Assembly: GCF_008014775.2 (NCBI RefSeq)
Contig: NZ_CP144914.1
Span: 2,976,001 to 3,040,000 of the forward strand
DNA: 64,000 bases
Source: Alkalicoccus halolimnae
Lineage (GTDB): Bacteria; Bacillota; Bacilli; Bacillales; Salisediminibacteriaceae
Direction: 5' to 3'
Below are positions 1 to 64,000 of the stretch, one piece after another (position 1 is the first letter of the stretch; each line of letters opens with the position of its first letter). The notes below the pieces were generated by a model that saw nothing but the letters and a program-made list of their open reading frames with translations, did not search any database and had not been told where the DNA came from. Made by a program: the position numbers and the translations under genes.

Positions 1-664
1 GTTCCACAATTTTACCGTTCTCCATCACCGCTACCCGGTGACAGATTTTTCTTATGACGTGCATTTCGTGAGTAATCAGGACGATCGTGAGTCCCAATTT
101 TTTGTTTATATCGACAAGAAGATCGAGGATTGAATCTGTTGTTTTCGGATCCAGAGCGGAGGTTGCCTCATCACACAAAAGCACCTGTGGATTATTAGCA
201 AGTGCTCTGGCAATACCTACACGCTGCTTCTGCCCCCCGCTGAGCTGAGCTGGATAAGAACCACCTCTTCCTTCCAGTCCAACCAGCCGGACTAATTCCT
301 CGACCCGTTTTTTCTGGTCCGCTTTATTTACCCCTTTGATCTCCAGTGGAAAAGCGATATTTTCTGATACTGTCCGGGACCATAGAAGATTAAAGTGCTG
401 GAAAATCATACCGATTTCCTGCCTTGCTTCACGCAGTTTCTGACTGGACATGCCATTCATTTTTTTTCCTGCAACTTCCACATTTCCCGAAGTCGGAGCT
501 TCCAGCATATTCAGCATACGTATAAGCGTACTCTTTCCTGCTCCACTGTATCCGATAACTCCAAAAATTTCTCCTTTATCGATCGTTAAATCGATGTCAT
601 CGACAGCTGTTACTTTTCCATCTTTCGTTTGAAACACTTTTCCAATTTTCGAGAGCGTAATCAA
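1..664 (-). CDS. metN: Methionine ABC transporter ATP-binding protein MetN (5' part, runs off window)
   Basis: ATPase subunit of the MetNPQ-type D/L-methionine importer, acting at the inner face of the membrane. The first 221 codons are present; the rest lies beyond base 1. The start is a TTG at 664 preceded by AAGGAG, so it would be missed by an ATG-only search. Walker A reads GYSGAGKST at residues 38-46, followed by IFQHFNLL around the Q-loop, the signature LSGGQKQR near residue 141, and Walker B with [12 protein letters not shown]. The segments [10 protein letters not shown] and FQHFNLL are typical of MetN rather than generic amino-acid importers. A SAM-I riboswitch and terminator lie directly upstream, which independently supports the methionine assignment. 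The permease and binding protein would be expected beyond the left edge. Confidence 0.93.
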
Positions 665-762
665 GGTGGCAGCTCCTTTCTATAGATAAAAACCATTAAA
701 ATTAATTATTCCTATCAGCTTAGTTAGTTTAACGCACAAAAGGATTCAAGGAAAAAAAGCTG

Positions 763-797
763 TAAAAAAACCTTTCTCCCCATGATGAGTAGAAAGG
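763..797 (-). terminator. Riboswitch terminator upstream of metN
   Basis: On the minus strand CCTTTCT (797-791) pairs with AGAAAGG (777-771), followed by seven U residues (770-764). It sits between the SAM-I aptamer and the metN ribosome binding site, so it is the expression platform: SAM binding should favour termination before metN. Confidence 0.85.
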
Positions 798-814
798 CCT
801 GCTGAATAAAGTCT

Positions 815-925
815 TCCTTCTCATCTGCTGAAGGCGTACCTTCATAGGAATTGGCACCTTCAAGACCTGTGTCTCGCGGTTGCCGGGTTTCATCGGGCCC
901 ATCCCTCCACCTCTCTCGATAAGAA
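815..925 (-). promoter_or_regulatory. SAM-I (S-box) riboswitch of metN
   Basis: Read on the minus strand, this has the S-box hallmarks: CTTATCGAGAG starting P1 (about 923), then GGAGGGA, the core CCGATGAAACCCGGCAACC, GGTGCCAATTC, and GATGAGAAG closing P1 (about 824). CTTATC pairs with GATGAG. An intrinsic terminator follows at 797-763. High SAM should stop transcription of the methionine importer. The family is well established in Bacillales; the identification is from the conserved core. Confidence 0.93.
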
Positions 926-957
926 GATATTTAGTTTTCTTTTTTAGTCTAAGACGG

Positions 958-986
958 ATATTATCACTCGCTTTAACCATTGTCAA
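958..986 (-). promoter_or_regulatory. Sigma-A type promoter of metN
   Basis: On the minus strand TTGACA (986-981), a 17-nt spacer and TAATAT (963-958). It lies about 35 nt upstream of the SAM-I aptamer, which fits transcription of the riboswitch leader. Confidence 0.75.
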
Positions 987-1055
987 CTTAAAGATATTAC
1001 TGTCTGAATACCCATCAAAGAAGAAAACGCTTACTATTTTGGCTGCTTTAAAAAT

Positions 1056-1085
1056 GGCTCTCTTGAAAATATTTTCAAGAGAGCC
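1056..1085 (-). terminator. Perfect hairpin, possible terminator
   Basis: A 30-nt inverted repeat, GGCTCTCTTGAAAAT followed by its near-exact reverse complement. On the minus strand it is followed by ATTTTTAA. It lies between repeat R1 and the metN promoter and could stop transcription arriving from the right. gcvH already has its own terminator at 1385-1420, so this one may act as a backup or may belong to the repeat. Confidence 0.5.
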
Positions 1086-1100
1086 ATCAAAAAACTAAGT

Positions 1101-1377
1101 TCTGTTAAAGCTTTAGTTCTTACGCACGTTTGGGGAAAACAAACTATATCTGACAAAAAAGCTGCTTTAACCCTTAAAACTTCTCTCGTTTAAGCTTGGC
1201 CCACCAGCTTTTAAAGTAAAGTTATCTTCTGTCATCGTAAGCCGGAAAGACAAGTTCCCCTTTTTCGCGTAAGAATCAAGTCTGTTGTTGATATATATAA
1301 GAAAACTTCGCTTCAACCCGGCAGGCGAAGAAAAAAGAGCCGCGGGCAATCCAATAACAACACGGAGCTTTAACAGA
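1101..1377 (+). repeat. Interspersed repeat R1 with 12-bp terminal inverted repeats
   Basis: The ends are TCTGTTAAAGCT (1101-1112) and AGCTTTAACAGA (1366-1377), a perfect 12-bp inverted repeat. A core of about 165 bp (about 1118-1275) recurs at about 58990-59150 with only scattered differences, and begins CTTACGC and ends GCGTAAG. The right part (GTTGATATATATAAG to the AATAACAACACGGAGC end) recurs at 37616-37958. There is no transposase. It looks like a miniature, non-autonomous element. The minus-strand open frame across it is probably fortuitous. Confidence 0.7.
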
Positions 1378-1384
1378 GCCAAAA

Positions 1385-1420
1385 ACTAAAACTGCCGGAA
1401 AAATGATTTCCCGGCAGTTC
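1385..1420 (-). terminator. Terminator of gcvH
   Basis: Minus-strand stem AACTGCCGG / CCGGCAGTT around AAATCATTTT, followed by TTAGTTTTT. It lies directly after the gcvH stop codon. Confidence 0.8.
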
Positions 1421-1438
1421 CAATATGATACGTGAAGA

Positions 1439-1822
1439 TTACTCTTCGTCGATCATTTTTTTATAAGCGTCCGCATCCATAAGGTTGTCCATTTGGCTCT
1501 TATCGGAAGGTTCGATAACAATCATCCATGCTTTTTCGTGAGGTGATTCGTTCACAAGCTCTGGAGAATCTTCCAGCTCTTCATTAATTTCCACCACTTT
1601 ACCACTTAGTGGTGCGTACAGCTCCGAGACCGTTTTAACAGACTCTACACTTCCGAATGGATCTTCCGCCTGGATTTCGTCGCCTACTTCCGGCAGTTCA
1701 ACAAAAACGATATCTCCAAGCTCTGCCTGTGCAAAGTGAGTAATGCCGATCCGTACATTTCCGTTTTCTTCTTTTACCCATTCATGCTCTTCTGAATACT
1801 TAAATTCCTTAGGTACACTCAT
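1439..1822 (-). CDS. gcvH: Glycine cleavage system H protein
   Basis: Lipoyl carrier of the glycine cleavage complex (127 aa). It shuttles the aminomethyl intermediate between the P, T and L proteins and in Bacillus also serves lipoate assembly. The lipoylation motif [11 protein letters not shown] places the modified lysine at about residue 63, the usual position. The start ATG at 1822 follows GGAGGG at good spacing. It is monocistronic, with a terminator right after the stop. Its place beside an ArsC/Spx-like gene and fadEAN matches the B. subtilis yusH-yusI-fadE order. Confidence 0.96.
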
Positions 1823-1947
1823 CGTATGGATCCCTCCATCTATTATATTGGGTCGTACTTTTCCTGCCCTCTTCTTATGTAACCGGCAGTGAAGCGCTGT
1901 CTCTTTTACTATAATACATCGCGCTTCCTTCCTGCAACCGCTGCCCG

Positions 1948-2304
1948 CTATTTCCAGGCAGTTTCGTAAGCTTCTTCTTTAAATCCAACCGTCACATTTT
2001 CGCCGTCGTAAGCAATCGGACGTTTAATAAGCATGCCATCCGAAGAGAGCAGTTCCAGAAGCTCATCGTCGGAAGCCGTTCCTATTCTTTCTTTAATATT
2101 CAGCTCCCGGTATTTCTTCCCGCTTGTATTAAAGAATTTCTTAATCGGCAGACCGCTTTTTTCTTGAATTTCCTTCAGCTGCTTTTTATCAGGCGGATGC
2201 TCTGTAATATCAATTTCCTCAAAGTTCACCTCATTTTTTTCCAGCCACTTTTTTGCTTTCTGACATGTACTGCATTTAGGGTACTGATAAAATTTAATTT
2301 CCAA
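1948..2304 (-). CDS. ArsC/Spx-family redox protein (YusI-like)
   Basis: A 118-aa thioredoxin-fold protein of the ArsC/Spx/MgsR family. CxxC is at residues 11-14 (CSTC) in the N-terminal segment [14 protein letters not shown], and LIKRPI lies near the C-terminal third, as in this family. I choose TTG at 2304 as the start because AAGGAGGGG lies just upstream and the protein then begins [11 protein letters not shown], the usual family N-terminus; the longer open frame to 2382 runs through the RBS. Next to gcvH and the fad operon it corresponds to B. subtilis YusI. The physiological substrate is not established; arsenate reduction cannot be claimed from sequence. Confidence 0.88.
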
Positions 2305-2426
2305 TGAAACCCCTCCTTCTTTCGTTATTTTACCTTTTCTTTTCATTCTCCGCACGGGTGTTGCATCAAAACCATACAGCAATTATAATAAATCGTAACT
2401 ATTTCGATTTAAGAGGAGAGTTTTTC

Positions 2427-3587
2427 ATGAAAAAATGGACGATTATAGGCGGCGGTATTCAAGGTATAACAGCTGCCGTGCATTTACTGGAAAGAAACGT
2501 CTGTGCGATAGACGAACTATGTGTAATAGACCCGCATGAGGCTCCGCTCCATGTTTGGAAAAAGCGGACATCTAAAATAGAGATGCCTTACCTGCGTTCC
2601 TCGTTTGTGCATCACCTTTCATCCGACCCTTTCTCCCTGGAAAACTACGCTTCTTCAGACAAGGATTTTTACGGGCGTTACAAGCGTCCTTCCATAGAAC
2701 TTTTTAACGAGCACTGTGCGTATCTTATTGATAGCCTCGGTATTTCAACCTCTTGGGTTCAGGATACTGTGACTGGTCTTGAAAAAAGCGCCGGACATTG
2801 GTACGTCAACCTGAAATCAGGAAAACAGGCCGTAAGTCAATTTGTCATCCTCGCTCCAGGAGGTGGTCAGAAGCTGCATATGCCTGATCCTCTCACGGAA
2901 ACAGCTGTTCATATTTTTGATCCTCATTTTGATCTGGATAATGCAGGCAGTACACCAGCTGTTATTGGAGGCGGAATTTCAGCTGCTCATACGGCTTTGT
3001 ATCTATCCCGAAAGAAAAATAAAAAAGTGACTTTCATTAAGCGCCATCCCCTGCGCGTGCATCCCTTCGACAGTGATCCGGCATGGCTCGGCCCGAAAAA
3101 TATGCGGAAATTTACGATGATGAATAATTACGGGAGTCGCAGAAAGTGTCTTCACGACGCCCGCTACACCGGTTCCATGCCGCGGGAACTTTATTTTCGG
3201 CTGCTCCAGGAACAAAGGCGCGGCAATGTCGTGTTTCAGGACGCGCATATTACAGACTCCGTTTCCCGAAATGGTAAAGTAGAACTTTTTGATAGAAACC
3301 TCTCCTTAGGAATCTTTGATTCTGTGATCTGCTGTACAGGTTTTAAAAACAAGCTTCCCGAAGCCGGCTGGCTGCATTCTTTGATTTCCCGCTACTCTCT
3401 TCCCTGCGCCTCCTGCGGATATCCGGTTTTATCCTCTTCGCTGTTATGGGAAGATAGCTTATTTGCAGTCGGAGCTCTTGCAGAGCTGGAAATCGGCCCG
3501 GTAGCCCGAAATATTTCGGGTGCTCAGAGAGCAGCAGCCCGCATTACGGCTTTTGCAGAAGCTCAAAAAATTACCGCCGGCTTATAA
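2427..3587 (+). CDS. FAD/NAD(P)-binding oxidoreductase of unknown substrate
   Basis: 386 aa, one of the few plus-strand genes. The N-terminus has a dinucleotide-binding GGGIQG at residues 8-13 after a hydrophobic strand. A second nucleotide-binding motif, VIGGGISAAHTALYL, lies near residue 180. The stretch VICCTGFK near the C-terminal third resembles the ATG-like motif of flavoprotein monooxygenases and the SidA/IucD/PvdA-related group. The start ATG at 2427 follows AAGAGGAGAG; the open frame upstream to 2304 overlaps the divergent ArsC-like gene and is not used. It is convergent with fadE across a bidirectional-looking terminator. It is inserted in the otherwise conserved yusI-fadE neighbourhood. 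A monooxygenase or reductase role is inferred; the substrate is unknown. Confidence 0.8.
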   Translation: MKKWTIIGGGIQGITAAVHLLERNVCAIDELCVIDPHEAPLHVWKKRTSKIEMPYLRSSFVHHLSSDPFSLENYASSDKDFYGRYKRPSIELFNEHCAYLIDSLGISTSWVQDTVTGLEKSAGHWYVNLKSGKQAVSQFVILAPGGGQKLHMPDPLTETAVHIFDPHFDLDNAGSTPAVIGGGISAAHTALYLSRKKNKKVTFIKRHPLRVHPFDSDPAWLGPKNMRKFTMMNNYGSRRKCLHDARYTGSMPRELYFRLLQEQRRGNVVFQDAHITDSVSRNGKVELFDRNLSLGIFDSVICCTGFKNKLPEAGWLHSLISRYSLPCASCGYPVLSSSLLWEDSLFAVGALAELEIGPVARNISGAQRAAARITAFAEAQKITAGL

Positions 3588-3674
3588 TCGATACGATGGC
3601 TGTCTAAGCTTCCGCATTTATCATTTCAGCAGACTCCTCAAATGCTGTACGGCTCCAGCTGATGACAGAAAAAA

Positions 3675-3710
3675 GCCCGGTCTGCGTGGGGAGACGCAGA
3701 GCCGGGCCTT
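3675..3710 (+). terminator. Terminator of the flavoprotein gene
   Basis: Stem GCCCGGTCTGCGT / ACGCAGAGCCGGGC (3675-3707) followed by CTTTTCT. It is also preceded by AAAAAA, so it may stop fadE transcription on the minus strand as well. Confidence 0.8.
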
Positions 3711-3762
3711 TTCTAAGAGAGAATGTTCTTCCTGATGCCAGAAAGAATGTTTATAGTTTTTT

Positions 3763-3782
3763 TAGGACAGGGAACTGTCCTA
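3763..3782 (-). other. Short palindrome between converging genes
   Basis: TAGGACAG GGAA CTGTCCTA, a perfect 8-bp stem 18 nt beyond the fadE stop. It lacks a U-run on the minus strand, so it may be a protein-binding palindrome or a weak terminator or processing hairpin. Confidence 0.4.
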
Positions 3783-3799
3783 AATTGGATATCAAGTAA

Positions 3800-5578
3800 T
3801 TAAACGACGTAGCGCTCTTCTTCAATAACACGCTTCGCAAGTTCACGCTTCTTTTTGATCAAATCAATCGGAGTGTGACGCGTAAGCTTTTTAAGAATGG
3901 AAAGCATCGTACGAAGGCTGTCGCCGTCTTCCAGTGTAACGAGCGATTCTTTAGCAATCGATTCAATATGGTTGAATGCTTCCTGTGTATACACTTCTGT
4001 CATTAGAAGTTTCTGGGAAGTTTTTTCTGCTCCGGATTTCGCCATCGCTTTTTCCGTGCGGAGAATCATTGATTCGATATTGAAAACTTCATTTACGATG
4101 TCTGCAATATTCGCGAGAAGCTCCTGTTCTTTCTGAAGGTCCTCACCATAAGTCTGCGCGGCCGTTCCGGCAATCATCAAAAAGATCTTTTTACTGTTTT
4201 CAAGCAGATATTTTTCCTGCTCGAGCGGCTCATCGCCGACTTCCTGCGGCATCATCATCATAAGCTCTTCCTGCAGCCCCTGGGCCTGTTCGAGAAGAGG
4301 CAGCTCCCCTTTCATTGCTTTTCGCATGAGGGTGGCAGGTACGAGCATACGGTTAATTTCATTTGTTCCTTCGAAGATTCTGTTGATACGGGAGTTTCTG
4401 TACATCGTTTCAACTTCATATTCGGCCATAAAGCCGTAGCCTCCATGGATCTGCACTGCTTCATCAACTACGAAATCCAGCACTTCAGAACCGAAGAATT
4501 TGTTTAAAGAACACTCGATCGCATATTCTCCGATCGCCTGTCCAACGGCCTTTCCGTCCTGCTGTTCTTCTGCGGAGAGACTGCTGAAAGCATCTTCGAT
4601 CATACCGCCCGTCCGGTAAATTGTACTTTCCATGGCGTACGTTTTAGCTGCCATTTCCGCAAGCTTTTTCTGTATAAGGGTAAACTTTGAAATTGGCATT
4701 TTAAATTGTTTACGCTCATTCGCATATTTAGCAGAAATTTCAATCGCACGTTTTGCTCCGCCGATACATCCGACACCAAGCTTGTACCGTCCAATGTTAA
4801 GAATATTAAATGCAATGACGTGTCCTTTGCCGGCTTCACCGAGCAGGTTTTCTTTCGGAACCTTCGCGTCCTGAAGAATTAATGTTCGTGTGGACGAGCC
4901 TTTAATACCCATCTTTTTCTCTTCCGGTCCTACCGACACACCGTCATACTCTCTTTCTACAATAAATGCGGAAAACTGCTCTCCGTCGATTTTCGCATAC
5001 ACAACGAAGACATCGGCGAATCCGGCATTTGTAATCCACTGCTTCTCTCCATTGAGCACGTAATGTGTACCTTCGTCATTCAGTTTCGCTGTTGTTTTCG
5101 CGCTTAACGCATCCGAACCGGAAGTAGGTTCTGTCAACGCATAAGCAGCGATTTTTGCTCCCGTCGCCAGGTCAGGCAGATACTGCTGCTTCTGTTCTTT
5201 CGATCCGAAAAATACGATCGGAAGAGTTCCAATTCCTACGTGTGCTCCCTGAGTGAGAGAAAAGGATCCGGCAAGAGCAAATTTTTCTGTAATAAGAGAA
5301 GAGCTGATCTTATCAAGACCGATGCCCCCGAATTCCTCCGGAACATCTGCTCCGAGGAGTCCTAGTTCTCCCGCTTCTTTCAGCAGGCGGACGGAACGGT
5401 CGAATTCGTGGTTCTCAATGAACTCAATTTCCGGAACGACCTTTTCTTTTACAAAATCCTCCGTCGTTTTAGCGATCATTTTATGCTCGTCAGTTAAATC
5501 CTCCGGCGTGAAAACTGCATCTGCTGTCTGGGATTCCAGAAGAAATCCGCCGCCTTTTGCTTTTTGTGTTGTTGCCAT
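3800..5578 (-). CDS. fadE: Acyl-CoA dehydrogenase FadE
   Basis: Flavin-dependent first step of fatty-acid beta-oxidation, acyl-CoA to trans-2-enoyl-CoA (592 aa, long form with a C-terminal extension as in B. subtilis FadE/YusJ). Seen: the acyl-CoA dehydrogenase stretches YALTEPTSGSDA and WITNAGFADV, then QIHGGYGFMAEYEVE, and near residue 406 IFEGTNEINR, which holds the catalytic glutamate. I choose the ATG at 5578 (MATTQK) because GAGAGG lies about 8 nt upstream; the ATG at 5587 abuts the RBS. It is the last gene of fadN-fadA-fadE, 21 nt after the fadA stop. Confidence 0.95.
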   Translation of the reverse strand: MATTQKAKGGGFLLESQTADAVFTPEDLTDEHKMIAKTTEDFVKEKVVPEIEFIENHEFDRSVRLLKEAGELGLLGADVPEEFGGIGLDKISSSLITEKFALAGSFSLTQGAHVGIGTLPIVFFGSKEQKQQYLPDLATGAKIAAYALTEPTSGSDALSAKTTAKLNDEGTHYVLNGEKQWITNAGFADVFVVYAKIDGEQFSAFIVEREYDGVSVGPEEKKMGIKGSSTRTLILQDAKVPKENLLGEAGKGHVIAFNILNIGRYKLGVGCIGGAKRAIEISAKYANERKQFKMPISKFTLIQKKLAEMAAKTYAMESTIYRTGGMIEDAFSSLSAEEQQDGKAVGQAIGEYAIECSLNKFFGSEVLDFVVDEAVQIHGGYGFMAEYEVETMYRNSRINRIFEGTNEINRMLVPATLMRKAMKGELPLLEQAQGLQEELMMMMPQEVGDEPLEQEKYLLENSKKIFLMIAGTAAQTYGEDLQKEQELLANIADIVNEVFNIESMILRTEKAMAKSGAEKTSQKLLMTEVYTQEAFNHIESIAKESLVTLEDGDSLRTMLSILKKLTRHTPIDLIKKKRELAKRVIEEERYVV

Positions 5579-5599
5579 TTTTATCATCCTCTCTCTATT

Positions 5600-6781
5600 T
5601 TACAAAAGTTCAAATACCCCTGCTGCACCCATACCGCCGCCGATACACATCGTTACGACACCGAACTGTTCATTCCTGCGCTTCATTTCGTGAATAAGGC
5701 TCAACGTAAGCTTTGTTCCGGTACAGCCCAGCGGGTGACCGAGTGCGATCGCTCCGCCGTTAACGTTCACTTTGCTGTGATCAAGTTTTAAATGACGGAT
5801 GACCTGCAGCGCCTGGGAGGCAAATGCTTCATTCAGTTCAAAAAGTCCGATATCCTCCATGGACAGCCCCGCCTGCTTAACAGCTTTCGGAATAGCTTCT
5901 ACGGGCCCGATCCCCATAATTTCCGGTGCGACGCCGGCTACCGCAAAAGAGCGGAACTTCACAAGCGGAGTCAATCCATCCTGTTCAGCTTTTTCTTTAT
6001 CCATTACAAGGACAGAGGCTGCTCCATCACTCATCTGGGAAGCATTCCCTGCTGTCACGGTTCCGTTCTGCTGATTAAATGCTGGACGAAGCTTGGCAAG
6101 TGTTTCTACCGTCGTGTCTTCCCGGACTCCTTCATCCTGCGCCAGAACGACGTCTCTTTCTTCGAGCTTGTTGTTTTCGTTCACACTTCGAAGCGTTACC
6201 GGTACGGGCGCAATTTCCTCTTCAAAGCGGCCGTTTTTAATAGCGGCTGCTGCCCGTTTATGACTTTCTGCTGCAAAGGCATCCTGATCTTCACGGGAAA
6301 CGCCGAATTTTTTAGCTACTTCTTCAGCCGTAAAGCCCATTCCCATATAATATTCTGGAGCATGTTCCACGAGATGGGGGTTCGGTGCAATGACGTGCCC
6401 CCCCATCGGAATAAGACTCATTGATTCTGCTCCTCCGGCAATGATGGCTTCTGACTGACCAAGCATAATCCGTTCTGCTCCGTACGCAATGCTCTGCAGT
6501 CCTGAAGAACAATAGCGGTTGATCGTAATCGCCGGTACGTGCTGCGGGAGACCTGCAAGTGCGGAAATATTGCGGGCCATATTCATCCCCTGCTCCGCTT
6601 CCGGCATAGCACATCCGATAATGACGTCTTCAATCCGTCCCGGGTCAAAATCGTTTGCCCTTTTCAGCGTTTCTTTTATCGTATGCGCTGCCAGATCATC
6701 CGGACGGATGCTGGCAAACGTTCCTTTTTTCGCTTTGCCGACAGGAGTTCTCGCTCCTGCTACAATTACTGCTTCTCTCAC
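5600..6781 (-). CDS. fadA: Acetyl-CoA C-acyltransferase (3-ketoacyl-CoA thiolase) FadA
   Basis: Thiolytic last step of beta-oxidation (393 aa). The nucleophilic cysteine lies in NRYCSSGLQS (C91); the histidine and second cysteine motifs are GGAIALGHPLGCTG and TMCIGGGMG near the C-terminus. Full family length. It lies between fadN (19-nt gap) and fadE (21-nt gap from the chosen fadE start), in one operon under the FadR box at 9210-9227. Confidence 0.96.
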   Translation of the reverse strand: MREAVIVAGARTPVGKAKKGTFASIRPDDLAAHTIKETLKRANDFDPGRIEDVIIGCAMPEAEQGMNMARNISALAGLPQHVPAITINRYCSSGLQSIAYGAERIMLGQSEAIIAGGAESMSLIPMGGHVIAPNPHLVEHAPEYYMGMGFTAEEVAKKFGVSREDQDAFAAESHKRAAAAIKNGRFEEEIAPVPVTLRSVNENNKLEERDVVLAQDEGVREDTTVETLAKLRPAFNQQNGTVTAGNASQMSDGAASVLVMDKEKAEQDGLTPLVKFRSFAVAGVAPEIMGIGPVEAIPKAVKQAGLSMEDIGLFELNEAFASQALQVIRHLKLDHSKVNVNGGAIALGHPLGCTGTKLTLSLIHEMKRRNEQFGVVTMCIGGGMGAAGVFELL

Positions 6782-6800
6782 TTCTGATCCCCTCCTTCAA

Positions 6801-9185
6801 CTAGTTGCGCAGCGGCTTGCCTGTTGTAAGCATATGCTGCATACGCTGCTGGGTTTTCGGCTCCCCGATAAGGCTGAGGAACGCTTCTCTCTCTACATCA
6901 AGCAGATACTGCTCGTCTACTTCGGTACCGTATGGAACCCGTCCACCGGCCAGTACGAAAGCCAGTTTTTCCGCTATTTTTAAGTCATGTTCAGAGACTT
7001 GTCCTCCAAAACGGAGAGTTTTCGCACCGAGAAGCATCGTAGCATAGCCGCGCTCTCCGACTACCGGAATCTTCTCCCGCTTCGGAGCACGATATCCCTG
7101 CTCGTAAAGATAGAGGGCCTTATTTTTGGCATCTGTCAGAAGGTGGTCTCCGTTAATACTGATATCATCCTGCGGGCGGATAAATCCTAGTTTCTGCGCT
7201 TCGTGGGCGCTTGTACTTACTTTCGCCATCGCAATCGTTTCAAACACATTATTGGAAACTGCCTGCAGATCGACCTTTGTTCCTTCCGGGATACGGTTTA
7301 CGTGGCGGAGATACAATTCTTTATTTCCTCCGCCTCCGGGAATAAGTCCGACGCCTGCTTCCACAAGCCCCATGTACGTTTCCATCGATGCCTGAATTCC
7401 GGCAGATGGCAGGCAGACTTCCGTACCTCCGCCAAGCGTCATTTGGAAAGGCGCAGCGACAACCGGTTTTTCGGAATAACGGATTTTCGCCATTGAATTC
7501 TGGAACTGGCGCACAACGAGATCTATCTCTGGGAAGTTCATATCCTGTGCTTCCATCAGCATCATCATTAAGTTGGCACCTACGCAGAAGTTCTTGCCCT
7601 GATTGTTGATAACAAGTCCCTTATAATTTTTTTCGACTTCCTCAATTGATTTATTGATCATCTGCATGACGTCGAGGCCAATGGAATTATTAGGTGAAGT
7701 AAATTCAAGAACAGCTATGTCATCCCCAATATCGATAAGGGAAGCACCTGTATTTTTCATAATCACGTTGCTGTCATTTTTGAACGACTTCAGATTAATC
7801 ACTTTTTCATTAATATCCGCCTCGGTATACTGTCCTTTGTGATAGTACCGGGCATACCCTTCGTAGAAAGAAGTTTTTCCATCTGCAAGCATGTTTTCCA
7901 CCCACTCTGGAATCTTTTCCCCTTCCTGTTTCATCCTTGCTGTGGATTTTTCAACGCCAAGGGCATCCCATGTTTCGAACGGGCCTAGTTCCCAGCCGAA
8001 TCCCCACTTCATTGCCTGGTCCACATCGTAAATGGAATCGGCTACTTCCCCGGCCTTTTCAGCAGAGTAGAGCAGCGTAGCTTTTAATATATTCCAAACA
8101 AGCGTGCCAGCTTTATCATCCGCATAGGCAAGCGCCTGGATTTTAGCTGCTTTGCCTTTTGCCTGCTTGCTCTGCTGGACAGAAGGCGCTTTCATTTTTT
8201 TGCGCGTCACGTATTCCATTGATTCGTAATCAAGCTCCAGGATTTCGCTTCCTTCCGCTGTCTTTTGTTTTTCATAGAAGCCTCTGCCCGTTTTGCTTCC
8301 AAGCATCTTCTCTTCAATCATTTTTTCCATAAAAGCGGGAGGGTTAAATACTTCTTTTTCTTCTCCCTCTACTTTGTCGTAAACATTTTTTGCAACGTGC
8401 ATGAATGTATCAAGACCAACGACATCGAGAGTTCTAAACGTAGCGCTTTTGGGACGTCCAAGGGCAGGTCCGGTCACAGAATCCACTTCTCCGACCGAAT
8501 AGCCGCCTTTTACCATTTCCCGGACAGTTACGAGCAGTCCATACGTGCCAATCCTGTTTGCAATAAAGTTAGGTGTATCTTTCGCCTCAACTACACCTTT
8601 ACCGAGTACGTCTTCTCCGAAGCGCTTCATAAATGAAAGCACATTTTTATCTGTTTCTTTCGTCGGAATAACTTCCAGCAGCTTCAAGTACCGGGGCGGA
8701 TTGAAAAAGTGTGTGCCGAGGAAGTGTCTGCGGAAATCTTCCGTTCTTCCTTCGGCCATCGCTTCTATGGAAATTCCTGAAGTGTTGGAGGTGATAATCG
8801 TACCGTCACGACGGTATTCATCCACCTGGGCGAAAACTTTCTGCTTAATTTCCAGGTTTTCAACTACTACTTCAATAACCCAGTCCACTTCATTCAATCG
8901 GTGCATGTCATCTTCAAAGTTTCCGGGTTCAATTAAATCCGCATTTTCCTGCCGCGCCAAAGGAGCCGGTTTTTGTTTCTTCAGCTGTTGAACCGCTTCT
9001 GAAGCCAGCTTGCTGCGAACTTTTTTTGCTTCCATCGTAGCTACACTGCCCGTATTTTCCTGAGCTTCTTTCGGCACAACATCGAGCAGAAGCACCGGAA
9101 TACCAATGTTCGCCAGGTGTGCAGCGATTCCTGAACCCATAATACCGGAGCCGAGAACGGCCGCTTTTTTAATATGACGTGTCAT
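6801..9185 (-). CDS. fadN: 3-hydroxyacyl-CoA dehydrogenase / enoyl-CoA hydratase FadN
   Basis: Bifunctional enzyme of beta-oxidation (794 aa). The N-terminal NAD-binding fold has VLGSGIMGSGIAAHLANIG at residues 10-28, followed by THFFNPPRYLKLLEVI and a second dehydrogenase domain. The C-terminal part carries the crotonase fold with GKNFCVGANL and AGVGLIPGGGGNKE. The domain order (dehydrogenase first) is that of Bacillus FadN/YusL, opposite to E. coli FadB. The start ATG at 9185 follows AAGGAGG. It is the first gene of the fadNAE operon. Confidence 0.96.
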   Translation of the reverse strand: MTRHIKKAAVLGSGIMGSGIAAHLANIGIPVLLLDVVPKEAQENTGSVATMEAKKVRSKLASEAVQQLKKQKPAPLARQENADLIEPGNFEDDMHRLNEVDWVIEVVVENLEIKQKVFAQVDEYRRDGTIITSNTSGISIEAMAEGRTEDFRRHFLGTHFFNPPRYLKLLEVIPTKETDKNVLSFMKRFGEDVLGKGVVEAKDTPNFIANRIGTYGLLVTVREMVKGGYSVGEVDSVTGPALGRPKSATFRTLDVVGLDTFMHVAKNVYDKVEGEEKEVFNPPAFMEKMIEEKMLGSKTGRGFYEKQKTAEGSEILELDYESMEYVTRKKMKAPSVQQSKQAKGKAAKIQALAYADDKAGTLVWNILKATLLYSAEKAGEVADSIYDVDQAMKWGFGWELGPFETWDALGVEKSTARMKQEGEKIPEWVENMLADGKTSFYEGYARYYHKGQYTEADINEKVINLKSFKNDSNVIMKNTGASLIDIGDDIAVLEFTSPNNSIGLDVMQMINKSIEEVEKNYKGLVINNQGKNFCVGANLMMMLMEAQDMNFPEIDLVVRQFQNSMAKIRYSEKPVVAAPFQMTLGGGTEVCLPSAGIQASMETYMGLVEAGVGLIPGGGGNKELYLRHVNRIPEGTKVDLQAVSNNVFETIAMAKVSTSAHEAQKLGFIRPQDDISINGDHLLTDAKNKALYLYEQGYRAPKREKIPVVGERGYATMLLGAKTLRFGGQVSEHDLKIAEKLAFVLAGGRVPYGTEVDEQYLLDVEREAFLSLIGEPKTQQRMQHMLTTGKPLRN

Positions 9186-9209
9186 GAGAAACCTCCTTGC
9201 GTTCTATTT

Positions 9210-9227
9210 TGAATGAATACTCATTCA
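9210..9227 (-). promoter_or_regulatory. FadR operator of fadNAE
   Basis: TGAATGAATACTCATTCA, which agrees with the Bacillus FadR (TetR family) consensus TGAATGAMTANTCATTCA at every position. It lies 24 nt upstream of the fadN start and about 40 nt downstream of the promoter -10, so FadR would act as a block to elongation, released by long-chain acyl-CoA. The consensus is recalled from knowledge of B. subtilis. Confidence 0.92.
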
Positions 9228-9264
9228 TTTTTAACTTAAAAAAATAATCTCCTGCGCTACTTTT

Positions 9265-9293
9265 ACTATATATAATTTTTACCAATCATGCAA
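9265..9293 (-). promoter_or_regulatory. Promoter of fadNAE
   Basis: Minus strand TTGCAT (9293-9288), 17-nt spacer, TATAGT (9270-9265), upstream of the FadR operator. Confidence 0.65.
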
Positions 9294-9434
9294 CCTCAAT
9301 TGTCAAAAAACTTTTTCTGTTTATTTTCAAACTGTATAATTGCTTCTGCTGCGGGAAACGTCTGTTTTCGTTTGCCATTGGCACTTTCCGGTCTGGCCGT
9401 GGAGGAGTCTGGTCGAACCACGGCTGATCTCCCA

Positions 9435-9467
9435 TAAAAAAACTGCCCCGGAAAATCCGGGACAGTT
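9435..9467 (-). terminator. Terminator of secY
   Basis: Minus-strand stem AACTGTCCCGG / CCGGGGCAGTT followed by TTTTTTT, immediately after the secY stop codon. It shows that secY is transcribed alone here. Confidence 0.88.
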
Positions 9468-9474
9468 CCTTTGG

Positions 9475-10776
9475 TTATGAGGATCGACGCATAAAGCCTG
9501 TATAACGCCGGTCGATCAGCTGACTTTCAATACGCTTCATCGTATCAAGGGCAACACCCACAACGATGAGCAGTCCTGTACCACCGATCTGTACAGAAGG
9601 CGGGAGCCCCGCTGCCTGTCCGAGAATCAACGGTAAAATGGCTACCGTTGCAAGGAACAGGGATCCTACAAACGTCAGACGGTAAAGGAGTTTCACAATG
9701 TAATCCTGGGTTGCTTTACCTGGACGGACTCCTGGAATAAAGCCGTTCTGGCGCTGCAGATTTTGAGCCATCTGCTCCGGATTCATCTGCACAAACGTAT
9801 AGAAATAGGCAAACGCGATAATGAGGATCGCATAAACGAGCATTCCTATCGGATTCGTATAATCAAATGTCTGCACAATCCACGTCGCTATTGGACTGCC
9901 CTCTCCCACGAAGTTTGCTACTGTTGGAGGGAAAATGAACAAGGACATCGCAAAGATTACCGGAATTACGCCTGCCGCGTTGACTTTAATCGGGAGATGG
10001 GACGACTGTCCGCCTGTCGCACGGCCTCCGGCTGCAATCTGCTTTGCGTATTGAACCGGAACTTTGCGCTCCGCCTGCTGCACGTAAATAACGCCGACAA
10101 CAACAGCAAGAATCGCAAGTACAATTAAAGCAACGATAATAATATTCATGAACAGCTGCTCTCCTGCATCAGCAATGTAGATAGAGTAAAGCTGCATGAC
10201 GCCATTTGGTATACCTGCGGCAATACCTGCGAAAATCAGGATGGAAATCCCGTTTCCAACCCCTTTAGCTGTAATTTGCTCACCAAGCCAAAGCAGGAAG
10301 GCTGTACCACCAGTAAGTGTAATGGCAATGATTAAATAAGTTGCTATGGAAGGATCAGGTACAAGACCAGGCATCAGGTTGTTGAACCCGATGGACATGC
10401 CAAGAGCCTGTACAAAAGCGATCCCTACCGTACCATACCGGGTGACCTGGGCAAGCTTTTTTCGTCCAGCGTCTCCTTCACGGGACCACTCCGCAAATTT
10501 TGGAATAACATCCATGCGAAGAAGCTGCACGATAATGGACGCTGTAATATACGGCATAATTCCCGTTGCAAAAATGGAGAAGTTCTCCAGTGCACCACCA
10601 CCGAATTGGTTCAGGAAGCCGAGAGCAGCAAACCCTTCGAAGTCTACCGCATCTGCGTTCACCCCTGGTGCCGGAAGATGGGCACCAATACGGAACACCA
10701 CTAGAATAGAGAGTGTAAACAAAATCTTATTACGCAGATCTCCCGCGCGGAACATCCCTTGTAAAGTATTAAACAT
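9475..10776 (-). CDS. secY: Protein translocase channel subunit SecY, solitary copy
   Basis: Central pore of the Sec translocon (433 aa), a multi-spanning membrane protein. Hallmarks: GGALENFSIFATGIMPYITASIIVQLL, VPKFAEWSREG, GGTAFLLWLGEQIT, GVGNGISI, FVQMNPEQMAQNL, the C5 loop GFIPGVRPG, and a final RYTGFM. The start is the ATG at 10776 after GAGGTGG; the apparent GTG at 10788 overlaps the RBS. In Bacillales secY normally sits in the spc ribosomal-protein operon between rplO and adk. Here it is flanked by fad genes and a thiol oxidoreductase and has its own promoter and terminator. It may therefore be a second SecY or a relocated gene. Length and motifs look like ordinary SecY, not the shorter accessory SecY2 type. 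Confidence 0.93.
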   Translation of the reverse strand: MFNTLQGMFRAGDLRNKILFTLSILVVFRIGAHLPAPGVNADAVDFEGFAALGFLNQFGGGALENFSIFATGIMPYITASIIVQLLRMDVIPKFAEWSREGDAGRKKLAQVTRYGTVGIAFVQALGMSIGFNNLMPGLVPDPSIATYLIIAITLTGGTAFLLWLGEQITAKGVGNGISILIFAGIAAGIPNGVMQLYSIYIADAGEQLFMNIIIVALIVLAILAVVVGVIYVQQAERKVPVQYAKQIAAGGRATGGQSSHLPIKVNAAGVIPVIFAMSLFIFPPTVANFVGEGSPIATWIVQTFDYTNPIGMLVYAILIIAFAYFYTFVQMNPEQMAQNLQRQNGFIPGVRPGKATQDYIVKLLYRLTFVGSLFLATVAILPLILGQAAGLPPSVQIGGTGLLIVVGVALDTMKRIESQLIDRRYTGFMRRSS

Positions 10777-10818
10777 ACAACTATCCACCTCTGTTTCATT
10801 TCAAAAATCTATGATGGA

Positions 10819-10855
10819 GCGTAACCGCTTACGCTTCCTGATGCGTCTTCGCATC
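10819..10855 (-). other. Two tandem hairpins in the secY leader
   Basis: GCGTAA CCGC TTACGC (10819-10834) and GATGCG TCTT CGCATC (10840-10855), each with a perfect 6-bp stem and 4-nt loop, between the presumed secY promoter and the RBS. The rest of the gene-free stretch 10856-11096 shows only the promoter and AT-rich sequence. Confidence 0.55.
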
Positions 10856-10909
10856 CCCTATCATCATATACTGCTGTCATTTATTATAAAAATACTGCTT
10901 AATTAGTTT

Positions 10910-10939
10910 ATCATATTAAACTGGGCAACGCTCGGACAA
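10910..10939 (-). promoter_or_regulatory. Probable secY promoter
   Basis: Minus strand TTGTCC (10939-10934), 18-nt spacer, TATGAT (10915-10910). This gives a leader of roughly 120 nt before the secY RBS. Confidence 0.5.
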
Positions 10940-11096
10940 TTTTACCTATCATAAAAAAAATTATAAAGAAGCTTTTTTCCGGGGCTTTTTCAGTATAAAA
11001 ACAGCTTCCCGATAGAGGCTTCCCGCAGGTGAAAGTTTAGTCAGCAAGAAGAGAATGCCTCATAGAGACACTCTCTTAGATCTTTTTACCTATTTT

Positions 11097-11684
11097 TTAT
11101 AACGCTTCTTTTAATGCCTGTTCATAAGCTTCCTGAGACTGGAGGCCGGTTAATTTTTTATTACCGATAATAAAAGTTGGAACAGCCTGCACTCCGTCCC
11201 GGTGAGCTGCACGTATCGATTCTTCCCTCGCTTCAGAAAAATGCCTCTCTTCCAGAGCTGTTCTAAAATCCCTGCCGCTGAGTCCTGCCGATTCAGCAAG
11301 TTCCTGAAGTACGGCTGGATTCCCAATGTCTTTACCATCTTCATAAAAAGCACGGAAAACAAGATGGGAATATTCATTTCCTCTATTATATTTTTTGGCG
11401 AAAAGAAGTCCTTCATGGGCAAGATGGGTGTGCGGCTGCGGATCGGTTAAATTTAACCGCATCGTCACATCCAGCTCCTCTGCAAGCGGCATGATCGACT
11501 GGTGCCAGGCCTGCTGGATATAGCTGCTGTGGGGACTGAGAGTTTTCTGCGGATAAGGCCTCAATTCAAAAGGCAGCCACTCTACTTCAGCGTCTTCCCC
11601 TTCCAATGCACGAAATAGCGGAGCCTCCGCTAAATAGCAGAAAGGTCAAACAAAATCACTGTAAATACGGACGGTTACTGTCAT
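11097..11684 (-). CDS. FrnE/DsbA-family thiol oxidoreductase with in-frame TGA at the catalytic Cys: candidate selenoprotein
   Basis: 195 codons read from ATG 11684, which follows AGAAGGAG. Codon 13 is TGA (11648-11646). The surrounding translation is MTVTVRIYSDFV-TGA-PFCYLAE, where family members have FVCPFC: TGA stands exactly at the first cysteine of the CxxC active site. The rest is an intact FrnE-like DsbA domain: VEWLPFELRP, an alpha-helical insertion, HLAHEGLLFAKKY, and near the C-terminus GVQAVPTFIIG, the cis-proline region, then GLQS. No other frame damage is seen. A hairpin follows the TGA (separate entry). TGA is an ordinary stop elsewhere here (for example hprK). I infer UPFC, a selenocysteine enzyme; the alternative is a TGT/TGC-to-TGA nonsense mutation or a base error. 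Without read-through only an inactive fragment beginning at a TTG without RBS could be made. Confidence 0.7.
11616..11632 (-). promoter_or_regulatory. Candidate bacterial SECIS hairpin
   Basis: On the minus strand TAGCGGA GGC TCCGCTA forms a perfect 7-bp stem with a GGC loop. It begins 13 nt after the TGA at 11648-11646; the loop is 20 nt downstream of the TGA. Bacterial SECIS elements lie just 3' of the UGA inside the coding sequence, with a small apical loop carrying G at one of its first two positions. TGC (11658 side) and GCA beyond the stem could add a lower helix. Confidence 0.55.
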
Positions 11685-11749
11685 GAAAATCACTCCTTCT
11701 ATATAGTAGGAGCGTAACAGATTCTTCCCCGTCATGCTTAAAAGAAGAC

Positions 11750-12169
11750 TTACTGCATAACTGTTTCGAGCCAAAACTCACTCGTAAACCAGTCCGGGCG
11801 GATGGCTGGATCAAGTTCCGATAGCATGAGCGCCGCTTCCTGTATAGAAGAAGCTTCTCTCAGGCTTAATAAAAACCCCGCTGCTAAACAGGCAGCATCA
11901 CGATTCGCTTTCAAACCGCTGATTACGATCCGGTGTCCTTCTACAAAGCTGTGCTCAAGCAGACGGATTAGTTTTACAAACACCTGTTCCCGGTAATGTT
12001 CGTGTTCTTCCCCGAATAAGAGCCTTCTCGTACCATAAAGCGGGAAACTAAGCGGATAATCATCCAGCGCTACCAGATATACAACCTCTTCCTTCTGCAG
12101 TTCTTCGAAAGTATAATGCAGTTTTTTATGAAAAACAGATTTTTTCAAAAAAGAATGAATTGCTTCCAT
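11750..12169 (-). CDS. Hypothetical protein, 139 aa
   Basis: Not recognised. I place the start at ATG 12169 because AAGGAGG lies about 8 nt upstream; the longer frame to 12214 passes through that RBS. The product is soluble, has no signal peptide or membrane segment, and has a basic N-terminus (MEAIHSFLKKSVFHKK). A central stretch, GHRIVISGLKANRDAACLAAGFLL, vaguely recalls a phosphatase-type loop but lacks the nucleophilic cysteine, so no function is claimed. It ends 65 nt before the FrnE-like gene on the same strand and may be co-transcribed with it. Confidence 0.65.
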   Translation of the reverse strand: MEAIHSFLKKSVFHKKLHYTFEELQKEEVVYLVALDDYPLSFPLYGTRRLLFGEEHEHYREQVFVKLIRLLEHSFVEGHRIVISGLKANRDAACLAAGFLLSLREASSIQEAALMLSELDPAIRPDWFTSEFWLETVMQ

Positions 12170-12244
12170 TTTTTCCAGCCTCCTTTTTAAAGATCTGTTT
12201 ACAGAGTTTTTCACTGAAAAGCAGCAATTCCCTCATAACTTATA

Positions 12245-12369
12245 GCTGTGTTAAAGTCTGTGGCTCTTACGCATACTTGGTGGTATGAAGCTATAACCGG
12301 CCTGCGCCCCCATGGAAACGAAAGCGCCCGTTTATCGTTTATCTACTTTTTTTTCAAGGCAGCCTAACT
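12245..12369 (+). repeat. Interspersed repeat copy G (3' half only)
   Basis: Begins with TGTTAAAGTCTGTGGCTCTTACGCA (joining TIR-like and R1-core pieces), then GGCCTGCGCCCCCATGGAAACGAAAGCGCCCG and the terminal TTTCAAGGCAGCC shared with copies A to F. It fills the gap between the hypothetical gene and hom. Confidence 0.65.
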
Positions 12370-12439
12370 TATAATTATCACTCTTTTGCGCAGGAACTGA
12401 GAAGCTGTGAGAGCAGTTTTTATAATTAATGCTCATCTA

Positions 12440-13648
12440 TCAGGAGAGCACAGGTGAAGCCGCAAGCTGCTTTCCTTCTTTTAATGTTCCGCTTACAGGA
12501 TAAACAGTTCCACTGACATCAGGGAGATCTTCTCTGGCACATTTTAAAACTGCCGCTTCTTTCCCTTCCAAAAACCTTACCTCCGAAACCAAGTCAGGAA
12601 GGTCCTGTAAATGTTCTCCTGTAATGAACCAATAAGGAAAATTATCCTGCTCTTTCGTTTCTTGTTCCTTTCTCTGTTCCGTATAAGGAGGTTCTGCTTC
12701 CGCCGTATTCGTCCAGTGATTCACTATATCTTCAATTACTGCACTTGCTGTCGGGAACTTCCCGGCTCCTGCACCCTGAAATAACAGCGACCCGACAATG
12801 CTCCCTTTTACGTGGATCCCGTTGTTGACCCCTTCTACTCCATAAAGAGGATGGTCCGCATCGACAAACCGGGGTTCTACGCGTGCTGATGTGCCCTCCA
12901 GGACAGCAGTATGTTTTATACGACCATAAAAAGCAGCTGCCAGATGCAGGTCCCTTACGTCTATTCCGCGGATCCCCCTGGGCTTCTCCTCCGGCCAAAC
13001 CGGCGGCTGTCCATGCAGCCAATGACTGAGGATCACCGTTTTATACCAGGCATCCCACCCATCAACGTCCTTATCAGGAAGCGCCTCTGCATATCCAAGC
13101 CTTTGAGCTTCTTCCAGTGCGTCTTCGAAAGAAGTTCCTTCTTCTCTCATTTTTGTTAATATAAAGTTCGACGTGCCGTTAACAATTCCTTCAATTTTTT
13201 CTACATTGTTAACTTTCAATGTATGGCGGATACTGCTTAATACAGGAATACCCCCGGCTACTGCTGCTTCAAAATAGAGACGGCAGTCATTTTCTGCAGC
13301 CAGATGGAGCAGTTCTTCCCCGTATTTAGCAATAAGCTCTTTGTTGGCTGTCACTACGGTGATTCCCTTTTCGAGAAGCTTCTTTACGATTGGATACGCC
13401 GTTAAAGCATCCGGTACAGCTTCCACTGCCGTATCAATCTCTTCTTTATAAAGAGTTTCTATATCTTCTGAAATTTTCGTGCCTGATTCTGTTGTTCTGG
13501 ATTTTTTTCCATCTTTTACGACAATAAGCGGTATAGTAAACCCGCCGACCAGTTTCTCCACTTTTTCCCTGTTTTCTTCAAGCGCTTCGTACACGCCGCT
13601 CCCTACTGTCCCATATCCGACAATTGCTAACCGCTTAGCTCTGCTCAT
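12440..13648 (-). CDS. hom: Homoserine dehydrogenase, form without a recognisable ACT domain
   Basis: NAD(P)-dependent reduction of aspartate semialdehyde to homoserine, the branch point to methionine and threonine (402 aa). The N-terminal nucleotide-binding motif is IVGYGTVGSGV; the catalytic-domain stretches are VTANKELIAKYG, YFEAAVAGGIPVLSSIRH, IEGIVNGTSNFILTKM and PDKDVDGWDAWYKTVIL. B. subtilis Hom is about 30 residues longer and ends in an ACT domain for threonine feedback; here the C-terminal 80 residues do not look like ACT. The start ATG at 13648 follows GGGAGAG. There is no thrC or thrB next to it. A SAM-I riboswitch upstream suggests it serves methionine synthesis. Confidence 0.92.
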   Translation of the reverse strand: MSRAKRLAIVGYGTVGSGVYEALEENREKVEKLVGGFTIPLIVVKDGKKSRTTESGTKISEDIETLYKEEIDTAVEAVPDALTAYPIVKKLLEKGITVVTANKELIAKYGEELLHLAAENDCRLYFEAAVAGGIPVLSSIRHTLKVNNVEKIEGIVNGTSNFILTKMREEGTSFEDALEEAQRLGYAEALPDKDVDGWDAWYKTVILSHWLHGQPPVWPEEKPRGIRGIDVRDLHLAAAFYGRIKHTAVLEGTSARVEPRFVDADHPLYGVEGVNNGIHVKGSIVGSLLFQGAGAGKFPTASAVIEDIVNHWTNTAEAEPPYTEQRKEQETKEQDNFPYWFITGEHLQDLPDLVSEVRFLEGKEAAVLKCAREDLPDVSGTVYPVSGTLKEGKQLAASPVLS

Positions 13649-13681
13649 GAAAAATCTCTCCCTTTATTAAAATGTTCTCAA

Positions 13682-13718
13682 AATAAAAACTCTCTCTATC
13701 AAAAAAGATAGAGAGAGT
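13682..13718 (-). terminator. Riboswitch terminator upstream of hom
   Basis: Minus-strand ACTCTCTCTATC / GATAGAGAGAGT, a perfect 12-bp stem with a loop of six U, followed by TTTTTATTTT. It lies between the SAM-I aptamer and the hom start. Confidence 0.88.
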
Positions 13719-13740
13719 CGTGTATACAGAGATACCGTCT

Positions 13741-13850
13741 CCCTTATCTTTCAGAATTAACATTCTGCAGGATTTGGCACCTTCCAGGTTGTTCCTGGTG
13801 GTTGCCGGGTTTCATCGGGCCAGTCCCTCCGCCGCTCTTGATAAGAGAAG
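13741..13850 (-). promoter_or_regulatory. SAM-I (S-box) riboswitch of hom
   Basis: Minus strand: CTTATCAAGAG, then GGAGGGA, CCGATGAAACCCGGCAACC, a P3 hairpin, AAGGTGCCAAATCCTGC, and GATAAGGG closing P1 against CTTATC. A strong terminator follows. It predicts shut-off of hom when SAM is plentiful. Confidence 0.94.
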
Positions 13851-13959
13851 TATGTAATTGATTGACTGTAGCTTAGCACAGCATTGAAGCAGGTGTAAAG
13901 GTGGATACCCAATCTTTTCTCTATTGAATCCATTTTCTCATAGAAGGCAGATCCTGTTC

Positions 13960-14124
13960 TGTCTTTTTTTACCGCAATCTGGAGTGGGCATAGGGCGACT
14001 TCGATGTAATAAAGGACGAGCCCCACTCGACGGAGGAAGGGATTAGCTGAAGCGGGCCCTGCGCCCTCATGAAAACGAAAGCGCCCGTTTTATCGCTTAT
14101 CTACTTTATTTTCAAGACAGCCAA
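13960..14124 (+). repeat. Interspersed repeat copy F
   Basis: Carries TTTTTACCGCAATCTGGAGTGGGCATAGGGCGACT, AAGGACGAGC, GGAAGGGATTAGCTGAAG, CATGAAAACGAAAGCGCCCG and the terminal CTACTTTATTTTCAAGACAGCC. Same orientation as the other copies. It lies between ilvD and the hom leader. Confidence 0.75.
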
Positions 14125-14127
14125 CGA

Positions 14128-14174
14128 TAAAAAAAGAGAGGCGGTTCCTGCATTTTCCAGGAACCACCTCTCTC
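14128..14174 (-). terminator. Terminator of ilvD
   Basis: Minus-strand AGAGAGGTGGTTCCTGG / CAGGAACCGCCTCTCT followed by TTTTTTATCG, directly after the ilvD stop. Confidence 0.9.
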
Positions 14175-14177
14175 CGC

Positions 14178-15875
14178 TTACTTATCCAGATCAGCGTCGG
14201 TCACTGCTCCTTTGGCAGAAGAAGAAACGAGACGCGCATATTTCGCAAGTATTCCGGTTTTATACCGGGGTTCAGGTGCTTTCCATGCTTGTCTGCGGCG
14301 ATCCAGCTCATCCTCATCGACATGCATATTAATTTCCTGCGTGTCACTGTCGATCGTAACTGTATCCCCGTTCTGCAGGAGTCCGATCGGTCCGCCGGCA
14401 GCCGCTTCCGGAGCAATATGGCCGATGACAAAACCGTGGGATCCTCCGGAGAAGCGTCCGTCCGTCATAAGTGCCACTTTTCCGTTCAAACCACGTCCGA
14501 CTATCATGGCTGTAATCGAAAGCATTTCCGGCATACCCGGACCGCCTTTAGGTCCGACGTTGCGGATGACGAGAACATCTCCTTCAACAATTTCTCCCGC
14601 TTCGATAGCCGTGGTGGCATCGGCTTCGCTGTCGTACACTTTGGCGACTCCTTCAAAGCGGCTGATTTTCTGACCGGACATTTTGGCAACGGAACCTTCC
14701 GGAGCGAGGTTTCCTTTTAGTACAACAAGCGGTCCGGTTTTTTTGAAAGGATTATTAATAGGACGGATCACTTTCTGTCCTTCTTTTAAATCAGGCACGC
14801 TTTCCAAATTCTCGGCCATTGTCTTTCCGGTCACTGTCATACAGTCTCCGTGAAGCAGACCTTCTTTCAAGAGAATTTTCATCACGGCTGGTACGCCTCC
14901 AACTTCGTAAAGGTCCTGCATTACATATTTTCCGCTCGGCTTCAGATCGGCGATGTGAGGCACCTGTTTACGGATATGTTCGAAATCTTCAAAGTCGAGT
15001 GGTACACCCGCAGAATGTGCCATCGCAGTCAGATGAAGGAACGCATTTGTCGATCCGCCCAGCGCCATGACAACGGTAATAGCATTTTCAAATGCTTTTT
15101 TTGTCATGATATCTCTCGGATAAATATCGTTTTTCAACAGGTCTATTACAAGTTCTCCCGCCTGCCGGCATTCTTCTTCTTTATAATCGTTCACTGCAGG
15201 AGTGGATGAAGATCCCGGAATACTCATACCGAGAGCTTCCACAGCAGAAGCCATCGTGTTCGCTGTATACATACCGCCGCATGCTCCGGCACCCGGACAG
15301 GCACTGCATTCCACTTTGTGAAGCTGCTCCTCATCGATAATCCCTTCCTGATACTGCCCGACTGCTTCAAAAGAGGAAACAATATCAATATCTTTTCCAT
15401 CGAGTTTCCCTGGAGCGATTGTCCCCCCATAGACGTAAACGGCAGGAAGATTCAGGCGCCCCATTGCCATAATGCAGGCCGGGGTTGTTTTGTCACAACC
15501 GCCGATTGCTACGAGACCGTCCAGGCGCTCCGCTCCGACAACCGTTTCAATAGAGTCCGCAATTACTTCCCTGCTTGGCAGCGAATAATTCATGCCTTCA
15601 TGCCCCATAGCTATACCGTCTGCAACCGTAATTGTGTTAAAAATCATCGGAGCTCCGCCGCCGTCAGCTGCTCCTCCTTTTGCTTTTCGGGCCAGTTTAT
15701 CAATATGTACATTACAAGGGGTGACTTCACTCCATGTACTTGCCACACCAATCATTGGTTTTTTAAAATCTTCATCCTCAAATCCTACAGCACGCAGCAT
15801 AGATCGGTTCGGCACACGGTTGGCGCCCTCACTGATTACTTTACTGCGGATTCTCAAGTCTTTTTCTTCACTCAT
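14178..15875 (-). CDS. ilvD: Dihydroxy-acid dehydratase
   Basis: Fe-S dehydratase of valine, isoleucine and pantothenate synthesis (565 aa, full length). Cluster-ligand motifs: [16 protein letters not shown] and [19 protein letters not shown]; the C-terminus holds [17 protein letters not shown]. The start ATG at 15875 follows AAAGGATGA. It stands alone with its own promoter and terminator rather than in an ilv-leu operon. Confidence 0.97.
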
Positions 15876-15931
15876 ACGATCGTCATCCTTTCCTGCGTTC
15901 GGTCAATTTTCAAGCTTCAGCTATAACTTAT

Positions 15932-15960
15932 ATCTTAACGACTTTTACACGTTGACGCAA
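15932..15960 (-). promoter_or_regulatory. Probable ilvD promoter
   Basis: Minus strand TTGCGT (15960-15955), 17-nt spacer, TAAGAT (15937-15932). Confidence 0.5.
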
Positions 15961-16007
15961 TGAGTTTTCAGAATTCACTTGTAATTCAAGCATTGGAATA
16001 TTGATAT

Positions 16008-16036
16008 TTGCACCCGCTTCAAAGCAGGGTTAAACT
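16008..16036 (+). promoter_or_regulatory. Probable promoter of the M20 dipeptidase
   Basis: TTGCAC (16008-16013), 17-nt spacer, TAAACT (16031-16036), about 40 nt before the start codon. Confidence 0.55.
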
Positions 16037-16076
16037 AATCATGTAGGAAAATTTGTCCAAGAAGGAGTGAAGCTTG

Positions 16077-17447
16077 ATGAGTAAGGCTGTTCAGGAATAT
16101 CTGCAGAAAAACGAGGAGCGTCTATTACATAAGCTGAGTGATTTTTTAGCTATTAAAAGTGTGAGTACAGATCCAGAAAAAAAAGACAATATGGAAGAGG
16201 CTGTCGATTTCCTCATTAATTATATGAAGGAAATAGGCTTTGACACTGTGGAACGCAGGGAAACGGGAGGACATCCCCTTGTGTATGCAGAGTACATGCA
16301 GGCCGAAGGGGCTCCGACTGCGCTGTTTTACGGTCATTATGACGTTCAGCCTGCCGATCCCTACGAACTTTGGGAAACCGAGCCGTTCACCCCGACCATC
16401 CGGGACGGGAAGATTTTCGCCCGGGGTGCAAGTGATGACAAGGGACAGGTCTTCATGCACCTTGCCGTTTTTGAAGCTATGATGAACACCGAAGGAAAAC
16501 TCCCCCTGAACGTAAAGGTAGTTATCGAAGGCGAAGAAGAAATCGGCAGTGAACATCTGTACAGCTTTCTTCACGATAATCAGGAACTATTGAAAGCAGA
16601 CTTCTCATTAATTTCCGATTCCGGGATGGTGGACAAAGGAATTCCGACCATCCTTTACGGATTAAAAGGTTTCACCGGCCTGGAGCTTAAAGTACGCGGC
16701 CCTGGACGGGATCTTCATTCCGGTCTATACGGCGGTGCCGTGAAAAATCCTGCTATGGCACTCGCCCAGCTGCTGGCTTCTATGAAAAACGAAGAAGAAG
16801 TCATTACCGTCCCTGGTTTCTATGACGGAGTAGAAGAGCTCCCGGAAGAAGAACGAAAATTGATGAATGAGGCTCCGGGAGAAGACTACCCTGTAACGAC
16901 AGGTATTCCGGAAACGGCATCGGAAAAAGGCTATACCGCAAAAGAACATACGATGGCACGACCGACACTCGAAGTGAACGGCATGTTCGGGGGCTATCAG
17001 GGGGAAGGGACGAAAACGATCATACCCGCTGAAGCAACAGCGAAACTCACCTGCCGCCTTGTGCCTGGACAGGACCCGAAAGATGTTCAGGACAAACTGG
17101 TTGATTTCATTAACAATAATACGCCTAAAGGGGTCATTGTCGACGTCAAAAGAGAAGCACTTTCTGCAAAAGCATATAAAGTCGACCCGGGCCATCCGCT
17201 GCTTCGAAAAGCGGCAGAAAGCTACAGCGAAGCTTTTGGATCAGAAACAGTCTTTGTAAGACTCGGGGGCTCGATCCCTGTCGTGGAAACGATAGACAGT
17301 CTTTTCGGTATTCCCGTCGTACTTCTCGGCTTCGGTACACCAGAAGACAATCTTCATTCTCCTAATGAGAGCTTTCCGCTTGAGCATTTTGCTAAAGGTA
17401 TGGACGTACTCACCCGTTTTTACAATAACGCCGCGGTCAATAAATAA
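16077..17447 (+). CDS. M20-family metallo-dipeptidase
   Basis: 456-aa zinc-dependent dipeptidase of the M20 (CNDP-like) group, presumably cytosolic. Metal-ligand and catalytic motifs: FYGHYDVQPADP, ARGASDDKGQVFMHL, and EGEEEIGSEHL; LHSGLYGG and the C-terminal HSPNESFPLEHF follow. Insertion of a dimerisation domain in the middle is typical. The start is the ATG at 16077 after GAAGGAG; the preceding TTG is too close. It is transcribed alone on the plus strand, divergent from ilvD, and ends at a strong terminator. The exact peptide preference is not readable from sequence. Confidence 0.92.
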   Translation: MSKAVQEYLQKNEERLLHKLSDFLAIKSVSTDPEKKDNMEEAVDFLINYMKEIGFDTVERRETGGHPLVYAEYMQAEGAPTALFYGHYDVQPADPYELWETEPFTPTIRDGKIFARGASDDKGQVFMHLAVFEAMMNTEGKLPLNVKVVIEGEEEIGSEHLYSFLHDNQELLKADFSLISDSGMVDKGIPTILYGLKGFTGLELKVRGPGRDLHSGLYGGAVKNPAMALAQLLASMKNEEEVITVPGFYDGVEELPEEERKLMNEAPGEDYPVTTGIPETASEKGYTAKEHTMARPTLEVNGMFGGYQGEGTKTIIPAEATAKLTCRLVPGQDPKDVQDKLVDFINNNTPKGVIVDVKREALSAKAYKVDPGHPLLRKAAESYSEAFGSETVFVRLGGSIPVVETIDSLFGIPVVLLGFGTPEDNLHSPNESFPLEHFAKGMDVLTRFYNNAAVNK

Positions 17448-17452
17448 TAATA

Positions 17453-17490
17453 AAGGCTGTCTCAAAAGGTATATTGAGACAGCCTTTAAA
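17453..17490 (+). terminator. Terminator of the dipeptidase gene
   Basis: AAGGCTGTCTCAA / TTGAGACAGCCTT stem followed by TAAAG, directly after the stop. Confidence 0.75.
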
Positions 17491-17515
17491 GCGTGCGGAG
17501 CCGGACAAGGTGTTA

Positions 17516-17555
17516 AAAAGCCAGTTAGACAAATCCCCGTCTAACTGGCTTTTGT
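17516..17555 (-). terminator. Bidirectional terminator before the methyltransferase 3' end
   Basis: AAGCCAGTTAGAC / GTCTAACTGGCTT with TTTTT on the minus side and TTTTGTCC on the plus side. It likely serves the minus-strand methyltransferase and backs up the dipeptidase terminator. Confidence 0.75.
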
Positions 17556-17695
17556 CCGTTCGAAGCCGTGCCCCTGTCCTTATGGGACAGCCCCTTTTGT
17601 TTACCGGCATTACAGCAGTTTTTTTCTTCCAAAAGGATACCTTGAGAGCGCTGCCTCGCAAGAAACAGTTCTCTAATAAACTTCCTAATAAAAGC

Positions 17696-18277
17696 CTACG
17701 GAGATCCTGCCATTTCTTTTTTCAATTCCACCCAGAAAACGTCCTGACGAATCTCTGTATGAACAACTGAAAACTCCGCAGCTGCAGCATCCTTTTGAAC
17801 TTCTTCTGCCTCTAACCGCTCATGCTGCGGCGGGCCAAGCTCTCTTACTTTCTCTCCCCAGTCGGCGATTACCGCCCTTCCTCCGGGACGGAGAATCCTT
17901 TTTATCTCCTGAAGCACTTTTACGGGATAGTCAACTTCATGATAAACAAAGGCAAACAACACCGCGTCCTGGGAATTATCATCCAGAGGAATATCTTCTG
18001 CTGTTCCTCCTATATAAGTGATATTATTTATATCTGCCTGTTCTGCACGCAGTCTGAGCATTTCGAGCATTCTTGGTTCAATATCCATCGCGTTAACCCG
18101 AGCAGCCCGGGAAGCAAGAGGAATGGAAAAATAGCCATTGCCTGCTCCGATATCCGCGATAGTGCCTCCAAACCCAGGAAGAAGCAGATTCACAATCTCC
18201 TCTGCTCTTAGTATTTCTCTTCGGGCTGGATCGATCAATTTATCAGCGTGCTTAGCTGCAAAACGTTTTCCTTGCAT
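17696..18277 (-). CDS. Class I SAM-dependent methyltransferase
   Basis: 193 aa. Motif I reads ADIGAGNGYFSIPLA, followed by the acidic NAMDIEPRML and the post-II stretch AVLFAFVYHEVDYPVKVLQEIKRILRPGGRAVIADWG, typical of UbiE/COQ5-like small methyltransferases. The N-terminus FAAKHADKLIDPARRE matches a common family of Bacillus proteins annotated only as methyltransferases. The start ATG at 18277 follows GAAAGAAAGGATG. Substrate unknown. Confidence 0.9.
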   Translation of the reverse strand: MQGKRFAAKHADKLIDPARREILRAEEIVNLLLPGFGGTIADIGAGNGYFSIPLASRAARVNAMDIEPRMLEMLRLRAEQADINNITYIGGTAEDIPLDDNSQDAVLFAFVYHEVDYPVKVLQEIKRILRPGGRAVIADWGEKVRELGPPQHERLEAEEVQKDAAAAEFSVVHTEIRQDVFWVELKKEMAGSP

Positions 18278-18639
18278 ACAAATTCATCCTTTCTTTCACT
18301 TGAATTGCGATTCTTTCCCGTATTTTTACGACGGAGTTTCGGGACCATCGTATTTATTGGAACTTGTGTTATTTTTTCGTAATAAGAACTTCTTCCGGCA
18401 TGCTCATCATTTTTACTGCAGGGAACTTTTGTTTATAATTCTCTGTCTCTTAAAAGAAGCTTACAGCAATAAAATAGCGCCGCTTAGTAATATGCGCTGT
18501 AAAAGGAATCAGACAAACGCCTTAATATACTATTACCCGTATATGTATTTAAAGAAACGCAGTTTTCTATATAAGATGAACAAATGATTTCGAAAAGTTT
18601 GTTTCTTCATCTAAATGCAGAAGTGGCTTCGTTTATGGA

Positions 18640-18850
18640 TTAGATATATTCCAACAGTAACAAAACACATTCTGCAGCGTCATTAGTGAATAACGCCTTC
18701 TCACGGAATGGGGCAGTTCCGCGGCGATAGAGGACGAAACGAAGATTTGTTCAGCAGGGAGGGTGCAATTAGCTGCAGCCGTCCCTGCTCCCCACATGCA
18801 AACGATTGATACAGGTTGAGAAGCGGAAACGTTAAAATTTAAGTTCATCT
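18640..18850 (+). repeat. Degenerate interspersed repeat copy I
   Basis: Aligns weakly with the second half of copies A to F: ATGGGGCAGTTCCGCGGCGATAGAGGACGAAACGAAGATTTGTTCAGCAGGGAGGGTGCAATTAGCTGCAGCC. The rest of the 18278-18932 gap is AT-rich and shows nothing else I can support. Confidence 0.5.
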
Positions 18851-18932
18851 TATATAACCTTTAATTATCGAATGTACCATTGTGCTTTTTGTAGAAGTAT
18901 GGAAATGCCGTAACGACTTTACGAAAGCCCAC

Positions 18933-20393
18933 TCAGGACTGCTGCTTTAAAAAATGGCTGCGCATTTCTTCGATCATTTTATGTTTCAGCCTCCACAGGT
19001 CTGCGGAAAGATCGACATAATATACCTGGGGATTCTTTTTTCTTTTATGTTCTTCCCAAAAACGGCTTAAGGCTGTTTCTCTATAGCTTCTTATTTCTTC
19101 TATTTCGGGTCTTGAAATTATTCTTTTTCCTTTATTTATTACTTTTTCCTGCAGTTCAATTGCTTCGAAATCCTCTACTGTTTTTTGCTTCCACGTATTT
19201 ACCGGATCAAACAGCAGGAGATTTCGTCCTTTCTCGGGAACCCTTTCATCAGCAAGAGTGATGTAATCCCCTTCGACCCGGCCTGTCCTGCTGTTAATAA
19301 TTCGATACGGCTTCTTTCTGCCGGGAGTAATTATTTTTTCTATGTTATCCGACAGTTTTATTCTCGGATTTCTTTTCCCCTGCGCTTCCACTTCTACGAG
19401 TTTATAGACTCCTCCTAAAGAAGGCTGATCAAATGCTGTAATCAGCTTTGTTCCAACGGCGTACATATCTATAGCCGCTCCTTGATTTTCCAGTTCGGCT
19501 ATAATGTATTCATCCAAATCTCCAGAGGCCGCTATTTTAATATCCGGAAATCCGCTCCTGTCCAGCATTTTTCGTGCCTCTTTAGACAAGTAGGCCATAT
19601 CCCCACTGTCCAGCCTGATCCCATCCACGGTCTTCCCCCGTTCTTTCAGCTTTTCAGCTGTTTTCACCGCATTCGGCACCCCGCTTCTTAGGGTATTATA
19701 CGTGTCGACAAGGAGTACGACGTTCCCTTCATTTTCTTCAGCATACGCCATAAACGCCTGCTCTTCTTTCTCAAAACTTTGAACAAATGCATGAGACATC
19801 GTGCCGAAAACCGGTAGCTTGAATTTATTTCCTGCCTTTACCAGCGACGTCCCGTCCATTCCTCCTATGCAGGCAGCTCTCGCTCCGTATAAGGACGCCT
19901 GAGGGCCGTGACCTCTTCTCGCTCCAAAATCAACCGTTGTCTTTTTACCGGTTATCTGTTTAATTCTGGACGCTTTCGTAGCAATCAGCGTCTGGTGATT
20001 GAAAATATTTAAAAGAGCTGTTTCAATCAGCAGGGCTTCGACGATCCGGGCTTCTACCGTTAATACCGGTGCATTTGGAAAGATAATCTCTCCCTCCCTC
20101 ATCGAATAAACATCCCCGGTAAAACGAAAGTTTCTTAAAAGTTCTGTAAATTTTTTCTTGAAGCCAAGGGACTCAAGATACGCTATGTCTTCCTCTGAAA
20201 AAGCAAGTTCCGTTAAATAGTCTATTATCTGTTCGAGTCCGGCATAAACAGCGTACCCATTTCCAAATGGAAGGCTGCGAAAAAACATGTCAAATACTAC
20301 TTTCTGATCCTGAAGACCTTTTTGCACATAAGTCTGCATCATTGTCAGCTGGTAAAGATCTGTATGAAGAGCCATATTTCTAAACGAACTCAT
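18933..20393 (-). CDS. pncB: Nicotinate phosphoribosyltransferase
   Basis: Converts nicotinate and PRPP to nicotinate mononucleotide in NAD salvage (486 aa). Motifs: TDLYQLTMMQTYV at the N-terminus, EGEIIFPNAP, DFGARRGHGPQAS, GTMSHAFVQSF, LVDTYNTL, GIRLDSGDMAYLS and GVGTKL-like AVGTKLITAFD. The start is the ATG at 20393 (MSSFRNMALHTD) with AGAAGGGAG 8 nt upstream; the frame extends to 20459 without RBS support. Monocistronic; a TATAAT -10 lies at 20486-20481. Confidence 0.95.
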   Translation of the reverse strand: MSSFRNMALHTDLYQLTMMQTYVQKGLQDQKVVFDMFFRSLPFGNGYAVYAGLEQIIDYLTELAFSEEDIAYLESLGFKKKFTELLRNFRFTGDVYSMREGEIIFPNAPVLTVEARIVEALLIETALLNIFNHQTLIATKASRIKQITGKKTTVDFGARRGHGPQASLYGARAACIGGMDGTSLVKAGNKFKLPVFGTMSHAFVQSFEKEEQAFMAYAEENEGNVVLLVDTYNTLRSGVPNAVKTAEKLKERGKTVDGIRLDSGDMAYLSKEARKMLDRSGFPDIKIAASGDLDEYIIAELENQGAAIDMYAVGTKLITAFDQPSLGGVYKLVEVEAQGKRNPRIKLSDNIEKIITPGRKKPYRIINSRTGRVEGDYITLADERVPEKGRNLLLFDPVNTWKQKTVEDFEAIELQEKVINKGKRIISRPEIEEIRSYRETALSRFWEEHKRKKNPQVYYVDLSADLWRLKHKMIEEMRSHFLKQQS

Positions 20394-20480
20394 TCGTCCA
20401 GCTCCCTTCTGTAGATATTTAACTGTTTTCCCCAATGCTTTTCTTTCAGGATGCTTCAAGACTTTTTAGATGTTTTTACT

Positions 20481-20486
20481 ATTATA
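20481..20486 (-). promoter_or_regulatory. pncB -10 element
   Basis: TATAAT on the minus strand, 88 nt before the pncB start, with no good -35 at normal spacing. Confidence 0.4.
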
Positions 20487-20608
20487 CTACATAAATATGG
20501 ATTTTATGATCTTATTCTGGATATTCAGGCAGGAGCAGAGGGTATACGGGGAAATTTTCTTTATGAAAATATTATTAAAAGGCACTTGTCTGTCGTTTCT
20601 TTCTTTTT

Positions 20609-20934
20609 GACTGTGTTAAAGCTTTAATAGAGACACTCATGCAAAATCCTTGCACCATGAGGTATGAAAATGGCCTTCTATATGACTGAACCTTCTTCTT
20701 TATACACTTGGAATCAATGATGTTCAGGAAGGGGGATTCTCTGTGAGAAGGCAGATGCGGCTCGGTCTTTTTTTCCGTAAGCTGAAGTGGACATGGGGCG
20801 ACTCCGAGGCGATCAAGGACGAGCTGAAGATCCATTCCTGTCGACCGTGGGGAGGAAGGGATTAGCTGAGGCCGGCCCTGCGCCCCCATAGAAACGAAGA
20901 CGCACGCTTATCTATTTTATTTTCAAGGCAGCCT
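20609..20934 (+). repeat. Interspersed repeat copy C (nearly full length)
   Basis: Starts TGTTAAAGCTTTAATAGAGACACTCATGCA, then CCATGAGGTATGAAAATGGCCTTCTATA, GGAATCAATGATGTTCAG, TTTTTCCGTAAGCTGAAGTGGACATGGGGCGACTCC, GATCAAGGACGAGCTGAAGATCCATTCC, GGAAGGGATTAGCTGAGGCCGGCCC, CCATAGAAACGAAGACGCACG, TTTATTTTCAAGGCAGCC. This block order is the same as in copies A and E. It fills the pncB-ssrA gap; 20935-21027 shows nothing further. Confidence 0.85.
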
Positions 20935-21027
20935 TCTTTTTATCGGATGAGGTTTTTTTATCCTTTTTATGCCCTCGTAATATTTCTGTGCTGAAGCCTG
21001 TACCTTTTCTTCAAGGTATAGAAGACA

Positions 21028-21058
21028 TAAAAAAACCACCATAGCATATGTATGGTGG
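21028..21058 (-). terminator. Terminator of ssrA
   Basis: Minus-strand CCACCATA CATATGC TATGGTGG followed by TTTTTTTA, overlapping the tmRNA 3' CCA end. Confidence 0.85.
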
Positions 21059-21419
21059 AGACGGCGGGAATCGAACCCGCGTCCAGGGATAACGTGCCTT
21101 ACGCTTCTACGAGCGTAGTCAGCTTATTATAATTCGCCGATACGTCAGCCAACTGACAGGCTTCCGTATGGCTAACCTGATTAATCTCTTCAGAGCTTCC
21201 TCAGGTGGAGGAACCTCTGCGTATCCCACTTAGAGTGAGTCCCTGAATCCTCCACATGGGCGATGGAGGGAGGAACCGCAAGCAGGGTTGTTACGCCGCT
21301 GCTAGTGCGAAGTTATCTTCTTGTTTGCCAACTATAGGCGTGTGAGCGTTTTTACGAGGACACTCAGCTCGACTCGCCACGTAAGGCCGACCTATCCCTG
21401 TCGAATCCAGAACGTCCCC
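21053..21419 (-). ncRNA. ssrA: tmRNA
   Basis: One-piece transfer-messenger RNA that rescues stalled ribosomes. The 5' end reads GGGGACGTTCTGGATTCGACAGGG and the 3' end GGTTCGATTCCCGCCGTCTCCACCA, forming the alanine-tRNA-like domain. The tag frame (21329-21291 on the minus strand) encodes GKQEDNFALAAA and stop; with the charged alanine the tag is A-GKQEDNFALAAA. smpB lies just upstream on the same strand, as in other Bacilli. Size about 367 nt is normal. Confidence 0.95.
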
Positions 21420-21466
21420 GGAAAATGAGAACGTCAAGGAATAAAATGTCCTTAACGGTACTATTT

Positions 21467-21494
21467 ATTATAACATATTTGTATATACAGTCAA
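21467..21494 (-). promoter_or_regulatory. Promoter of ssrA
   Basis: Minus strand TTGACT (21494-21489), 16-nt spacer, TATAAT (21472-21467). Transcription would start about 40 nt before the mature 5' end, consistent with 5' processing. Confidence 0.75.
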
Positions 21495-21498
21495 TAAA

Positions 21499-21969
21499 TC
21501 AACGTCCGAGCTGGGCATCTTTTATTGCCCGCTGTACTTCACGCTTCGCATCTTTACGCTTCAGGTCTTCCCGCTTATCATATTTCTTCTTTCCTTTACC
21601 AAGTCCGATCAACACTTTAGCCACACCGTTTTTAATATAAATTTTCAATGGGACGAGCGTATAGCCGGATTGTTTTGTGAGGCCTATCAACTTGTTGATC
21701 TGCTTGCGGTGGAGAAGAAGCTTACGTGCTCTTACCGGATCGTGGTTATGACGGTTGCCCTGTTCATATTCGCTTATATGCATATTATGAATCCACACTT
21801 CCCCATTGGAAACACGGGCGAAGGACTCCTTTAAATTCACCCGCCTGTTGCGGATGGATTTAATTTCTGTCCCCGTAAGCACCATGCCGGCTTCGTACGT
21901 TTCTTCAATGTGGTATTCATGGTTTGCTTTTCTGTTCTGTGCTAGTGGTCTGCTTAATTCCTTGGCCAT
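21499..21969 (-). CDS. smpB: SsrA-binding protein SmpB
   Basis: Binds the tRNA-like domain of tmRNA and delivers it to stalled ribosomes (156 aa). Family motifs: [32 protein letters not shown]-like [40 protein letters not shown], and the basic C-terminal tail [17 protein letters not shown]. Full length. It lies between rnr and ssrA, the standard arrangement for trans-translation partners. Confidence 0.97.
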
Positions 21970-22022
21970 TGGCAGTGCATCCTTTCCGTTCTATGTCCCT
22001 GCTTTTGAGCGCAGAATCCCGC

Positions 22023-22048
22023 AGCCCCGGCAAATCAGAGCCGGGGCT
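22023..22048 (-). other. GC-rich hairpin between rnr and smpB
   Basis: AGCCCCGGC / GCCGGGGCT 9-bp stem in the 86-nt rnr-smpB gap. There is no U-run on the minus strand, so it is more likely a processing or stability hairpin than a terminator. Confidence 0.45.
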
Positions 22049-22055
22049 TGCGATC

Positions 22056-24389
22056 TTATTTTCGCTTCTTCGCCTTGCTGCGCTGCTTTTTAGGCAGGTT
22101 TTCATAAAACGCTTTTTTCTTTTTCTTTTTATCCCCTTTAGCATCTTTCTGTTTAAGATCGATGCCTTTTTTCTTTCCTTTACTGCTTCCGGGTTTTCCG
22201 CCTTTGTTGTCTTTTGGTGTTTCAATTACCCGCGGTTTATCTTTTTTACGTACTTTACGAGGCTTCATACCGATAATTTCAAAATCAATAATCCGTTCCT
22301 CCACGTTCACTTTGGCCACCCGCACTTCTGTTTCATCACCGATGCGGAACGTATTGCCTGTTCGTTCTCCGATCATCGTGAAATGCTTTTCGTCGAAGCG
22401 GTAGTAATCGTCTGTCAAATAACTGACGTGAACGAGCCCTTCGATCGTGTTTGGAAGTTTTATGAACAATCCAAAGTTTGTTACACCACTGATAATCCCT
22501 GTATATTCTTCGCCTACTTTGTCTTCCATAAACTGAACTTTTTTCAGTTCATCTGTTTCTCTTTCGGCATCCTCAGCGCGGCGCTCCATCTCGGACGTAT
22601 GCTTGGAAATTTCCGGGAGCTTCTCTTCCCATTTTTCGATCGTCTGCTTTTTTGTATTTCCATCAATTAAATACGTGCGGATTAGACGATGAACAATTAA
22701 ATCCGGATAACGGCGGATAGGTGACGTGAAGTGCGTATAGAAATCCGCGGAAAGACCGAAATGGCCTACGTTGTTCGGATCGTATTTGGCCTGCTTCAGG
22801 GAGCGTAGCATCATGGTGTTGATGACTGCTTCTTCTGATTCTCCGCGAACACTTTCAAGAAGTTTCTGCAGTGACTGCGGATGAACCGTATTTGCCGTAC
22901 CTTTAACCACATAGCCGAAATTCGTGACGAATTCTAGAAACTGTGTCAGTTTGGCTTCATCCGGCTCTTCGTGGATCCGGTAAATGAACGGCAGCTTAAG
23001 CCAGTGGAAATGCTCAGCAATCGTTTCATTGGCTGCGAGCATAAATTCCTCGATCAGCTTTTCTGCCACGCTTCGTTCCCGTAGCACGACGTCTGTAGGA
23101 TTACTGTCTTCGTCAACGAGCACTTGAGCTTCTTTGAAATCAAAGTCAATTGCTCCACGGTCAAACCGCTTTTTGCGGAGAATCGAAGCGAGTGTTTCCA
23201 TGTCTTTGAAGAAAGGCACAAGTGATTCATAGCGCTTTGTAACTTCTTCATCTTCTTCCTGCAGAATTTTTCGGACGTCTGTATACGTCATTCTTTCATT
23301 GGTACGGATTACACTTTCAAAAATGTCGTGGTTGACGACTTCTCCTCGAGGGGAAATCTCCATTTCACAGGAAAGTGTCAGGCGGTCCACCTGCGGATTC
23401 AACGAACAGATGCCGTTTGAAAGCCGATGAGGGATCATCGGGATGACCCGGTCTACGAGATAACAGCTTGTCGCCCGATCGTATGCTTCCTTATCAATCG
23501 GAGAGCCTTCTTTCACATAATGGGTAACGTCGGCAATGTGGACGCCAAGCACAAAGTTGCCATTGTCGAGGCGTTTTACCTGCACCGCATCATCCAGGTC
23601 CTTTGCATCTGCTCCATCGATAGTGACGATCGTTTCTTCTCTCAAATCCCTGCGTCCTTCGCGGTCTTTTCCGGAAATTTCATCCGGCACACCTTCTGCC
23701 TGCTGGACGGCTTCTTCCGGAAAATCTCCCGGCAGACCGTGTTTGTGGATGACCGAAATAATATCGACGCCCGGGTCGTTTTTGTGGCCGAGTATTTTGG
23801 AAACATGTCCTTCAGCGTTCATGCGGCCTTCCGGATATTTAGTAATTTCTACGACGACTTTATGTCCGTCTACTGCACCGAGCGTCTGGTTTTTGGGGAT
23901 GAAAATGTCCGTCGGGATTCTTTTGTCATCCGGTACGACAAAACCGTACAGCTTATCATCTTTAAAGATTCCAACCGTCTGGGTCGTTCCTCTTTCCAAA
24001 ATGCGGATGATAGTTCCTTCCGGACGTGCTCCTCCTGATTCAGACTGCAGACGGAGAAGAACCTTATCCTTATTCATTGCCCCGTTTAATTCTCCGGGGG
24101 CCACAAATACATCTTCCTCCTGGTCATCCGTTTTAATAAAAGCAAAGCCTTTCGGATGCATAATAACTTCTCCGCGAAGAAGGTTCATTCTCTGAGGAAT
24201 TCCGTAACGGTTCGTTCTAGTACGGACAACCTCGCCTTCTTCTTCCAGTTCATTTAGTAATTTCATAACTTCTTTAAAACGGGCCGGGTCTTCCAGTCCG
24301 ATTGATTCTTCCATATCTTTCATTGTGAGCGGCTTGTCCGCTTCTTTAATAGTTGCCATAATGAGGTCTTTTGTCAGTTCCTGCATCAT
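22056..24389 (-). CDS. rnr: Ribonuclease R
   Basis: Processive 3'-5' exoribonuclease (777 aa from ATG 24389, which follows AAAGGAG; the ATG at 24386 is an alternative). Order of domains: N-terminal helix-turn-helix (residues about 1-70), two cold-shock domains ([11 protein letters not shown] and [10 protein letters not shown]), catalytic RNB domain with [14 protein letters not shown] and metal-binding aspartates, then an S1 domain ([33 protein letters not shown]), and a lysine-rich tail of about 60 residues. It works with tmRNA-SmpB to degrade non-stop mRNA, which explains the neighbourhood. Confidence 0.97.
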
Positions 24390-24432
24390 TGGTCTCCTTT
24401 CTGTTTTACGAGACCTTTCATGAGTACGATTA

Positions 24433-25182
24433 TTATTCGCTCCAGTCCAGTTCTTCGAGAAATTCATAAATGTCCTCATGCAGCTGGTCTCGTTCTTTAT
24501 CTAATGTTATGACGTGGCCTGATTCTTCATACCACTTAAGATGTTTTTGGTCCGTTTCCACTGCTTCGTAAATTATTTCCGCACTTCTTTTATCGATCAC
24601 ATCATCTTTACTTCCCTGAGCTACAAATGTCGGGGCATAAATCGTATCAATGTTTTTGCGTACTTCTTTGTTCATTTCAATCAGCTTTCGGATCGTTTCC
24701 ATCTGTGTTCCGTCAAAAGCTTTCATTTCTGTTTCTATTTCTTCTTCAGACTTCTGTTCATGTTTCTTGTACTTACGGGCATATTCTGCCACACCCGTAC
24801 GCAGTTTTTCTTCATCCTGCGCAATCATCGGTGAACACATCGTGAATATCCCTTTAACAGGGACCGTGTAACCAAGCTTTAACGAATATACGCCCCCCAG
24901 AGAAAGTCCTCCAACAGCGATTTCCTCATAGCCGAGTTCCTTCAAATGGTTATAAGCAGCCTGCACATCTTCCCACCAGTCTTCGGGGCCGGACTGCACA
25001 AGTTCTTCGGGAGGCACCCCGTGTCCTTTCATGTGCGGCGCATGGGACGTATACCCTTTTTTCTGCAAATAACGTCCGAGCATGCGGGTATCAGCGGAAT
25101 TTCCTGTAAATCCATGGAGAAGCAGAACCGCCCGGGGGCCTGCTTCAAATGTGAATGGTTTCGGTTGTGCTATTTTCATCAT
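24433..25182 (-). CDS. est: Carboxylesterase (Est30/YvaK type)
   Basis: Alpha/beta hydrolase, 249 aa. Oxyanion-hole motif LLLHGFTGN, nucleophile elbow [11 protein letters not shown] (Ser near residue 94), then aspartate in SKDDVID and histidine in [12 protein letters not shown]. This is the small monomeric carboxylesterase located between secG and rnr in Bacilli. The first 38 nt overlap the 3' end of the upstream hydrolase gene. Two ATG codons at 25182 and 25179 are possible; AAGGAG lies 11 nt upstream of the first. Confidence 0.93.
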
Positions 25183-25918
25183 GACTGAGTCGACTCCTTC
25201 TGCCTGGGTTTTTATCGTTTTCAGGTCCTTTTAAAAAATGGTTCAGTTTTGTCAGGAAAGCCTCTTTCTGGTCTCCGTACCAAATATAATGCTTCGCGTT
25301 CTCAAAGAAAAAGATCTGTTTATCCTCAGAACGGATTTTTTCATAAATGTATTCTGCACTTCTTACGGGTACAAGCCCGTCTTTGTCTCCCTGTACAATC
25401 AGTGTCGGCACTGTAATATCTTCCAGGGCAAAGCGGAGTTTTTTTACCAGTTTGGCAAATTCCAGTGTCGCAGCGACCGGGGTGCGTTTAATTTTTTCTC
25501 TGTAAAAATGGTATACGTCGTTTTGATCCAGTTCCCCGCGGAAACCTTCCAGCACCCATCCTTTTAAATCTTCCGCTATCTGTTTAGGATTCAGATAAAA
25601 AACGGCAGAAGAGATGAGAACGAGCTTCGTAATAGGATATTGCGCAGCCAGGTACCCGGCAATAACGCCGCCCATTGAAAAACCGACAACATAAACTTCG
25701 TCACACCGCTTCATCAGTTCTTCAAGAGCTACCCGGGCTTTATAAACCCATGTTTTATATTTCGCATCCTTCAGTGATTCTCTCGTACCATCGTGTCCCG
25801 GGAGTTCAGGAGTATAAACGAGCCAGGAGTTCTTTTCAAAATGGCTTTGGATATCATAAACTTCTTTTGGTGTACCGGTAAATCCATGTATAATCAAGCA
25901 TCCAATCATTTTCCTCAC
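25145..25918 (-). CDS. Second alpha/beta hydrolase (esterase-like)
   Basis: 257 aa. [17 protein letters not shown] at the N-terminus, [12 protein letters not shown], nucleophile motif [15 protein letters not shown], and QGDKDGLVP plus [11 protein letters not shown] carrying the probable acid and histidine. Related to, but clearly diverged from, the neighbouring carboxylesterase, suggesting an old tandem duplication. It overlaps that gene by 38 nt, so translation is probably coupled. Substrate unknown. Confidence 0.88.
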
Positions 25919-26008
25919 CTTTTTTCATCAAAATGAAAACTTCTGTGCTATTTTATTCCCCAAATGAGAGGTCTTTAACCTGCATTCGGGAGAGTTTCGA
26001 TCAGCATG

Positions 26009-26040
26009 CAAAAAAGCAGCAGATCTGGTATCTGCTGCTT
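26009..26040 (-). terminator. Terminator of secG
   Basis: Minus-strand AAGCAGCAGAT / ATCTGCTGCTT followed by TTTTGC, 13 nt after the secG stop. The downstream hydrolases therefore need read-through or their own promoter. Confidence 0.8.
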
Positions 26041-26053
26041 CAGTCATGAAAAA

Positions 26054-26284
26054 TCACGTAAAGTAACCGAGCCAGAGTGCAAATACGAAAAACAGCACTC
26101 CGAGTACGACTGTAACACGGCTTAATACGGCTTCAAGGCCTCTTGCTTTTTGCTTTCCTACCATTTGCTCTGCCCCTCCGGAAATCGCTCCGGACAGGCC
26201 GGCACTGCGTCCTGATTGAAGCAGTACAGCGGCAATAAGCAGAATAGCTACAATGACCAGCAATACAGATAGAAGTTGTTCCAC
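26054..26284 (-). CDS. secG: Preprotein translocase subunit SecG
   Basis: Small two-helix membrane subunit of the Sec translocon (76 aa). Hydrophobic helix 1 (LLSVLLVIVAILLIAAVLLQ), the conserved loop SGRSAGLSGAISGGAEQM, KQKARGLEA, then helix 2. I place the start at GTG 26284, 8 nt after AAGGGG; this gives 76 aa, the same as B. subtilis SecG. The GTG at 26293 abuts the RBS. Confidence 0.94.
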   Translation of the reverse strand: MEQLLSVLLVIVAILLIAAVLLQSGRSAGLSGAISGGAEQMVGKQKARGLEAVLSRVTVVLGVLFFVFALWLGYFT

Positions 26285-26365
26285 CAAATACACCCCTTAA
26301 TAAAACGATCGTTTATACCTTTTGAAAATATATCACGAATAAGAAATGGTTGCAACTCCTCTTCC

Positions 26366-27418
26366 TTATAACCCCTTCATGCGTATGGCTTCTTCTCTTG
26401 ATGCTGATTCGTAAAGTGCATCAATAAGCTGCTGTACATAGGTTCCCTGCCAGGGCTCGCTGACCGGTTTCGCTTTCCCTTCAATCACGTCCAGAATGTG
26501 GCTTATCTGACGCTCGTACCCGTCTCTTGGATCGGCTTTCTCCAAAAAGACAGGGGTAATATCAAGCAGCGCCCCGTACTTTTCTCCATACATCCGGAAA
26601 GGGGAAAGTTCTGCCCCTCCTTTGTCCCCGAAAAGTTTCACATTGAGGTTCTCTTCCTCTGCTGTGTTAGCTGCATATGACGTCTCCAGTACGAGCGAAA
26701 CGCCGTGTTCGAAACGGATCATTCCTGCCGCGAGGTCCTCGATTGAAAAAGAGGAGGGATCCCAGCTGCCCAGGAGGCCGACTCCAGGCTTTTTGCCAAT
26801 CCGCTGATGTGTCACGGCACTTACTTCCACAGGCTTCAGAAAGCCGCTCAAGTAGACTGCCAGATCAAGCATATGCACCCCGATATCAATTAAAGGCCCC
26901 CCTCCCTGAAGTTCTTTATCTGTGAAGGCACCCCATCCGGGAATTCCTCTTCTTCTCATCGCCTGCACGTTAATATGATAAATTTCTCCCAGTTCTCCTC
27001 CAGCGACAGCCTTTTTTAAAATTTCTGTTTCCTGAGTGTAGCGCTCGTGAAAGCCGTAAAACAGATGCAGACCGGCGGCTGCCGCTGCCTCTTCCATTTT
27101 TAGAGCTTCCGCTGCATTGACGGCCGGCGGTTTTTCACAGAGGACGTGACATCCGGCCTGCAGGGCTTTCATTACTCCATCATGATGAAATTTGTTCGGG
27201 GTTGCAACAATTACAAGATCCAGATCTTCCATCCGGAGCATCTCTTCTTCGGAAGTGTAGACTCCCGGTACATTAAATGTTTCTGCTGCCATACGGGCCG
27301 TTTTTTCCGTGCGTGACGAAACAGATTTAATTACTACCCGGGGATCCTTCTGAAGAACACCCATGTGAGCTTTCTGAGCGATATAACCGGGTCCAATTAT
27401 TCCAGCGTTGATTGTCAA
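26366..27418 (-). CDS. Gfo/Idh/MocA-family oxidoreductase
   Basis: 350 aa NAD(P)-dependent dehydrogenase, probably acting on a sugar or cyclitol. The N-terminal Rossmann fold reads GIIGPGYIAQKAHMG; the diagnostic CEKPPAVNAAEAL (usually EKP in this family) lies near residue 94; GGGPLIDIGVHMLDLAVYLSG carries the usual catalytic Asp and His. The start is TTG 27418 after GAGGAGGGG. It stands alone between secG and eno; its exact substrate cannot be read from sequence. Confidence 0.88.
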   Translation of the reverse strand: MTINAGIIGPGYIAQKAHMGVLQKDPRVVIKSVSSRTEKTARMAAETFNVPGVYTSEEEMLRMEDLDLVIVATPNKFHHDGVMKALQAGCHVLCEKPPAVNAAEALKMEEAAAAAGLHLFYGFHERYTQETEILKKAVAGGELGEIYHINVQAMRRRGIPGWGAFTDKELQGGGPLIDIGVHMLDLAVYLSGFLKPVEVSAVTHQRIGKKPGVGLLGSWDPSSFSIEDLAAGMIRFEHGVSLVLETSYAANTAEEENLNVKLFGDKGGAELSPFRMYGEKYGALLDITPVFLEKADPRDGYERQISHILDVIEGKAKPVSEPWQGTYVQQLIDALYESASREEAIRMKGL

Positions 27419-27496
27419 TACAACCCCTCCTCAAAGTCTTTTCCTTATTTTACTAAACTCTTTCCAATTTAGCGACTGCCGGATAAAAGCTGCTAA

Positions 27497-27529
27497 TAAA
27501 AAAGCGTCCGGATCGTTGTCCGGACGCTT
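27497..27529 (-). terminator. Terminator of the glycolytic operon after eno
   Basis: Minus-strand GAAGCGTCCGG / CCGGACGCTTT stem followed by TTTTTA, 9 nt after the eno stop. Confidence 0.88.
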
Positions 27530-27537
27530 CAAACATA

Positions 27538-31156
<3,619 letters not shown>

Positions 31157-31168
31157 TTAACGTATCGT

Positions 31169-32353
31169 TTATTTATCGTTAAGTGCTGTCACACCGGGAA
31201 GTTCTTTACCTTCAATAAATTCAAGAGAAGCTCCTCCACCGGTGGACATGTGGTCCATTTTGTCGGCATAGCCGAATTTTTCAACCGCAGCAGCAGAGTC
31301 TCCTCCGCCGATGACTGTATACGTGCCTTCCGCTTCGGCAAGAGCCTCTGCTACGCCACGGGTTCCTAAAGCGAATTTTTCGAGTTCAAATACGCCCATC
31401 GGTCCGTTCCAGATAACGAGCTTGGAATCTCTGACAACGTTTTTGAACGTTTCAATCGTTCTCGGACCGATGTCCAGCGCTTCCCAGTCAGAAGGAATGT
31501 CATCGATCGACACTATTTTTGTATTCGCGTGCTCTCCAAAATCATCTGCGACTGTTACATCTTCAGGAAGATAAAGCTTCACACCGTTCTTTTCCGCTTT
31601 CTCCATGAATTGTTTCGCAAGATCAATTTTATCTTCTTCAAGAAGGGATTTACCGACTTCAAAGCCTTTTGCTTTCACAAACGTATAAGCAAGACCGCCG
31701 CCGATAACCAGGTTGTCTACTTTATCAAGCAGGTTATCGATAACACCGATCTTATCTTTTACTTTCGCTCCGCCTATAATCGCTGTAAAAGGGCGTTCCG
31801 GAGATTCCATTGCTTTACCCAGTACGTCAAGCTCTTTCTCCATTAGAAGTCCGGCTGCAGCCGGAATATGTTCCGCAATCCCGGCTGTAGAAGCGTGCGC
31901 GCGGTGTGCAGCTCCGAATGCATCATTGACGAACACATCGGCAAGGGAAGCAAACTGTTTCGACAGTCCGCCGTCATTCTTTTCTTCGCCGGCTTCAAAA
32001 CGGACGTTTTCCAGGAGAATAATTCCCCCTTCTTCCATGTTCTCTACAGCTTTTTTAGGCTCATCCCCGTAAACAGCGTCTGTTTTCCGGACTTCTTTAT
32101 GAAGCAGATCACTGAGACGCTTTGCTACAGGATCCAGGCGCAGCTCTTCGACTACTTCGCCCTTTGGCCGGCCGAGATGGCTTGCCAGGATAACTTTTGC
32201 CCCCTGGTCTGCGAGCAGTTTAATCGTTGGGACTGCCGCACGAATACGGGCATCGTCCGTTACTTCGCCATTTTTCATCGGCACGTTGAAATCAACGCGG
32301 CAGAACACGCGTTTTCCTTTTACATCAATATCGCGGATCGATTTTTTGTTCAT
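31169..32353 (-). CDS. pgk: Phosphoglycerate kinase
   Basis: 394 aa, makes ATP from 1,3-bisphosphoglycerate. Conserved: [66 protein letters not shown] and the ATP-binding [13 protein letters not shown]. First gene of the pgk-tpiA-gpmI-eno run; an RBS AAGGAGG precedes it. A terminator separates it from gapA. Confidence 0.98.
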
Positions 32354-32640
32354 GAAAATACCTCCTTCAATGATAAGTACATGCGTTACAAGAATGCGTT
32401 ACGCCTCCTGATTCGCGGTTAATGAGTGAATTACCTTCTCTTCTTACGGTAATTACACAATGTTCTATTGAATTATTAACCAGAAGGCAGCGGGTAAAAT
32501 CTCACTGCCACAATAGGCTTTACCCTTATCAGCTTCTGATTATTCCCTTTAATCCTGACGTTTTTCTGTCATTTATCAGAGCAGGAAGCCGCTCGCACTA
32601 AGCTCGCGGATAATCCCTCCTCCTTTATGAACAGAATTCC
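32354..32640 (-). other. gapA-pgk intergenic region
   Basis: About 290 bases without a gene between the gapA terminator and pgk. It must hold a pgk promoter if the terminator is effective, but I could not single out a convincing -35/-10 pair. No repeat copy is present here. Confidence 0.5.
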
Positions 32641-32643
32641 AAA

Positions 32644-32677
32644 TAAAAAAGGAGGCAGGACACGGGCCCGCCTCCTA
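32644..32677 (-). terminator. Terminator after gapA
   Basis: Minus-strand AGGAGGCGGG / CCTGCCTCCT with a CCGTGT-type loop, followed by TTTTTTA. It splits gapA from pgk. Confidence 0.8.
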
Positions 32678-32711
32678 AAGGGTGGTTCAGGATGGTTTTT
32701 TTACCTTTTAA

Positions 32712-33722
32712 TTAAACTCCCTGCTTTGCTACGTACTCAACAAGACGTACTACCTGAGCGGAGTAGCCTGTTTCGTTGTCATACCAGGAAATTACTTTTA
32801 CCATGTTGTCTTCCATTACCATTGTTGAAAGAGCATCGATGGAAGAAGCATACACATTACCATTATAGTCCTTGGAAACAAGCGGCTCTTCGCTGTATCC
32901 AAGAATTCCTTTAAGATCGCCTTCAGCAGCTTCTTTAAATGCTGCGTTCACATCGTCAGCTGTTACGTTCTGATCCAGCTCAGCGACAAGGTCAACAAGG
33001 GATACGTTTGGAGTCGGCACACGCATCGCTCCACCGTTCAGCTTGCCTTTAAGCTCTGGAAGGACAAGGGATACGGCTTTTGCAGCACCAGTAGATGTTG
33101 GAATGATGTTTTCCGCTCCGGCACGGGCACGACGGTAGTCCTTATGAGGTGCATCAAGGATATTCTGGTCGTTCGTGTAAGAGTGAATCGTTGTCATCAT
33201 GCCGCGCTTCAATCCGAACTTGTCATGAAGAACTTTAGCGAATGGCGCGAGACAGTTTGTTGTACATGACGCGTTTGAGATGACATGATGATTAGCTGCG
33301 TCATACTTATCTTCGTTTACACCCATTACAAGCGTAATATCTTCTTCCTGAGCAGGTGCAGAAATAATTACTTTCTTCGCTCCAGCTTCAAGGTGCTTCG
33401 CAGCTCCATCACGCTTTGTGAAGATACCAGTAGATTCTACAACGATTTCAGCTCCGAGTTCGCCCCACTTAAGGTCAGCCGGGTCTTTTTCAGCCTGTAC
33501 TGTAATTTCTTTACCGTCTACTACAAGGTTGTTTCCCTTTACAGACACTTCTACGTCAAGCTCTCCCTGAACAGTGTCATACTTCAGCAGGTGTGCAAGC
33601 ATGTTTGCATCTGTAAGGTCGTTAACAGCTACAACTTCCACGTTCGGGTTTGCCATTGCCTGACGGAATACTACTCGCCCGATGCGTCCAAAACCGTTAA
33701 TACCAATCTTTGTTACTGCCAT
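32712..33722 (-). CDS. gapA: Glyceraldehyde-3-phosphate dehydrogenase (glycolytic, NAD-dependent)
   Basis: 336 aa. NAD-binding GINGFGRIGR at residues 7-16; catalytic C153 in SNASCTTNCLAP; DAPHKDYRRARAGAENIIPTSTGAAKA and SWYDNETGY complete the family signature. It follows cggR directly, as in B. subtilis, where this isozyme works in the glycolytic direction. Confidence 0.98.
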   Translation of the reverse strand: MAVTKIGINGFGRIGRVVFRQAMANPNVEVVAVNDLTDANMLAHLLKYDTVQGELDVEVSVKGNNLVVDGKEITVQAEKDPADLKWGELGAEIVVESTGIFTKRDGAAKHLEAGAKKVIISAPAQEEDITLVMGVNEDKYDAANHHVISNASCTTNCLAPFAKVLHDKFGLKRGMMTTIHSYTNDQNILDAPHKDYRRARAGAENIIPTSTGAAKAVSLVLPELKGKLNGGAMRVPTPNVSLVDLVAELDQNVTADDVNAAFKEAAEGDLKGILGYSEEPLVSKDYNGNVYASSIDALSTMVMEDNMVKVISWYDNETGYSAQVVRLVEYVAKQGV

Positions 33723-33837
33723 AATAAAATTCCTCCTTAGTATAGGTAAAAAATATATATTTCAAAGGGCAACCCCTTGAATTCGCGTTTTCATCTGACA
33801 CATGTAATTGTATTTACGAAAAGAAAGCTTTTTAAAC

Positions 33838-34863
33838 TTAAAGTTCGTTTAAAATTGCGTTCGCAGCTCCCTCATCAGTTATCAGCACCTGACTCGGTCC
33901 TTTTTTCATGTAGGCTTCAATCGCTTTTCCTTTGGAAGATCCGCCGGCTACAGCGATTATAGATGGAATGTTTTTCATATCTTCCAGCTGCAGGCCGATT
34001 GTCAGTACTTTATGAACGATCGTTCCATCTTCATCAAAGTAATAACCAAATGCTTCTGCCATTGCATTGTTTTCTTTTAAATGCTTCATAACACTCACTG
34101 GTGTACTTCGGCGTTCCGCCATCGTATGGGCTTCCCCGATTCCGTGAATCACCATTGTTGCTGAATGGATCAGCTTTAAAATGGATTGGACAGAAGGTTC
34201 GCTGATAAGAGAGTCATACGCTTCCTTGCTGAGCTGGTCCGGAACGTGGAGCAGCCGGTAAGATCCCATTGCCTTGCGGGCCATAGTTGCACAAATCGTA
34301 TTGGCCTGGTTTTCCACCTGCTCGCCCAGTCCTCCTCTGGCCGGTACGAATACCGACTCCTTTAAATCAGAATCCGGGACGAGCATTTCCGCTACGGAGG
34401 CAATCGATGTTCCTCCCGTGACAGCAATGATATTATCCGCTGCTTTCAGGCGTCTTTTCATTACGCCCACAGCCGCACGGCCAAGCTCTTTTTGTACCCA
34501 CGGGAATTTGTCGCTGTCCCCGGGAACGACATGAACTTCTTTTACTCCAAGCTTGACCTGAAGATCTTCTTCCATCGTCCGGGTGTCAAACACTTCTTTC
34601 ATCACCGCTTCCAGCTGGCTGAGAAGAAGGTGTCCTTCTTCTGTAAGCAGCATGCCTGTCGATTGAAACGTGACCAGACCCTGTTCCTTGAGAAACGTAA
34701 CTTCTCCTCTCAGAACCCTTTCCGACATTTCAAGATTTACGGCGAGTGTCCGCCTTCCAATAGGCTGCATTAACCGTATGTATCTAAGAATCCGGTAACG
34801 CATTCCCAGGACTTCAACAAGATCCGGCAGAAGTTTTTTTTGAAGATCGAGAAGCATATTCAT
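33838..34863 (-). CDS. cggR: Central glycolytic genes repressor CggR
   Basis: SorC/DeoR-family repressor (341 aa). The N-terminal HTH region (IGRRTLAVNLEMSERVLRGEVTFLKEQGL) recognises the operator upstream of its own gene; the C-terminal sugar-binding domain contains AVTGGTSIASVAEML, VPARGGLGEQVENQANTI and AVAGGSSKGKAI, where fructose-1,6-bisphosphate binds in characterised CggR. The start is ATG 34863 after AAAGGAG; the frame extends to 35013 but that part overlaps the operator and promoter. First gene of cggR-gapA. Confidence 0.96.
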   Translation of the reverse strand: MNMLLDLQKKLLPDLVEVLGMRYRILRYIRLMQPIGRRTLAVNLEMSERVLRGEVTFLKEQGLVTFQSTGMLLTEEGHLLLSQLEAVMKEVFDTRTMEEDLQVKLGVKEVHVVPGDSDKFPWVQKELGRAAVGVMKRRLKAADNIIAVTGGTSIASVAEMLVPDSDLKESVFVPARGGLGEQVENQANTICATMARKAMGSYRLLHVPDQLSKEAYDSLISEPSVQSILKLIHSATMVIHGIGEAHTMAERRSTPVSVMKHLKENNAMAEAFGYYFDEDGTIVHKVLTIGLQLEDMKNIPSIIAVAGGSSKGKAIEAYMKKGPSQVLITDEGAANAILNEL

Positions 34864-34888
34864 GTCATTCTCCTTTATTTCGACTTCC

Positions 34889-34925
34889 GGGACGTTTTTC
34901 GTCCCCAGGAGACAAATTATGTCCC
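34889..34925 (-). promoter_or_regulatory. CggR operator
   Basis: Two half-sites, minus strand GGGACATAATTTGTCTCC (34925-34908) and GGGGACGAAAAACGTCCC (34906-34889). They closely resemble the B. subtilis tandem operator (CGGGACATATAATGTCC and GGGACGTTTTTTGTC types). Located between the promoter and cggR, consistent with repression by CggR and release by fructose-1,6-bisphosphate. Confidence 0.85.
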
Positions 34926-34984
34926 ACGAACGCGAAAAAAATTTGCCCCTGCTGGATGTACAAGTGTAGCTCACGTACAACCAT

Positions 34985-35013
34985 ATTATAGCAGGGAACT
35001 TTTTCATTGGCAA
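34985..35013 (-). promoter_or_regulatory. Promoter of cggR-gapA
   Basis: Minus strand TTGCCA (35013-35008), 17-nt spacer, TATAAT (34990-34985), upstream of the CggR operator. Confidence 0.8.
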
Positions 35014-35019
35014 ATCATT

Positions 35020-35253
35020 TTAATAAACGTGCTGGGAGAGTTCTCCGTAAGTCACTATTCCTTCCTGCAGGACCTGCCCGTCTTCATCCGTGATAACCGG
35101 GATCCGCAGATGATATTCCTGCAGCCAGTCTTCGTTTTCATGAATATTGCGGATTTCGACTTCAAGCTCCTTTTCTTCCTGAAGCATATGCACTTTCTCC
35201 AGCGCCTCATCACAGAGAGAGCAGTTCTCTTTTGTGTAAAAATATATTTTCAT
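35020..35253 (-). CDS. Glutaredoxin-like thioredoxin-fold protein
   Basis: 77 aa. A short beta strand MKIYFYTKENC leads to CSLC (residues 11-14), then the helix DEALEKVHML and a cis-proline-type IPVITDEDG. This is the small glutaredoxin family (DUF836-like) often found beside rpoN and cggR in Bacillales. Start ATG 35253 follows GGAGG. It begins 11 nt after the rpoN stop and is probably co-transcribed with it. Confidence 0.9.
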   Translation of the reverse strand: MKIYFYTKENCSLCDEALEKVHMLQEEKELEVEIRNIHENEDWLQEYHLRIPVITDEDGQVLQEGIVTYGELSQHVY

Positions 35254-35264
35254 GTCTGATCCTC

Positions 35265-36587
35265 CTATTCAAAGCGTTTCCTCCTTGATGAGGATGCAAT
35301 ATGCATTTCTTCCCGATACTTAGCTACCGTTCGTCTGGAAAGTTCAATATGGTGCTCGTTTTTCAACAGTTCTGAAAGTTTTTGATCTGATAATGGTTTC
35401 TTCTTATCTTCAGCATCCAAAAGTCGTTTTAAGTATATTTTTGCCCGTTCGGCAGACTGCCCTTCGCCGGTTTCTTTTCGGATACCTGATTGGAAAAAGT
35501 ATTTCAGCTCGTATAATCCCCGCGGCGTCTGGACATACTTTCTCGTCGTAGCCCGCGACACCGTCGATTCGTGAATTTCCAGCTTGTCTGCAATCATTTT
35601 CAGCGTCAGCGGCTTTGCGAACTCCGGTCCGTATTCCAGAAACTCGTGCTGGTGTTCAACAATTGCCTGTGTAACCTTTAGAATCGTTTCCTGGCGTTGT
35701 TCGATGCTTCGGCGGATCCACTGGAACTGCTCCTGTTTCTGCTTTAAATACTGCTGGACTTCTTCATTTTTCTTCTGAAGAAGCTGTTGGTACTGTCTGT
35801 TCATAAACATGCGTGGAAGTCCGCTGCTGTTAAGACGGACCGACCACCCTTTTGAAGTTTTTTCTACGAACACTTCCGGAGTCACATATTCGGCCGGTGC
35901 CTGATAAAAAACAGCACCGGGCTTTGGATTTAAGGTCTGGATAAAGTCAGCAGCCTGCTGAACATCGGCCGTATCGACTTCTTCCTGCCTGGCGATCTGT
36001 TTAAACTGTTTGTCTGCGAGGAGCTGCAGGTGGTTTTCTATAATTCTTTCTGCAAGACGGTCACGTACAGGAGTGCGCTCAAGCTGGAGGAGAAGACATT
36101 CCTTTAACGAGCGTGCCCCTACTCCGGCGGGCTCCAGCTGCTGTAAAAGAGCAAGTGCATCCGATACTTTCTCCTCCGGCTCTCCAAGTTCTTCTGCCAG
36201 CTCCCTGGTGTCTGCTTCCAGATAGCCGTTTTCATCCGTACTGAGTGCCAGGTAGGATACAGCCGCGTATGTCTCTTTCGACAAAGATAAAACACGAAGC
36301 TGGGAAAGAAGATAATCCTGCAGGCCCTCTTCTTTATTTGATAGAAAATCAAGAGGAGTAACGTCCTCCTCCTGAGAAATTCCCGACCGGTGCATTTCTT
36401 TAAATTCCACTGATTTTGTTACATCCGGTTCCTTCAGTTCGATCAGGGGATTTTCAAGCTGCTGCTCCTGCAGATATTCCTGTAAATCGTGCACAGAATA
36501 CTGCAGCATCGTTATCGCCTGGCGCAGTTCATTTGTCATCACGAGCTTCATCGACTGCTGCTGTATAAGATTAAAATCCATGTTCAT
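35265..36587 (-). CDS. rpoN: RNA polymerase sigma-54 factor
   Basis: 440 aa, directs transcription from -12/-24 promoters with an enhancer-binding activator (SigL in B. subtilis). Glutamine- and leucine-rich region I at the N-terminus (FNLIQQQSMKLVMTNELRQAITMLQYS), the helix-turn-helix with IHESTVSRATTRKYVQTPRG, and the RpoN box RRTVAKYREEM near the C-terminus. Start ATG 36587 follows GAGAGGTG; the frame runs further to 36674 without RBS. Confidence 0.96.
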   Translation of the reverse strand: MNMDFNLIQQQSMKLVMTNELRQAITMLQYSVHDLQEYLQEQQLENPLIELKEPDVTKSVEFKEMHRSGISQEEDVTPLDFLSNKEEGLQDYLLSQLRVLSLSKETYAAVSYLALSTDENGYLEADTRELAEELGEPEEKVSDALALLQQLEPAGVGARSLKECLLLQLERTPVRDRLAERIIENHLQLLADKQFKQIARQEEVDTADVQQAADFIQTLNPKPGAVFYQAPAEYVTPEVFVEKTSKGWSVRLNSSGLPRMFMNRQYQQLLQKKNEEVQQYLKQKQEQFQWIRRSIEQRQETILKVTQAIVEHQHEFLEYGPEFAKPLTLKMIADKLEIHESTVSRATTRKYVQTPRGLYELKYFFQSGIRKETGEGQSAERAKIYLKRLLDAEDKKKPLSDQKLSELLKNEHHIELSRRTVAKYREEMHIASSSRRKRFE

Positions 36588-36748
36588 ATCTGTACACCTC
36601 TCATCCGTTCCATCCGATTCTTTTATTTTATCATATATGAAGGTAGTTTGAGTTGTAACGGAAACGGTTATCAAAGGTAATAATGCTTCTTATAATTTCA
36701 AAAAACTCTGCAGTGGACGATAACCAAGTGGGGAAGCGAATAAGGAAG

Positions 36749-36779
36749 TTCCTTGAAAAGGTGTTTTATTTTCAAGGAA
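36749..36779 (+). repeat. Hairpin and possible repeat remnant upstream of clpP
   Basis: TTCCTTGAAAA / TTTTCAAGGAA 11-bp stem with loop GGTGTTTTA. TTTTATTTTCAAGG matches the terminal sequence of the interspersed repeats, so this may be a fragment of one. The rest of 36588-36840 shows nothing clear. Confidence 0.4.
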
Positions 36780-36866
36780 GCTTTGTAGAAAGGCGGATTT
36801 GGAGAGGAAAGCATCGGTATATTTTGAATCGGACGCGAAATAGATAGTGTAAATAGCGGCAAATCA

Positions 36867-36883
36867 TTTGACCTTAATTGACC
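36867..36883 (+). promoter_or_regulatory. CtsR operator of clpP
   Basis: TTTGACC TTA ATTGACC: a heptad direct repeat with a 3-nt spacer, fitting the CtsR consensus (AGGTCAAANANAGGTCAAA in the other orientation) except for one base. It overlaps the putative -35 (TTGACC 36868-36873, 18 nt before TATGAT 36892-36897). Heat or proteotoxic stress would relieve it. Confidence 0.88.
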
Positions 36884-36971
36884 TTTGACGTTATGATATG
36901 TACATACGATGCGCATTTTCAACGCACGTGAAAAAACTTCTCAGCATCAAATATAAGGAGGATTATTACTT

Positions 36972-37562
36972 ATGAACTTAGTACCTACAGTTATTGAACA
37001 AACAAACCGTGGTGAGCGTGCTTATGATATTTACTCTCGCCTGCTGAAAGACAGAATTATTATGCTCGGTTCCGGCATTGACGACAACGTAGCAAACTCT
37101 ATCGTTTCCCAGCTTCTCTTCCTGACAGCTGATGACCCTGATAAAGACATTTCTCTTTATATTAACAGCCCGGGCGGATCTATCACTGCCGGCATGGCTA
37201 TTTACGATACGATGCAGTTCATTAAGCCGAACGTACAGACAATCTGCATCGGCATGGCAGCTTCTATGGGAGCCTTTCTTCTTGCTGCCGGAGAAAAAGG
37301 CAAGCGTTATGCCCTTCCGAACAGTGAAGTAATGATTCATCAGCCGCTTGGAGGTACGCAGGGCCAGGCTTCTGATATCGAAATTCATGCAAAGCGAATT
37401 ATTGAAATGCGCGAGAAGCTGAATCTTATCCTCGCGGAGCGTACAGGCCAGGACATTGAAACTGTCCGCCGCGATACAGACCGTGACAACTTCATGAGCG
37501 CCGAGCAGGCTAAAAAGTACGGCCTCATTGACGAAGTAATGAGTAAATCACAAACCGTTTAA
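36972..37562 (+). CDS. clpP: ATP-dependent Clp protease proteolytic subunit
   Basis: Serine protease barrel of Clp complexes (196 aa). Catalytic triad visible: S98 in [10 protein letters not shown]123 in MIHQPLGG, D172 in TDRDNF. Start ATG 36972 with ATAAGGAGG upstream. Single-gene transcript under CtsR control, with a strong terminator. Confidence 0.98.
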
Positions 37563-37576
37563 TATTTTTTGAGCAG

Positions 37577-37609
37577 GCTGCCCCAATAAAAATTGGGGCA
37601 GCTTTTTTA
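37577..37609 (+). terminator. Terminator of clpP
   Basis: GCTGCCCCAAT AAAA ATTGGGGCAGC followed by TTTTTTAT. Confidence 0.93.
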
Positions 37610-37615
37610 TGCAGC

Positions 37616-37958
37616 TCTGTTAAACTCTGTCGTTGATATATATAAGAAAACTTCGCTTCAATCCGGCAGGCCTGCCGTGGAGGAGATTTCCAGCTTCCTC
37701 AGGCTAACGCCCTGCGGGATCTTTCAATCTCCTTCTTCCACTGGCGTCCGCCGGTTTCCGCTTCGTTTTAATTCTCCCATACAGAAAGCCCGCTGGTTGA
37801 ATCAAGAAGGTACCAAGGTAGAAACCAGTGCCAGGGCAAGACGCCTGCGGAAAAAGAAAGCGGGAAGATCCTCCCGGACGACAGGGAAGCCGCATGCTTT
37901 CTCCGCGGCAGGCGTAAGAGCCGCAGACACTTCAATAACAACACGGAGCTTTAACAGA
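37616..37958 (+). repeat. Interspersed repeat copy A, first unit with inverted ends
   Basis: Left end TCTGTTAAACTCTGTCGTTGATATATATAAG and right end AATAACAACACGGAGCTTTAACAGA are imperfect inverted repeats. Inside are palindromic GC-rich blocks (GCCTGCCGTGGAGGAGATTTCC and GCCTGCGGAAAAAGAAAGCGGGAAGATCCTCCCGG). The region 58777-58990 carries much of the same interior in reverse orientation. Confidence 0.75.
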
Positions 37959-38275
37959 GACACTCATGCAAAAAGCCTTGCACCATGGGGCATGAAAATG
38001 GCCTTCTATAGGAATGGAATTCCCCCCTCTATACACGTTGAATGAAGGATAGTCAGAAGGGGCCTTCTTTATTAAAAGGCCGATCCTGCTCCGTATTTTT
38101 ACCGGGAGCTGGAGTGGACATGGGGCGGCTCCGGGGCGATCAAGGAAGAGCCGAAGATCCATTCCGCACGACCGCAGGGAGGACGGGATTAGCTGAAGCC
38201 GGCCCGCCCGGAAAGCGTCCCCATGGAAACGGAAGCGCACGTTCACCGATTTTCTACTTTATTTTCAAGTTAGCC
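37959..38275 (+). repeat. Interspersed repeat copy A, second unit
   Basis: GACACTCATGCA, TTGCACCATGGGGCATGAAAATGGCCTTCTATAGGAATGGAA, GTGGACATGGGGCGGCTCCGGGGCGATCAAGGA, GCACGACCGCAGGGAGGACGGGATTAGCTGAAGCCGGCCCGCCCGGAAAGCGTCCCCATGGAAACGG and terminal TATTTTCAAG. Directly abuts the first unit. Confidence 0.8.
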
Positions 38276-38329
38276 TTTTATGTATTAATTAAAGACGTTG
38301 TTCCTTGTTGTTAATCTGCAGAAGCTAAA

Positions 38330-38545
38330 AAGCGGGTGTTCTGTAAAACAGGTGCTTTTTCTTTCCTGTGGTCACCGGCGGAAGCTTTCCGAGGGGCTTT
38401 TCTTAAGCTGTTTTGTAAGACTCCGGGCTTCTGAAGAAGGATCTTCAGACTCCGCTTTCAAATCCCGCAGAAGTCGCCGCCGTCTGCTTTCGAAAGAAGG
38501 GTAATGGTCAGTGGTTTTATTTGGAAGGGGCGGCTGAAAGCAGAC
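38330..38545 (+). repeat. Diverged GC-rich palindromic repeat
   Basis: Contains CCGGCGGAAGCTTTCCGAGGGG and TCCGCTTTCAAATCCCGCAGAAGTCGCCGCCGTCTGCTTTCGAA, which resembles the short palindromic intergenic repeats common in Bacillaceae but is a different type from copies A to I. Confidence 0.45.
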
Positions 38546-38548
38546 AAA

Positions 38549-38585
38549 AACCCCGCGGTGCTTTATGTACCTGAAACGGGGTTCT
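38549..38585 (-). terminator. Terminator of the crh operon
   Basis: Minus-strand GAACCCCG / CGGGGTTT flanking a 20-nt loop, followed by TTTG, just after the crh stop. Confidence 0.7.
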
Positions 38586-38590
38586 TTTCA

Positions 38591-38848
38591 TTATTCTTTT
38601 TTCTCTACAAAAGCTGTTAAAGCTTCCATCGCTTCCTTTTCATCAGGCCCGTCAGCCTTAATCACCACATCTTTATTGGCGCCTACCGCAATGCTCATTA
38701 TTCCCATTATACTTTTCGCATTCACATTTTTACCGTCTTTTTCCAGAAAAATATCCGAATTAAATTTGTTGGCTTCCTGCACAAATAATGCTGCCGGACG
38801 AGCCTGTAGTCCTGAACGCCGTTTTACTGTTACGTTTTTTTCCAGCAT
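38591..38848 (-). CDS. crh: HPr-like catabolite repression protein Crh
   Basis: 85-aa HPr homologue. Where HPr has the catalytic histidine (GIHARPA), this protein has glutamine at residue 15 (SGLQARPAALFVQEA), so it cannot carry phosphate for sugar uptake; the regulatory serine is kept in AKSIMGIMSIA. HPr kinase (hprK, present at 57737) would phosphorylate that serine, giving a CcpA co-repressor. Start ATG 38848 after AAGGAGGAG. Last gene of nudix-rapZ-yvcK-whiA-crh. Confidence 0.96.
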   Translation of the reverse strand: MLEKNVTVKRRSGLQARPAALFVQEANKFNSDIFLEKDGKNVNAKSIMGIMSIAVGANKDVVIKADGPDEKEAMEALTAFVEKKE

Positions 38849-38921
38849 CAATTATCTCCTCCTTTTTAGTTACATATTGTAGAAACGCTTACAAAAATTT
38901 TACAAACGAAGCGGGAAAGAG

Positions 38922-39863
38922 TTAAACTTTTTCCCCTGCCCGCAGTTTGTTCGCAAATTCTTCAATTTTTCTTAAGCGGTGATTCATCCCTGACTTGCTG
39001 ACTTTACCGCCTTCCAGCATTTCTCCCAGTTCTTTCAATGAAATATCCTGATGCTCTATCCGCAGCTTTGCAACTTCCTGAAGTTTTTCCGGGAGCGCTT
39101 CCAATCCGATTTCGTCGCGGATAAAGCGGATATTTTCCACTTGGCGCATCGCAGCTCCCACCGTTTTATTTAAGTTAGCTGTTTCACAATTAACGAGGCG
39201 GTTAACCGAATTACGCATATCTTTCATGATCCGCGTATCTTCAAATCTCAGCAGCGCCTGATGGGCTCCTATCACATTTAAAAAGTCGCTGATTTTCTCT
39301 CCCTCTTTCAAATAGAGAATAAACCCCTTTTTTCGTTCAATCAGCTTTGCATTCAAATCAAATTCTTCCATAAGGGTAATCAGCGAACGGTTATGCTCTT
39401 CATAAAAAGAAAAAATCTCCAGATGATAAGAAGCTGTATCAGGGTGATTTACAGAGCCCCCGGCTAAAAAAGCTCCGCGGAGGTAGGCTCTTTTACAGCA
39501 GTTTTTCTCGAGCAGCCTATCGTCTATCTCACGTGTGAAAGCGAAAGTTTCATCGACGATTTTTAATGATTCAAGAATCCTTCTCGCATCCTTTGAAATT
39601 CGGACGATGTACACATTATTTTTTTTCAGACGCATTTTTTTCCTTACGAGCAGTTCCACATGAACTGAGAAGATTTTTTTCAAAAGCGTATATATTCTAC
39701 GTGCAATCGCAGCATTTTCAGTCTGAATATCCAAAGATATCTGCATGCTGCGCAGGGCTACAGTTCCGTTCATTCTTACGAGTGCAGCGAGTTCTGCTTT
39801 AGCACAGCATTCATCTGTTTCCAGCTGCGTTAATTCTTTTTTCGTCATAGATGCAAAAGACAT
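38922..39863 (-). CDS. whiA: WhiA-family DNA-binding protein
   Basis: 313 aa. N-terminal LAGLIDADG-homing-endonuclease-like fold ([29 protein letters not shown]) and C-terminal helix-turn-helix ([20 protein letters not shown]... [15 protein letters not shown]). Role in Bacillus: cell division and chromosome organisation. Start ATG 39863 follows GGAGGGGAGGG. Fits the conserved rapZ-yvcK-whiA-crh order. Confidence 0.96.
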
Positions 39864-39887
39864 GGTTGTCCCTCCCCTCCAATGTCT

Positions 39888-40832
39888 TTAAAGCAGTGAT
39901 ACAAGCCGCTGGGAGACTTTCATCGCATCGTGACGCAGTGCGTCCTGGGTTATTGTCAGCAGTTCATCAGCTATAATTTTAAGTTTCATTTCCCGAAGTT
40001 TTTCCAGATCCGCTTCCACAGGGGAAGCTCCTTCTTTCCGATACTTTTCAGCAAACTCTTCAGGTATGGACTGCATATTTAATAATACCGCATCTACTAC
40101 TTTAGCGCCAACATGCTCATCGATAGCCTGAATATGCTCTGAAACCGAATAATTGTCGGTTTCTCCCGGCTGGGTCATCACATTGCAAATGTATACTTTT
40201 GTAACATCCGATCGCAGCAGGGCTTCTTTCATACCGGGTACGAGCAGATTAGGAATAATGCTAGTATATAAGCTTCCCGGGCCGAGCACAATCAGATCGG
40301 CTTGTTCAATCGCGTAAATAGCTTCAGCCATAGGCCTGGGATATTCCGGATCAAGAGAAATACGCCGGATCGGTTTACCTACCCCTGGAATTTTCGATTC
40401 TCCACGCATCGTGGTGCCGTCCATATATTCAGCCACCAGCGTTATGTGCTCATTGGAGGCGGGAATAACTTTTCCTTTCACATTGAGAACGCGGCTGATT
40501 TCCTGAACGCCCTGCGCAAAATCTCCAGTGATACTGCTCATGCCTGCAAGCAGAAGATTACCGAGGGAATGGCCGGTTAAGCCGGATCCGTTCTCGAATC
40601 GATGCTGAAATAATTCCTCTACTAACGGTTCTACTTCCGACAACGCTACAAGCACATTTCGTACATCTCCCGGCGGTGGAATATTAAGTTCTTCCCTAAG
40701 GCGTCCTGAGCTCCCTCCGTCATCCGCCACCGTAACAATGGCGGATATATCAACAGGATAGGTTTTCAGGCCGCGGAGAAGAACCGACAGACCAGTCCCT
40801 CCGCCGATGACGCACACATTTGCCTGTTTCAC
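39888..40832 (-). CDS. yvcK: Gluconeogenesis factor YvcK/MgfK
   Basis: 314 aa, CofD/UPF0052 fold binding UDP-sugars. N-terminal [41 protein letters not shown] and [15 protein letters not shown]. In B. subtilis it is needed for growth on gluconeogenic carbon and for cell shape. Its ATG overlaps the rapZ stop (ATGA). Confidence 0.96.
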
Positions 40833-41731
40833 TTTTCTTTCCGCCCGAGTTCCACGTCACGATGAGTCACATGGGTATGGTAGCCGATATCATTAATACG
40901 TTTATTAAAGTACTCTCCAAGCGTCACAGAACGGTGTTTGCCACCGGTACAGCCAATAGCGATAATAAGCTGGCTTTTTCCTTCCCTTTTATAATGAGGA
41001 AGCATATATTGCAGCAGATCATCCAGTTTCGTAATGAACTGCCGGGTCTCTTCCCACTTTAAAACGTAATCGGACACCTCTTTATCAAGGCCGGTCTTAG
41101 GCCTCATATGGTCGATGTAATGCGGATTAGGGAGGAAACGGACATCAAATACGAGGTCAGCATCAATAGGAAGCCCATGTTTAAATCCGAAAGTAATAAC
41201 GTGCACATGAAATGTTTCTTTTCTCTCTGACGCAAAGTGCTGAATGATCCGCTCTCTCAGCTCAAGCGGCTTCAAATCGGAAGTATCAATAATAAGCTGA
41301 GCCTGGCCTTTTAAATCATTAAGTATTTCCCTTTCTGCCTGAATGCCGGCGAGCGGCGCACTATTGTCCGAAAGGGGGTGGGAACGTCTTGTTTCTTTAT
41401 AACGGGAGACAAGTTTTTCATCTCTTGCTTCCAGAAATAAGATTTTCGGGGAGACATTCGTCTCTGAAGTAATGAGATTTATCGCTTCAAACAGTTGATC
41501 AAAAAATTCCCTGCCACGCAGGTCAATAACGAGAGCCACTTTCTGCATTTTACCACCTGAGTTTTCAACGAGGTCGATAAATTTCGGAATAAGTGCAGGA
41601 GGCAGATTATCCACACAGAAATATCCCATGTCTTCAAAGCTTTGTACGGCGACCGTTTTCCCGGCTCCGGACATTCCTGTAATAATAACGAGTTCAATTT
41701 CATTTTCTCCGTTCCCTGTGTTATAAGCCAC
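40829..41731 (-). CDS. rapZ: RNase adapter protein RapZ (YvcJ), P-loop
   Basis: 300 aa. Walker A GMSGAGKT near residue 20, [18 protein letters not shown], and the C-terminal [15 protein letters not shown]. In Enterobacteria it regulates GlmS through sRNA; in Bacillus it is a nucleotide-binding protein tied to competence. Start chosen as GTG 41731, 8 nt after GGAAGG; GTG 41740 abuts the RBS. Four-base overlap with yvcK. Confidence 0.94.
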
Positions 41732-41757
41732 GGTCGTCACCTTCCTCTGTCATTTGC

Positions 41758-42231
41758 TTATGATAGCGTATTACTGCTGAATTCCATTTTATGCGACTGG
41801 AGCTCCCGCCGGTGATCATAGATGAAAGTTCCGTAAAGCAGTTCTTTCTTCTCAAGAACTGCTTTAATCACGGTTCTGTCCGCTTCATCCATCGCCATTT
41901 CCGACAGATCTTCTACCCTGACCCAGGCAAGTTCTCCTTCTGCCGATTTTTCGTTGACTGTGCCTGTAAAAGAGTCAGCTTGAAAAATAAACATAGTTCT
42001 TTTTTCAATATACGTATCTTCATCCAGCACCAGATGTGTCAGTATCCCCCGAAGGACCGGACTTTTTACAGTTAAGCCGGTTTCTTCGTAAACTTCCCGT
42101 TTTATGGCATCGGGCAGAAGCTCTTCATGAATGATTTTTCCGCCCGGAAGATACCACCAGCCGCGCCGGGGTTTTTTTAGTAGTAATATACGCCCTTCAT
42201 ATTGAATAATACAGTTGGCTATCCGCTGCAT
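41758..42231 (-). CDS. Nudix hydrolase (YvcI-like)
   Basis: 157 aa. Nudix box GGKIIHEELLPDAIKREVYEETGL fits GX5EX7REUXEEXGU (residues about 32-54). First gene of the nudix-rapZ-yvcK-whiA-crh cluster; substrate unknown. Start ATG 42231 follows AAAGAGGTG. Confidence 0.93.
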   Translation of the reverse strand: MQRIANCIIQYEGRILLLKKPRRGWWYLPGGKIIHEELLPDAIKREVYEETGLTVKSPVLRGILTHLVLDEDTYIEKRTMFIFQADSFTGTVNEKSAEGELAWVRVEDLSEMAMDEADRTVIKAVLEKKELLYGTFIYDHRRELQSHKMEFSSNTLS

Positions 42232-42310
42232 TGTTTCACCTCTTTCTTTTATGACTGTCCTATGTTCAGTATACTACAAAAATCACCGTGGAGGAAAAGT
42301 GGAAAAACAC

Positions 42311-42341
42311 AAAAAAAGCGCAGGCATCGAACGGCCTGCGC
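42311..42341 (-). terminator. Terminator, probably of trxB
   Basis: Minus-strand GCGCAGGC / GCCTGCGC stem followed by TTTTTTTTG. It lies about 430 nt beyond the trxB stop, with repeat copy B in between. Confidence 0.8.
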
Positions 42342-42479
42342 GCAAAAAATATAAAAGGGGGGCTGCTTACCTTGTTTAGTCTAACTGAAAATTATTGCAC
42401 CTCTGTTACGACTAAATTAAAGAGACGTTACTTTTCAATTTCTCCTTCATCCGCGGCGGCTTTCCTGCTCTTTCGAGTA

Positions 42480-42732
42480 TTTCGGAAAGGAGCTGCAGAA
42501 TGCATTTACAGTCCTGGTTATATGCAGAAGAGGTCTTCTACCTCCTGTTCTATCTTTTTTTACCATAAGCTGTAGTGGACATGGGGCGACTCCGGGGCGA
42601 TGAAGGACGAGCTGAAGATCCATCCCGCACGACCGCAGGGAGGACGGGATTAGCTGAGGCCGGCCCGCCCGGAAAGCGTCCCCATGGAAACGAAAGCGCA
42701 CGTTTATCTACTTTATTTTCAAGGTAGCCTAA
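42480..42732 (+). repeat. Interspersed repeat copy B
   Basis: GCAGAAGAGGTCTTCTAC, TTTTTACCATAAGCTGTAGTGGACATGGGGCGACTCC, GATGAAGGACGAGCTGAAGATCCATCC, GCACGACCGCAGGGAGGACGGGATTAGCTGAGGCCGGCCCGCCCGGAAAGCGTCCCCATGGAAACGAAAGCGCACG, TTATTTTCAAGGTAGCC. About the closest relative of copy A over the second unit. Between trxB and its terminator. Confidence 0.85.
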
Positions 42733-42767
42733 ACAATAGCAGTCAGCGGCTTAAACAGCGGCGTTCC

Positions 42768-43796
<1,029 letters not shown>

Positions 43797-43837
43797 TTAA
43801 CCGGGACGTCTATTAATCTGCTCATGGAGAAGGTTAA

Positions 43838-44857
43838 TTAGTACAACCATTCTGATCCATGCTCCCCGGGCATCTTTTTTTCACGGGCACGGTCTTTCAT
43901 CTGCTGTATTCTGCTGCTCCGGTGTTCGGGAAGTCCCTTATTTTTTCCCCAGAGACGCAGTGCTTTTTGAAATCTTCCGCTTCTTGCAGCTGCCACCGCA
44001 AGCTGGTGGGAGTAAACTGGACTGTCAAGCGGGACTGTACTTTTCAGCATGGCAAAGGAAGCTTCATATTCTTCAGCATGGTACAGAGCCCGGCCGGCTG
44101 CATATCTTTCCCAGCGGTCCATCGGATGAAGGTGCTTCAGCGATTCAATCCAGGCGGCAGCTTCAGGAGAATCCATGTCGTGAAGAAGCATTGTATACTG
44201 ACATCGGGCGAAAAAAACCGGGTTTTCCTTTGTCAGAAGATCCGAAAGAATCTGTTCGGCTTTTTTTTGTTTATTTCTTTTCCATAATGCTTCCGCAAGC
44301 ATGGCATACGTTTCCCATTCTTCCGGCTTTTCTGCGATAATTAGACCAGCTTCTTTCTCCGCTGCAGCATAATCACCTTCATGCAGCTTCATTAAAACCG
44401 TCGAGTAAAACGGGGTGGAACTATCTGCTTTGTTATGCTCAATTCCAAGCTCTACATTTAATAAATAGAGAAGCGCATCTGCGTCCTCCCGGAATTCGCC
44501 CTCTTTATCCAGCTCTAAATACATTTCCAGGTTTTCTTTTGCTTCTTTGAAATCTCCAGTGTGAGCCTGATTATTCGCCAGGAAAAAATAGCACTCACTC
44601 ATCTTCGGATCGACCTCATTTTTGATTTTAAGAAGCCAGTCGTTTGCTTCCTCATAATTTCCTTCTTCAGCAAGTACAATGGCGAGCTGACACAAAAAAA
44701 TAGGCTCGCGCGGTTCAAGCTGTATGGCACGTCTTATGAAGTGCAGCGACCGGGAAACCTGTTTATTCTCATAAGCTTCGATCCCTTTTTTGTAAAAATA
44801 ACTGCCATCCTGCATAAACGGGATGACTTGAGCGGTGTGCTGGTTTATTGGATTCAT
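43838..44857 (-). CDS. TPR-repeat protein (YvcD-like)
   Basis: 339 aa, no signal peptide or membrane helix. Several tetratricopeptide-like helical pairs, for example GIEAYENKQVSRSLHFIRRAIQLEPREP, LAIVLAEEGNYEEANDWLLKI and AEALWKRNKQKKAEQILSDLL. Corresponds in place to B. subtilis yvcD, next to trxB. Function unknown; TPR proteins mediate protein-protein contacts. Start ATG 44857 follows GGAGG. Confidence 0.85.
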   Translation of the reverse strand: MNPINQHTAQVIPFMQDGSYFYKKGIEAYENKQVSRSLHFIRRAIQLEPREPIFLCQLAIVLAEEGNYEEANDWLLKIKNEVDPKMSECYFFLANNQAHTGDFKEAKENLEMYLELDKEGEFREDADALLYLLNVELGIEHNKADSSTPFYSTVLMKLHEGDYAAAEKEAGLIIAEKPEEWETYAMLAEALWKRNKQKKAEQILSDLLTKENPVFFARCQYTMLLHDMDSPEAAAWIESLKHLHPMDRWERYAAGRALYHAEEYEASFAMLKSTVPLDSPVYSHQLAVAAARSGRFQKALRLWGKNKGLPEHRSSRIQQMKDRAREKKMPGEHGSEWLY

Positions 44858-44910
44858 TATGCGGGAGCCTCCATTTCATTGTATACTTATTCTCCCTTGT
44901 TTCTTTACGA

Positions 44911-44939
44911 AGTATAACATGCGCTCAAAACCCTAACAA
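44911..44939 (-). promoter_or_regulatory. Promoter of the TPR gene
   Basis: Minus strand TTGTTA (44939-44934), 17-nt spacer, TATACT (44916-44911), about 55 nt before the start codon. Confidence 0.65.
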
Positions 44940-45001
44940 TGGCACATGCTCACCTGTGAAAATGGGTACCTTTATGTACAGAATTCCCCTTCACACGATT
45001 A

Positions 45002-45027
45002 GTTGTATGCCTTACAGGGTATACAAC
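45002..45027 (+). promoter_or_regulatory. Inverted repeat upstream of the methyltransferase/carotenoid gene pair
   Basis: GTTGTATGCC TTACA GGGTATACAAC: near-perfect arms with a 5-nt centre, 30 nt before the start. It could be an operator or an mRNA hairpin. The gene-free stretch 44858-45057 shows nothing else besides the divergent promoter. Confidence 0.45.
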
Positions 45028-45057
45028 AGAAGAATACATAATATGGAGAGATGCCTC

Positions 45058-45612
45058 ATGCCTTTATTTGATCTTCTATTTATCGGGTTGTCCATAGTAT
45101 GGGTTCTTGAATTCATTTTTTTCAAAAGCCGTAAAGGGAAAAACGAACAGGAGGAAGCTGCTTCATTCCCCTGGATCATGCTTTCTGTTGTATTTGTCAT
45201 CGTTATTTCTCTCGTCAGCAGGGAAACAGGCTTGCTTCTCCTTCCATTTACGTGGCTTCCATTTGCAGGATCAGCAGTCTATGCACTCGGCATTTTTCTT
45301 CGGTATTCGGGCATTATCGCCCTCGGCAGACAGTTCACACGGGACGTGCAGATACGTTCCAGCGACCGCATCGTAAGCGGAGGTCCTTTTAGACTGCTCC
45401 GTCATCCGCTTTATACAGGTCTTTTCTGTATTGTTACCGGTTTTGCTTTGTTTACAGCCAGTCTGGCTGGACTTCTGCTGGTCCTATTTTTATTTCTGCC
45501 TTTTTTACTGCAACGCATTCGGATTGAAGAACGTATGTTAAAGGAAGCGTTCGGTCCTGAATACGAAAAGTGGCTGGAACCGCGCTATCGGCTTATTCCC
45601 TTCCTTTACTAA
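45058..45612 (+). CDS. Isoprenylcysteine carboxyl methyltransferase family membrane protein
   Basis: 184 aa with about five membrane segments. The C-terminal family signature is seen: GPFRLLRHPLYTGLFCI, then an acidic EERMLKEAFGPEYEKWLEPRYRLIPF. ICMT and phospholipid-methyltransferase homologues methylate isoprenoid or lipid carboxyl or amino groups at the membrane. Start ATG 45058 follows GGAGAG. Placed 95 nt before a carotenoid enzyme on the same strand, so the substrate may be a carotenoid carboxylic acid; this is an inference from context only. Confidence 0.85.
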   Translation: MPLFDLLFIGLSIVWVLEFIFFKSRKGKNEQEEAASFPWIMLSVVFVIVISLVSRETGLLLLPFTWLPFAGSAVYALGIFLRYSGIIALGRQFTRDVQIRSSDRIVSGGPFRLLRHPLYTGLFCIVTGFALFTASLAGLLLVLFLFLPFLLQRIRIEERMLKEAFGPEYEKWLEPRYRLIPFLY

Positions 45613-45707
45613 ATGGCATGGCGGTGGAAAAAAACATATTTCTATACGCCACGCTCCACTTCGCAAAGGTGAGGCAATTAGTTAAACAAAATTACTGGAG
45701 GTGCTTT

Positions 45708-47216
45708 ATGGGAACAGGAAAAGAAAAAGCAGTAGTCATCGGGGCAGGACTCGGCGGTCTTTCCGCTGCGATGCGTCTTGCAGGTGATGGATTTGAAGTA
45801 ACTATTCTTGAAAAAAATGAAAACATCGGCGGAAAGCTCAATCAGCGGAGTGGAAAAGGTTTCACATTTGATACGGGACCTTCGATTTTAACGATGCCGT
45901 GGGTTCTCGAGCAGCTATTTAACAGCGTCCACCGCAACATTGAGGATTATATGGATATTATCCGCATCGAGCCCCAGTGGCGGACGTTTTTTGAAGATGG
46001 AACGTCTATTAACGTTCTTTCCGACATCCCAGGGATGCTGGATGAAATGCGGAAAGTAAAACCAGATCCCGGGGCTTCTTTCATGAAATTCTTATCCTAT
46101 TCCCAGGATATGTACGAGCTTTGTATGAAAAGTTTCTATAAAACGAGTATCAGCGATTTAAAAGACCTGCGCCAGCAGCATACGATTAAAGAACTGATGT
46201 CCATGGATCCTTTCCATACCGTCGCAGACAGTACTAAAAAGCACTTCGACAACAAATATCTGGAACAGATGTTTAATTATTTCGTCATGTATGTCGGATC
46301 CAATCCTTACCAGTCTCCTGCTATTTTAAACCAGCTTATCTACGTCCAGCTCGGTCTCGGGATTCATTATGTTAAAGGCGGGATGTACAACATCGCCCGC
46401 GGTATGAAAGCGGTACTCGATGAACTTCGTGTCGAAGTGAAAACCGAACAGCCAGTGGCACACATATATATTGAAGAGGAAAAAGCTCAGGGAGTCGTAA
46501 CAGAAAACGGTGATTTTTATCCTGCCGATGTTGTCGTATCCAACCTGGAAGCTATTCCTGCTTACAAATCCCTGCTTCCGAATAACGGAAAGACGAAAAA
46601 AGAAATTAAAACACTGACTAAAAAATACAGCCCGACCGTTTCCGGCACTGTCCTGCTGCTCGGTACAAACCGAAAATTCCCACAGCTGGACCATCATAAC
46701 TTCTTTTTCTCCGAAGATCCGGAGCGGGAGTTTAAACAAATTTTCGAAAAAGGAGTGCCGGCAGATGATCCGACGATTTATATTGGGGTTTCTTCTAAAA
46801 CCGATCCTTCGCAAGCTCCGGAAGGGAAGGAAAACCTCTTCGTTCTCACCCACGTCCCACCGAAGACGCTGATGAAGAAAAAAGCGGACTGGGATGACTA
46901 TCGGGAGATCGTCCTGGATAAACTTGAGAGAATGGGACTTACAGGTCTGCGTGAATCCATTGAATTTGAATACGAATTTACTCCGGATACTATAGAAGAA
47001 CTTTACGGATCAAACGGAGGTTCTATCTACGGAATTGCTGCTGATAAGTCCACAAACGGAGGATTTAAGATCCCTGCCAGAAGCCAGGTGTATAAAAACC
47101 TCTATTTCAGCGGAGGATCCACCCACCCTGGGGGAGGCGTTCCGATGGTCACTCTTTCCGGCCAGCTCACAGCCGACTTAATTAAAGAAGACCGCAGCGC
47201 AGTAAAAGCAAAATAA
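45708..47216 (+). CDS. CrtN/CrtP-family carotenoid desaturase or oxygenase
   Basis: 502 aa phytoene-desaturase-type flavoenzyme. N-terminal FAD motif VVIGAGLGGLSAAMRL; then GKGFTFDTGPSILTMPWVLEQLF, WRTFFEDGT, YFVMYVGSNPYQSPA and the C-terminal YFSGGSTHPGGGVPMVTLSGQ. The wording of these motifs is closer to the staphylococcal CrtP type (terminal methyl oxidation of C30 carotenoids) than to CrtN, but the two cannot be separated with certainty by eye. Start ATG 45708 after ACTGGAGGTG. No crtM synthase or other crt gene is in the window, so the rest of the pathway must lie elsewhere if it exists. Confidence 0.85.
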   Translation: MGTGKEKAVVIGAGLGGLSAAMRLAGDGFEVTILEKNENIGGKLNQRSGKGFTFDTGPSILTMPWVLEQLFNSVHRNIEDYMDIIRIEPQWRTFFEDGTSINVLSDIPGMLDEMRKVKPDPGASFMKFLSYSQDMYELCMKSFYKTSISDLKDLRQQHTIKELMSMDPFHTVADSTKKHFDNKYLEQMFNYFVMYVGSNPYQSPAILNQLIYVQLGLGIHYVKGGMYNIARGMKAVLDELRVEVKTEQPVAHIYIEEEKAQGVVTENGDFYPADVVVSNLEAIPAYKSLLPNNGKTKKEIKTLTKKYSPTVSGTVLLLGTNRKFPQLDHHNFFFSEDPEREFKQIFEKGVPADDPTIYIGVSSKTDPSQAPEGKENLFVLTHVPPKTLMKKKADWDDYREIVLDKLERMGLTGLRESIEFEYEFTPDTIEELYGSNGGSIYGIAADKSTNGGFKIPARSQVYKNLYFSGGSTHPGGGVPMVTLSGQLTADLIKEDRSAVKAK

Positions 47217-47220
47217 TAAA

Positions 47221-47258
47221 AAGGACGGCCCGGAAATTTTCCGGAACCGTCCTTTTTT
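47221..47258 (+). terminator. Terminator of the carotenoid gene
   Basis: AAGGACGGCCCGG / CCGGAACCGTCCTT stem followed by TTTTTG. Confidence 0.9.
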
Positions 47259-47399
47259 TGTTTTTGCAGAAGGCATATGCATTATTTGATGTTGTAATAA
47301 TCTATTATATGAAAGCTGGTTGGCATCTCCAAAGATCAGTTTATCAAACAAGAGAAAGCATACCGCTCAAACCTATTTTTCCAAGTTAAAAAAAGAATC

Positions 47400-47615
47400 A
47401 AAGGATTGAGAGAAAAGGAGGCTGCTCCGGCGGGATAAGCGCAGTCTGAAAATCCATTCTGACACAGCGAAGCAAGAAAGAATTAGTTGAAGATCAGCCC
47501 CACGGTAAGCGGAGGAGAAAATACAAGGAATAGAATAAATATACTTCTTTCTTTACTTAATCAACACTCTGTAGATATAGATGACTTGCTTCATCTATAT
47601 TTATTTTTAAGCAGC
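47400..47615 (+). repeat. Degenerate interspersed repeat copy H
   Basis: Weak but ordered match to the second repeat unit: GAAAATCCATTCTGACACAGCGAAGCAAGAAAGAATTAGTTGAAGATCAGCCC, then TCATCTATATTTATTTTTAAGCAGCC at the end. A TATAGATGA / TCATCTATA hairpin (47576-47599) with a U-rich tail lies at its end. The rest of 47259-47637 is AT-rich with no other feature seen. Confidence 0.5.
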
Positions 47616-47637
47616 CCGCATATCCAGCATGATGTTT

Positions 47638-48282
47638 TTAGATGTTCTTTTTTCCGCTGTGACGATCGGCAAGACGTGCCAGCACATCATCGAGCGGCAG
47701 CTTCTGTTCCTGAAGCAGGACGAGCCAGTGGTAAATCAGATCTGCACTTTCCCACGTCAGCTCCTGTTTATTCCGGTTTTTCGCTGCAATAATTACTTCG
47801 GAAGCTTCCTCTCCTACTTTCTTTAAAATCTTATCTACTCCCTCGTCAAACAGGTAGGTAGTATAAGAACCTTTGGGACGTTCCTTTTCCCGGTCTGCAA
47901 GCAGGCTTTCGAGCTCTTCAATAATCGCGAATCGTAAATCCTCCGGTGCTCCTTCCCCGTCCTGCCAGAGCGTCCGGTAAAAACAACTCTGCTCTCCTGT
48001 ATGACAGGCCGGGCCTTGAGGAACTGTAAGGATGACCAATGCATCCTGGTCGCAGTCGAAACGAATTTCCGACACCTGCTGGGTGTTCCCCGACGTCGCA
48101 CCTTTATGCCAGAGTTCCTGTCTCGAACGGCTGTAAAACCAGGTTTCCTTCGTTTCCATCGTTTTATGCAGCGATTCTTCGTTCATGTATGCAAGTGTCA
48201 ATACTTCTTTCGTCGATTGGTCCTGCACGACGGCGGGAATGAGCCCCCGCTCGTCAAATGTCAGTTCATCCACTTTTATCAT
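47638..48282 (-). CDS. hisI: Bifunctional phosphoribosyl-AMP cyclohydrolase / phosphoribosyl-ATP pyrophosphatase
   Basis: 214 aa HisIE fusion, steps 2 and 3 of histidine synthesis. N-terminal cyclohydrolase with zinc-binding [28 protein letters not shown]-terminal pyrophosphatase with [32 protein letters not shown] and [10 protein letters not shown]. Last gene of the his operon; start overlaps hisF stop by 4 nt. Confidence 0.97.
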
Positions 48283-49037
48283 CGGATAGAGATCCCCTTT
48301 TCTTTTAAGTAGGCTTTCACTTCTGCCACAGATGTTTCCCGGTAATGAAAAATCGAAGCAGCAAGGGCGGCATCCGCTTTTCCTTGATTAAAGACAGTTT
48401 CAAAATGTTCTTTATTCCCTGCTCCGCCTGAAGCAATTACGGGTACAGAAACGGCTTCGCTCACTGCTTTAGTAAGCTTTTCATCAAACCCTTTTTTCTC
48501 TCCGTCTTCATCCATACTTGTAAGCAGAATCTCTCCTGCCCCCTGCCTTACCGCTTCTTTTACCCAGGCGATGACTTCCCAGTCTGTCGTTTTGCGGCCG
48601 CCGTGGGTATAAACGCGCCACGACTGCAGAGCATCATCCCACTTTGCATCAACCGCTGTGACAATACACTGGGTGCCAAAGAAAGCTGCTCCTTCTCCAA
48701 TCAGTTCCGGCCGCAGTACAGCTGCCGTGTTTAATGAGACTTTATCTGCACCGGCTCTTAAAATCCGTTTCATATCTTCCAGGGAGTTTATCCCTCCGCC
48801 AACCGTGAAAGGAATTGCCAGTCTGCCGGCCACTTCCTCCACAACGTCGACCATCGTTTCTCTTCCTTCGTGAGACGCGGAAATATCAAGGAATACGAGC
48901 TCATCAGCCCCCTGTTCGTCATAGAAAGCAGCCAGTTCCACCGGGTCTCCTGCATCGCGCAGGTTGACAAACTGCACACCCTTGACAACGCGCCCTTCTT
49001 TTACATCGAGACATGGAATAATCCGTTTTGTCAGCAT
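48279..49037 (-). CDS. hisF: Imidazole glycerol phosphate synthase cyclase subunit
   Basis: 252 aa TIM barrel that pairs with His[21 protein letters not shown] at the N-terminus, [38 protein letters not shown] and [13 protein letters not shown]. Begins 3 nt after hisA. Confidence 0.98.
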
Positions 49038-49040
49038 CGG

Positions 49041-49778
49041 CTATTTCTCCACCTCCCGGAGAGCTTGTTCGAGGTCGATTTTTTCTGTATACAGTGCTTT
49101 ACCGATAATTGCCCCTGAAATGCCGTCATGTTTGAAGGTAGCAAGTTCCCGCAGATCTTCCATGCTGCTGACGCCTCCCGAAGCGATAACCTGTTTTCCA
49201 GTGGCACGTCCCAGTTCGGCAATCGCCTGCACGTTCGGACCGCTCATCATCCCGTCACGTGAAATATCCGTCATGATAAACGTTTCAGCCCCTGCTTCTG
49301 CAAGCTCCTGGCCCAGTTCTTCGGCACGGACTTCGGATGTCTGCAGCCACCCGTGCGTTGCTACAAACCCATCGCGGGCGTCAATGCCGATCGCTATTCT
49401 TTTTCCCCCATAGGTCTTCAGCATCCTGCGGACAAAGTCAGGGTCGGAAATCGCTGAGCTTCCGAGAATAATCCGGGAAACACCGGCTTCCAGATAGGTC
49501 GCTGCTGCTTCCGGAGTTCGGATCCCTCCGCCTACCTGCACGTCCGCACCGAGTTCCTTCGCCGCACGGACCGCATATTCGTGGTTCACAGGTTTCCCCT
49601 CCTTGGCACCATCAAGGTCCACCATATGAATCCAGGATGCTCCTTTTTCCGCAAACAACTCTGCCATTTCGAACGGGGAATCTCCGTATATCGTTTCCTT
49701 ATTGTAATCTCCCTGAAGAAGCCGGACACATTTTCCTCCGCGCATGTCAATCGCCGGATAAATCGTAAAATCAGTCAA
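49041..49778 (-). CDS. hisA: ProFAR isomerase HisA
   Basis: 245 aa TIM barrel, step 4 of histidine synthesis. [50 protein letters not shown] and [14 protein letters not shown]. Start taken as TTG 49778 with AAGGAGG upstream; it overlaps the hisH stop by 8 nt. The frame to 49805 has no RBS of its own. Confidence 0.96.
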
Positions 49779-50394
49779 CGCGTACGCCTCCTTTTTGTTC
49801 AACAAAATTTTTAAGCATACTCATCCCGACAAAACTGCTCTTCTCCGGATGAAACTGCGTGCCCCAGACGGAGTTTTGAGCTACAACCGCTGCAACGGTC
49901 TCATGAGCATAGTCGGCTGAAGCCACGAGAATATCTGTTGCTGCTTTAACAAAGTAAGAGTGGACAAAATAAACGTGCCCCTCCTCTACCTGGTAAAGAA
50001 CAGGATGCTGCGGCTGATGAAAGACAAGCTTGTTCCAGCCCATGTGCGGCACTTTAAAATCACCGCGCGGGAAATGGACCACTTTTCCTCGAAGGAGGGA
50101 AAGTCCCGGAGTTCGTCCATTTTCTTCGCTTTCATCAAACAAAAGCTGCATTCCAAGGCAGATGCCGAGAAGCGGATTTCCATCTCCTGCCCACTGCTTA
50201 ATAAACGTGTCCAGGCCGCGCTTTTCCAGTTCCGCCATACCGTCCTTAAATGATCCAACACCAGGGAGAATAAGCATATCCGCTTTTGCAAGCTCCTCGG
50301 CGTGCTCCGAAAGAAAAGGTGTGTGACCGAGGCGTTCCAATGCTTTTGTTACGCTGTGAAGATTGCCCATTCCGTAGTCGATAATTCCAATCAT
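49771..50394 (-). CDS. hisH: Imidazole glycerol phosphate synthase glutaminase subunit
   Basis: 207 aa class I glutamine amidotransferase. [12 protein letters not shown], oxyanion [13 protein letters not shown], nucleophile in [12 protein letters not shown], and C-terminal [17 protein letters not shown] completing the triad. Overlaps hisB by 4 nt. Confidence 0.98.
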
Positions 50395-50984
50395 GACAAA
50401 CTTCCTTTCGTAGAAGGGATCCCTTTCACACGCGGATCAACTTGGGTTGCTTCATCGAGGGCACGGCCGAGCGCCTTAAACACCGCTTCGATAATGTGGT
50501 GGGCGTTCGTGCCGTAATGTACATTCACATGCAGATTCATGCGGGCTTCAAGGGCGAATTTCCACAAAAATTCTTCGACGAGTTCCGTATCAAATGTGCC
50601 CAGTTTCCGGTGCGGAATGTCCCCCCGGAGTTCAAAGTGCGGCCTGTTGCTCAGATCTATCACTACGTGAGCCAGCGCATCGTCCATCGGCACAAAGGCC
50701 GAACCGTAACGTCGGATCCCCTGCTTATCTCCGAGTGCATCCAGCAGGGCGCTGCCGAGGACAATTCCGATATCTTCCGTAGCATGATGGTCATCAATTT
50801 CAATATCCCCTTTTGCATGAAGCTGCATGTCAAAAAGACCGTGCTTCGTAAAAAGGTCGAGCATATGGGACATAAACGGCACGTTCGTCGTTAAATCCGC
50901 GTCGCCCTCCCCGTCGATATTAAACGTCAAGTCAATCTGTGTTTCTTTTGTTTCGCGAATTTTAGCTGCCTGTCGTTTTTCCAT
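50391..50984 (-). CDS. hisB: Imidazoleglycerol-phosphate dehydratase
   Basis: 197 aa, monofunctional dehydratase form without a phosphatase domain. Metal motifs [27 protein letters not shown] and [19 protein letters not shown]. Start ATG 50984 with AAAGGAG; it overlaps the end of hisD by 23 nt. The open frame up to 51095 is inside hisD. Confidence 0.96.
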
Positions 50985-52260
50985 GTCCTGCTCCTTTCTC
51001 CAAACGGATATCGATCGCGCGGGCGTGGGCTTCCAGATTTTCCAGGCGTGCAAATGCCGCAATTTTTCCGCCGTTTTCACGCAGCGCTTGCTCACTGTAA
51101 GAAATTATACTCGATTTTTTTGTGAAATCCTCCACATTCAACGGACTGGAAAAGCGGGCCGTTCCATTTGTCGGCAGAACGTGGTTCGGTCCGGCAAAAT
51201 AATCACCAATCGGTTCCGAGCTGTTTTCTCCGAGGAAGATCGCTCCTGCGTGTTTAATTTTGCTTACAATATCCCACGGCTTTGCTGTATGAAGCTCCAA
51301 ATGTTCCGGAGCGAGTTCATTAACTGCCGCAATTGCCTGAGCCAGCGTGTCCGCCACATAGATCGTACTGTGATCACGGATAGCAGCTTCGGCAATTTCC
51401 TTTTTAGGAAGTGTTTGAAGCTGCTCCTTTACTTCTACTGCCGTTTCCTCTGCCAGTTCCCGGCTCGTCGTGACGAGAATCGCAGAGGACATCGGATCGT
51501 GTTCCGCCTGGCTGAGCAGATCGGCAGCAATATAATCTCCATGCCCCGACTCATCCGCCAGAACGACGACTTCACTCGGTCCGGCAATCATGTCAATGTC
51601 GACGGTACCGTAAACAAGCTGCTTGGCAAGCGCCACAAAAATATTGCCCGGTCCCGTAATTTTATCAACCGGATCGATCGTTTTCGTCCCGTAAGTAAGC
51701 GCGGCGACTGCCTGAGCGCCTCCGATTTTATAAATTTCTTTTACGCCCAGTTCTTTTGCAGTAAACAAAACGATGTCTTCCAGCTTTCCGTTTTCCTGTG
51801 GCGGGGAAACCATCACAATACGCTCCACTCCTGCTACCTGAGCGGGAATGACATTCATTATTATCGAAGATGGATAGGCCGCACGTCCTCCCGGTACGTA
51901 GACACCTGCCGCATCGAGAGGAGTTATTTTCTGGCCGAGAATAGTGCCATCTTCTTTTGTTGTAATCCACGTTTCCTGACGCTGCCGCTCATGAAAATCA
52001 CGGATATTTTCAATTGCTTCTCTTATCACCGTGCGGGTTTCCTCCCCGACAGCGGCTTCCGCTTCGCTCAATTCTTCTTCTGTTACGCGGGGATCGGCAA
52101 TCGTTACTTTATCAAATTGCTGCGTGTATTCCTGCACCGCTTCGTCTCCTCGTTCTTTTACCTGCTGAAGGATTCCGGTTACAGCCTCTCGCTGGGTGCC
52201 GGTACCCTGGTCAATAGATCGTTTAAGGGATGGCGTTTCTTCAAGGGAGACTATATTCAT
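50962..52260 (-). CDS. hisD: Histidinol dehydrogenase
   Basis: 432 aa, last step of histidine synthesis (histidinol to histidine, NAD and zinc dependent). [93 protein letters not shown] and [18 protein letters not shown]. Overlaps hisG by 4 nt. Confidence 0.98.
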
Positions 52261-52904
52261 ACCGTTTCCCCCTTCCCGACTACCTCGGCAAGACGGTCGA
52301 CCATATCATCGATCTGCGCAGCTTTCGTGCGGTAACTTACTGGATTTACGATAAAACGGGACGTGATCGGAATCATTGTTTCCAATTCGACAAGACCGTT
52401 TTCCTTAAGCGTCTGCCCCGTCGACACAATATCGACGATACGATCGGCAAGACCAACAATCGGGGCAAGCTCAATGGATCCGTTCAGTTTAATAATCTCC
52501 ACCTGCTCCCCCTGCTCCCGAAAATAATCAGAAGTCAGCTTGGGATATTTAGAGGCAATTTTCGGAGCCACATCTTTACCGGGATCATACGTAGGCAGCG
52601 CGGCTACAGCCATATAGCAGGCGCTGATTTTCAAATCGAGCACTTCGTATACGTCCCGCTCTTCTTCGATCATTACGTCTTTACCTGCGACACCGACATC
52701 TGCGACGCCGTGATCGACATAGGTCGGGACATCCATCGGTTTGGCAAGTATAAATCTCATTCCTGATTCCGGCACCTCAATGATAAGCCTGCGGGAATCG
52801 TCAAAATCCGCAGGCAGGTCGTATCCTGCCCGGCGCAGCAGTTCGAGTGCCTCTTCAAATATGCGACCTTTTGGCATGGCTACTGTTAATAAATTCGCGC
52901 TCAT
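52257..52904 (-). CDS. hisG: ATP phosphoribosyltransferase catalytic subunit, short form
   Basis: 215 aa. First, feedback-controlled step of histidine synthesis. [38 protein letters not shown] and [16 protein letters not shown]. The short form lacks the C-terminal regulatory domain and needs HisZ, which precedes it with a 4-nt overlap. Confidence 0.98.
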
Positions 52905-54091
52905 GATGAGGTCCCTCCATTTCCATTCGAGCCGATGAAATACCTGACTTCCTGAAACTGGGCAGAATAAGCATCGACATTTTTAATTCCGGTAATTTCC
53001 TGAATAACTACGGTCTGTCCTTCACTGCGGAGAGTCCGTGCCTGTTCCATTGCTTCTTTGCGGCGCTCCCCACTGAATATGAGGCATATATCAGAAGTGA
53101 TCCGCTGTTTGGAAACACCAAGTGCTTCTGTCAGCCGGTCAACGCGGAGGCCGAATCCTGTAGCAGGCTCCGGGTGATGGAATTTCGAGAGCAGCTGATC
53201 ATAGCGGCCTCCGCCTCCGAGAGGATATCCAAGTCCTTCGCTGTAAGCTTCAAATACAGTACCTGTATAATAACTCATATGCATAACGAGGTTTAAATCA
53301 ATCATTACATCTTCATTTATTCCATAGTCATTAAGGATATCGAGCAGCTGTTCCAGCTGAGCAAGAGCTGCTTTTCCTTCGTCCGACTCCGTGAGCGTTT
53401 TTGCGTTTTCCACTACTTCGGCCCCGCCCTTCAGACGGAGCAGTTCGTAAAGGCGTCTTTTATCAAGAGAAGATAACGGCAGTTCATCCACTGCTTTTCG
53501 GAAACCGACGTAGTTTTTCTCATAGAGATATCTTCTGAATTCCTGGGCTCTCGATTCGTTTCCAAGCACTTCATTCAGGAGCGCATTAACAAAGCCGACA
53601 TGGCCGACTGCTACCTGGTAGGAACGCACCTCTGCCTGTTTAAGTGAAGAAATCATTAATGAAATAACTTCCGCATCCGCACTAGACGATTCATCACCGA
53701 TCAGTTCGACTCCAACCTGTTCAAACTCCGCAGGACGGCCTCCTTCATACTGCTGGGCACGGAAAACCGGCGCATCATAAGTCAGGCGGAGCGGACGTTC
53801 GGCTCCTTTCATCGTAGAAGCAGCAATACGAGCGATAGGAGCTGTCATATCCGGCCGCAGGACGAGCGTGTTCCCCTGCTGGTCGAGCAGTTTAAATAAC
53901 TGTTGATCGAGTATAGCGGAAGCTGTCCCGACTGTCTCATTAAATTCTACCGTCGGAGTTTCCACCGGTTCGTACCCCCACTGCTGGACTTCCTTCGAAA
54001 CGGACTGTTTTACCCGGCTTTTCAGGTGGTACAGTTCCGGCAGTGTATCCCGCATTCCCTGCGGTTTTTCAAACATAAATAACTTTGGCAT
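52901..54091 (-). CDS. hisZ: ATP phosphoribosyltransferase regulatory subunit
   Basis: 396 aa paralogue of histidyl-tRNA synthetase catalytic core, required with short His[74 protein letters not shown], and [13 protein letters not shown]. It lacks the anticodon-binding C-terminal domain. Start ATG 54091 follows AAAGGATG. First gene of hisZGDBHAFI. Confidence 0.95.
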
Positions 54092-54166
54092 GGGGCGCTT
54101 CATCCTTTCTGATTTGCATGCACTTTAATGTGCTAACGTGATAGAGCAATAAAGATCTTAATGGAC

Positions 54167-54195
54167 AGTTTACAGGGCTTCCCCCCGTCCGTCAA
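54167..54195 (-). promoter_or_regulatory. Promoter of the his operon
   Basis: Minus strand TTGACG (54195-54190), 17-nt spacer, TAAACT (54172-54167), about 75 nt upstream of hisZ. No T-box or leader peptide fits in the short gap. Confidence 0.65.
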
Positions 54196-54215
54196 CCGGA
54201 GAGGGAAGTAAAAAG

Positions 54216-54247
54216 GAGCCAGCCGCCTAATCGATAGCTGCTGGCTC
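54216..54247 (-). terminator. Terminator of the hprK-lgt-ppaX-acetyltransferase run
   Basis: Minus-strand GAGCCAGC / GCTGGCTC stem followed by CTTTTTAC, overlapping the last codons of the acetyltransferase gene. Confidence 0.75.
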
Positions 54248-54733
54248 ATTATTCAGTCGGATTACCTGCATCGGGTTGCCTCCGACAAATGTACCGGGAG
54301 CAACATCTTTATGAACGAGCGTGGCCGCAGAAACGACCGCTCCGTCGCCGATAGTTACGCCTGGAAGAATCGTTGTATTCGCTCCGATCATCACGTTATC
54401 TCCGATAATCACATCGCCCAGACGGTATTCGTCAATAAGATACTCATGGGCAAGTATCGTCGTATTGTAGCCTATCACCGAATTTTTACCGATTGTAATT
54501 CGTTCCGGGAACATGACATCAAACATAACCATCAGGGCAACGGCCGCCTGGTCGCCTATTTTCGAGCGTAAAAACGTGCGGTACAACTTATTTTTCAAAC
54601 CTAAAAAAGGCATATACCGTGCAATCTGAATGACGAGAAAGTTTTTGACAACTTTTAGAAACGGCACTGTTTTATAGACCTGCCAAAGTGAATTGGCTTC
54701 TGTGACCTGATATCGTTCGGTTCTGCGCGCCAT
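54227..54733 (-). CDS. Hexapeptide-repeat acyltransferase (YvoF-like)
   Basis: 168 aa left-handed beta-helix acetyltransferase. Repeats such as RITIGKNSVIGYNTTILAHEYLIDEYRLGDVIIGDNVMIGANTTILPGVTIGDGAVVSAATLVHKDV and the end FVGGNPMQVIR are typical of the maltose/galactoside O-acetyltransferase group. It follows ppaX by 11 nt. Acceptor unknown. Confidence 0.92.
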   Translation of the reverse strand: MARRTERYQVTEANSLWQVYKTVPFLKVVKNFLVIQIARYMPFLGLKNKLYRTFLRSKIGDQAAVALMVMFDVMFPERITIGKNSVIGYNTTILAHEYLIDEYRLGDVIIGDNVMIGANTTILPGVTIGDGAVVSAATLVHKDVAPGTFVGGNPMQVIRLNNEPAAID

Positions 54734-54744
54734 GTTCCTCCTCC

Positions 54745-55404
54745 TTAACGAAGATTTTCTGTTTGGTTAATAAAACGAAGCAGGTCCGGCATCTCCTCAA
54801 GCATCACGTCCGGCTCAAAAGTCTGCAGATGAGACTTCCCTTTGATAGACCAGGAAACTCCGGCAGACAACGTACCGGTATTTTTCCCGGCCAGAATGTC
54901 GTGTTCACTGTCTCCGACCATAATCGCCTGGTGCGGATTCTTCCCGAGCTGTTCCAGCGCCATCTGCAAAGGCTCAGGATCGGGCTTCGGTTTTGTTATT
55001 TCATCAAGTGAAATGACAACAGGAAAATATTTTTCCATATTCATCAGCTGGATACCTTTGAGTGCTGTATCCCGCCTTTTCGTTGTCACTACAGCCATTG
55101 CATATTTCTGGTCATAAAGCTGCTCCAGCGTTTCCAGCACTCCTGTATATTCCGAAACGAGTTCATCATGCTTAGCGTGATTGAATTCCCGGTACTTGTC
55201 GATCATTTCTGATGCGTAATCGGGGTTCATCCGTTCAAACGTTTCGGAAAGAGGAGGACCGATAAAACCTGCTATATCCTTTCTCGTATACGTTTCCGGA
55301 AAGTAGTGATCCAGCGTATGTTCAAAAGAAGCAACGATCAGGTCAATTGTATTAATAAGCGTTCCATCAAGGTCAAATAAGATAGTGTCAATTTTTTCGT
55401 TCAT
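54745..55404 (-). CDS. ppaX: Pyrophosphatase PpaX (HAD family)
   Basis: 219 aa. HAD motif I FDLDGTLINT at residues 10-19, motif II VVTTKR, motif III lysine in KPKPDPEP and VGDSEHDILAGKNTG. In B. subtilis PpaX hydrolyses pyrophosphate made when HPr kinase acts as a phosphorylase on P-Ser-HPr. Co-location with hprK supports that role. Start ATG 55404 follows GAAGGAG. Confidence 0.94.
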   Translation of the reverse strand: MNEKIDTILFDLDGTLINTIDLIVASFEHTLDHYFPETYTRKDIAGFIGPPLSETFERMNPDYASEMIDKYREFNHAKHDELVSEYTGVLETLEQLYDQKYAMAVVTTKRRDTALKGIQLMNMEKYFPVVISLDEITKPKPDPEPLQMALEQLGKNPHQAIMVGDSEHDILAGKNTGTLSAGVSWSIKGKSHLQTFEPDVMLEEMPDLLRFINQTENLR

Positions 55405-55421
55405 GTTTATATCTCCTTCTA

Positions 55422-56384
55422 TTATCTATCAGAAGCAGCTTCTGCTTCTTCATATTCTTTTTCATCCTCTGTTTTTTTCTCTGCACGGTTCCAAACAAAA
55501 GCTACAGCTGCAGTAAGCAGGACGGCCGTTACAAGACGGACGAGCAGCAAAGGCCACAGTGGAATGCCGAGAGGGGCAAAAATAAGGGTATCTTCAATAA
55601 CTGCATGGCAGGCCACGAGGAAAATAAACACAAGATACAAATCCTTCTTCGAAACCCCGTCTTCCCTGGCAGCCTGAATCATCACTCCTGCTCCGTAGGC
55701 AAGACCGAACAATAGTCCGGCCGCGAGCGTCGTCGATGTGTTGGACCGGACGCCAAGCACCTTCGTAAACGGCGTCATCCAGCGGGAAAATACCGGCAGC
55801 CATTTCATGTCTTTCATAACCTGGACGAAAATCATAATAGGGATGACAATCGCCGCCAGCTGCAGAATACCGATTACAGCACTTTCGATTCCATATAGCA
55901 CGATCGGCATTAAGCCTTCCACTTCCGAAGGACCTGCAGGAACGAATCCGTAGCTTGCCCGCTCTGCTCCCCCCTGCCAGACGAGGTGAATTATCCATGC
56001 TGAAAATAAAGCCAGGCCGATCCGCACAAGCAGAACGACACTGATACGCAGCCCCACCTGTTTTGCCACTGCCGATTCCACAAATAAGTTGTGGGAGAAG
56101 GAAAGCATCACCGCGAGAATAAATACTTCTTTCACGGTTAAATCCATCGTAAGCATAGCCCCAATAGCCGCGTAAAGGTTCAGTATATTTCCTAGAACAA
56201 GAGGGATAGCTGCTTCGCCCGGCAGACCGATCCACCCCATCATCGGGGAAAGAAGACGTATCAGCCATTCCATCACAACTGTCTGACTGAGCATGGTAAC
56301 GATAAGCGTAATCGGAAAAATAATTTTCCCCAGTTTCCACGTCGTCATAAGTCCATTTATTAAGCCGGTTTTCAACGTCTGCAA
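55422..56384 (-). CDS. Nucleoside-recognition/Gate-domain membrane protein (YvoD-like)
   Basis: 320 aa with about eight membrane helices and two gate-domain-like halves (LGKIIFPITLIVTMLSQTVVMEWL... and LLFGLAYGAGVMIQAAREDG). The start is TTG 56384 (MQTLKTGLINGL) after AAAGGAGGTG; the 204-nt upstream open frame is inside repeat copy D. Belongs to the hprK-lgt-yvoD-ppaX run of Bacilli but is separated from lgt by a 522-nt repeat-filled gap. Transport substrate unknown. Confidence 0.88.
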   Translation of the reverse strand: MQTLKTGLINGLMTTWKLGKIIFPITLIVTMLSQTVVMEWLIRLLSPMMGWIGLPGEAAIPLVLGNILNLYAAIGAMLTMDLTVKEVFILAVMLSFSHNLFVESAVAKQVGLRISVVLLVRIGLALFSAWIIHLVWQGGAERASYGFVPAGPSEVEGLMPIVLYGIESAVIGILQLAAIVIPIMIFVQVMKDMKWLPVFSRWMTPFTKVLGVRSNTSTTLAAGLLFGLAYGAGVMIQAAREDGVSKKDLYLVFIFLVACHAVIEDTLIFAPLGIPLWPLLLVRLVTAVLLTAAVAFVWNRAEKKTEDEKEYEEAEAASDR

Positions 56385-56416
56385 AGCAGCACCTCCTTTC
56401 CAATCAATTGATTTCA

Positions 56417-56873
56417 GCTGTGTTAAAACATTGTTGTTGATACATGTAGAAAACTCCGCTTCAGCCCTGCCGTGGAGGAGATCTCCGGGTAGGCTTACGC
56501 CATGCGGGATCTTCCGACCTCCTTCTTCCACAGCACAGTGAACTCTTTGGAAATTATATGCACTATATATCAAATGCTCTAAAACCAAAATAGATCATTC
56601 AATTCCAAGAAGTACTGTTTTACGTTCCTGTTCGAACTATGGGAATGGATTTCCCATCAATACAGGTGGAATCAATGATATCAGAAGAGGTCTTCTTTAT
56701 TAGAGACATGTTTCCTGCTCTATATTTTATACCGTAAGCTGTAGTGGAGATGGGAAGGCTCCTGGGCGAATACGGACGGGATCAGCTGAGGCCCGCCCGG
56801 AAAGCGTCCCCATGGAAACGAAAGCGCACGCTTATCGTTAATCCACTTTATTTTCAAGGTAGCCAAAAAAAAG
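56417..56873 (+). repeat. Interspersed repeat copy D
   Basis: Left part: GTGTTAAAACATTGTTGTTGATACATGTAGAAAACTCCGCTTCAGCCCTGCCGTGGAGGAGATC (as in the first unit of copy A), then TACAGGTGGAATCAATGATATCAGAAGAGGTCTTCTTTATTAGAGAC, ACCGTAAGCTGTAGTGGAGATGGGAAGGCTCC, and GGCCCGCCCGGAAAGCGTCCCCATGGAAACGAAAGCGCACG with terminal TTATTTTCAAGGTAGCC. A middle stretch (CAAGGACGAGC to CGACCGCAGGG) is missing, so it is internally deleted. Confidence 0.8.
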
Positions 56874-56906
56874 AAATGTTCGTGAAAATTTATTATTGGA
56901 ACGCTG

Positions 56907-57719
56907 CTAATTATCCAAATATCGTTTGTCGGCAAGCCCCTTCTTCCGGCGGTAAATGATAAGAATAATACCTGCTATAATCAGCGTAATTGAAAGCACC
57001 TGAGCTGTACGAAGCACTCCGAAAAGAAGTAAATAGTCGGTCCGTATGCCTTCTATCACAAGCCGTCCGATTGAATAATAAATGAAATACGTAATAAACA
57101 GCTCTCCTCTGCGGAGGTTCCAGCGGCGAAGATAAAGAAGCAGTGCTACACCCAGAATATTCCATACCGATTCATATAAAAACGTAGGATGATGATAGGC
57201 ACCATTTATGAACATCTGTTCAATAATAAAATTAGGAAGCATCATATTCTCCAGGAAGCTCCGCGGCACTTCTCCGCCGTATACTTCCTGATTCATAAAG
57301 TTTCCCCACCGGCCGATTGCCTGCCCGAGGAGAATACCAGGGGCCGTAATATCTGCGAGTTTCCAGAAGGAAACCTTTCTCACCTTCGCAAAGATCAGTC
57401 CGGTAATAACAGAAGCAATCAGCGCCCCGTGAATTGCAAGTCCACCTTCCCATATAGCAAAGGCACTAATGGGATTATCGGCGAATTGTTCCCACCGGAA
57501 AATAACATAGTAAATTCTGGCACCGATAATCGCTGCCGGCAGTGCAAACATAAGCAGATCTGCCAGCATATCGGCCGGCAGTCCGCGTTTCTTCATTTCT
57601 CTGTTAGTCAGCAAATATCCGAGAAAAGCTCCAAGCCCTATCAAAATTCCATACCAGAAAATTGTAAGAGGACCGATTTCAAAAGCTATCGGATCAAGCG
57701 GCTGGGCAGTTAAAAACAA
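56907..57719 (-). CDS. lgt: Prolipoprotein diacylglyceryl transferase
   Basis: 270 aa polytopic membrane enzyme that adds diacylglycerol to the lipobox cysteine of lipoproteins. The signature [17 protein letters not shown] (arginine and asparagine conserved) is present, along with YPTFLYES-like [12 protein letters not shown] and the N-terminal [20 protein letters not shown] segment. Start TTG 57719 follows AAGGAGATG, 17 nt after hprK. Confidence 0.96.
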
Positions 57720-57736
57720 TTACTTCATCTCCTTCT

Positions 57737-58675
57737 TCAATCGTTGTCAGTATCACTTTCATTAATAACAGAGGTGAGCCGCTCTGAAAATTGTTCTGCC
57801 GCATTAATTCCCATTCGTTTCAATCGGAAGTTCATTGCTGCTACTTCAATAATAACGGCCAGATTTCTCCCCGGACGGACCGGCACCGTGATTTTCGGCA
57901 GTCCTGTGTCAAAAACCTGCATAAAATCCTCGTCGAGGCCGAGTCGGTCGTATTGTTTTTTCTGATCCCAGGCTTCAAGGTCGATTGCAAGTCCGATACG
58001 TTTTTCATTACGGACAGCCCCTGCCCCGAAAAGAGTCATTACGTTTATAATACCGAGACCGCGTATTTCAAGCAAATGACGGATAAGCTCTGGAGAACGT
58101 CCGACGAGCACACCATCCTGCTCCTGGCGTATTTCCACCGAGTCATCTGCTACGAGGCGGTGACCACGGCGGACCAGGTCCAGAGCCGTTTCACTCTTAC
58201 CTACACCGCTGGATCCTGTAATCATGACACCTATGCCATAAATATCGATCAAAACCCCGTGCAGGGCGGTCATCGGAGCCAGCTTACTTTCCAGATAGGT
58301 AGTCAGTTTACTGCTCATTCGTGTCGTCGAAATTTCCGTTGAGAAAATCGGTAAACCTACTTCATTCGCCGCATTTATTAATGGCTGGGGGGCTTCCATT
58401 CCACGCGAGAGAATAACAGCCGGCGTATCGTACGTGCAGAGCTGTTCCATTCGATCGAGCTGTTCTTCTTCACTCAGCTGTTCATAAAATGAGAGTTCCG
58501 TTTTTCCGATCAGCTGGATCCTTTTTGCAGGATAATATGTAAAAAAACCTGCCATTTCCATTCCCGGCCGGGAAATATCGCTTGTAGTAATTGGTCTGTA
58601 AGCCACAGAATCTTCATCATTAACCAATGCTAATTCGAATTCCTCCATTATATCTTTTGTTGTTACTTCTGCCAT
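57737..58675 (-). CDS. hprK: HPr kinase/phosphorylase
   Basis: 312 aa sensor enzyme that phosphorylates the regulatory serine of HPr and Crh. Walker [13 protein letters not shown] near residue 155, followed by [10 protein letters not shown] and the family signature [10 protein letters not shown]. Start ATG 58675 (MAEVTTKDI) follows GGGAGAG. It ends with TGA, showing that TGA is a normal stop here. First gene of hprK-lgt-yvoD-ppaX-acetyltransferase. Confidence 0.97.
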
Positions 58676-58776
58676 TTTTACTCTCTCCCCTCGCAAAAAC
58701 ATAGTCTTTCTTTATTTTAGCATATCAAAGGCCAGGCTGCGCCGGAAGTCGCCTGCTTGAAATTTATTCTTTTGGT

Positions 58777-59160
58777 TCTGTTAAAGCTCCGTGTTGTTAT
58801 TGGATTGCCTGCGGCTTACCTTGCGTCCGGGAGGATCTTCCCGCTTTCTTTTTCCGCAGGCGTCTTGAAAATCGCACTGGCACTGGTTTCTACCTTTGTA
58901 CCTCCTTGATTCAACCACCGGGCTTTCAGTGTTGGGAAATCAAAACGAAGCGGAGTTATCTGTATTTATCAACAATAGACTTGGCTCTTACGCACGTTTG
59001 GTGAAAACAAGATATATCTGACAAAAAAACTAATTTAACCCTTAAACATTCTATCGTTTAAGCCTGGGCCGCCAGCTTTTTAAGTAGACTTATCTTCTGT
59101 CATCGTAAGCCGGAAAGACAAGTTCCCCTTTTTCGCGTAAGAACCATAGACTTTAACAGA
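58777..59160 (+). repeat. Interspersed repeat R6 with terminal inverted repeats
   Basis: Left end TCTGTTAAAGCTCCGTGTTGTTAT, right end ACTTTAACAGA. The first 210 nt are largely the reverse complement of copy A first unit (TCTTCCCGCTTTCTTTTTCCGCAGGCGTC, GCACTGGCACTGGTTTCTACCTT). Then follows the 165-bp core shared with R1 (CTTACGCACGTTTGGTGAAAAC to CCCTTTTTCGCGTAAG). Direct neighbour of copy E. Confidence 0.75.
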
Positions 59161-59458
59161 GACACTCATGCAGGTTGACTGCCCCATGATGGATGAAAAT
59201 GGTCTTTTACAGGAATGGAATTTCCCTTCTGTACAGGTTGAATCAATGATGTTCAAGAATGAGGTTTCTTTATTATAAGAGGGTTTTTTTACCGTAAGCT
59301 GGAGTGGACATGGGGCGACTCCAGTTCGATTAAGGACGAGCCCACTCCGCCCGACGTAGGGGAGGGCGGAATTAGCTGAGGCCGGCCCGCCCGGAAAGCG
59401 TCCCCATGGAAACGAAAGCGACCATTCATAGCTTATCTGTTTTATTTTCAAGGTAGCC
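59161..59458 (+). repeat. Interspersed repeat copy E, nearly full second unit
   Basis: GACACTCATGCAGG, CCATGATGGATGAAAATGGTCTTTTACAGGAATGGAATT, TGTACAGGTTGAATCAATGATGTTCA, TTTTTTTACCGTAAGCTGGAGTGGACATGGGGCGACTCC, AAGGACGAGC, GGGCGGAATTAGCTGAGGCCGGCCCGCCCGGAAAGCGTCCCCATGGAAACGAAAGCG, TTTATTTTCAAGGTAGCC. With R6 it fills the hprK upstream gap. An extended -10 (TGCTAAAAT, about 58716) could serve hprK. Confidence 0.85.
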
Positions 59459-59547
59459 ATTCTTTTATATAGTCTTAAATAGCTACTCCAGAAAGGAGCT
59501 CGTTCTGCCCGCCTGAAAAACAGACCCGGGTTCAATTAAATTGCACA

Positions 59548-59578
59548 TAAAAAACCGCTGGAAGCTTCCCTCCAGCGG
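59548..59578 (-). terminator. Terminator of the yvl-like operon
   Basis: Minus-strand CCGCTGGA GGGAAGCT TCCAGCGG followed by TTTTTTATG. Confidence 0.9.
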
Positions 59579-59586
59579 GAGTACCT

Positions 59587-59946
59587 TTATTTTCTTTTTG
59601 TAAGGGGATCGACAATAAAGTTGGAAATAACCGCATTCAGAATCGCAAATATAACGGCTGCCACTATGGCGATACCAAAGCCGTCAATCTGAAAGCTGTC
59701 TCCCATTATCCAGGCTGTCAGCATCAGCGTAATGGCGTTAATTACAAAGAGAAAGAGCCCGAGAGATAAAATCGTAACCGGAAGAGTAAGGATAACAAGA
59801 ATCGGTTTAACAATCACGTTAACTACCGCCAGGATAAGACTTGCCAAAAGAGCGGCTCCGAAGCCGGAAAGTTCGATACTGCCGAACAGGTTCGCAATGA
59901 TCAGCAGAACGACAGCGTTAACGACTAACTGTATCAGCCAGCTCAT
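59587..59946 (-). CDS. Phage-holin-family (YvlD-like) membrane protein
   Basis: 119 aa with four hydrophobic helices and little else (LIQLVVNAVVLLIIANLFGSIEL, LILAVVNVIVKPILVILTLPVTILSLGLFLFVINAITLML). This is the YvlD/phage-holin-IV superfamily found with PspC-like genes. It overlaps the PspC gene by 4 nt. Likely an envelope-stress component by context; no direct evidence for holin activity. Confidence 0.88.
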   Translation of the reverse strand: MSWLIQLVVNAVVLLIIANLFGSIELSGFGAALLASLILAVVNVIVKPILVILTLPVTILSLGLFLFVINAITLMLTAWIMGDSFQIDGFGIAIVAAVIFAILNAVISNFIVDPLTKRK

Positions 59947-60143
59947 GCTTGATCGGCCTCAGTATCATTCGGCACAAGGAAAATGGCCGCAATATAGAGA
60001 ATCGCAACAAGGGCTGAAAATGGAATGAACAAAATAGCTGCAATAATCCGGACGAGGGTCGGATCAATGTTAAAATACTCCCCTAAACCGCCACAGACTC
60101 CGGCAAGTTTACGGTCTTCTGTCGTTCTCGTTAAACGTTTCAT
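59943..60143 (-). CDS. PspC-domain protein (YvlC-like)
   Basis: 66 aa. The PspC domain reads RKLAGVCGGLGEYFNIDPTLVRII followed by one long membrane helix. Start ATG 60143 follows AGGAGTG. Second gene of a three-gene envelope-stress-type operon. Confidence 0.93.
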   Translation of the reverse strand: MKRLTRTTEDRKLAGVCGGLGEYFNIDPTLVRIIAAILFIPFSALVAILYIAAIFLVPNDTEADQA

Positions 60144-60178
60144 TAAAAATCACTCCTTTTTTCTTCGCGGTCAGCATA

Positions 60179-61282
60179 TTATTTGATGTTTACAGATCCG
60201 GTGGAAGCTTCTGCTTCAATATAAAAGTGTCCTTCCCCTTCCTTGTTGGCAAGGAAGGTTAACTTTTTATTGGCAAAATCTTTCTTTTCATCGATGACGC
60301 TCATATTAGGAAGCTGACAGTGAATGCCGCCGACATTTGTTTTCGCTTCCCCTTCGGTTTTAACCCCGTCAGGAACTGCTATATAAATGCTTCCTGTCGT
60401 TGTTTTAATATAGGCTTTTGACTGAGAAGCTTCCGAAAGACGGAAATGGATCGTTCCGTTTACTGATTCCAGATGCATATTGCCGCGTCCAGCTTCTATA
60501 TTCAATGTCCCGTTCATCGTTTTCAGCTCTGCTTCCATCGAGTGCAGACGACGGATGTTAATTGGTCCGTTAATCGTTTCTATACGTACTTCCTTTGCGT
60601 CTACTCTATCGAAAGAAACTTTGCCGTTGATCGCTTTTGCTTCCAAACGGTGTACAGGAATATCTTCCCCATTCATTTTACCGTTAAACGTATACAGCTT
60701 TAATTTGTCGAGATGCTCGGTCGGAAAATAAATGACCGTATTAACCCTCATCGTCTTTTTTCTCGCTTCCAGTTTCAGCTTCCCATTGGAAAAACTGAAC
60801 TGGACATCACGCAGAAATTCACGCTTGGCTGATTCTTTGTCCTTCATACGGTAAACCTGCACATCACATTCTATGCGGATGTCTTTTTCATTCCATGGCT
60901 TCAGCTCAATATTCCCGTTTTCAATATGAATGTCTGCTTCCTTAAGAAAAACATCCTTATGCTCAAAAACATGCTGAATGGATTCTGACGGACCAAAATT
61001 GAAGTCGAGATCAAATTCCTTTACGCGGTGCACCGCATCGTCGACAAACTCAGAAAATTTCGTTGCAAAAGTATTAAAAGTCTCTTCTGCTTTACGGTAA
61101 TCCCACTGTGACCGCTGATCCTGACCCTGACTTTTTCCCTCTTGGTTCTTCTCTTTAGAAGATGCTGGTTCCTCTTCCTCCCGGCTGCCCTCTTTCAGAG
61201 CGTTTAAAAGGCGCATGCCTTCTTCCGCGGAAATCTTACCGTCTTCGATCATCTTAAGAATCATTTGACGTTCTTCCTGCAT
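60179..61282 (-). CDS. DUF4097-family beta-strand-repeat protein (YvlB-like)
   Basis: 367 aa. N-terminal helical SHOCT-like segment MQEERQMILKMIEDGKISAEEGMRLLNAL, then a polar low-complexity linker (GSREEEEPASSKEKNQEGKSQGQDQRSQ), then regular beta-strand repeats (INGKVSFDRVDAKEVRIETINGPINIRRLHSMEAELKTMNGTLNIEAGRGNMHLESVNG). Start ATG 61282 follows AAGGAGTG. Corresponds to B. subtilis YvlB, first gene with yvlC and yvlD. Confidence 0.9.
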   Translation of the reverse strand: MQEERQMILKMIEDGKISAEEGMRLLNALKEGSREEEEPASSKEKNQEGKSQGQDQRSQWDYRKAEETFNTFATKFSEFVDDAVHRVKEFDLDFNFGPSESIQHVFEHKDVFLKEADIHIENGNIELKPWNEKDIRIECDVQVYRMKDKESAKREFLRDVQFSFSNGKLKLEARKKTMRVNTVIYFPTEHLDKLKLYTFNGKMNGEDIPVHRLEAKAINGKVSFDRVDAKEVRIETINGPINIRRLHSMEAELKTMNGTLNIEAGRGNMHLESVNGTIHFRLSEASQSKAYIKTTTGSIYIAVPDGVKTEGEAKTNVGGIHCQLPNMSVIDEKKDFANKKLTFLANKEGEGHFYIEAEASTGSVNIK

Positions 61283-61471
61283 CGTGAACACTCCTTCCTG
61301 TTTTTACCTTACCTTCATTTTACACGCTGTAAATTGTTCCAGCCTCCGCCTTCCGACGTATTCTTGTTCAGACAAAAGACTGTTTCTCTTTTATACGTCT
61401 GGACCGGTCCGGCGTTTCAAATATTCCCCGGCACATCCTTTTTTGGGATAAAAGGAAGCGCAGGCATCAGC

Positions 61472-64000
61472 TTAACTGTTCGCCGCTGTTCGTTCCTCCA
61501 TTTTTTTATTTGTACGTTCCCGGTCACGTTCGAGAATCGGTTTAAGGAAAGCGCCGGTATGGGAAGCTTTTACTTCTGCTACTTTTTCAGGGGTGCCCTG
61601 GGCTACCAGCTTTCCACCTTTGTCACCACCTTCCGGACCGAGGTCAATCACGTGATCGACTGTTTTAATAACATCCAGATTATGCTCAATGACAAGAACG
61701 GTATCTCCATTTTCCACAAGCCGCTGCAGCACCTGCAGGAGCCTTGCTATATCTGCAATATGCAGACCGGTAGTCGGTTCATCTAAAATATAAAACGTTT
61801 TGCCGGTTGATCGTCTGTGCAGCTGAGAACCGAGCTTCACACGCTGCGCTTCTCCCCCGGACAGGGTCGTAGCAGGCTGCCCAAGTTTAATGTAGCCGAG
61901 CCCTACATCCTGAAGCGTCTGGATTTTACGTTTAATACGCGGAATATTTTCAAAGAAAATCAGCGCTTCATCAACCGTCATCGCCAGTACATCAGCGATG
62001 CTCTTCCCTTTATATGCGATATCCAGCGTTTCCCTGTTGTAGCGTTTTCCGTCACATTCTTCACAGGGCACATACACATCCGGCAGGAAATGCATTTCAA
62101 TTTTTATAATTCCATCCCCGCGGCAGGCTTCGCATCTGCCTCCTTTCACATTAAAGCTGAACCGCCCTTTTTTATAGCCGCGCATCTTCGCTTCGTTCGT
62201 CATCGCAAACACGTCGCGGATGTCATCAAATACTCCTGTATACGTAGCCGGATTGGAACGCGGAGTCCGCCCGATTGGTGATTGATCGATCTCCACCACT
62301 TTTTCCAGCTGGTCCATTCCTTTTACTTCCTTCACTTTCCCCGGTTTGGCTTTCGCTGTGGTAAGCCGGTGGGCAAGTGATTTATAAAGAATATCGTTAA
62401 TCAGCGTACTCTTCCCGGAACCGGAAACTCCAGTTACTGCCATGAGCAGTCCGAGAGGAAAATCTACATTTGTTTTTTGGAGGTTGTTCTCTTCTGCTCC
62501 GCGGATCGTCAATTTCCTTCCATCCGGCTTCCGTCTTTCAGCTGGAAGCGGTATAAATCTTTCGCCGGAAAGGTATTTCCCGGTAACCGAGTTTTCGTCT
62601 TCCATAACTTCCCTCGGCGTACCGGTGGAGCAGATTTCCCCGCCATTCACGCCTGCGCCGGGCCCGATGTCAATGAGATGATCTGCAGCAAGCATCGTAT
62701 CCTCGTCATGTTCTACCACAATCAGCGTATTACCAAGATCGCGCATTCTTTCCAGTGTCCGGATCAACCGGTGGTTATCACGCTGATGAAGCCCGATCGA
62801 TGGCTCATCCAGTACGTAAAGAACCCCCATTAAAGCAGAACCTATCTGGGTCGCCAGACGAATCCGCTGGGCTTCGCCTCCGGAAAGTGTGCCCGCTGCC
62901 CGGGACATGGTTAAATACTCGAGACCGACGTTCAACAAAAATCCGAGACGCTCACTGATTTCCCGGAGTATGAGACGCGCTATCGTCATATCTTTTTCCG
63001 AGAGCTCGAGTGATTCAAAGAAAGAAGAAGCTTCTTTAATGGACTTATCTGTCACTTCGCCGATATGATAGCCTGCTATTTTTACCGACAGCGCTTCACT
63101 TGTCAGCCGGTTGCCTTTACAGGATGGGCATGGCTTCTGCGTCATGTACTGCTCCATCTGTTCACGGATATAGTCCGACCCTGTTTCATGGTATCTTCTC
63201 GAGATGTTTTTCAATACGCCTTCAAAGTAAATCTTTTTCTCTCTTACCCGGCCGAATTCATTTTCGTACCGGAAATGGATCCGTTCGTTCCCGCTCCCTT
63301 TAAGGATAATATCTTTCTCTTTTTTCGTAAGTTCTTTGTAAGGTTTTTTCATATCAATATTAAAATGTCCACAGACACTCTTTAAAAGGGAAGGATAGTA
63401 CTGGGAGCTTGTTGGTTTCCAGGCTGCAATGGCATGCTTTTCCAGAGTCAGCTCCGGATCAGGGACAACGAGATCCACGTCTACTTCCAGCTTATGGCCC
63501 AGTCCGTCACAGCGGCTGCAGGCACCGAAGGGACTGTTGAAAGAAAACATCCGCGGCTCCAGCTCCCCGACAGAAAAACCACAGTGAGGACACGCATGGT
63601 GCTGGTTGAATACAAGTTCCTCGTGATCAATAACGTCAATAATTACTTTTCCTTCCGCCAGGCGGAGAGCTGTTTCAAGCGAGTCGGCGAGACGAGATTT
63701 AATTCCTTCTTTAATAACAATCCGGTCGATAATCACTTCAATACTGTGTTTTTTGTTTTTATCGAGCACAATTTCATCTCCGGCTTCCCGCATTTCTCCA
63801 TTTACACGGATGCGCACGAAGCCCTGTTTTTTTATATCTTCCAGCACTTTCGCATGCGTGCCTTTCCGGCCGGAAACAATTGGGGCAAGAATCTGCATCT
63901 TCGTACGCTCTTCAAATTCCAGCAGCTGGTCTGCCATCTGCTGGACAGTCTGGGAAGTGATTTCTATCCCGTGCGTTGGACATATCGGTTTTCCCACACG
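61472..64000 (-). CDS. uvrA: Excinuclease ABC subunit A (3' part, runs off window)
   Basis: The last 842 residues; about 110-115 N-terminal residues, including the first Walker A, are beyond base 64000. Seen: zinc-binding CPHCGFSVGELEPRMFSFNSPFGACSRC, ABC signature LSGGEAQRIRLATQIGSAL, second Walker A GVSGSGKSTLINDILY, second zinc module CEACRGDGIIKIEMHFLPDVYVPCEEC, LSGGEAQRVKLGSQL, and ILDEPTTGLH. Damage-recognition component of nucleotide excision repair; uvrB is expected just upstream. The 61283-61471 gap shows no clear terminator. Confidence 0.98.
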   Translation of the reverse strand, partial: RVGKPICPTHGIEITSQTVQQMADQLLEFEERTKMQILAPIVSGRKGTHAKVLEDIKKQGFVRIRVNGEMREAGDEIVLDKNKKHSIEVIIDRIVIKEGIKSRLADSLETALRLAEGKVIIDVIDHEELVFNQHHACPHCGFSVGELEPRMFSFNSPFGACSRCDGLGHKLEVDVDLVVPDPELTLEKHAIAAWKPTSSQYYPSLLKSVCGHFNIDMKKPYKELTKKEKDIILKGSGNERIHFRYENEFGRVREKKIYFEGVLKNISRRYHETGSDYIREQMEQYMTQKPCPSCKGNRLTSEALSVKIAGYHIGEVTDKSIKEASSFFESLELSEKDMTIARLILREISERLGFLLNVGLEYLTMSRAAGTLSGGEAQRIRLATQIGSALMGVLYVLDEPSIGLHQRDNHRLIRTLERMRDLGNTLIVVEHDEDTMLAADHLIDIGPGAGVNGGEICSTGTPREVMEDENSVTGKYLSGERFIPLPAERRKPDGRKLTIRGAEENNLQKTNVDFPLGLLMAVTGVSGSGKSTLINDILYKSLAHRLTTAKAKPGKVKEVKGMDQLEKVVEIDQSPIGRTPRSNPATYTGVFDDIRDVFAMTNEAKMRGYKKGRFSFNVKGGRCEACRGDGIIKIEMHFLPDVYVPCEECDGKRYNRETLDIAYKGKSIADVLAMTVDEALIFFENIPRIKRKIQTLQDVGLGYIKLGQPATTLSGGEAQRVKLGSQLHRRSTGKTFYILDEPTTGLHIADIARLLQVLQRLVENGDTVLVIEHNLDVIKTVDHVIDLGPEGGDKGGKLVAQGTPEKVAEVKASHTGAFLKPILERDRERTNKKMEERTAANS

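Follow-up and report, generated by a model that had tools for sequence, protein, structure and literature searches.

We find that a gene in a 64,000-nucleotide stretch of the Alkalicoccus halolimnae genome (hereafter the window) very probably encodes a FrnE-type thiol/disulfide oxidoreductase of the DsbA family, in which an in-frame UGA at codon 13 would be read as selenocysteine (Sec) to give the active site Sec13-Pro-Phe-Cys16. The gene (11097..11684, reverse strand, as are all window features below) has 195 codons. It runs from an ATG start (11684-11682), preceded by a ribosome-binding site read directly in the sequence (AGAAGGAG, 11693..11700), to a TAA stop (11099-11097). Its sole internal stop is the TGA of codon 13 (11646..11648), which lies within SDFV-U-PFC-YLAE, aligns with the N-terminal Cys of CPFC and is interpreted here as a selenocysteine codon. 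The second redox residue of UPFC, placed by translation and alignment, is encoded by the TGC of codon 16 (11637..11639) and is the only Cys in the readthrough protein, which begins MTVTVRIYSDFV-U-PFC-YLAEAP.... The initial annotation of this DNA had described the start, the ribosome-binding site, the length of the frame and its lone TGA, and its coordinates and description proved exact.

The assignment to a FrnE/DsbA-like family, also made at that stage, holds at the level of domain, nearest structure and fold. Residues 4-192 match the Pfam DSBA domain PF01323 (E 7e-32; 111.2 bits against a gathering score of 25.6), and UPFC has the UxxC form required of DsbA-like (PF01323) selenoproteins. The nearest solved relative is FrnE of Deinococcus radiodurans, a name that COG2761 also bears: it ranked first by sequence in the PDB (E 1.7e-14), and its structure 5co3 was the top Foldseek match (TM 0.84) for an AlphaFold2 model computed from a 36-row alignment (mean pLDDT 97.7, pTM 0.93). 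In this model the first strand starts at residue 3, and residue 13 directly precedes a helix formed by residues 14-18. The alignment also has an invariant V168-P169 (codon of Pro169, 11178..11180), which we take to be the cis-Pro loop of the thioredoxin fold. Since no signal peptide was seen by eye in the readthrough protein ahead of the first strand, the enzyme is probably cytoplasmic. None of the NCBIfam models scored above its cut-off for the readthrough protein; the (seleno)lipoprotein model NF041057 (DsbG-like in PMC13188914) was considered and rejected at 35.8 bits, far under its curated cut-off of 190. A close Cys paralogue serving as a backup was rejected as well, because the one other DSBA-domain match in the genome fits Thioredoxin_5 (PF13743) better, so that no close Cys twin was found in the genome.

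Relatives of the gene carry either TGA or a Cys codon at codon 13. The nearest named ones come from Alkalicoccus (five loci, 69-74% identity, one of them, L021, titled Bacillus sp.) and Salipaludibacillus (62-63%), and these 7 loci all have TGA at this position. TGT or TGC is found in the other 73 of the 80 loci kept from 499 relatives, although 7:73 is not an unbiased ratio because one of the six patterns behind the 80-locus set was a Cys-containing peptide. Whole-genome searches returned a match with exactly one TGA in each of the 7 other genomes of the genus. Across the order, 70 of 299 genomes (A. halolimnae included) gave 75 matches at E <= 1e-25, of which 30 had TGA, 44 were stop-free (a part of these was fetched) and one was a fragment with two TAA codons. 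When the order set was taken together with a set of 60 genomes that includes A. halolimnae, each of the 47 TGA-bearing matches, the window gene among them, carried a TGA at codon 13, with Cys following at codon 16; like the alignment with the Cys homologues, this agrees with the original proposal that the TGA stands at the first Cys of CPFC. Outside the order, 22 of 398 genomes of the same phylum matched at E 1e-15; nine of these matches list TGA, and the five examined all have it at codon 13.

These data bear directly on the best of the competing explanations, namely a pseudogene whose TGA arose by nonsense mutation, or a sequencing error in which TGT or TGC was miscalled. A single base indeed separates TGA from either Cys codon, and genuine decay does occur in one duplicate of a related gene, locus L128 (G053:C28:231053-231634), where a second TGA takes the place of a Trp codon and a Pro near the cis-Pro loop is lost. 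The same two features led us to reject this second G053 copy as a UxxU double-Sec variant. However, L128 is the one exception among the 47 TGA-bearing matches, the aligned stretch being free of further stops in the other 46, and TGA falls at exactly codon 13 in 7/7 other genomes of the genus and in 39 further matches from the order. The frame of the window gene is otherwise intact, and a dN/dS of 0.087, from the one computable pair of nine (dS was saturated in the other eight), suggests purifying selection; the codons that form the RNA stem described below are invariant. We thus consider a pseudogene or sequencing error very improbable. Random decay in related strains, which the initial annotation had named as grounds for refutation, was seen in L128 only.

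The genome, a single contig of 3.69 Mb, has the machinery to read UGA as selenocysteine. The earlier remark on the absence of sel genes was made for the window and holds there alone; in the genome, the suggested search found selA, selB, selC and selD, all about 1 Mb away and clustered within about 5.4 kb (C1:1968244-1973608). The cluster includes selA (PF03841, E 2.9e-133), selD (TIGR00476, 406 bits), selB (TIGR00475, 377.9 bits against a cut-off of 242.25, with the SelB winged-helix domain also matched) and tRNA-Sec with anticodon TCA (selC; 61.1 bits against an Rfam cut-off of 47). Two genes at C1:1969891-1971288 are themselves likely selenoprotein genes by their translations: a SelW/Rdx-like gene of 75 residues with the motif CMQU (PF10262, E 7e-21; locus L017, 7891-8118, reverse strand), and selD, which has an in-frame TGA at residue 21 in AG-U-GCK (L017, 8218-9288, forward strand). 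The cell is thus equipped to make and insert selenocysteine and probably uses it in at least two other proteins.

Among relatives, selB follows the TGA. In the 69 genomes of the order with a match (A. halolimnae excluded), selB was over the cut-off in 28/28 genomes with TGA and in 10/41 of the others (Fisher p 3.5e-11, not corrected for kinship). In the 60-genome set, A. halolimnae included, the figures were 26 of 27 TGA-bearing genomes and 17 of 33 others, and the one TGA-bearing genome without selB over the cut-off, G034, is 76% complete with 6% contamination. TGA-bearing homologues thus occur in other Sec-using genomes, as is asked of a bacterial selenoprotein.

Just beyond codon 13 the mRNA can fold into a SECIS-type hairpin absent from the initial annotation, UAGCGGA-GGC-UCCGCUA (11616..11632), the sequence from the UGA onward being UGACCUUUCUGCUAUU-UAGCGGA-GGC-UCCGCUA. 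A published bacterial SECIS model has an upper stem of 4-16 bp, a loop of 3-9 nt with G in the first two positions, a spacing of 16-37 nt from the UGA and a minimum free energy (MFE) of -7.5 kcal/mol or lower (PMC13188914). The window hairpin conforms to it, with 7 bp, the 3-nt loop GGC, an apical loop 20 nt after the UGA and -8.5 kcal/mol when the perfect stem is scored. The SelW-like gene and selD resemble the window gene in that their in-frame TGA precedes a hairpin whose small loop begins with G (-10.8 kcal/mol after the selD TGA; -6.5 after that of the SelW-like gene, short of the published -7.5), and differ from it in belonging to other protein families.

Taken singly, the window hairpin is not unusual in energy against dinucleotide shuffles (z -1.19 for 46 nt, -1.35 for 34 nt and -1.02 for 69 nt), and the 69-nt stretch prefers an alternative fold. 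We discarded the energy z-score as evidence, since it is not significant for single sequences, and the case for the hairpin hence rests on comparing TGA with Cys genes. Within subfamily A, defined by at least 40% identity to the query and with identical 96-nt segments counted once, a model-conforming hairpin of -5 kcal/mol or lower was present in 32/32 TGA genes against 6/36 Cys genes, the latter including by the identity cut a high-GC row (L048, 40% identity) that may not belong there. At -7.5 kcal/mol or lower, with the perfect stem alone scored, the counts were 13/32 and 2/36, and 69 more distant Cys genes gave 8 hairpins at the first threshold and none at the second. When the stem positions are fixed, TGA genes form 92% of the pairs and Cys genes 50%; a shift of one arm by 1-3 bases lowers the pairing of TGA genes to 34-54%.

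Codon choice in the stem points the same way. The stem codons GCG, GAG and CCG are invariant in 31/31 subfamily-A TGA genes (31 instead of 32 because L128 was dropped from this count), against a background in these genes of 0.19 of Ala, 0.28 of Glu and 0.29 of Pro codons, respectively; at the stem positions of Cys genes they occur in 2/36, 9/36 and 17/36. In 31/31 Sec genes residue 21 has an NYT codon and is Ala, Val, Phe or Ser, whereas 30/36 Cys homologues have Lys, Gln, Glu or Thr there. Because Sec and Cys genes differ there, the RNA signal appears to dictate this protein residue as well.

Still less probable than a pseudogene is that the TGA is a real stop, with re-initiation at TTG 11606 yielding a 169-residue protein that lacks the active site. 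A mechanical ORF call does begin at this TTG, and 25/57 homologues in the protein database start after the Sec site, among them the window's own entry (P0002). However, relatives conserve the protein sequence of the first 12 codons together with their start, and a ribosome-binding site precedes the ATG. The truncated entries, moreover, start variably, at query residues 18, 27, 33, 34, 37, 75 and 79, as is expected of gene callers skipping a stop. Five of them are tied to TGA genes (P0004/L021, P0006/L022, P0010/L024, P0038/L019 and P0057/L163), and some others may be contig-end fragments. Loss of strand 1 together with the active site would presumably leave an inactive thioredoxin fold.

The suggestion that a near-cognate tRNA reads UGA-13 as Trp or Cys, for which one may count the low-level UGA readthrough that happens in bacteria and a Trp (VWPFC) at the Sec/Cys place of database homologue P0050, seems to us hardly credible given that codon 13 aligns with Cys in the Cys homologues examined, that a dedicated tRNA-Sec and SelB are present with selB co-occurring with the TGA, and that the hairpin accompanies TGA genes. 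The Trp of P0050 is possibly a TGA rendered as Trp by the source of that entry.

Decoding of UGA-13 as selenocysteine, as the initial annotation had it, is thus supported by the Sec machinery, the conserved TGA and the hairpin that accompanies TGA genes. SelB carrying Sec-tRNA-Sec would bind the hairpin right after UGA-13, and selenocysteine would be inserted in place of release-factor termination. Sec13, at the N-terminus of the active-site helix, could then attack disulfides as a selenolate, and Cys16 would resolve the mixed selenenylsulfide. All of these steps, Sec insertion included, are inferred. By analogy with FrnE and Lmo1059, for which such activity is reported, the enzyme probably works as a reductase or isomerase; since it lacks a C-terminal CXXXXC, its electrons may come directly from a small thiol or thioredoxin.

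Besides subfamily A, the 47 TGA-bearing matches include two more distant groups. Subfamily B (4 of 47; 31-36% identity; FLUPFC) possibly corresponds to the Clostridia group of earlier descriptions, and similar sequences (L185-L187) occur beyond the order. Its hairpins are the weakest of the three subtypes; the best that conform to the model reach -4.6 to -6.7 kcal/mol (0/4 at -7.5), with the loop 30-34 nt after the UGA. An A-type stem at the A-type position was rejected for subfamily B, since only 2-3 of 7 pairs form in the four genes. Subfamily C (11 of 47; 23-30% identity; mostly FAUPFC) has the hairpin GCGUC-UGGAG-GACGC with its loop 29 nt after the UGA, at -7.5 kcal/mol or lower in 8/11 genes, and in 2/11 a G-C pair of the stem has changed to A-U on both sides. 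Among 16 Cys relatives of subfamily C, restricted to rows that contain YIGK, no gene exceeds 4 of the 6 stem pairs. We give about even odds to the view that each of the three Sec subtypes has a candidate SECIS hairpin of its own, set at its own distance from codon 13. In one genome (L169, G206:C6:17200-20500) about 100 bases separate a subfamily-A Cys copy from a subfamily-B Sec copy, both encoded on the same strand.

The distribution of Sec and Cys among these proteins suggests exchange. A quick tree search on 93 proteins, for which the motif region was masked and far named Cys rows were left out, requires 10 changes of the Sec label, 8 of them within subfamily A, and the well-supported branches force at least 3. 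Genus g53 is mixed: Sec occurs in 3 genomes and Cys in 5, and selB is present in 8/8. Over 196 residues the Cys protein of G146 matches a Fictibacillus phosphorivorans entry without a difference; the G146 gene (L142) keeps a near-intact hairpin, UAGCGGA-AGC-UCCGCUA, and the same-genus loci L144, L145 and L146 have Sec. Judged from these sequences, the G146 hairpin reads as the fossil of a recent Sec-to-Cys change. Whether Sec and Cys swap repeatedly at one catalytic position in the FrnE-type proteins of Bacillales we would call a balanced question on this evidence. Such close Sec/Cys pairs within one genus make the question of why a cell should pay for selenium at one residue directly testable.

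Next to the selenoprotein gene, at 9475-10788, is a lone secY, the only complete copy found in the genome. At the spc-operon position, flanked by rplO and adk (both named by eye), only a decayed, stop-containing secY fragment was found (L183, 4593-5488; C1:153592-154487); an extra copy has apparently replaced the secY of the operon. Two complete secY genes are listed by 24 of the 35 genomes of the family, and one by 11. Within the genus, G002 and G003 have two, G000 and G004 one plus remnant pieces, and G001, G005, G006 and G007 one, G005 and G007 being 80% complete. The window also has ordinary RNA elements: SAM riboswitches at 13741-13847 and 818-925, one of which precedes a homoserine dehydrogenase-like gene (12440-13648, named by eye), and tmRNA at 21053-21419.

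Selenium enzymes of the DsbA-like UxxC kind are already known, and the window gene, as we read it, joins them. The initial annotation had noted that DsbA-like Sec proteins exist in bacteria, and UxxC members were indeed published in 2005 from the Sargasso Sea (9 sequences, COG2761; PMC1088965). In the parts of the later sources that we cite, a 2006 bacterial survey has 4 DsbA-like sequences and tabulates 3 selenoproteins of 3 families in Bacillales (PMC1794560), GOS data hold DsbA 1, 2 and 3 selenoproteins (PMC2398784), a 2016 table gives 41 and 45 for DsbA-like, apparently organisms and sequences (PMC5029168), and a 2026 review defines DsbA-like form 1 by PF01323 and UxxC (PMC13188914). The main text of that review mentions neither FrnE nor Bacillales, and among the titles and abstract openings of the open-licence papers that our searches returned we found no description of a Sec FrnE-type subfamily of Bacillales. 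The present analysis adds to Bacillales a conserved selenoprotein subfamily whose database entries are truncated and lack the active site. Specialists may find three things new: the subfamily itself, whose hairpin core is invariant; the different subtypes of hairpin; and the exchange of Sec and Cys inside a single genus.

Compared with known systems, the window gene shares with the DsbA-like UxxC family the PF01323 domain, one Sec in UxxC, a downstream bacterial SECIS and widespread Cys homologues. In the published accounts cited, however, that family comes from marine metagenomes, Deltaproteobacteria and Clostridia, whereas the window subfamily is from Bacillales and has its own hairpin sequence; the likeness to DsbA-like form 1, whose representative is NIP15863.1, is one of domain and motif. 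D. radiodurans FrnE (DR_0659; PDB 5cnw, 5co3, 5xwh) shares a CPxC-type motif and the DsbA family, but has Cys where the window protein would have Sec. It also has a C-terminal CXXXXC whose proposed role is regeneration of the active site (PMC8945050). This motif, found in many FrnE members and not strictly defining, is absent from the window translation, whose only Cys is Cys16. According to the same source, FrnE of S. roseofulvus also lacks it, and FrnE proteins are predicted to be cytoplasmic (PMC8945050). Likened by its description, Lmo1059 of Listeria monocytogenes shares a CPFC-type motif, the DsbA family and a Bacillales host, and has strong GSSG and weak insulin reductase activity; it, too, has Cys in place of the predicted Sec of the window protein (PMC10715225).
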